A DNA stretch of 34,153 nucleotides, from NCBI GenBank assembly GCA_903852585.1, contig CAINRG010000013.1, positions 1 to 34,153 of the forward strand. The letters are read 5' to 3'. The DNA is from an uncultured Actinomycetes bacterium (GTDB lineage Bacteria > Actinomycetota > Actinomycetes > Nanopelagicales > Nanopelagicaceae). The notes beneath the pieces were generated by a model. The model worked only from the letters and a program-made list of their open reading frames with translations. It was not told the DNA's origin and did no database searches. Both the position numbers and the translations under genes were made by a program. Position 1 is the first letter of the stretch. Each line of letters starts with the position of its first letter. Of this stretch, positions 1-34,153 are shown piece by piece.

Positions 1-545
1 GAGATGTGAGGAGCCAGGCGATGGCGGCCAAAGAGGACACCAGAGATATATGCAAATGTGTCATTGCAGGCAACCAAGATAACAAGCATCAAAATACGAG
101 CAGGTCCATCTTTATCGTGAGCAAGCAAGACGATAAAACCGGCAAGAAATGGGATATAGAAAATCGCCAAACTTGCAGCAGATACTCGCTTAATAAAATC
201 TGCAGGTGCCAGTGCAAGAAGGAATACAAAAAGATTTGGGATTGCAATAGCAACCGCCACAGAGAGGCCAGATACACGACCAAGATAAGCGGCAGAAATT
301 ACTCCAATGGATGCAATTTGCAGAAAATAATCAGGAATGATGATATTTGCGATTTTAAATCCATGATTAAGTTCGCGAATTGCAAGGATCACTGCAACAA
401 GGACAAGCCCTGTGAAGAGAATCGGGTGAATTGCGAGTGTGCCGAATACAACCGCAAGAATTGCTACAGAAACGATGATAGAGGGCAGAAGTTTTCTTCC
501 CGCCTTCTTATTAATAGCCTCGTTGAGAGAGTGAATATCATCCAT
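1..545 (-). CDS. cdsA: Phosphatidate cytidylyltransferase (CDP-diacylglycerol synthase), 3' part beyond window
   Basis: Makes CDP-diacylglycerol from phosphatidate and CTP in the membrane, the branch point of phospholipid synthesis. I translated the minus strand from the ATG at 545: about 181 codons stay open to the window edge. The product begins MDDIHSLNEAINKKAGRKLL, then has repeated hydrophobic segments (IIVSVAILAVVFGTLAI, LVLVAVILAI and others). It reaches NDTFAYISGVLFGRH, the acidic/aromatic stretch typical of CdsA just before its C-terminal signature, which is cut off here. The start lies 14 bases after the frr stop, in the usual actinobacterial order pyrH-frr-cdsA. No good ribosome binding site is visible, so translation may depend on frr. 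The antisense ORF over the same region is a shadow. Confidence 0.88.
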   Translation of the reverse strand, partial: MDDIHSLNEAINKKAGRKLLPSIIVSVAILAVVFGTLAIHPILFTGLVLVAVILAIRELNHGFKIANIIIPDYFLQIASIGVISAAYLGRVSGLSVAVAIAIPNLFVFLLALAPADFIKRVSAASLAIFYIPFLAGFIVLLAHDKDGPARILMLVILVACNDTFAYISGVLFGRHRLAPHI

Positions 546-559
546 AGTCGTAGAAGAGG

Positions 560-1123
560 TTAAACCTCGAGAAGCTCAGTTTCCTTATGCTTCAAAAGCT
601 CGTCAATCTTTGTGACGTGGTCGCTCGTGACTTTTTCCAGATCCTTTTCAGAGCGGGCAACATCATCTTTACCGACATCGCCATCCTTCTCCATCTTTTC
701 CATCGCTTCTTTGGCAGTTCGTCGGATATTGCGGATCGAGATACGGGAATCTTCAGCCTTTGTACGGGCCACCTTTATGTAATCCTTGCGACGCTCCTCT
801 GTCAGCTGTGGGAAATTGACGCGGATAACACCTCCATCAGTTTGGGGATTCACGCCCAAATCTGAATCACGAATTGCCTTTTCAATAAGAGTAATAGCGC
901 CTTTATCGAATGGGCTTACGACGGCAAGACGGTTTTCTGGAACCTGGATAGAGGCAAGGGAGGCAAGCGGAGTGAAGGAGCCGTAATAATCAACCATGAT
1001 CTTTGCAAACATTGTTGGGTGAGCACGCCCGGTACGGATTGCACCAAAGTCATCCTTCGCTACTTCAATAGCTTTTGCCATCTTTGCTGTGGCATCAGCG
1101 AGTAGTGCGTTTAGATCTGACAT
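560..1123 (-). CDS. frr: Ribosome recycling factor
   Basis: Splits the post-termination ribosome together with EF-G so that subunits can be reused; cytoplasmic. The 187-residue length is normal for RRF. The RTGRAHP motif at residues 30-36, followed by KIMVDYYGS, is the conserved core of the triple-helix domain. The C-terminal half carries the expected sequence around VNFPQLTEERRKDYIK and a charged helical tail. The start has a clear site, AAGGAG seven bases before ATG. It follows pyrH by 27 bases and precedes cdsA, so it is very probably cotranscribed with both. Nothing unusual is seen. Confidence 0.97.
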   Translation of the reverse strand: MSDLNALLADATAKMAKAIEVAKDDFGAIRTGRAHPTMFAKIMVDYYGSFTPLASLASIQVPENRLAVVSPFDKGAITLIEKAIRDSDLGVNPQTDGGVIRVNFPQLTEERRKDYIKVARTKAEDSRISIRNIRRTAKEAMEKMEKDGDVGKDDVARSEKDLEKVTSDHVTKIDELLKHKETELLEV

Positions 1124-1150
1124 TTTTAGTGCTCCTTATATTCTTTACGT

Positions 1151-1876
1151 TTACTTAGACCCGGAAACAAGAGTTCCGATTGATTCACCCTTTACAGCGC
1201 GGGCAATATTTCCTTTATTTTTGAGATCGAAGATAACGATAGGAAGGTTATTTTCTCTGCAGAGACTAAATGCTGCAGCATCGGCGACAGCGAGGGATTT
1301 TGAAAGAACATCGTCATAGCTGACTGCATCATATTTTGTGGCCGCTGGATCCTTGCGGGGATCTGCGGTGTAGACGCCGTCGACTCCGCTTTTTGCGAGA
1401 AGAAGACATTCGGCGCCAATTTCAAGAGCACGTTGTGCTGCGACAGTATCGGTTGTGAAAAATGGCATTCCTGCTCCTGCACCGAAAATAACGACTCGAC
1501 CCTTTTCAAGGTGACGTATTGAACGACGAGGAATATATGGTTCGGCAACTTGGCCCATAGTGATGGCGGTCTGCACTCGAGTATCAATTCCAGCTTTTTC
1601 AAGAAAATCTTGGAGGGCTAAACAGTTCATCACTGTTCCGAGCATTCCCATATAGTCTGCGCGCGCACGATCCATGCCGCGTTGTTGGAGCTCTGCTCCG
1701 CGGAAGTAATTTCCTCCGCCAACAACAATTGCTACTTGGGTTCCGCCTCGAACAACATCTGCAATTTGTGAGGCAATATCTTGGACAACATCGGGATCTA
1801 CACCGATTCCTTTTTCTCCACCAAATACTTCTCCAGAAAGCTTAAGGAGCACTCTCTTGTAACCTTTGCGGGCCAT
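1151..1876 (-). CDS. pyrH: UMP kinase
   Basis: Phosphorylates UMP to UDP in pyrimidine nucleotide synthesis; bacterial UMP kinases are hexamers of the amino-acid-kinase fold. The 241-residue length fits. Visible motifs are KLSGE near residues 12-16 (phosphate binding), GGGNYFRG at 53-60, the [23 protein letters not shown] stretch around 67-88 (UMP contact and family signature), and [12 protein letters not shown]. The start has AAAGGAG about eight bases upstream. It lies 46 bases after tsf in the conserved rpsB-tsf-pyrH-frr order. No terminator is visible between tsf and pyrH, so readthrough is likely. Confidence 0.97.
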
Positions 1877-1922
1877 GAGAAGTGCTCCTTTCGCTAACTG
1901 TTATAACTTCTAGTAGGCGAGA

Positions 1923-2750
1923 TTACTGCCCAACCTTGAAACGGTGAAACGCCGACACAGCGGTCTTTGCCTCGTCGAGGATTTGTTGGACTGTCTTCTT
2001 CGCATCCTTGGCAAAAGCCTGCTCGAGAAGGCTAATTTCCTTCACAAAGCCAGTAACGCGACCTTCGACAATCTTGCTGAGAGAAGCTTCTGGCTTACCC
2101 TCCGCACGAGCTGTCTCTTCAGCGATACGACGTTCTGCCTCAATGTGCTCAGCAGGAATATCTTCACGGCGAACAAATTGAGGAGCAAATGCTGCAATAT
2201 GTTGTGCAACATCCTTTCCAGCCTCAACTGCATCTGCTGTGAGCTGTACCAAGACTCCCAATTGTGGTGGGAGATCAGGGTTTGTGCGGTGCAAATAAAG
2301 AGAAACTGGTGATCCCTCAAGAACTGCAATGCGGCGGATTTCAATCTTTTCGCCAAGCGTTGCATTTCCTTCATCAACGCGCTCTTGAACAGTCTGGCCA
2401 CTTGGAAGCTTTGTAGCCAAGAATGCAGTCAGATCATTTGTTGAGGATGATGCGAGTTGGTTCAAAAGCTCTTGTGCAAGCTCTTGGAAACGATCTCCCT
2501 TAGCTACAAAATCAGTTTCGCAGTTAAGTTCGAGCATTACTCCACGAGTGCCTTCTGCCTTTGCAATAACCAAACCATTTGATGTTGAGCGACCTTCGCG
2601 CTTTGTAACGCCCTTGAGTCCCTTAACGCGAATGATTTCAACAGCCTTATCGAAGTCGCCATCGGCTTCATCGAGTGCCTTCTTGCAATCAAGCATTCCT
2701 GCAGCGGTTTGTTCGCGCAGCTTCTTTACATCTTCAGCTGTGTAAGCCAA
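1923..2750 (-). CDS. tsf: Translation elongation factor Ts
   Basis: Exchanges GDP for GTP on EF-Tu. Family motifs are clear: an N-terminal UBA-like domain with AAGMLDCKKALDEADGD, then RVKGLKG, then TDFVAKGDRF, the EF-Tu-contacting TDFV. Two in-frame TTG starts compete. The first (2756) directly abuts the rpsB stop and has only three bases between GGAG and the codon. The second (2750) has nine, and gives MAYTAEDVKKLRE, close to the usual actinobacterial start MANYTAADV. I choose 2750, giving 275 residues; 2756 would add Met-Glu. No ATG or GTG is available, so the gene begins with TTG either way. The binding site lies inside the end of rpsB, suggesting coupled translation. Confidence 0.95.
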   Translation of the reverse strand: MAYTAEDVKKLREQTAAGMLDCKKALDEADGDFDKAVEIIRVKGLKGVTKREGRSTSNGLVIAKAEGTRGVMLELNCETDFVAKGDRFQELAQELLNQLASSSTNDLTAFLATKLPSGQTVQERVDEGNATLGEKIEIRRIAVLEGSPVSLYLHRTNPDLPPQLGVLVQLTADAVEAGKDVAQHIAAFAPQFVRREDIPAEHIEAERRIAEETARAEGKPEASLSKIVEGRVTGFVKEISLLEQAFAKDAKKTVQQILDEAKTAVSAFHRFKVGQ

Positions 2751-2756
2751 TTCCAA

Positions 2757-3554
2757 TTACTCCTTTGTTTCAGTAGCTGGTGCAACTGGTTCAGCTGCAG
2801 CGAGGATCTCTGAAGCAAGCTTGTCTGCATCAGTTGTTGGTGCCTTATCTGGGTTCGATGCAGCGTTTGCAGATCGAGCAGCAAGACCAGCAGCTGCAGC
2901 ATCAGCAATAACGCGTGTAAGCAGACCGATTGAACGGATTGCATCATCGTTACCAGGAATCTTGAAATCAACTTCATCTGGATCGCAGTTTGTATCCAAG
3001 ATTGCTACGACTGGAATTCCAAGCTTGTGTGCTTCCTGCACTGCTAGGTGTTCCTTCTTTGTGTCGACAACCCAAATTGCTGAAGGCAACTTAGTCATGT
3101 CGCGAATACCTTCGAGGTTCTTTGTGAGCTTCTCGCGCTCGCGGCGGAGTACGAGGAGTTCCTTCTTTGTGAGAACCTGATCGTTCTTCTCTTCGAGAAG
3201 TTCCAACTCCTTCAAACGCTGAATACGCTTGTAAACGGTTGGGAAGTTTGTGAGCATTCCACCAAGCCAACGCTCTGTAACGTAAGGCATGCCTACGCGA
3301 GCTGACTGTTCCTTGATAGGTGCATGTGCTTGCTTCTTGGTTCCAACGAAAAGTACGTGGCCACCCTTAGCAACTGTGTTCTTAATGAATTCGTAAGCAC
3401 TATCGATGAGAGCAAGTGATTGCTGGATATCGATGATGTAGATGCCGTTGCGCTCTGTGAAAATGTAGCGCTTCATCTTTGGATTCCAACGACGAGTCTG
3501 GTGTCCGAAGTGGACTCCGCTGTCGAGGAGTTCTCGCATTGTTACAACCGCCAT
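2757..3554 (-). CDS. rpsB: Small ribosomal subunit protein S2
   Basis: Structural protein of the 30S subunit. The start [26 protein letters not shown] is the diagnostic S2 N-terminus, and the later [42 protein letters not shown] and [27 protein letters not shown] also match. The 265 residues include a low-complexity Ala/Pro/Glu-rich tail after about residue 225, a common variable extension. The start has AAAGGAG nine bases before ATG. It leads the tsf-pyrH-frr group and has about 230 untranslated bases upstream, which probably hold its promoter. Confidence 0.97.
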
Positions 3555-3784
3555 GGCGGCACGCTCCTTTATTGCAGCTGCTCACGCAGATGCACTCGGT
3601 TAATGACCCAACTATTTGTTGAATCTCTAACGTCTTGTCACCGACCTAGTTTTTACATTTCTGCACAGACCAGGACCGAAATGGCTACTTAATAAATTAA
3701 GTAAGACGTGTGAAGTCAGGAAAGTTGCCCTTCCTGCTGGGTCAATCCTATGAGAGCAGGGCGATTAGCCCAAATTACGCCCAA
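3555..3784 (-). promoter_or_regulatory. rpsB upstream region with AT-rich inverted repeat
   Basis: This 230-base stretch separates xerC from rpsB, both on the minus strand, and holds no convincing gene. It must contain the rpsB promoter or leader if rpsB is not read through from xerC, but I could not single out a good -35/-10 pair. It contains a perfect 7-bp inverted repeat with a 2-base centre, acttaat-aa-attaagt (3687-3702). It also has an imperfect hairpin with CCTGCT/AGCAGG arms (3733-3760) that lacks a U-run. Autoregulated S2 leaders are known in other bacteria; nothing here proves one. Confidence 0.4.
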
Positions 3785-4684
3785 TCACGCACGAGGATGG
3801 GCTTGCTCGTAGGCTTTCTGGAGTCTTTCAGGCGAGACATGTGTGTAAATCTGGGTCGTCGATAATGATGAGTGGCCCAAAATCTCTTGGACTGTGCGAA
3901 GGTCTGCCCCACCTTCCAACAGATGAGTCGCGGCTGTATGGCGCAATCCGTGTGGACCCATCGAAGATCCAATTGCAGCCATCGCGTCATAAACAGCGCC
4001 ACGAGCGGTTCGTTGATCAATGCGCTTTCCTCGCGAACCGAGAAAAACTGCGCTGCCAGACTTTTCGTTTGCAAACTGTGGGCGAGCTATCTTTAGATAG
4101 TTTTGAAGTGCCTCCATGGCTGGAATTCCCAATGGAACAACTCGCTCTTTGTCGCCCTTTCCAATGACTCTTAACGTATTTCGCGATGTATCTATCGAAA
4201 GAATATCGAGCCCACATAATTCAGAGATACGGATGCCCGAAGCATAAAGAACTTCTACCATTGCAAGATTTCGTAGATTAACAGGCGTTGGCTCCTCGCC
4301 CGCTTTGAGTTGGAGGGCAGAAAGAACTATTTCGGTGTCGGCTATATCTAAGACTTCCGGAAGATGAGGCTGCGGTTTTGGAATCGCCAAAGCTGCGCCA
4401 TAATCGGCAGAAATCCAATTATTGCTTGCTGCCCAATATGTAAATGCTCGCATTGAAACTATGCGACGAGCAAGTGTTGAACGGGTTGCGCCATTTGTTT
4501 GAAGTTCGGCCAACCACGAACGGATGTGTGAAAGATTAAGGTCTTTAAATTCGCCAACTTTCAGGGTTTCAAGGTGCTTCAAAAATGATTCAAGATCGCT
4601 GACGTAGCCGCGAATTGAGTTATCTGCCAAATTTCGAACAAGAGCAAGATGCTCTTCATATTGTGCAATCAGCGGCGAGCCCAT
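3785..4684 (-). CDS. xerC: Tyrosine site-specific recombinase XerC
   Basis: Tyrosine recombinase of the chromosome-dimer resolution system; acts at dif with XerD. All six catalytic positions can be placed in the 299 residues: Arg152 (ASGIRISEL), Lys176 (GKGDKERVV), His245 and Arg248 (HGLRH), His271 (LGHSS) and Tyr280 (QIYTH). An N-terminal SAM-like core-binding domain precedes them (about 1-95). XerC rather than XerD is chosen because actinobacteria carry xerC just upstream of rpsB; sequence alone cannot exclude XerD. The start is 17 bases after the cimA stop. No Shine-Dalgarno is seen, but TAGAGT lies six bases before the ATG, so a leaderless promoter is possible. Confidence 0.9.
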   Translation of the reverse strand: MGSPLIAQYEEHLALVRNLADNSIRGYVSDLESFLKHLETLKVGEFKDLNLSHIRSWLAELQTNGATRSTLARRIVSMRAFTYWAASNNWISADYGAALAIPKPQPHLPEVLDIADTEIVLSALQLKAGEEPTPVNLRNLAMVEVLYASGIRISELCGLDILSIDTSRNTLRVIGKGDKERVVPLGIPAMEALQNYLKIARPQFANEKSGSAVFLGSRGKRIDQRTARGAVYDAMAAIGSSMGPHGLRHTAATHLLEGGADLRTVQEILGHSSLSTTQIYTHVSPERLQKAYEQAHPRA

Positions 4685-4690
4685 GAGAGA

Positions 4691-4696
4691 ACTCTA
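4691..4696 (-). promoter_or_regulatory. Possible -10 box of a leaderless xerC transcript
   Basis: TAGAGT (minus strand) matches four of six bases of TATAAT and ends six bases before the xerC ATG, so transcription could begin at or very near the start codon. There is no good -35 hexamer at 16-18 bases and no ribosome binding site for xerC. Weak on its own; listed because the same spacing recurs before ndk, the plus-strand hydrolase and the ilvB leader peptide. Confidence 0.25.
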
Positions 4697-4701
4697 GTGA
4701 A

Positions 4702-6291
4702 TTATTCGGGCTTGCGACCTTGGCGCAACAAACCAAATGTCACAGCATCTTCAAGAGCCATCGCCGATGCAGCAATAACGTTTTCGTGAACACCGATCGT
4801 GCTCCACTCGCCCTCGCCATCGCTTGTTTCAACGAGAACACGGGTAACAGCGCCTGTACCTAAGCGACCTTCAAGAATGCGAACTTTGTAGTCAGTCAGC
4901 TCAAGCTTTGCTAATTCTGGATAAATTGTTTCAAGTCCGGAACGGATGGCCATATCAATTGCATTAACAGGACCATTTCCAGATCCTGATGCCTGTATTA
5001 CTTCACCCTTTGCCTTGATGGTGACGGTTGCAGTCGAAGTTACAGCAGCGTCATCTCCGCCATGAACACTTGTTGTCCAATCATCAAGTTCAAAGAATTG
5101 TGGACGCTTTCCGTGAAGTTCTTCAAGCAGAAGAAGCTCGAATGAGGCATCAGCGGCTTCAAATGTAAATCCTCGAGATTCCATCTCTTTCACGCGAGCA
5201 ACAACGCGAGTAACAACATCCTTATCGTCACCCAAATCGATACCGAGTTCTTGGGATTTCAATTCGATGGATGCACGTCCAGCCATATCTGAAACGAGCA
5301 TGCGCATATCATTTCCAACAGATGCTGGATCCTCATGTTGGTAAAGGTTTGGATCGACTTTAATCGCTGATGCGTGAAGCCCTGCTTTATGAGCAAATGC
5401 AGAGACGCCGACATAGGGTTGGCGAGCACTTGGAGCAACATTTGTTACTTCAGCGACGGCGTGAGAGATTCGGAAGGATTCACGAAGAGAACCCTCGGGG
5501 AGGACAATTTTTTTCTTCTTTAATTCAAGGTTTGCGATAATTGAAACGAGATCAGCATTTCCCGTCCGCTCTCCGTACCCGTTGAGAGTTCCTTGTACAT
5601 GGGTGACGCCAGCATCAACAGCTGCAAGTGAGTTCGCAATCGCACACCCGGTGTCATTGTGGCAATGAATACCAAGCCGAGCAGAAGAGCTCTGCAAAAC
5701 ATCATGAACAACTTGTTGTAACTCATCAGGCAACATTCCGCCGTTTGTATCGCAGAGTGCAGCCACATCCGCGCCCGCCTCCATTGCAACTCGAATAACT
5801 TCTAGGGCGTAATTGCGGTTGGACTTATAGCCATCAAAGAAGTGTTCTGCATCAAGAAAGACTCGCTGGCCATTGTGCTTGAGGAATTGGATTGAATCCT
5901 TAATCATTGCAAGGTTCTCATCAAGGTTTGTTTTGAGGGCAAGATCGACATGGCGATCATGGCTCTTTGCAACCAGAGTTACAACCGGGGCTCCGGAATC
6001 AGCAAGAGCTCTCAAAAGCAGGTCATCGGCTGCCTTAACATTTGGGCGACGTGTAGCTCCGAATGCAACAAATGTTGCATTTTTTAATTTTAATTCACTT
6101 TGAGCGCGCTTAAAGAATTCGGTGTCTTTTGGATTTGCTCCCGGCCATCCGCCTTCGATAAATCCAACACCCAGGTCATCGAGATGACGTGCAATAGCAA
6201 GCTTGTCGTGAACTGAAAGATTAAGACCTTCTTGCTGAGCGCCATCGCGAAGGGTGGTGTCATAAATATGGAATGCATCAGAAATTGTCAT
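4702..6291 (-). CDS. cimA: (R)-citramalate synthase
   Basis: Condenses pyruvate with acetyl-CoA to citramalate, the first step of the threonine-independent route to 2-oxobutyrate and isoleucine. The 529 residues begin with IYDTTLRDGAQQEGLNLSV (metal and substrate site Arg-Asp), followed by FIEGGWPGANPKD. GIHCHNDTG is the HxH metal motif, and GNGERTGN-like GYGERTGNADL follows. The C-terminal third resembles the LeuA allosteric dimer domain (GSGNGPVNAIDMAIR ... DYKVRILEGRLGTGAVTRV), implying feedback control, probably by isoleucine. FIEGGWPGANPKD and the overall form match the long CimA group rather than isopropylmalate or homocitrate synthase. The ATG overlaps the ilvE stop by one base (TAATG). 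Confidence 0.9.
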   Translation of the reverse strand: MTISDAFHIYDTTLRDGAQQEGLNLSVHDKLAIARHLDDLGVGFIEGGWPGANPKDTEFFKRAQSELKLKNATFVAFGATRRPNVKAADDLLLRALADSGAPVVTLVAKSHDRHVDLALKTNLDENLAMIKDSIQFLKHNGQRVFLDAEHFFDGYKSNRNYALEVIRVAMEAGADVAALCDTNGGMLPDELQQVVHDVLQSSSARLGIHCHNDTGCAIANSLAAVDAGVTHVQGTLNGYGERTGNADLVSIIANLELKKKKIVLPEGSLRESFRISHAVAEVTNVAPSARQPYVGVSAFAHKAGLHASAIKVDPNLYQHEDPASVGNDMRMLVSDMAGRASIELKSQELGIDLGDDKDVVTRVVARVKEMESRGFTFEAADASFELLLLEELHGKRPQFFELDDWTTSVHGGDDAAVTSTATVTIKAKGEVIQASGSGNGPVNAIDMAIRSGLETIYPELAKLELTDYKVRILEGRLGTGAVTRVLVETSDGEGEWSTIGVHENVIAASAMALEDAVTFGLLRQGRKPE

Positions 6292-7376
6292 TATTTAACT
6301 CGCACATTCCAGCCGTGTGTATCTTCGATTGTTCCATGTTGGATACCAAGAAGGTGATTGCGAATTTCCATCGTGATTTTTCCTGGCTCGCCATCGCCTG
6401 TTACCCAGGTACCGGCAGCACTCTTTGCTGCCCCGACCGGTGAAACAACAGCGGCAGTTCCACATGCAAAAATTTCTGTGATCTCTCCGGAGGCAACGCC
6501 ATCGCGCCAATCATCTGTCGAAATCATTCCCTCTTCAACCTTGTAACCAAGATCCTGTGCAACGGTTAAAATTGAATCTCGAGTGATTCCGGCAAGAAGT
6601 GTGCCAGTAAGTTTTGGGGTAAAAATTGTTGCATCTTTGCCCTCTCCCTTTACGAAGTAAAGGTTCATTCCACCCATCTCTTCAACCCAACGATGCTCAA
6701 TTGCATCAAGCCATACGACCTGGTCGCACCCTTCAGCTGCTGCCTGCTTCTGTGCAAGAAGTGAACCTGCATAATTTCCGCCGGTCTTTGCAGCGCCTGT
6801 TCCACCTTTTGCTGCGCGCACAAATTCAGTTGAAATCCAGACCGTCACCGCTTTGCTGGGATCGAAATATGCAGAAGTTGGGGTTGTGATGACAAGGAAA
6901 GTTGCATGGTTCGATGGGCGAACGCCAAGACCAATTTCTGTAGCAATCATAAATGGACGAATATAGAGAGACTCTCCTACGATCTTTGGGACCCACTTGA
7001 TATCTTGCTTCACGAGTGCAACGACAGCTTCAACAAAATCGTCCACTGGAATTTCAGGAAGTGCCATTCGAGATGCACTTCGATTAAAGCGTTCTGCATT
7101 TGCCGTTGGGCGAAAGAGGCTCACTCCCCCATCAGGTTGGGTGTAAGCCTTCATTCCTTCAAAAATTTCTTGTCCATAATGAAGAACAGAAGTTGCAGGA
7201 TCCAAGGAAAGCGGACCGTACGCCTTCAATTCTGCATCAGACCAACCCTGACCCTCGATCCATTCAGCAACCACCATATTGTCGGTGTAATACTTGCCGA
7301 AACCTCCAGCTGCAATCTTCTCTTCACGAGATGCATCGCTAGTGGGGTTTGAATTTGGATTGAGGATAATCTTCAT
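6291..7376 (-). CDS. ilvE: Branched-chain amino acid aminotransferase
   Basis: PLP enzyme that transaminates the 2-oxo acids to Val, Ile and Leu with glutamate. It has 361 residues, the usual size of the actinobacterial/eukaryotic-like BCAT group. Visible are HYGQEIFEGMKAY (about 66-78), an arginine-rich FNRSASRMALP, and KTGGNYAGS with the probable PLP lysine at 197. The C-terminal EIFACGTAAVVSPVG is typical of fold-type IV. It starts two bases after the leuB stop and shares one base with cimA, so it sits firmly within the operon. Confidence 0.96.
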   Translation of the reverse strand: MKIILNPNSNPTSDASREEKIAAGGFGKYYTDNMVVAEWIEGQGWSDAELKAYGPLSLDPATSVLHYGQEIFEGMKAYTQPDGGVSLFRPTANAERFNRSASRMALPEIPVDDFVEAVVALVKQDIKWVPKIVGESLYIRPFMIATEIGLGVRPSNHATFLVITTPTSAYFDPSKAVTVWISTEFVRAAKGGTGAAKTGGNYAGSLLAQKQAAAEGCDQVVWLDAIEHRWVEEMGGMNLYFVKGEGKDATIFTPKLTGTLLAGITRDSILTVAQDLGYKVEEGMISTDDWRDGVASGEITEIFACGTAAVVSPVGAAKSAAGTWVTGDGEPGKITMEIRNHLLGIQHGTIEDTHGWNVRVK

Positions 7377-7378
7377 GG

Positions 7379-8416
7379 TTACTTCAACGCCTCCGCTAGC
7401 GCAGTTCCAACTTCAGCAGTGGAGCGCTTTGTTGAACCACGATTCTCCAAATCCTTTGTGACTGCTGCAGCGATTTCTGCCGCAGCGTCATTGTGGCCTA
7501 GATGAGAGAGCATCATGCCGACAGAGGAAATTGTTGCAGTTGGGTCTGCAAGTTGTTTTCCAGCAATATCTGGTGCAGAACCGTGAATGGGTTCAAACAT
7601 AGATGGGAATTTTCCTGTTGGGTTGATGTTTCCTGAGGCAGCAAGCCCAATACCACCGCTTATTGCAGCTGCAATATCAGTAATGATGTCTCCAAAAAGA
7701 TTGTCTGTAACGACAACATCAAAACGGTGCGGTTGGGTGACAAAAAACATCGCTGCGGCATCAACATGGATGTAATCAGTTGTAATTGCAGGATATTCCG
7801 ACGCAACCTCATTAAATGCTCGAGTCCACAAATTGCCGGCGCGGGTAAGAACATTGTTTTTGTGAACAAGAGTTACTTTTTTGCGAGGGCGATTCATGGC
7901 TGTCTCAAACGCATAGCGAATGGCTCGTTCAGCGCCACGACGCGTATTGATGCTCTCTTCGGTTGCAATCTCATTTTCAGTTCCGTAGGCGAGCACACCA
8001 CCGGCACCAATGTATGGACCTTCAGTGCCCTCACGTACAACAACGAAATCAACTTCCCCTGGATTTGCAAGTGGTGACGAAACTCCAGGATAAAGGCGAG
8101 TTGGCCGAAGATTGATGTAATGATCAAAGGCAAAACGAAGTTTGAGAAGCAATCCACGCTCAAGGACTCCACTGGGAACCGTTGGATCGCCTACAGCGCC
8201 AAGCAAAATTACATCTGCTTTCGCAAGATCGGCCATGACTGAATCTGGAAGAGTTTCCCCTGTCTTGTGCCAATACTTTGCGCCAAGCTCGTATTCTGTT
8301 TTATCAAATGTAAGGCCGTGTTTAGCGGCCACAACATCCAGAACCTTAAGCCCTTCAGCGATTACTTCTGGTCCAATACCATCACCAGGAATTACCGCTA
8401 ATTTGTATGACGACAT
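7379..8416 (-). CDS. leuB: 3-Isopropylmalate dehydrogenase
   Basis: Oxidative decarboxylase of leucine synthesis; the same enzyme family handles 3-methylmalate in the citramalate pathway, so with cimA next door it may serve both. The 345 residues begin [13 protein letters not shown]. They contain [14 protein letters not shown] with the substrate arginines, [60 protein letters not shown] (metal-binding aspartates) and [13 protein letters not shown]. This is the short actinobacterial type. The start codon directly abuts the serA stop with no spacer. leuA and leuCD are not in this window. Confidence 0.96.
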
Positions 8417-11039
<2,623 letters not shown>

Positions 11040-11537
11040 TTATTTGCCTTTCCCTGGTTTAAGCCCGCGCTCCATTGCGACAAGACCTGATTGCACTAGT
11101 TCTTTTATGCCATATGGCTCAAGCACTCGCAAAAGAGCCTGAATCTTTTCTGCATTACCCGTCGCTTCAATTGTGACTGCATCTTGTGCCACATCGACAA
11201 CCTTTGCGCGGAATAGTTGGACAGTCTCAAGTACTTGAGAACGAGTTTCAGCTGTTGTGGTCACTTTGACGAGCAAAAGCTCGCGCTGAACCGATGTGAT
11301 GGGATCGAGTCGATCTGTATTGATGACATCTATCAACTTATCGAGCTGTGCGATAACTTGATCAAGGGCGTGATCCTCAACATCAATAACGATTGTCATG
11401 CGAGAGATATTTGCATCTTCTGTAGGACCAACCGCAAGAGAATCAATGTTGTAACCTCGACGTGAAAAAAGTGAAGCAACGCGAGCAAGCACTCCGGGGC
11501 TATTTTCAACGAGAACTGAAAGTGTGTGAGTGGCCAT
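11040..11537 (-). CDS. ilvN: Acetolactate synthase small (regulatory) subunit
   Basis: Regulatory partner of IlvB that confers valine feedback. The 165 residues begin HTLSVLVENSPGVLARVASLFSRRGYNIDSLAVGPTED, a textbook ACT domain. A second ferredoxin-like domain follows (REL LLVKV ... LVQSGLVAMERG). Many actinobacteria call this gene ilvH or ilvN; the proteins are homologous. The ATG shares one base with the ilvB stop, implying coupled translation and near-equal output of the two subunits. Confidence 0.95.
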   Translation of the reverse strand: MATHTLSVLVENSPGVLARVASLFSRRGYNIDSLAVGPTEDANISRMTIVIDVEDHALDQVIAQLDKLIDVINTDRLDPITSVQRELLLVKVTTTAETRSQVLETVQLFRAKVVDVAQDAVTIEATGNAEKIQALLRVLEPYGIKELVQSGLVAMERGLKPGKGK

Positions 11538-13282
11538 TAGAGCTCCTGTGAATCCCAGACAGGCGCAAGTGAACGCGCAAGTGTGATTGAGTCATTAGAT
11601 GTTCCAGCTGCAACCATTGGCCACACCATTGCATCGCGGTGGACGCTAAAGTCCACAACAACAGGTTGGTCATTAATTGACATTGCCTTTTCGATAACAG
11701 CATCAACTTCATCGCGACTCTCAGCGCGAAGTCCAACACAACCCATTGCTTCGCCAAGCTTGGCAAAGTCAGGAATGCGCTTTGAATGAAGATCGGTATT
11801 TGAATAACGTTCGTTGTAGAAGAGTGATTGCCATTGGCGAACCATTCCAAGACTTTCGTTATTAATGATTGCAATCTTTACGGGGATGCCATTGAGAGCA
11901 CATGTTGTGAGTTCCTGATTTGTCATCTGGAAACAACCATCTCCATCAATCGCCCAAACTGTGCGATCTGGTGCGCCAACTTTTGCACCCATTGCAGCGG
12001 GAACTGCATATCCCATCGTTCCCAAGCCGCCTGAATTCAACCAGCTGCGAGGGCGTTCGTATTTAACAAATTGTGATGCCCACATTTGGTGTTGGCCTAC
12101 GCCGGCAACATAAATAGCTTCAGGACCTGCAATTAATCCAAGGCGCTCAATTACATATTGTGGTGAAAGCGAGCCATCAGAAGGGTGGTCGTAGCCCAAA
12201 GGATATATCTCACGCCATCCTTGTACTTGCTTTACCCAACCTCCGATATCAGGCTGGCCCTTTTTGAATTCAGCTTTAAGCACAGGAAGAAGTGCATCAA
12301 TAGTGTTCTTCAAATCTCCGACGAGTGGAACGTCGACGCGACGAAGCTTGCCAATCTCGGCAGGATCAATGTCTGCATGAATTACTTTTGCATTAGGTGC
12401 AAATGTTGAAAGTTTGCCAGTAACACGATCATCAAAGCGCGCTCCAAGTGTGATGAGCAAATCTGCTTTTTGAAGTGCGGTAACAGCAGCTACTGTTCCG
12501 TGCATTCCTGGCATACCAAGATGTTGTGGGTGACTATCTGGGAATGCGCCAAGAGCCATCAAAGTGGTGACAACGGGTGCGCCAGTAAGTTCTGCAAGCT
12601 TCATTAATTCCTTACTTGCATTTGCCTTGATGATTCCACCACCAACATAAAGAACTGGCTGCTTAGATTCTGCAATCAATCGTGCGGCATCGCGAATGTC
12701 ATTCTCATTCGGATCAAGCTTTGGCTTGTATCCAGCAAGATTGACTACAGCTGGGTAATCAAATGTTGTCTGTGCAGCGAGCGCATCTTTGGAGATATCA
12801 ACAAGAACAGCGCCTGGACGCCCCGTGGATGCGATGTGGAATGCTGATGCAATCGCATGGGGAATATCTTTCGGATTCGTGACCAAGAAATTGTGCTTTG
12901 TGACAGGCATTGTGATTCCGCGAATATCTGCTTCTTGGAATGCATCTGTTCCGATTGAGGATGAATTGACCTGGCCGGTGATGGCAACCATAGGCACAGA
13001 ATCCATTTGGGCATCAGCAAGAGGTGTTACAAGATTTGTGGCACCCGGACCTGATGTTGCGATACAGACTCCAACGCGGCCGGTGACTTGCGCATAACCT
13101 GTAGCGGCGTGGCCGGCACCTTGTTCGTGACGAACCAAGATGTGGCGAATCTTTGAGTCGAAGATGGGATCGTATGCAGGAAGAATTGCACCGCCGGGAA
13201 TTCCGAACATAACATCGACGCCTGCATGCTCCAAAGATTTCACGAGGGATTGTGCCCCTGTTACGTTTTCATTACTTGTCAT
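11537..13282 (-). CDS. ilvB: Acetolactate synthase large (catalytic) subunit
   Basis: ThDP/FAD enzyme that makes acetolactate from two pyruvates, or acetohydroxybutyrate from pyruvate and 2-oxobutyrate. [15 protein letters not shown] holds the catalytic glutamate (about residue 53). [15 protein letters not shown] ending in NN (about 447-475) is the ThDP-Mg motif. Two ATGs lie in frame: the first (13288) touches the GGAG of the binding site, the second (13282) has six bases between GGAG and ATG. I choose the second, giving 581 residues starting [11 protein letters not shown]. Its leader carries an attenuator (13331-13455), so this start controls the seven-gene operon down to cimA. Confidence 0.96.
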
Positions 13283-13330
13283 GTTCATCTCCTTCCGGTT
13301 TCCTTGATCTGATTTCTCTTATGCGGTGAA

Positions 13331-13363
13331 ATGAGAAAACCCTCAGTTTTTCCACTGAGGGTT
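13331..13363 (-). terminator. Intrinsic terminator in the ilvB leader (attenuator)
   Basis: On the minus strand AACCCTCAGT, loop GGAAAA, ACTGAGGGTT forms a perfect 10-bp stem, followed by TTCTCATTTC. It lies between the promoter and ilvB, about 50 bases before the start codon. It therefore would stop transcripts that never reach the gene, the defining layout of an attenuator. It follows the leader-peptide hairpin after one base. Confidence 0.85.
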
Positions 13364-13364
13364 A

Positions 13365-13394
13365 GCGCACGATCGTCTTGCTTAGATCGCACGC
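13365..13394 (-). promoter_or_regulatory. 10-bp hairpin spanning the leader-peptide stop codon
   Basis: On the minus strand GCGTGCGATC and GATCGTGCGC pair over ten positions (eight Watson-Crick, two G-U) around a 10-base loop that begins with the leader TAA. The 5' arm is the last part of the leader coding sequence, so a ribosome reaching the stop must open the stem, whereas one stalled at the earlier Val-Val codons leaves it free. This is what a translation sensor needs. I did not find an obvious antiterminator pairing between this hairpin and the terminator arms. Confidence 0.7.
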
Positions 13395-13420
13395 TCTCGA
13401 ATCACCACTGATGACTTCAT
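13382..13420 (-). CDS. ilvB leader peptide (12 residues, attenuation)
   Basis: The reading frame from the ATG at 13420 to a TAA encodes MKSSVVIRERAI. Four of twelve residues are branched-chain (Val-Val-Ile and a final Ile; GTG GTG ATT and ATC codons). It ends inside a hairpin and lies directly before an intrinsic terminator and ilvB, matching the known arrangement of ilv leader peptides. The candidate -10 box ends six bases before the ATG, so the peptide mRNA is probably leaderless; there is no Shine-Dalgarno. Regulation by charged Val/Ile tRNA is inferred. No leucine codon is present. Confidence 0.75.
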   Translation of the reverse strand: MKSSVVIRERAI

Positions 13421-13426
13421 AGGCCT

Positions 13427-13455
13427 ATTCTCGCCGACCTATTCGGGGCAGTCAA
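13427..13455 (-). promoter_or_regulatory. ilvB operon promoter
   Basis: TTGACT (13450-13455) and GAGAAT (13427-13432) on the minus strand are 17 bases apart, a standard sigma-70-type spacing. The -35 has five of six consensus bases and the -10 four. Transcription would begin at about the A of the leader-peptide ATG. GAATAGG occurs twice, 14 bases apart, across the spacer and -10, and a palindrome ATAGGCCTAT covers the start site; both could bind a regulator, but this is unproven. Confidence 0.65.
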
Positions 13456-13460
13456 CCCCT

Positions 13461-13474
13461 GAGACTCAAGTCTC
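13461..13474. repeat. Inverted repeat just upstream of the ilvB -35 box
   Basis: gagact-ca-agtctc is a perfect 6-bp inverted repeat with a 2-base centre, between the ilvD stop and the ilvB -35 element. It has no U-run on either strand, and a 2-base loop makes a poor RNA hairpin, so a protein-binding site is more likely than a terminator. Function is inferred only from position. Confidence 0.4.
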
Positions 13475-13479
13475 ATTAT

Positions 13480-15153
13480 TTAGGACGTTACTGCACCTTG
13501 GGAGGCAGAGCCAACGACCTTTGAATACTTTGCCAATACCCCGCGCTTGTACTTGTGGGGAACTGGAGAGAAACTCTTTCGGCGCTCGGCCAAAGTTGCC
13601 TCATCAACCAACAAATCAAGTTGGCGCGTAATGGTGTTGATGCGAATGCGATCGCCATCCTTGACGAATGCGATAGGTCCGCCGTCGACTGCTTCAGGAG
13701 CAACGTGGCCGACACACAACCCTGTGCTTCCTCCGGAGAATCGACCATCGGTCAACAAGAGAGTGGATTTACCAAGACCGGCACCTTTTATTGCTCCGGT
13801 GATCATCAACATTTCGCGCATTCCAGGTCCGCCTTTTGGACCTTCATAACGAATAACGACAACATCACCTGCTTGGATTGTTCCATTTTCTAAAGCTTCC
13901 ATCGCAGCTTGCTCACGTTCGAAAACACGGGCAGGGCCTTCAAACTCTTCAACTCCTACGCCGGCTGTCTTACATACCGCTCCTTCAGGAGCAAGTGAAC
14001 CGCTAAGAATTGTTATTCCTCCCCCGAGAGAGAGTGGGTTTTTGATGGAATGGAGAACTTCACCATCTGGATCAAGCGGCTTCACATCTGCAAGATTTTC
14101 AGCCATGGTCTTTCCGGTGACGGTCAATACATCTCCATGTAATAAACCTGCATCAAGAAGTGCGCGGAGAACGACTGGAATGCCGCCGACTTTATCCACG
14201 TCAGACATTACAAATTTTCCAAATGGCTTCACATCTGCAAGAAGCGGAACCTTGGAACTAATGCGCTGGAAATCTTCCAGTGTGAGGTCAACTTCTGCCT
14301 CATTTGCAAGTGCCAACAGGTGAAGAACAGCATTTGTTGATCCACCGAGCGCCATGACAACAGTGATGGCATTTTCAAAAGCTTTCTTCGTCAAAATATC
14401 GCGAGTTGTAATTCCTTGGCGAATCAATTCAACAACAGCGGCGCCAGATTTGATGGCGTAGTCATCGCGGCGACGGTCAACTGATGGAGGTGAAGCAGAA
14501 CCAGGAAGAGAAAGACCGATCGCTTCCCCAACTGCTGCCATGGTGTTGGCGGTGTACATGCCTCCACACGCACCTTCACCTGGGCAGATTGCTCGTTCAA
14601 TACGATCAACTTCTGCTTCGGTAATAAGTCCACGAGCACATGCACCGACTGCTTCAAAGGCATCAATAAGCGTCACATCTCGTCCATCGATATTTCCAGG
14701 AAGAGTGGATCCTGCATAAACAAATACTGCTGCAACATCGATACGAGCTGCCGCCATCATCATTCCTGGAAGTGACTTATCACAACCGGCAAACATCACC
14801 ATTCCATCAAGGCGTTCTGCTTGCATCACAGTTTCAACTGAATCAGCAATAACTTCGCGAGAAACAAGACTGAAGTGCATTCCTTCATGTCCCATAGAAA
14901 TTCCATCAGAAACCGAAATAGTTCCAAATTGCATAGGGAAGCCGCCACCCTCGATAACACCTTTGCGAGATGCCTTTGCGAGGCGATCAAGTGAGAGGTT
15001 GCATGGTGTTATTTCATTCCATGATGAGGCGATTCCGATTTGCGGCTTCTTAAAATCTTCATCTTCCATGCCAACAGCGCGGAGCATTCCGCGGGCCGGG
15101 GAACGTTCTAATCCGTCGGTGACAAGAGCAGAACGTGGCTTCATATTTGTCAT
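13480..15153 (-). CDS. ilvD: Dihydroxyacid dehydratase
   Basis: Iron-sulfur dehydratase giving the 2-oxo acids of Val and Ile. The 557 residues carry the cluster cysteines at 51 (ITPCNLSLD), 125 ([10 protein letters not shown]) and 197 ([16 protein letters not shown]), with the carbamylated-lysine region and [14 protein letters not shown] also present. The ATG has AGGAG nine bases upstream. It is five bases after gatB, so it travels with the gat genes. It ends before the ilvB promoter, hence outside attenuator control unless it reads through. This split of ilvD from the rest may uncouple its expression. Confidence 0.97.
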
Positions 15154-15158
15154 GCTTC

Positions 15159-16658
15159 TTACTCCTGACCTAGGTGCTTAAGTAGTAATTCTCGAACGCG
15201 TGCAGCATCTGCTTGTCCGCCAGTTGCCTTCATTACTGCGCCAATCAGTGCTCCGGCTGCAGGAATATTTCCGCCACGAACGCGGTCGGCAGTCTCAGGT
15301 TGGGAGGCAATTGCGCCTTCAATCGCTGCCATCAAAGCTGAATCGTCAGATACAACTTTAAGCCCACGCTTTTCAATAACCTCGCGAGGTGTTCCTTCTC
15401 CGTTAATGACTCCTTCTACAACTTGGCGAGCAAGTTTGTCAGTAAGTTCACCGGACGCGACGAGCAAAATTATTTCTGCAACTTGATCTGGGTTCATCAA
15501 CGACGTTGCTTCGACTTCCTTTTCATTTGCAACTCGAGAGATTTCACCTAACCACCAAGTGCGTGCTTTCGTCGGATCAGCACCAAGTTTTACAGTGGCT
15601 TCAACGGTATCCAGAAGTTCGGCATTAATCATTGCTGTCATCTCTTTATCCGGTACTGCCCACTCGGCTTGGAGGCGCTTGCGGCGAACCGATGGACGTT
15701 CTGGAAGTGTTGATCGAATTTCTTCAATCCACGATGCATCAGGTGCCACAGGGACAAGATCTGGCTCTTGGAAATAACGATAATCCTCAGCTGTCTCTTT
15801 CGAGCGACCAGGCCGAGTCTCTCCACTTTCCTCGAGGAAATGTCGAGTCTCCTGAATAATGCGCTCTCCATTTTGAAGAAGATTTGCTTGGCGAATCATT
15901 TCACCGTGAATAGCACGTTCAACCGAGCGAAGTGAATTCACATTCTTTGTCTCGCTTCGAGTGCCAAGAATTCCGCTTCCCATGGGAGAGAGCGAAACGT
16001 TTGCATCGCAACGAAGAGAACCTTGTTCCATCTTTACATCAGAAACACCCAGCGAGCGAAGAATGTCGCGAAGCTCGGTGACATATGCGCGTGCTACTTG
16101 AGGTGCATATTTACCGGTTCCGGGAACCATCTTTGTCACGATTTCCATCAATGGGATGCCGGCACGGTTGTAATCCAAAAGTGAATATTCAGCACCATGA
16201 ATTCGACCAGTTGCGCCTCCGACGTGTAAAGACTTTCCTGTGTCTTCCTCCATGTGGACGCGCTCAATCTCAACTCTAAACGTCTTTACGCCTTCGTCAG
16301 TATCGATTTCAACATCGAGGAATCCGTTTACACAGATTGGCTCGTCGTATTGGGAGATCTGGTAATCCTTTGGCATATCTGGATAAAAGTAATTTTTGCG
16401 AGCGAAACGACTAAAAGGTGCGATTGAACAATTGAGCGCAAGACCAATTTTTATAGCTGATTCAATTGCTACTTCATTCACAACGGGAAGTGAACCTGGA
16501 AGTCCTAAGCAAACAGGGCATGTTTGAGTATTTGGTTCTGCACCAAACTCAGTGGAACATCCACAGAACATCTTTGTATTTGTGTTTAGTTCAACGTGGA
16601 CTTCAAGACCAAGCGTTGGCTCGTATTTTTCTACAACATCGTCATATTTAAGAGCCAT
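15159..16658 (-). CDS. gatB: Asp/Glu-tRNA(Asn/Gln) amidotransferase subunit B
   Basis: With GatA and GatC it converts Glu-tRNA(Gln) (and often Asp-tRNA(Asn)) to the amide form; GatB binds the tRNA and activates the substrate. The zinc-site cysteines are at 32, 34, 47 and 50 (FCGCSTEF ... TCPVC). [14 protein letters not shown] and the C-terminal YqeY-like helical domain ending [11 protein letters not shown] complete the family pattern. I start at 16658 ([21 protein letters not shown], 499 residues), because this ATG overlaps the gatA stop (TAATG) and has GGGAG seven bases upstream. A longer in-frame start at 16706 lies inside gatA and is not family-like. Confidence 0.96.
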
Positions 16659-18157
16659 TACTTTGCTCCCAATGCTGGTGCCTGAGACATTAAAGAAGAA
16701 CCCCACTTTGAGTTGAGGGCTGCTTCCAAAGTTCCACCTACTTGATACATCAAATCATCCTTCATTGCAGGAGTCATGATTTGAAAACCGACGGGCAAGT
16801 TATCTTCTGAAGCAAGTCCGCACGGAAGGCTCATTCCGCCGATGCCGGCCATATTGACTGGGATTGTTGCGATGTCGTTGAGATACATAGCGACAGGATC
16901 ATCAGCTTTCTCACCGATTTTAAATGCTGTTGTGGGCGCTGTTGGTGAGACTAAAACATCAGCCTTAGCGAAGGCAGCCTCGTAATCGCGCATAATGAGA
17001 GTGCGAACCTTTTGAGCAGATCCGTAATATGCCTCGTAATATCCAGATGAGAGCGCATATGTGCCAAGAATGATTCGGCGCTTTACTTCCTTGCCGAAAC
17101 CAGCCTGGCGGGTAAGGCTCATAACCTCTTCAGCACCGTGCGTTCCATCATCGCCGACGCGAAGTCCATAACGCATGGAATCAAAGCGAGCTAGGTTTGA
17201 CGAAGCTTCGGAGGGAGCGATTAAGTAATAAGCAGCGAGAGCATATTCAAAATTAGGGCAGGAAACTTCAACAATCTCCGCGCCGGCCTTTACCAGCTCA
17301 TCAAGTGCTTCGTTAAAGCGTTCACTGACGCCTTTTTGGAATCCATCGCCACCAAGTTCCTTGATGACACCAATCTTCATTCCTTTTACATCAAGTTTTT
17401 TTGCAGCGGCGACAACGGCCGGAGCCGGTGCATTGATAGAAGAAGAATCTTTTGCATCATGCCCAGCAATAACTTCATGAAGAAGGGCAGTATCGAGAAC
17501 TGTGCGCGCACATGGCCCTGCTTGATCGAGTGAGGATGAAAATGCAACAAGACCGTAGCGAGAGACAGCACCATATGTTGGCTTTACGCCAACAGTTCCT
17601 GTAACAGCAGCAGGCTGACGGATCGATCCACCGGTATCTGTACCAATTGCAAGCGGTGCCTCAAATGCAGCAAGAGCAGCGGATGAACCACCACCAGAAC
17701 CGCCAGGGATGCGTGAAAGATCCCAAGGGTTATGTGTTGGCCCATATGCAGAATTTTCTGTTGATGAACCCATTGCGAACTCATCCATATTTGTTTTACC
17801 AAGAATGACGATGCCCGCATCTTTGAGGCGAGTTACGACAGTTGAATCGTAAGGTGGGCGCCAATTTTCCAGCATCTTGGAACCACATGTGGTTGGAATG
17901 CCACGTTGTGCCATGACATCTTTAAGTGCAAGTGGGACACCAGCAAGCGGTGAAAGCTTCTCCCCCGCAGCACGTTTTGCATCAATGGTCTTTGCCTGTG
18001 CAAGTGCGCCCTCTTTATCGAGGTGCAGAAATGCATGAACATCCCCGTCAACTTTTTCAATGCGATCAAAATGTTGCTGCGCTAAATCAACGGCGCTTAC
18101 TTCCTTGGAGGAAAGAGCTGCTGACATTTCAGCGGCGCTTTTGAAGATAAAACTCAT
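16658..18157 (-). CDS. gatA: Asp/Glu-tRNA(Asn/Gln) amidotransferase subunit A
   Basis: Amidase that releases ammonia from glutamine for GatB. The 499 residues show the amidase-signature triad: Lys79 (ALKDVM), cis-Ser154 ([14 protein letters not shown]) and nucleophile Ser178 ([12 protein letters not shown]). [14 protein letters not shown] near the end is typical. The start overlaps gatC by four bases and the stop overlaps gatB by one. The complete gatCAB set implies that Gln-tRNA is made indirectly here, as in most actinobacteria. Confidence 0.97.
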
Positions 18158-18453
18158 TCTGCATCCCCCAAAATTTGAGGAACCTTGAATCGTTGCTCAT
18201 CAGAAGCAGGGGCGCCTGAAAGAGCATCTTCAGGAGAGAGCGAAGGGATAACTACGTCAGGACGTGTCACATTCTTCAACGGAAGTGGGTGCGAGGTTGG
18301 GGGAACATTATCTTTCGCTGCTTCTTGAACGCGATCTACCGCATGAAGGATCTGGTCTAATTCAGAGGCCAGGTGATCGAGTTCATCAGAACTCATTTCG
18401 ATGCGAGCTAGACGCGCAAGGTGAGCTACTTCGTCACGTGAGATTGCGGCCAT
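18154..18453 (-). CDS. gatC: Asp/Glu-tRNA(Asn/Gln) amidotransferase subunit C
   Basis: Small subunit that wraps around and stabilises GatA and GatB. The 99 residues begin [33 protein letters not shown], the standard GatC helix pair, and contain [21 protein letters not shown], the extended belt that crosses GatA. AAGG lies about seven bases before the ATG. It follows proA by nine bases and overlaps gatA by four, so proA-gatC-gatA-gatB-ilvD may be one transcript. Confidence 0.96.
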
Positions 18454-18462
18454 GGCCCAACC

Positions 18463-19728
18463 TTATCGGATTTGGCCGGTGCCCCACACAATCCAAGTTG
18501 TGGTCGTCATCTGCTCAAGACCCATTGGCCCACGGGCATGAAGCTTCTGATTTGAGATACCAATCTCTGCTCCAAATCCCATCTGCTCTCCATCTGTAAA
18601 TCGTGTCGATGCATTTACCATCACGGCTGCGCAATCAGAGAGGGCAATAAATTGATGAGCGCGTTCCATATTTTCAGTAACGATTGCTTCAGTATGTTGG
18701 GTGCCATATTTTTGAATATGGTCAGCAGCGAAAATCAAAGAAGGGACAACGGCAACATTCATTTCAAGGGCGTTGTATTCAGTCGACCAATCTTCTTCCG
18801 ACGCCAAATCAACGTTTTGAGCAGATCTCTTAGCAATTTCTTTTGTTTCAGAATCAGCGTGAATCTTTACACCCGCATCTATGAGCGCCTTAAGTGCTAT
18901 CGGTAAAAACTTTTCTGCAACCGCTGAATGAACAAGCAAGGTCTCTGCGGCATTACAGACACTTGGGCGATGAGTCTTAGAATTCATAACAATGGGAAGT
19001 GCCTTGTCGAGATCGGCAAATTCATCGACATATACGTGACATACCCCTGCGCCAGTCTCGATGGTCGGGACAGAGGAATCATCCACGACGCGACGGATGA
19101 GTTCGGCGCTTCCGCGTGGAATGACAAGATCAACTTTTCCTCGCGCGTGAAGGAGCGCTCCAACTGTTGAGCGATCTTGCGAAGGAACAAGTTGAATAAC
19201 ATCTGGGGAGATTGGACCGCGGGAGAGTGACTCTCGCATAATTTCAACAAGAACTGCATTGCTCGCTGAAGCACTTGATGAGCCACGAAGAAGTGCAGCA
19301 TTTCCTGATTTCAAAAGAATCACGGCTGCATCGACGGTTACATTTGGACGTGCCTCGTAAACCATTCCTACAACGCCAAATGGAACGCTTACTTGTTTAA
19401 GCTTTAGCCCATTTGCAAGTGTACGTTCATGGAGAATCCTGTTGAGTGGATCTGGAAGTTGCGAAATTTGTCGAGCGCCATCTGCCATACCTTGTATGCG
19501 ATCGGCGGTCAGAAGTAAACGATCGACCATCGAACTTTGCATTCCCGAGCTCTTTGCCCGTTCAATATCAAGAGCATTTGCCCGAAGGATTCGCTCTGTT
19601 CCGGCGACCAATTCCTCAGCAATCTGATTGACGGCAGTGGATCGTTCAGCAGCAGATGCAGCAATAAGCGTGCGCGAGGCAGTGCGGGCACTCTCAGCCA
19701 GCTGATTGACCAGCGAAGTTGCTTCCAT
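18463..19728 (-). CDS. proA: Gamma-glutamyl phosphate reductase
   Basis: Second step of proline synthesis, NADPH-dependent reduction of gamma-glutamyl phosphate. The 421 residues have the aldehyde-dehydrogenase fold with catalytic Cys258 (THRPSVCNAAETLL), GVVGMVYEARPNVTVD and GNAALLRGSSSA. The C-terminal FGAEIGISNQKLHARGPMGL is the ProA signature. No clear Shine-Dalgarno is seen before the ATG. Normally proA follows proB; here a plus-strand gene separates them, so proA needs its own promoter, which would lie within the first part of that gene or the 30-base gap. Confidence 0.96.
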   Translation of the reverse strand: MEATSLVNQLAESARTASRTLIAASAAERSTAVNQIAEELVAGTERILRANALDIERAKSSGMQSSMVDRLLLTADRIQGMADGARQISQLPDPLNRILHERTLANGLKLKQVSVPFGVVGMVYEARPNVTVDAAVILLKSGNAALLRGSSSASASNAVLVEIMRESLSRGPISPDVIQLVPSQDRSTVGALLHARGKVDLVIPRGSAELIRRVVDDSSVPTIETGAGVCHVYVDEFADLDKALPIVMNSKTHRPSVCNAAETLLVHSAVAEKFLPIALKALIDAGVKIHADSETKEIAKRSAQNVDLASEEDWSTEYNALEMNVAVVPSLIFAADHIQKYGTQHTEAIVTENMERAHQFIALSDCAAVMVNASTRFTDGEQMGFGAEIGISNQKLHARGPMGLEQMTTTTWIVWGTGQIR

Positions 19729-19745
19729 TGAGTAAGCGTAAGGGC

Positions 19746-19751
19746 AATAAT
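19746..19751 (+). promoter_or_regulatory. -10 box for the plus-strand hydrolase, probably leaderless
   Basis: AATAAT matches five of six bases of TATAAT and ends seven bases before the ATG at 19759. No Shine-Dalgarno is present in the pyrimidine-rich spacer, so transcription probably starts at the start codon. The -35 region is weak (TTCCAT at 17 bases). The box lies in the 30-base gap between the divergent starts of proA and this gene. Confidence 0.45.
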
Positions 19752-19758
19752 CTCTCTC

Positions 19759-20898
19759 ATGAAATTCCTACGTAAAACCTTGGTCAGCGTCTTTGTTCTC
19801 TACTTTGCTCTCTGGGGCTTTACGCTCGTAATCCACTATCCAAACCCTTATCAATCGATTCGATTGGGTTTAGCACCAGCATCAAAAACTCCTGACCTCA
19901 TGCCGGCACACACCATTGCACCATCGAGCACACCCCTGACTTTCACAACTGCAAACGAGAAGATGCCGAACTCAGTTTCATGGAATGGCAAATCGATTTC
20001 CTGGCAAGAGTTTCTTGACACAGCACATACAAATGTTTTCTTAGTCCTTCGAAACGGTGTTCTCACCTACCAGTACTACCGCGACGGATTTACACCTACA
20101 ACTCGACTCCCCTCCTATTCTGTAGGAAAAACAATGACTTCCATCATGGTCGGGCAACTTATTGCTGCTGGCAAGATTAAAGAGAGCGATAAATTCGTTG
20201 ATTACTTCCCAGAGTATAAAAATGGAACATCTTTTGATCGCGTGACAATCGGCCAACTTCTGGATATGCGAAGCGGTGTTGGGGTCAGCGACAACTACCC
20301 AACTGGGCCTCAAGGCTGGGGCGTTGGAATTGCTCAAATGTATGCAACTACAGATATGAATTGGTTTATCAAACACAACAGAAAGATGGCATTTGAACCC
20401 GGCACACAAGGTTTGTATCGAAGTGTGGATCCTCAACTAATCGGCATGATCATTAAAAAAGTAACTGGCATGTCAATTAGCGAATATTTTAGTAAAAATG
20501 TATGGCAGCCAGTTGGTGCCCTCACTCCCGCGACGTGGAATGTAGATCATGTAGGAGGAATTGAAAAAACATTCTGCTGCTTCAATGCAACAGGTGAGGA
20601 TTATGCAAAGGTTGGCATGATGCTTCTCAATAATGGAATGGTCGGCAAGACTCGCGTTCTTGATCTCAATTGGATAAAGCGTATGAGTACATCTGTTGAA
20701 CAACTTGAGGGTTGGGGATATAGCGCCTACACATGGCATCCATACCCAGGAATCGACATGATGGATGGGTTACACGGTCAATATGTCTTTGTTGATCGTG
20801 CTACTCGAACAGTCATTGTGAAACTCAGTGATGTTCCAACTGGACTCGATATATCTCGCCCAACAGCTCAGGTGATGATGGGGATATCTAAGGCTTAG
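19759..20898 (+). CDS. Serine hydrolase of the class C beta-lactamase / 6-aminohexanoate-dimer hydrolase type
   Basis: Exported or membrane-anchored penicillin-binding-like hydrolase; true substrate unknown. In 379 residues, a hydrophobic N-terminal segment (about 7-26) is followed by a Thr/Pro-rich linker. Then comes the catalytic SxxK at Ser121-Lys124 (YSVGKTMTSIM), a probable Tyr220 (GLYRSVDPQLIG) and HGQY near 339. QPVGALTPATWNVDHVGGIEKTFCCFNAT closely resembles NylB/EstB-type hydrolases rather than true AmpC, so antibiotic resistance should not be assumed. It is the only plus-strand gene in the window, lying between proB and proA, and its last 11 bases overlap the proB end. No Shine-Dalgarno is seen. 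Confidence 0.88.
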   Translation: MKFLRKTLVSVFVLYFALWGFTLVIHYPNPYQSIRLGLAPASKTPDLMPAHTIAPSSTPLTFTTANEKMPNSVSWNGKSISWQEFLDTAHTNVFLVLRNGVLTYQYYRDGFTPTTRLPSYSVGKTMTSIMVGQLIAAGKIKESDKFVDYFPEYKNGTSFDRVTIGQLLDMRSGVGVSDNYPTGPQGWGVGIAQMYATTDMNWFIKHNRKMAFEPGTQGLYRSVDPQLIGMIIKKVTGMSISEYFSKNVWQPVGALTPATWNVDHVGGIEKTFCCFNATGEDYAKVGMMLLNNGMVGKTRVLDLNWIKRMSTSVEQLEGWGYSAYTWHPYPGIDMMDGLHGQYVFVDRATRTVIVKLSDVPTGLDISRPTAQVMMGISKA

Positions 20899-20901
20899 AT
20901 A
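20885..20901. repeat. Palindrome containing both convergent stop codons
   Basis: tatctaag-g-cttagata is a perfect 8-bp inverted repeat with a 1-base centre. The TAG stop of the plus-strand hydrolase and the TAG stop of proB sit symmetrically within it, so the two proteins end in Ser-Lys-Ala and Ser-Lys-Pro. As RNA it could only form a short stem with a 5-base loop and has no U-run, so it is not a convincing terminator. Confidence 0.7.
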
Positions 20902-21730
20902 CGAAGGGTTTAATGTCCTCGTGTGAACTTGCTGGCTTTTGAACGACAGAGGTCTTAAAGATTGTTCCTTCATCATCTCCGTCGAGGGCCACAGAAAGTT
21001 TTTCGAGGGACGTTAACAGCATTGTGATTCCAACACTCGTTGCTATGCGCGCTGCATCAATTTTCGTCACCATTCCACCGCTGCCGACGCCAGAACTTCC
21101 TACGCCACCAATTTGAATATCTTGGAGCTCGGCTACATTCTCAACTTGAGAAACACGTGCTGCGCCAGGCGTTGAGGGAGGAGCATCATAAAGAGCATCG
21201 ATATCGGAGACGAGAACAAGTAAATCTGCGCCAATAAGATATGCCACCAAAGCGGCTAGTCGGTCATTATCTCCAAAACGAATTTCTTGAACTCCAACTG
21301 AGTCATTTTCATTAATGATAGGAACTACATCGAGCTCAATCAATTTAAAAAGTGTTCGTTGGGCATTTGCATAATGCTCTTCGCGAGTGAAGTCATCAAT
21401 TGTGAGAAGAACTTGTGAAGACAAAAGTGAGTGGCGTGCGAGGGATTGGCTGTAATGGGAAATAAGAAGGCCCTGTCCAACAGATGCTGCAGCCTGTTGT
21501 GTAGCCAGATCTGTAGGCCGCGTATGCAATCCAAGAGGTGCAAGTCCGGTTGCAATAGCACCAGATGAAACAAGTACAACTTCACTTCCGCGAGATCGTA
21601 GAGTTGCTACGACTTCAACTATGGCGTCAACATTTTTCTTATCGAGGCGCTCACCAGCTTTTCCTGTGAGGGTCGAAGACCCGATCTTGATTACAACGCG
21701 CTTTGCGTTACTAATCTGATCTCGGTTCAT
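20888..21730 (-). CDS. proB: Glutamate 5-kinase
   Basis: First step of proline synthesis: ATP-dependent phosphorylation of glutamate. The 280 residues contain [52 protein letters not shown] and [12 protein letters not shown], the amino-acid-kinase core of ProB. The length corresponds to that core alone: the C-terminal PUA domain found in the roughly 370-residue form is absent. The start overlaps the obg stop by four bases (ATGA), matching the usual obg-proB order. The 3' end runs 11 bases into the opposing hydrolase gene. Confidence 0.95.
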
Positions 21731-23211
21731 TTCTTATCTTCCTCGATGCCGACTACCTGTGGGGTGTGTGGATCTGCAACGTTATATTCCCATTGTGCTT
21801 CAATTTCATCATCACTGAGAACATCTGCTTTATCTTCCACATAGCGACCAGCCCATGGGGATTCAATACGTAGATCACTTCCGCGAGGTCCAGCAAGAAG
21901 TTCTGCACCTGCTTCGATGGTTGGTTCCCAATCGAAGATGACGGCGCTATCTCCTTCACCGATACGAACTTCATCCTTAGCCTTCGCTCCTGCTTTAAAG
22001 AGAGCTCGCTCAACACCAAGTTGTGCAAGGCGATCGGCAAGGTAGCCGATTGCTTCTGCGTTACCGAAATCTGTTTGGCGGACAAAACGTTCAGGCTTGT
22101 CGCCTCGAACAGAGAATGAACCATCTGCATTTGCTGTGACTGTAAATCCCCCATCATTGACGGGAGTTGGTCGAAGAACAATGCGAGTCTTTTCTTCTTT
22201 AATTTCATTCTTTCGGTATTCCTGAATGATGCGTCCCATCGCATATGTCAGCTCTTGCAATCCAATACGCGCTGCGGCGGAGATTTGATAAACCTCATAA
22301 CCCCGAGCTTCCAAAGTTGATTGGACCATGTCGGCCATTGTCTTTCCATCAGGAAGATCGACCTTGTTGAGAGCGATAATGCGGGGGCGATCTGAGAGGC
22401 CGCCGTAGTGAGAAAGTTCTTCCTCGATGACATCAAAATCTTTTATTGGATCACGATCTGTTTCAAGCGTTCCGCAGTCGAGCACATGAACAAGTGCTGC
22501 ACAACGTTCGACATGGCGAAGAAATTCAAGACCAAGACCTTTTCCTTGCGAAGCACCGGGAATGAGTCCAGGAACATCTGCGACGGTAAAGCGTGTGTCA
22601 CCAGCTTGTACAACGCCAAGGTTAGGAACCAGCGTTGTGAATGGATAATCGGCAATCTTTGGTCGTGCGGCAGAAATCGCTGCGACGAGTGAAGATTTTC
22701 CAGCGCTGGGGAAACCAATTAACCCAATATCAGCAACGCTCTTGAGTTCAAGAATAAGTGTGCGCTCTTCACCTGGTTCACCTTTAAGAGCAAAACCTGG
22801 AGCACGCCGCTTTCGTGAGGCAAGGCCTGCATTACCGAGGCCACCCTTACCGCCTTGTGCAGCAATAAATCGTGTTCCCGTTCCGACGAGATCGGCAAGA
22901 GTATTTCCGTCGCGATCTTTTACAACAGTTCCGTTGGGAACAGAAAGAATTAAATCTCCACCATCTGCGCCATTGCAATAATCGCCATAGCCAGGTCGAG
23001 CACTTGATGCCTTGCGATGTGGAGAATGGTGAAAATCAAGAAGTGTTGTGACGCCAGAATCAACGACAAGAACGATGTCGCCACCGCGACCACCGTTTCC
23101 ACCATCAGGGCCACCCAGTGGAACAAATTTTTCACGGTGAATGGAGACACAACCGTCTCCCCCGCTACCAGCAGAGGCATGGAGGGTTACACGATCTACA
23201 AATGTCGTCAT
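21727..23211 (-). CDS. obg: GTPase Obg (CgtA)
   Basis: Essential ribosome-associated GTPase acting in 50S assembly and stress signalling. The 494 residues show the glycine-rich Obg fold ([22 protein letters not shown] and [11 protein letters not shown]), then the G domain with GFPSAGKS at 166-173, DVPGLI and NKVD. A C-terminal OCT domain (about 345-430, [20 protein letters not shown]) and an acidic actinobacterial tail ([19 protein letters not shown]) follow. A terminator separates it from rpmA, so it relies on readthrough or on a promoter in the 73-base gap. AAAGG precedes the ATG by about 13 bases. Confidence 0.96.
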
Positions 23212-23230
23212 GTTTACTCACCAGCCTTTC

Positions 23231-23268
23231 TTAAAATAAAAAAGCGGGCCCGCAATTCGCGGACCCGC
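23231..23268 (-). terminator. Strong intrinsic terminator after rpmA
   Basis: Minus strand: GCGGGTCCGC, loop GAATT, GCGGGCCCGC gives ten pairs (one G-U), then TTTTTTATTTTAA. This is the best terminator in the window. It ends the rplU-rpmA transcript only 20 bases before obg begins on the same strand, so obg-proB expression is at least partly separated from the ribosomal protein genes. Confidence 0.93.
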
Positions 23269-23284
23269 AAAGAAATATCCGCTA

Positions 23285-23542
23285 TTAAGCGAGTACCGGA
23301 ACGATGTTTACAACCTTACGACCGCGTGCGCGACCGAACTCAACTGCGCCTGCAGCGAGTGCAAACAAAGTGTCATCTTTACCGATGCCAACATTTGCGC
23401 CTGGATGAAAAACTGTTCCGCGTTGGCGAACGAGAATCTCGCCGCTCTTTACTACCTGACCGCCAAAGCGCTTGATACCGAGGTACTGAGCATTTGAATC
23501 GCGACCGTTACGGGTAGACGAGACACCTTTTTTACTTGCCAT
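23285..23542 (-). CDS. rpmA: Large ribosomal subunit protein L27
   Basis: 50S protein whose N-terminus reaches the peptidyl-transferase centre. The 85 residues run [20 protein letters not shown], then [37 protein letters not shown], essentially the canonical L27. There is no extra cleaved N-terminal extension of the firmicute kind. AAGGGGG lies about ten bases before the ATG. It follows rplU by 23 bases and is closed by a strong terminator. Confidence 0.98.
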
Positions 23543-23565
23543 TTTTTATTCGCCCCCTTAAGTAG

Positions 23566-23874
23566 TTACTTGTTAATTCCGGTGATCTTGACCTTGGTCA
23601 AGCTTGCACGAAAACCTTGACGACGGCGGTAGCCGGTCTTGTTCTTGTAGCGAAGGATGTCGATCTTTGGACCCTTTGTCTCTTCAAGAACTTCGCCTGC
23701 AACCTTTACGGATGCGAGCGCCTTTGGATCTGATGTCACTGTTGCGCCATCGACCAAGAGAACTGCAGGGAATGACACTGTTGCGCCAACTTTTGCATCA
23801 ATACGATCCACAATGATGGTGTCGCCAACGGCAACCTTCTCCTGACGACCGCCAGCTTTTACAACCGCGTACAT
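23566..23874 (-). CDS. rplU: Large ribosomal subunit protein L21
   Basis: 50S protein binding 23S rRNA near L20. The 102 residues begin [25 protein letters not shown]. They end [33 protein letters not shown], the L21 C-terminal signature. GGGAAG precedes the ATG. A promoter candidate lies at 23953-23982, leaving a leader of roughly 70 bases that contains short GC-rich inverted repeats. It forms a two-gene unit with rpmA, as in most bacteria. Confidence 0.98.
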
Positions 23875-23952
23875 ATCTTCCCTACTTTTCTTTATCTCAT
23901 GAATACTGCTGATGTGCTCGAGATCCCGTGTGGGGCCCGAGGGCAGACGCTA

Positions 23953-23982
23953 AGGGTACGGAAAACCGCCCCATAGGGTCAA
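23953..23982 (-). promoter_or_regulatory. Promoter of rplU-rpmA
   Basis: Minus strand TTGACC (23977-23982) and TACCCT (23953-23958) are separated by 18 bases. The -35 has five of six consensus bases, and the -10 fits the TAnnnT pattern common in actinobacteria. It lies just after the rne stop, where a promoter is expected because the following pair is closed by its own terminator. Start of transcription would be near 23946. Confidence 0.55.
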
Positions 23983-23988
23983 ACTGAG

Positions 23989-26238
23989 TTATTCGGGCGT
24001 AATAATCCCCGTACTTACTGCTCGGCGACGCTTACGAGGGGCTGATTTCTGGACTGGAGCCTCTTCATCGGGGGCTTCGATTTCAGGGGTTTCGGCCACT
24101 TCTTGTGTGGTTTCTTGTGTGGTTTCTTGTGTGGTTTCTTGTGTGGTTTCTTGTGTGGTTTCTTCAGCCTGTGATTGTGGAACAAATTTCTGGTCCATAT
24201 CCTTATCAAGAGCAACCTTGCGGACAGGCTCTGTATGAATATGAATACCGCGACCACCGCATGATTCACATGTAGTCGAGAATGCTTCAATTAATCCCTG
24301 GCCAATGCGCTTACGCGTCATTTGAACAAGTCCCAAAGAAGTTACTTCAGCAACTTGGTGCTTTGTGCGATCACGGCCAAGACATTCAACGAGACGTCGA
24401 AGGACTTGATCACGGTTTGATTCCAACGCCATATCGATGAAGTCGATAACAACGATGCCGCCAAGGTCGCGAAGTCGAAGTTGACGAGCAATTTCTTCAG
24501 CTGCTTCAAGGTTGTTCTTTGTGACGGTCTCTTCGAGATTTCCACCCTTACCAACAAACTTTCCAGTGTTAACGTCAATGACAACCATCGCTTCTGTGCG
24601 ATCGATAACAAGAGATCCGCCAGAAGGTAGGTACACCTTTCGATCAAATGCCTTAGCCAACTGTTCTTCGATGCGGTGTTCTGCAAAGAGATCACGTGGG
24701 CCAACCCATTTTTCAATCTTGTTCTTCAGCTCTGGGGCAATCGCTCCAAGATAATTATCAATGTCATCCCATGCCTGATCGCCTTGAACAATCATCTGAT
24801 TGAAATCTTCATTGAAGATATCTCGGATAACTCGAACAGTCAGATCTGGCTCGCTGTAAAGAAGTGATGGAGCCGATGTACTTGGATTTTCTGCTTGCTC
24901 CTGAATATCTTCCCATTGGGTCTTCAGACGCAAAACGTCATTTGCAAGCTCTTCTTCAGAAGCTCCTTCAGATGCTGTACGTACAATCACGCCAGCTTCA
25001 TCAGGAACAATTCCCTTGAGAATCGTCTTCAGACGTGAGCGTTCTTGATCTGGAAGACGGCGGCTGATGCCACTCATCTCGCCACTAGGAACATAAACAA
25101 GGTAACGACCGGGAAGTGAAATCTGGCTTGTCAGGCGTGCACCCTTTTGGCCAATCGGATCCTTTGTTACCTGAACAAGGACAGATTGACCTGTTTTGAG
25201 AACATGCTCAATCTTGCGATTAGCACTTTCTGCCATGCCAGCTGCATCCCAGTTAACTTCACCGGCATATAAAACAGCGTTACGGCCCTTACCAATATCA
25301 ACAAATGCTGCTTCCATTGATGGAAGAACATTTTGCACCTTGCCGAGATAGACGTTTCCAACATAGGAAATATTTGAGTTTCGATTGACGTAATGCTCAA
25401 CCATGATCTTGTCTTCAAGAACTGCGATCTGGGTACGGTCACCGGTCTGGCGAACGAGCATGATGCGTTCAACATTTTCACGACGAGCTAGGAATTCACC
25501 TTCTGTGATGATGGTTCCACGGCGGCGAGTAAATTCGCGAGGTTCACGGTCGCGACGATTGTTGCGATCTCTTCCTCGATCGTTTCGATCACGACGATTT
25601 CCGCGATCTTCACGTTGATTGCGCTCCCTAGGCTCTCTAGGCTCCCTTGGCTCCCTAACTTTTACGACAGTCTTTACACCATCTTCATCAATGATCTCTT
25701 CTGCTGCGCCCGCATCACTGCCTGTTCCGCGCGCACGACGGCGACGGCGACGGCGATGATTTGGTGTTCCATCGGCATTTGTCTCAGATGAATCATCGGA
25801 GGAATCACTCTCATCACCAGATTCATCCTGGCCTGCCTCATTATCTGAATTACCTGAATTCTCACCGCTGCGATCACCTGGGCGACGACGACCTCGTCCA
25901 CCACGACGGCGACGACGACGTTCTGCACTCTCTGGTGACTCATCCTTATCTACCGGAGCTTCAACAGCCTTGGATGAATCCGGGGCAGATTCCTTTGTAG
26001 GAGCTGCTTTCTTTGAACTCTTTTTAACAGCCGCCTTTGCGGGCTTTTCAACAATAGGAGCAGCTTGAAATACGGGAACGGGAATTGCAGCTGCCTTTTT
26101 TGTTACACGCTTTGGCTTTTCAACAGGAGTTTCTTCTGAAGCAGCTTTTGGAGCTTCACTTACTTCTGATGTCGATTCAGATCGTGCTGCTGACTTTTTG
26201 GTAGCGCGCTTGCGCCCACCTTTTGGCTCTGGAGCCAT
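23989..26238 (-). CDS. rne: Ribonuclease E/G
   Basis: Single-strand endoribonuclease central to mRNA decay and rRNA processing. The 749 residues have a long charged N-terminal extension (1-240) rich in Lys/Ala, Arg runs and a REP tripeptide repeat. An S1 domain (about 290-370, YVGNVYLGKVQNVLPSMEAAFVDIG) follows, then the catalytic domain with Asp555 (VVIDVNTG) and Asp599 (IVVIDFIDM), and the zinc-link CESC at 657-660. The tail holds five ETTQ repeats. Extensions on both sides of the catalytic core are typical of actinobacterial RNase E. AAAGGA is about nine bases before the ATG. It starts a unit after a 255-base structured leader. Confidence 0.95.
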   Translation of the reverse strand: MAPEPKGGRKRATKKSAARSESTSEVSEAPKAASEETPVEKPKRVTKKAAAIPVPVFQAAPIVEKPAKAAVKKSSKKAAPTKESAPDSSKAVEAPVDKDESPESAERRRRRRGGRGRRRPGDRSGENSGNSDNEAGQDESGDESDSSDDSSETNADGTPNHRRRRRRRARGTGSDAGAAEEIIDEDGVKTVVKVREPREPREPRERNQREDRGNRRDRNDRGRDRNNRRDREPREFTRRRGTIITEGEFLARRENVERIMLVRQTGDRTQIAVLEDKIMVEHYVNRNSNISYVGNVYLGKVQNVLPSMEAAFVDIGKGRNAVLYAGEVNWDAAGMAESANRKIEHVLKTGQSVLVQVTKDPIGQKGARLTSQISLPGRYLVYVPSGEMSGISRRLPDQERSRLKTILKGIVPDEAGVIVRTASEGASEEELANDVLRLKTQWEDIQEQAENPSTSAPSLLYSEPDLTVRVIRDIFNEDFNQMIVQGDQAWDDIDNYLGAIAPELKNKIEKWVGPRDLFAEHRIEEQLAKAFDRKVYLPSGGSLVIDRTEAMVVIDVNTGKFVGKGGNLEETVTKNNLEAAEEIARQLRLRDLGGIVVIDFIDMALESNRDQVLRRLVECLGRDRTKHQVAEVTSLGLVQMTRKRIGQGLIEAFSTTCESCGGRGIHIHTEPVRKVALDKDMDQKFVPQSQAEETTQETTQETTQETTQETTQEVAETPEIEAPDEEAPVQKSAPRKRRRAVSTGIITPE
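24100..24159. repeat. Five perfect 12-bp tandem repeats inside rne
   Basis: The unit ttcttgtgtggt (plus strand) occurs five times in a row without a mismatch and continues for a few bases. It encodes ETTQ repeated at residues 693-712 in the disordered C-terminal tail. Because the unit is a multiple of three, copy-number change would lengthen or shorten the tail without a frameshift. Confidence 0.95.
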
Positions 26239-26493
26239 AAGATCAAATCCTTTTCATGTACCCCACGAGCTGGTACTTCGTTTGGGCTTCAATCACTTTC
26301 GTGTGAAGCGGTGCTCTTAAAAACCTTCTTGAAATATTCTTTGCCTTTCGGCGAAAAATTTAGCTTCGGACGTAATTTGAGCTATTAAGGCCGCACCCTG
26401 AGGGGGCCACTCGAGTAATCACGCGCGCGAGCGCTGAGAGAAGTATTGCAGAAGGCGCCGGGAATCGGCAATCGGGGCTAATTCACGCGTGTT
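26239..26493 (-). promoter_or_regulatory. Structured leader between rodA and rne
   Basis: This 255-base stretch has no gene. On the minus strand, starting from rodA, it holds a GC-rich inverted repeat with GGCC ends (26389-26408) followed by TTAATAG, a possible weak rodA terminator. Next comes a stem GCC-GAAA-GGC (26343-26352), and then GCTTCA/TGAAGC around CAC-GAAA-GTG (26286-26309). The last two are capped by GNRA-type tetraloops, suggesting a folded rne 5' leader. RNase E controls its own mRNA through the leader in Escherichia coli; a parallel here is inference. No clear promoter was picked out. Confidence 0.5.
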
Positions 26494-27657
26494 TTAGCGG
26501 GTGCGTACATGAACATTTTGAAGCAGCCCAAAACCCACGAGATTGGCAAACATGCTTGATCCGCCGTAGGAAATAAATGGAAGAGGCACGCCCGTCATGG
26601 GAACCAGCCCCATACACATTCCAACATTTTCAAATGTTTGGAATGCAAACCATGCAATGACGCCCACACATACCAGTCGCCCAAATAAGTCTGTTGTACG
26701 TCGTGCAATCATGAAGGCTCGAAGAAATATGACGGCAAAACATAAGAGGATAAAACCTGCGCCGAGGAATCCGAGCTCTTCGCCTGCAACTGTAAAAATA
26801 AAGTCAGTCTGTTGTTCTGGAACAAAGCGACCATTTGTTTGTGGTCCTTTAAAAAGTCCACGTCCAAGAAATCCACCCGAACCAATAGTGATGCGAGATT
26901 GACGAAGTTGATAACCGCTTTGTTGTGGATCGGCAGTGGGATCAACAAATGCTTGTAAGCGCTTAACCTGGTAGTCACTTACGGCTCCCACTTTAACTGC
27001 AGCAAATCCGCCCAGGAGGGCAACAAGAAGCAGTCCAATAACCCAACGCGAGGGAGCACCAGATACAGCAATCATTGCAAGAATTGCGGCGCTGATAATT
27101 GCAACAGTGCCAAGATCGGGTTGGAGCAGAATCAGGAGTACCGGTATAGCTGAAAGGACCAGCGCCTTCACAACATCCTTATCAGTGGGATTTGCATCAA
27201 TGTCTCGCTTTTCGGCAAGCAACATTGCAATACCAACAATAATTGAAATCTTTGCAAGCTCTGCGGGTTGAACTTGGAATCCACCTGGGAAAGAAATCCA
27301 TGCTCGAGCACCATTGACTGTGGAACCAACGCCAGGGACAAGTACAGCAATAAGTCCAAGTACGCCTACTCCCCACACTATTGGTGTGTATGCACGGAGC
27401 AATCGATAATCAATCATCGTGGTTCCGTAAGCAAGAAGGAGACCAATAACAATGTTGAGGACATGGCGCTTTAAATAATATTGAGGATCAAGTCCCTGAG
27501 AGGCAAACCAAGAACGTGTTGCAGCCCAGACCAGGAGGGTTCCAACAAGAAGAAGAGAAGCTGCGGCGAGGGTGAGCCACTTATCAAACCCTGCAAGATT
27601 ACGGCGAATTGAATCTGTGCGCGAGCGAGTACGAATCGTTGGGTTGAGTGATGTCAT
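26494..27657 (-). CDS. rodA: Rod-shape determining SEDS glycosyltransferase RodA
   Basis: Polymerises lipid II into glycan strands during side-wall growth, paired with PBP2. The 387 residues have about ten hydrophobic segments and the SEDS landmarks: QPAELAKISIIVGIA, LLQPDLGTVAII (with the catalytic-site aspartate), and the C-terminal GVPLPFISYGGSSMFANLVGFGLLQNV. RodA rather than FtsW is chosen because it sits directly after mrdA and the mre genes, overlapping mrdA by four bases. Confidence 0.95.
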   Translation of the reverse strand: MTSLNPTIRTRSRTDSIRRNLAGFDKWLTLAAASLLLVGTLLVWAATRSWFASQGLDPQYYLKRHVLNIVIGLLLAYGTTMIDYRLLRAYTPIVWGVGVLGLIAVLVPGVGSTVNGARAWISFPGGFQVQPAELAKISIIVGIAMLLAEKRDIDANPTDKDVVKALVLSAIPVLLILLQPDLGTVAIISAAILAMIAVSGAPSRWVIGLLLVALLGGFAAVKVGAVSDYQVKRLQAFVDPTADPQQSGYQLRQSRITIGSGGFLGRGLFKGPQTNGRFVPEQQTDFIFTVAGEELGFLGAGFILLCFAVIFLRAFMIARRTTDLFGRLVCVGVIAWFAFQTFENVGMCMGLVPMTGVPLPFISYGGSSMFANLVGFGLLQNVHVRTR

Positions 27658-29750
27658 TTCTTCGCCTTTTTCGCTACTGCACTCTTTGTATCAATCTTTG
27701 GAATCGTAGAGACAGGGCCGCTCGCTGGAAAGATTGCTGCAGCCGGATCAACTGTATTGCCTTTAACGCCAAAAAGTGCCGTATAGATATCTTTAACACC
27801 TACGCCAGAAACGGATGCACCAAACCCGCCTTGGCTTACCATCATGACAACTGCATATTGCGGCTTATCACTTGGCGCAAATGAAGCAAACCATGAAGTG
27901 TCATCTTTTGCCGAACCATTTGCGTTTCGTCCAAGAACCTGACCAGTTCCGGTCTTGCCGCTGATAGCCACTGGGAAATTAGCGAAGAGTCCTGCAGCAG
28001 TACCACGAGTGGCAACAGAGCGAAGTGCACGGTGAAGAAATTCTAGATCCGAGGAAGTTGCAGGAATCTTTCCATTGACCACTGGAGTAAATTCTTTAAC
28101 AACTTTTCCTGTCGGAGTCACGATTGCTCGTGCAACTTCTGGCTTATACAGAGTTCCCCCGTTTGCAATAGCTGCGTACATTGTTGCAAGTTGGAGCGGT
28201 GAGACCAAAGTATCACCTTGTCCAATTGAGAAGTTAACCGCATCGCCTGCTCGAACTACATATCCGTCAACACAGTTTTCATGCGCGATGGCAATGAGGT
28301 AGGGAGTGAGATCTTTCTTTTGCGCACGCTTTTGATAATTGCAGAAGAAATCCTTATTTGCTTTCCAATAATTCAGCTTCCAATTTCTATCAGGCAATCG
28401 ACCTGCGGCCTCATCAGGAAGATCGATGCCAGTCTTTTTGCCAACGCCAAATTCTTTTGCATTGAGGAAGAAATAATCTTTGAGGTTTGATTTTGGGCTA
28501 AGGCCACCATCGCGAACCCAGTTGTCATACGCTATTTGATACCAAATTGTGTCGCAGGAAACTGCGATGGCAGTCTCCATGTTGATCTTTCCTTCGTTTT
28601 TTGCTTCAAAGTTTTTAAATTCGCGGTTACCAATTTGTACCGTTGAGGGACAGTTGTAAGAAGCGTTCAAGCTGTAGCCGGCCTTTGAAGCAGCGACGAT
28701 TGAAAGTGCTTTAAAAGTGGAGGCTGGTGCATAAGTTCCCTGAATGGCGCGAGAGAGCGCAGGGACTCCTGTTGCTTCGCTAAAGAGATCTTTTGCTTGT
28801 TGAACAGTGAGACCTTTTTGAAACATGTTGGGGTCATATGTTGGCCAAGAAGCCATGGCAAGAACAGCGCCAGTCTTTACATTCAAAACGATGGCCGCAC
28901 CTGAATCGGCTTTGTATCCCATCGAACGTGAACTTCGAACGGCTTTATTGAGCGCCTTCTCTGTGGCAGCCTGCAGGGCCGCATTGAGATTTGTTACCAA
29001 ATTATCGCCAGCGATTGGTTTGGAGTTTTCCGATGTTTGAGTAACGGATTCTTTACGGTCAACAATGACTGTTTTAATACCAGGAGTACCTCGTAAGTAC
29101 TTGTCATAGAGAAGTTCAAGACCAGACTTACCAACATTCTCATTTCGGTAAAAACCCTTTGTTGGGTCGTTGAGATCATTCTCTGAGACGCCACCTACAT
29201 AACCAAGGACGTGAACCGGAAGTTCACCTTCAAGTGATGGATAACTTCGGACAGGGAGAGTCTCTGCATTGATGCCCGCATAGACATCTGAATTCTCTAG
29301 AATCACAAGAGCTTGCGCTTGCGTGGCCTGTTTTGTAACTGGAATTGCTTGAAAGCGTGTTCCATTCCAGCAACCGGAACGACTTCCAATGGGGAGTTCT
29401 CCGCAAAGGCGCGTTCCTTGCCACAAATCTATATATGGGATTTTAAGAAGATTACTCACTCTGGTTAGAACGGCAACGCCTTTGTCGGGTTGCTTATCAA
29501 TTGCACTTCTGTCGACAGTGATTGCAAGTCCTGGGCGATCCATTGCAAGCGGCAATCCCGCGCTATCTGTAATGGCTCCTCTCAAAGCAGGCGTGACTAT
29601 GTCTCGACTTTGGATGCTCAAGGCCGCACTCTGATAAACAGAAGAATTAGCAACTTGCAGATAAAAGAGTCGACCAAGAAGTGCCAGCATTAATGAGATC
29701 ACTAATGTCTGGACAATCACCAAATTAAGACGAGAACGTTGCGAACTCAC
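27654..29750 (-). CDS. mrdA: Penicillin-binding protein 2 (elongasome transpeptidase)
   Basis: Class B PBP that cross-links peptidoglycan with RodA. The 698 residues have a single N-terminal membrane segment (about 10-30) and a pedestal/dimerisation region. The transpeptidase domain carries STFK at 344-347, SCD at 398-400 and KTG at 599-601. The C-terminus is basic, ending AVAKKAKK. The start overlaps mreD by four bases and the stop overlaps rodA by four, so expression is tightly coupled. Cysteines at 116, 127, 367, 399, 470 and 493 are notable in an extracellular domain. Confidence 0.94.
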   Translation of the reverse strand: MSSQRSRLNLVIVQTLVISLMLALLGRLFYLQVANSSVYQSAALSIQSRDIVTPALRGAITDSAGLPLAMDRPGLAITVDRSAIDKQPDKGVAVLTRVSNLLKIPYIDLWQGTRLCGELPIGSRSGCWNGTRFQAIPVTKQATQAQALVILENSDVYAGINAETLPVRSYPSLEGELPVHVLGYVGGVSENDLNDPTKGFYRNENVGKSGLELLYDKYLRGTPGIKTVIVDRKESVTQTSENSKPIAGDNLVTNLNAALQAATEKALNKAVRSSRSMGYKADSGAAIVLNVKTGAVLAMASWPTYDPNMFQKGLTVQQAKDLFSEATGVPALSRAIQGTYAPASTFKALSIVAASKAGYSLNASYNCPSTVQIGNREFKNFEAKNEGKINMETAIAVSCDTIWYQIAYDNWVRDGGLSPKSNLKDYFFLNAKEFGVGKKTGIDLPDEAAGRLPDRNWKLNYWKANKDFFCNYQKRAQKKDLTPYLIAIAHENCVDGYVVRAGDAVNFSIGQGDTLVSPLQLATMYAAIANGGTLYKPEVARAIVTPTGKVVKEFTPVVNGKIPATSSDLEFLHRALRSVATRGTAAGLFANFPVAISGKTGTGQVLGRNANGSAKDDTSWFASFAPSDKPQYAVVMMVSQGGFGASVSGVGVKDIYTALFGVKGNTVDPAAAIFPASGPVSTIPKIDTKSAVAKKAKK

Positions 29751-30268
29751 AAGCGCTCCCTTGAAGTCAACGTTGCCTCACGAACTCGTCGAATCAAAGG
29801 CAGGAAAAGAGGAGTAAAGAGAAGTGTCCACATGAAATTGCCAAAGATGACAACAAGTGCGCGAGAAAAAGAACCCACATTTTGACCCAGCATCAAGCCA
29901 GCACCCAAATAAATACTGAGCGCAAGGGCGGCACCTGATGCAATAAAGATAACAAATGAAATTGGTTCGGAAGTGAAATCCCCGACGCTCTCCATATTGC
30001 TTGAAATCAAATATCCAATGACGGTAAAAATTAGCGCCCACTGGCCGAATGGACTCTGCGATGTTGGTGCAAGGTCTAACACAAGTCCCCCGATGAATCC
30101 CATCACAACAGCACCGTTGCGATCCTCGAGAGCAATCAAACAAATCAGGACAGCTAGATAAAGAGAGAAACCTGTGATGGGAAGGTGAATACGAGAAATA
30201 ACAGATTCCTGAATCGCGAATATAAGAAAAAGAAAAGCGGTACTAATGCTGAGTCGAACTGGACTCAC
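29747..30268 (-). CDS. mreD: Rod shape-determining protein MreD
   Basis: Small integral membrane partner of MreC and the elongasome. The 173 residues are mostly hydrophobic with about five segments, including RLSISTAFLFLIFAIQE and the characteristic GFIGGLVLDLAPTSQSPFGQWALIFTVIGYL, the MreD signature. It overlaps mreC and mrdA by four bases at each end. Identity rests on this motif and on position, since MreD is otherwise poorly conserved. Confidence 0.9.
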   Translation of the reverse strand: MSPVRLSISTAFLFLIFAIQESVISRIHLPITGFSLYLAVLICLIALEDRNGAVVMGFIGGLVLDLAPTSQSPFGQWALIFTVIGYLISSNMESVGDFTSEPISFVIFIASGAALALSIYLGAGLMLGQNVGSFSRALVVIFGNFMWTLLFTPLFLPLIRRVREATLTSRERL

Positions 30269-31236
30269 TTCTTTACCTTAATTTGTGATGGAGAAGGCGT
30301 AGGTAGTGGTGATCCGGGAGCAGTTAGATTCGGGGTTGGATTCGGGGTTGGAGTAACAAAAACTGTAACTGTTGGGCGTGGAGTTGGGTTGATAGCCTTA
30401 TTGGGAGCTGAAGTCGGCGCTTGCACGATAACTGAAACAACACCGAGGTCATTGAGATTTGCAAAAGATTTTACGGTTGCTCGTTGTGTCAGAGAGGTTG
30501 TTGTGTGATCAACTTTTGTCACTGCACCAACAGGAAGTCCTGGAATAAAGGGGCGATTATTATCGCTACCTATTGAAATCAGCGAATCCCCAACTTTGAG
30601 AGATCCTGCAGGATCGAGCAGTTCAACAGTGTAGGAACCTGTTCCTGCTCCCATGAGAACTCCGACACTTTGTGATCGAGCGACGCGTACCCCGATACGA
30701 AATGTTGGGTCGCTCATCAATAAGACAATTGATGAATTGGAGGTTGAATCCTTGATGACGCCTACGAGTCCATTTTCAGAAATTACTGTCATATTCTTTT
30801 GAATACCGCTGCCAGTTCCAGCATCAAGAGTGAGAGTCTGGCTAAATGTCGAAGCCGATCCGCGGCCTATAACTCGAGCCGAGACAGTTTTGTAACTTCC
30901 ACGTCCAGCTAAATCTAAAACATTGCGAAGTTGAGCAAGTTGGCCTTTTACATCCGCTGAGAAGGCAGCTTCCTTTTTGAGTGCTGCATTCGCGCTCTTC
31001 AAGTCGGCGATTTCAGCTTTTGTTTTTCCAAAATTCTTTACATCAGACATAAACCGACCTACTGGGGCGAAAATATCTGAAGCAGCTTTTTGAATTGGCG
31101 AAAGAACGGTCTGAGTTATGTTTCGAGACCCAGCTGTAATTCCAACGCCACGTAAATCTAGGGTGATGAGAAGGAGTGATGAGACAAGAAGAATCACGAG
31201 CAAGAGTCTGGAACGATTGCTCCCGCCACGTGCCAT
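30265..31236 (-). CDS. mreC: Cell shape-determining protein MreC
   Basis: Bitopic membrane protein that activates the RodA-PBP2 synthase from outside the membrane. The 323 residues show one membrane helix (about 10-27), a coiled-coil region (about 65-100, KTKAEIADLKSANAALKKEAAF) and the beta-domain with ARVIGRGSASTFSQTLTLDAGTGSGIQKNMTVISENGLVGVI. The tail is a Pro/Thr-rich extension with repeated TPxPT elements, likely disordered and periplasmic-side. AAGGAG lies seven bases before the ATG. It follows mreB by 43 bases. Confidence 0.94.
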   Translation of the reverse strand: MARGGSNRSRLLLVILLVSSLLLITLDLRGVGITAGSRNITQTVLSPIQKAASDIFAPVGRFMSDVKNFGKTKAEIADLKSANAALKKEAAFSADVKGQLAQLRNVLDLAGRGSYKTVSARVIGRGSASTFSQTLTLDAGTGSGIQKNMTVISENGLVGVIKDSTSNSSIVLLMSDPTFRIGVRVARSQSVGVLMGAGTGSYTVELLDPAGSLKVGDSLISIGSDNNRPFIPGLPVGAVTKVDHTTTSLTQRATVKSFANLNDLGVVSVIVQAPTSAPNKAINPTPRPTVTVFVTPTPNPTPNLTAPGSPLPTPSPSQIKVKK

Positions 31237-31279
31237 ATGAATCTCCTTGCTGTCTTACATCAAATCAATTGTGAAGGAT

Positions 31280-32323
31280 TTAACGACGAGGTTCTGAAAT
31301 CAATACCTTCTCGAGAGCTTCAAACTCTTCAATACATTTTCCTGAACCTTCAGCAACGGCATTGAGTGGACGTTCGCAGATATGAACAGGCATTCCTGTT
31401 TCCTGACGAAGGCGCTCATCAAGACCACGAAGAAGTGCACCGCCGCCAGTGAGAACGATTCCACGATCCATGAGATCACTTGCTAGCTCAGGTGGTGTCT
31501 TATCCAATGTGCTCTTTACCGCATTAACAATCTGATTTACAGGCTCTTCAAGTGCCTTACGGATATCTTCTGCAGATACCAAGATGGTCTTTGGAAGACC
31601 GGTTGCTAGATCGCGACCACGGATTTCAGCATCAGGCTCATTTGGAAGGCGATAAGCCGATCCAATTGCCATCTTAATTTCCTCAGCAGTGCGCTCACCA
31701 AGAAGAAGTGAATATTCGCGCTTTACCCAGTCAATAATTGCTTGATCGAGCTCATCTCCACCAACGCGAATTGAGAGAGCCGTAACGATTCCGCCAAGTG
31801 AAATAACTGCAACTTCAGTTGTTCCTCCGCCGATATCAACGACCATGTTTCCTGTTGGCTCGTGAATGGGAAGTCCAGCACCGATAGCTGCTGCCATTGG
31901 CTCTTCAATAATGTAAACCTTTCGAGCACCAGCTGCGTATCCAGCATCTTTTACTGCGCGTTGTTCAACGCCTGTAATACCTGATGGAACGCACACAACG
32001 ATACGAGGCTTTGCAAGATAACGACGCTTATGAACTTTCTGGATGAAGTAACGGAGCATACGTTCTGTTGTGTCAAAGTCAGCGATAACACCATCCTTCA
32101 AAGGACGGATTGCGACGATATTTCCTGGAGTACGGCCAATCATTCGCTTTGCTTCAATACCGACAGCAAGGATTGCACCCGTATCTTGGTTAACTGCAAC
32201 GACAGAAGGCTCGTTAAGAACGATACCGCGACCACGTACATAAACAAGTGTGTTAGCTGTTCCAAGATCGACAGCCATATCACGCCCGATGAAATTCATA
32301 CGTGATGGATTCTTCTCGCTCAT
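31280..32323 (-). CDS. mreB: Rod shape-determining actin homologue MreB
   Basis: Filament-forming ATPase that guides side-wall synthesis. [25 protein letters not shown] (phosphate 1), [18 protein letters not shown] (phosphate 2) and [18 protein letters not shown] (adenosine motif) are all intact. I choose the ATG at 32323 ([21 protein letters not shown], 347 residues) because AAGGAAG lies nine bases before it. The upstream ATG at 32347 overlaps the ndk stop and has no binding site. An intact MreB with mreC, mreD, mrdA and rodA predicts dispersed side-wall growth, unlike polar-growing mycobacteria, which lack MreB. Confidence 0.96.
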
Positions 32324-32346
32324 TACTTCACTCTTCCTTATTCTCA

Positions 32347-32781
32347 TTACATTGCCACTTCAGGGAACCAGATGCTGATTTCACGATTTGCTGACTCGAC
32401 AGAATCAGAACCGTGCACAATATTTTGTACAACCTTTGTGCCTTGATCGCGGGCGAGATCGCCGCGGATGGTGCCAGGTTCTGCGGTTGTTGGGTCCGTT
32501 GTGCCGGCCAACTTACGGAAACCTTCGATGACACGATTTCCTTCTGCAATGATTGCTACGACAGGACCGGAAAGCATGAACTCAAGAAGTGGTTCGTAAA
32601 ATGGCTTTCCTTCGTGTTCGGCATAATGCTGTGCAAGAGTTGCGCGATCTGGTTGAATCATCTTGAGAGATGAAACAACATAACCTTTTCGCTCAATGCG
32701 AGCAATAACTTCGCCAACCAATGAGCGTCGAACGCCATCAGGCTTTACGAGTACGAGAGTGCGTTCCTGTTGTGTAGTCAC
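32347..32781 (-). CDS. ndk: Nucleoside diphosphate kinase
   Basis: Equilibrates nucleoside di- and triphosphates through a phosphohistidine. The 144 residues carry [11 protein letters not shown], the active-site His123 in [16 protein letters not shown], and a normal length. Translation starts at GTG (32781); the nearby ATG is in another frame and stops at once. No Shine-Dalgarno is visible, but TAGAAT ends six bases before the GTG, so the mRNA is probably leaderless. The stop touches a possible mreB start. Order folC-DUF4233-ndk is the same as in mycobacteria. Confidence 0.97.
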
Positions 32782-32787
32782 GAGCGC

Positions 32788-32793
32788 ATTCTA
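32788..32793 (-). promoter_or_regulatory. -10 box of a leaderless ndk transcript
   Basis: TAGAAT on the minus strand has five of six TATAAT bases and ends six bases before the GTG start, with no ribosome binding site between. The -35 region is poor (TTAAGG or TTTAAG at 17-18 bases). If real, ndk-mreB transcription starts here, separately from folC. Confidence 0.45.
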
Positions 32794-32812
32794 TTGGCTC
32801 GGCAGGATTCCC

Positions 32813-33154
32813 TTAAATCGAGGGTTTTGAATCCCGTTCAGCCACCAATTTCGCACGAATAGCCTCACCCTTGCGTCCAAGGAAATAGGCCACAATCCAG
32901 AGCCCAGCGAATAGAGCTCCGATGAAATACATCGAGGGAACCGCAACGCCGTAAGAAATGAGGGCGATTTGTAGAACGCTGCCGAGAATCCAACCTGTTC
33001 GCTTCTTCATCATTCCCGCTGTGAGAAGGCAGAGAATTGCAATTACCCCGCCCAATGAAAGTGCGAGAGCGCCGTGATCTTGCATCGCAAGAAGGAGAGC
33101 AAATCCCATTACAAGCGATTCCATGGTGATGACCGCTGCGCCAAGAATTCTCAT
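32813..33154 (-). CDS. DUF4233 family small membrane protein
   Basis: Function unknown. The 113 residues form about four membrane segments (SLVMGFALLLAM, ALSLGGVIAILCLLTAGM, ILGSVLQIALISYGV, MYFIGALFAGLWIVAYFLG) and a short basic cytoplasmic-looking tail. It matches DUF4233, an actinobacterial family found between folC and ndk, and lies in exactly that place here. It overlaps the folC stop by four bases (ATGA), so translation is probably coupled to folC. Confidence 0.85.
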   Translation of the reverse strand: MRILGAAVITMESLVMGFALLLAMQDHGALALSLGGVIAILCLLTAGMMKKRTGWILGSVLQIALISYGVAVPSMYFIGALFAGLWIVAYFLGRKGEAIRAKLVAERDSKPSI

Positions 33155-34153
33155 TCTTTTGTATCCGAAAGTCTGCGCAGGATTGAACGGCTCTCTCCAG
33201 CAGTCACAACAGAACCGGTGATGACTACTGCCGATATTCCATCACTTGTCTGATTAATCAAAGTGCATTGTTCAATAGATGTTGTGATTGCAGTTCGGAG
33301 ATCTGGCTCTTTGAAGACGCGCTCCGCGCCAAAAACAGAGACTGCTTCGGCGAAAAGTTTATCTACCGGCATAGCTCGGTCCGATGAATTTTGAGTTACT
33401 ACAAGGCGATCGATGACGGGCTCGAGTTCGAGAAGAACTCCTCGAACATCCTTCTCCCCTAAAATCGAAAGAACTCCGAAGATTGTTTCAAAATCGAATT
33501 CAGTTTTAAGTGTCTCGGCAAATGCATGTGCACCATGTGGATTGTGCGCGGCATCGACTATGACCGTTGGGTCACGATAGAGAACCTCGCAACGTCCTGG
33601 TGATGTGACGTTTGCAAATGCATTTCGTACAAGCTCTTCATCTAGTTTTACTCCAGCAAATGCTTCCACTGAAGCTAGAGCAAGTGCTGCATTTGATGCT
33701 TGGTGAGCACCGTAGAGTGGAATGAAGATATCGGTATAAATTCCATGAATTCCATTGATGGCAACCATTTGGCCACCCACGGCAATATCGCGACGCGCGA
33801 CGGAGAATTCCAAACCTTCTCGGTAAGGGATTGCGGCCTTCTCGAGAACCTTTGCAGTCAAAACTTTTGCAACTTCGACTGGTTGGGCTGCAAGGACAAC
33901 ATGAGATTCTGGTTTTATAATTCCTGCTTTTGTTTCAGCTATCTCTTCAAGAGTTTCGCCTAAATATTCGGTGTGATCAAGCCCTATTGGAGTGATCACT
34001 GAAACTTGGCTAGAAACAACATTTGTTGAATCCCATGCGCCGCCCATGCCTGCTTCAATGACTGCAACATCGACTGGGTATTCAGCAAATGCAACGAAAG
34101 CCAAAGCTGTCATCGCTTCAAAAAATGAAAGCGGATGAGGTTGTCGGCTATCA
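33151..34153 (-). CDS. folC: Folylpolyglutamate synthase / dihydrofolate synthase, 5' end beyond window
   Basis: Adds glutamate to folates and may also make dihydrofolate. The frame is open to the window edge, so about 333 residues are visible and the N-terminal P-loop part is missing. I read HPLSFFEAMTALAFVAFAEYPVDVAVIEAGMGGAWDSTNV at the cut end, the central FolC signature, then GLDHTEYLGETLEEIAETKAGI and VDAAHNPHGAHAFAETL. The internal ATG at 34113 is not the real start. Paired with DUF4233 and ndk. Confidence 0.94.
   Translation of the reverse strand, partial: DSRQPHPLSFFEAMTALAFVAFAEYPVDVAVIEAGMGGAWDSTNVVSSQVSVITPIGLDHTEYLGETLEEIAETKAGIIKPESHVVLAAQPVEVAKVLTAKVLEKAAIPYREGLEFSVARRDIAVGGQMVAINGIHGIYTDIFIPLYGAHQASNAALALASVEAFAGVKLDEELVRNAFANVTSPGRCEVLYRDPTVIVDAAHNPHGAHAFAETLKTEFDFETIFGVLSILGEKDVRGVLLELEPVIDRLVVTQNSSDRAMPVDKLFAEAVSVFGAERVFKEPDLRTAITTSIEQCTLINQTSDGISAVVITGSVVTAGESRSILRRLSDTKE

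Follow-up and report, generated by a model that had tools for sequence, protein, structure and literature searches.

The window, the whole 34,153-nucleotide stretch of DNA that was analyzed, is contig 13 of a 77-contig, 1.35-Mb assembly and very probably carries, ahead of ilvB, a ribosome-mediated attenuator, based on a leaderless Val/Ile leader peptide, that governs transcription of the ilvB-ilvN-ilvC-serA-leuB-ilvE-cimA operon. The actinobacterial leaderless ilvL attenuator is of a kind already known, and its Nanopelagicaceae member is new: our search of the literature found no description of leaderless branched-chain amino acid (BCAA) attenuation in Nanopelagicaceae (acI). The Nanopelagicaceae relatives, including strain IMCC26103, are what we take to be acI freshwater actinobacteria; IMCC26103 is classed at NCBI merely as unclassified Actinomycetota. 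BCAA attenuation through a leaderless peptide is now placed in a family of abundant freshwater bacteria that have very small genomes.

Promoter, leader peptide and stems

The promoter, frame, sensing codons, spacing, hairpin and terminator of the leader, and the conservation of each, are supported by sequence comparison, and all of these features lie on the minus strand. The promoter (13427-13455) consists of a -35 box TTGACT at 13455-13450, a 17-nt spacer and a -10 box GAGAAT at 13432-13427, and the leader ATG at 13420 follows 6 nt past the -10 box, all as an earlier note on this DNA had described. Taken alone, the promoter match is not significant (9 of 12 positions, with 0.9 such matches expected in shuffles). 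The family set consists of 92 distinct Nanopelagicaceae ilvB upstream records, 91 of which extend to the promoter; the sole record without one, L051, ends at a contig edge. Every one of the 91 complete leaders possesses TTGAC, a 17- or 18-nt spacer and a [GA]ANNNT hexamer, mostly GAGAAT. The distance from the -10 box to the start codon is 6 nt in 86 of these leaders and 7 nt in the other 5, a range partly imposed by a search pattern that permitted 5-7 nt and that zero leaders failed. Across the family the peptide ranges from 8 to 30 residues while the -10-to-ATG distance stays at 6-7 nt, which ties the ATG to the promoter rather than to the sensing codons. There is no Shine-Dalgarno site ahead of the leader ATG, and this together with the 6-7 nt spacing leads us to expect transcription to begin at the ATG or right beside it. 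The ilvL frame would then be leaderless, its start codon lying at or adjoining the 5' end of the transcript.

The leader-peptide frame ilvL (13382-13420) encodes MKSSVVIRERAI and ends with the stop codon TAA at 13384-13382. Its sensing codons, identified from the aligned V/I/L runs, are GTG GTG ATT (Val5, Val6 and Ile7) at 13400-13408. Such a short, V/I/L-rich frame directly upstream of ilvB is what characterizes the actinobacterial ilvL attenuators, and the frame noticed earlier, of 12 residues in the window, is kept in both close and distant relatives. Over all family leaders V/I/L account for 43% of residues in this frame, and the two alternative frames reach 11% and 14%. Run positions -2, -1 and 0 are V/I/L in 88, 89 and 89 of 89 leaders, respectively, position 0 being so by construction because the alignment is anchored on the last run residue. 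The codons in use at the run are GTG, GTA, GTC, GTT, ATT, ATC and CTC. Leader nucleotides are near-invariant within a genus; between genera the amino acids are kept and the codons differ, which is the outcome of the comparison of Val/Ile codons that had been suggested as a check. The length of the peptide differs among leaders by whole codons.

Hairpin 1 (13364-13395), a putative antiterminator or translation-sensitive element recognized by folding, covariation and spacing, has a 5' arm at 13395-13385, which overlaps the last codons of the leader, and a 3' arm at 13374-13364. With the closing A-U pair counted, its stem has 11 bp, of which 2 are G-U, and its loop, TAAGCAAGAC, opens with the stop codon. 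The intrinsic terminator at 13338-13363 has a 10-bp stem, AACCCTCAGT-GGAAAA-ACTGAGGGTT, followed by TTCTCATTT; it lies between the frame and ilvB, has a U-rich tail after the stem, and the stem is present in all family leaders for which the region is complete. A hairpin of 10 bp with its loop at the stop codon, followed one base later by a perfect 10-bp terminator, had been described before: the loop position and the terminator stand, the latter family-wide (13363-13338 in the window), and the hairpin length and the gap become 11 bp and zero bases when the A-U pair is counted. The window leader folds at -38.2 kcal/mol as against -21.2 +/- 2.9 kcal/mol for shuffled sequences (z -5.8), and none of 200 shuffles folded as well. 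Judged by comparison of leaders, the joint occurrence of promoter, frame, hairpin and terminator is far beyond chance, the same set recurring in 91 distinct leaders.

In 82 of 88 leaders hairpin 1 begins 7-10 nt (mode 7) after the last BCAA codon, counted from the first base of that codon; in two of the six exceptions the stem seems to have been chosen wrongly. Measured from the ATG, the hairpin starts anywhere between 25 and 82 nt away. Measured from the stop codon it starts between -11 and +5 nt, if two outlying stems are set aside, and the stop codon lies before hairpin 1 in some leaders and inside it in others. On the evidence of these alignments, it is the position of the sensing codons relative to hairpin 1 that is kept, not the position of the stop codon. 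When the best stem between the sensing codons and the terminator was sought with no constraint on its position, its end lay within 0-1 nt of the terminator in 60 of 62 leaders, compared with 21% of shuffles. Those GC-rich loci for which the automatic choice of terminator or open reading frame failed or was wrong were excluded from the counts and not scored as absent.

The compensatory stem changes proposed earlier as a check are present in hairpin 1, where 5 of 15 pairs have changed on both sides (38 leaders). At columns 11-39, for example, G-C has become U-A: the peptide codon CGC (Arg) has become CTC (Leu) and its partner has co-changed. None of 500 shuffles reached the covariation score of hairpin 1, and slid controls scored far lower; the relatedness of the sequences inflates the shuffle control, and more weight belongs to the slid control and to how many types of pair occur. 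Loss of the frame and stems in close relatives, which the earlier note named as grounds for abandoning the idea, is not what we find: both are kept there, and in distant relatives as well.

The operon and a candidate operator

Assignment by NCBIfam gives the downstream genes, in order, as ilvB-ilvN-ilvC-serA-leuB-ilvE-cimA, so that the gene content previously proposed for an attenuated operon spanning ilvB to cimA proved right. The start codon of ilvB is probably the ATG at 13282 rather than that at 13288, since the Shine-Dalgarno sequence GGAAGGAG (13289-13296, minus strand), recognized from the sequence and from comparison with relatives, ends right at ATG 13288 and leaves it no spacer. The alignment of IlvB begins at residue 3 in most relatives.

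An operator-like palindrome at 13451-13476 (minus strand), composed of TGAGACTTGAGTCTCA (13475-13460) and TCTCAGGGGTTGAC (13464-13451), overlaps the -35 box. We regard it as a candidate operator for an LtbR/NdgR (IclR-type) repressor at ilvB, and similar half-sites are found at the same spot before ilvB in many relatives. An IclR-type gene encoding a protein of 237-240 aa lies divergent from leuC (L170, 967-1677, corresponding to approximately 23633-24343 of contig C75 in genome G000), and TCTCA-N5-TGAGA palindromes or close variants occur between the LtbR/NdgR-like gene and leuC; before ilvB, half-sites of this form both flank and overlap the -35 box. The NCBIfam match of the protein (BhcR) is far below the cut-off, and the protein has relatives across the class. 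The divergence from leuC is the arrangement of NdgR and LtbR, which makes the protein a probable LtbR/NdgR ortholog. The strict palindrome TGAGAY-N3-6-RTCTCA has one other site in the genome, inside an unrelated frame, and consequently the palindrome alone does not define a regulon. NdgR is known to bind upstream of ilvB in Streptomyces coelicolor (PMC4340878).

Homologous leaders and known attenuators

A covariance model, R1, constructed from Nanopelagicaceae sequences only, was run over the window and the ilvB loci of 59 other actinobacteria. It detected the leader in 40 of the 59 at E values up to 1 and in 26 of them at E values up to 0.01. Every R1 match shares the strand of ilvB and lies immediately ahead of that gene, and a single extra minus-strand match overlaps a true one. 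Among 198 genomes drawn evenly from the class and searched with stricter filters, 27 had a match at E up to 0.01, which indicates that R1 is specific rather than exhaustive. Both the R1 matches and the shared register of codons and hairpin establish homology with the other actinobacterial leaders. One model and one geometric rule, with codons 7-13 nt before a terminator-abutting hairpin, thereby join acI, Streptomyces, Nocardioides and Cellulomonas. A scan with Rfam 15 at the gathering score and at E up to 5 returned nothing relevant, with no match at E below 1. Two R1 matches per genome were seen in G147 (contig C34, 591-660 and 15483-15550) and in G186 (contigs C37 and C146); the family is related at class level, and a second gene may carry the same attenuator there.

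The classical ilvB, ilvGMEDA and trp attenuators of Escherichia coli possess a Shine-Dalgarno site, and their 1:2, 2:3 and 3:4 pairings exclude one another. The window leader resembles them in having a leader peptide with sensing codons and, as proposed here, a ribosome whose position would set termination against read-through, and differs from them in having its ATG at the predicted 5' end and just two adjacent, compatible stems. A likeness is also seen with the ilvBNC attenuator, or ilvB-II motif, of Corynebacterium glutamicum (PMC11857589, PMC10272879; Morbach et al. 2000): its BCAA codons (MTIIRLVVVTARRLP) stand ahead of a hairpin, H2, that is placed directly against the terminator, H3. 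In C. glutamicum the boundary trinucleotide GCC belongs to both H2 and H3, and the start is shielded by one more hairpin, H1; in the window no base is common to hairpin 1 and the terminator, and no H1 was seen. Transcription in C. glutamicum starts one base from the leader ATG, changes of Val to Ala in the leader abolish Val-dependent control, and the trinucleotide that the H2 antiterminator shares with the base of the terminator has been mutated with results that support the model (PMC11857589).

The leader before ilvBHC of Streptomyces lividans is also leaderless by RNA-seq (PMC8079986), and its ilvL peptide, MRTRILVLGKRVG, is identical in Streptomyces loci L119, L124 and L125. Attenuation by ilv leader peptides outside the present family, corynebacteria included, had been put forward as known, and the leaderless leaders before ilvB in C. 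glutamicum and S. lividans bear this out (PMC11857589, PMC8079986). The Streptomyces ilvL attenuator was predicted by Seliverstov et al. 2005 (PMC1262725). The window shares with it a leader open reading frame with a BCAA run before ilvB (predicted to be leaderless in the window), a hairpin abutting the terminator (CCCCTCG...CGAGGGG in Streptomyces) and a last BCAA codon 7 nt from the hairpin start. Unlike the VVI run of the window, Streptomyces ilvL has an ILVL run, with GC-rich stems, a longer, branched hairpin 1, a better U-run and other operon content. By its description, ilvB1NC of Mycobacterium tuberculosis is likewise preceded by a BCAA-rich uORF (LVVI) and then an intrinsic terminator before ilvB; it yields a terminated RNA of approximately 120 nt and a reporter that is induced on BCAA depletion, but a competing antiterminator fold has been proposed for it (PMC13236596), whereas none was found in the window.

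Proposed mechanism and rival explanations

For the transcription start, translation, stalling and the way in which hairpin 1 prevents termination, we infer the following sequence of events. Transcription would begin at ATG 13420 or one base earlier, and a ribosome would load straight onto the 5' end without a Shine-Dalgarno site. With charged tRNA-Val and tRNA-Ile in plentiful supply, the ribosome would pass GTG GTG ATT, reach the stop codon and mask the 5' arm of hairpin 1; the abutting terminator would then form behind RNA polymerase, and the RNA would end approximately 90 nt from its start. With charged tRNA-Val or tRNA-Ile scarce, the ribosome would stall on the Val/Ile codons, hairpin 1 would fold and the terminator would be prevented from forming. 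The sensing codons are 7-13 nt ahead of the start of hairpin 1, about the distance from the A site to the leading edge of the ribosome. Counted from the first base of its A-site codon, a ribosome shields about 12 nt of the RNA ahead of it; with this coverage, stalling at Val5 would leave hairpin 1 whole, stalling at Ile7 would hide some of the hairpin, and a ribosome that has reached the stop codon would cover the 5' arm. The earlier proposal of ribosome-mediated attenuation of the ilvB operon thus draws support from the comparative retention of the frame, the Val/Ile codons, the stems and the 6-7 nt spacing.

Base pairing alone does not account for a switch. Folding gives the terminator a base-pair probability of approximately 0.97 when hairpin 1 is present and of 0.99 when a ribosome occupies the stop codon; hairpin 1 and the terminator coexist in folding, and pairing alone therefore makes no switch. 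In none of 86 leaders did the hairpin region pair with the terminator 5' arm better than chance (none below 5% of shuffles), nor was any 2:3 antiterminator above chance when the hairpin region or the leader was paired with either terminator arm. The classical three-segment attenuator (2:3 versus 3:4) was rejected, as no antiterminator pairing that uses the terminator 5' arm was found. Continuing hairpin 1 into the terminator by GAG:CUC pairs was also rejected, as by eye such pairs are not conserved. What is conserved is the abutment of hairpin 1 and the terminator, which are 0-2 nt apart. By analogy, hairpin 1 would play the part of H2 in C. glutamicum. One possibility, which we put forward tentatively and do not regard as the probable one, is a steric switch in which hairpin 1, flush against the terminator, keeps it from closing fully in the exit channel of RNA polymerase unless the base of hairpin 1 opens. 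If this were true, its signature would be the fixed spacing of 0-2 nt between the two stems throughout the class. Components of the actinobacterial attenuators were already noted as missing in 2005, and the absent antiterminator turns that gap into a concrete, testable question (PMC1262725).

The coexistence of the two stems, with no competing pairing found, would also suit a leader in which hairpin 1 is a mere pause or tandem-terminator hairpin, both stems terminate constitutively, and control is exerted mainly at the promoter by an LtbR/NdgR-like repressor. Changes of leader codons before ilvB in S. coelicolor were reportedly without effect, according to a passage of PMC1262725 that cites the experiment; an LtbR/NdgR-like regulator is encoded divergently from leuC, a matching half-site pair overlaps the -35 box, and there is the binding of NdgR upstream of ilvB in S. 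coelicolor (PMC4340878). We nevertheless consider constitutive termination unlikely, as it leaves unexplained both the Val-dependent control in C. glutamicum (PMC11857589) and the retention, in family leaders, of the V/I/L run and of its spacing from hairpin 1 while other parts of the leader drift.

It is also conceivable that the main transcript comes from within or before ilvD, so that ATG 13420 is read, if ever, within a longer RNA and is not leaderless. The ilvD gene is on the same (minus) strand and ends at 13480, 60 nt ahead of the leader ATG, the promoter score alone is unremarkable, and transcripts reading through from ilvD would not be leaderless, which counts against our reading. However, the promoter boxes and the 6-7 nt spacing are kept in 91 of 91 leaders, and by eye the module persists where the upstream gene is not ilvD-like (L059, L140 and L163); the leader ATG has no Shine-Dalgarno site, and homologous ilvL transcripts are leaderless by RNA-seq. 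A main transcript of that kind is accordingly very unlikely in our judgment. Strong conservation of leader nucleotides within a genus would fit a metabolite-binding RNA (riboswitch) or a protein-binding leader with an incidental frame, but this is the explanation that we find hardest to credit: codons change while amino acids are kept, the V/I/L enrichment is frame-specific, the length varies by whole codons, and no Rfam match was obtained at the gathering score or at E below 1. For the Corynebacterium ilvB-II motif, a role as a ppGpp riboswitch has been put to the test and discarded (PMC10272879).

A protector that pairs the leader with the 5' arm of the hairpin, found in a few leaders of one other genus (L067 and L151), is absent from the window. 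In L067 and L150-L152, which belong to genus g15, GC-rich sequence close to the beginning of the leader is able to base-pair with hairpin 1 on its 5' arm. This g15 protector resembles hairpin H1 of C. glutamicum and, in an untranslated leader, would favour termination.
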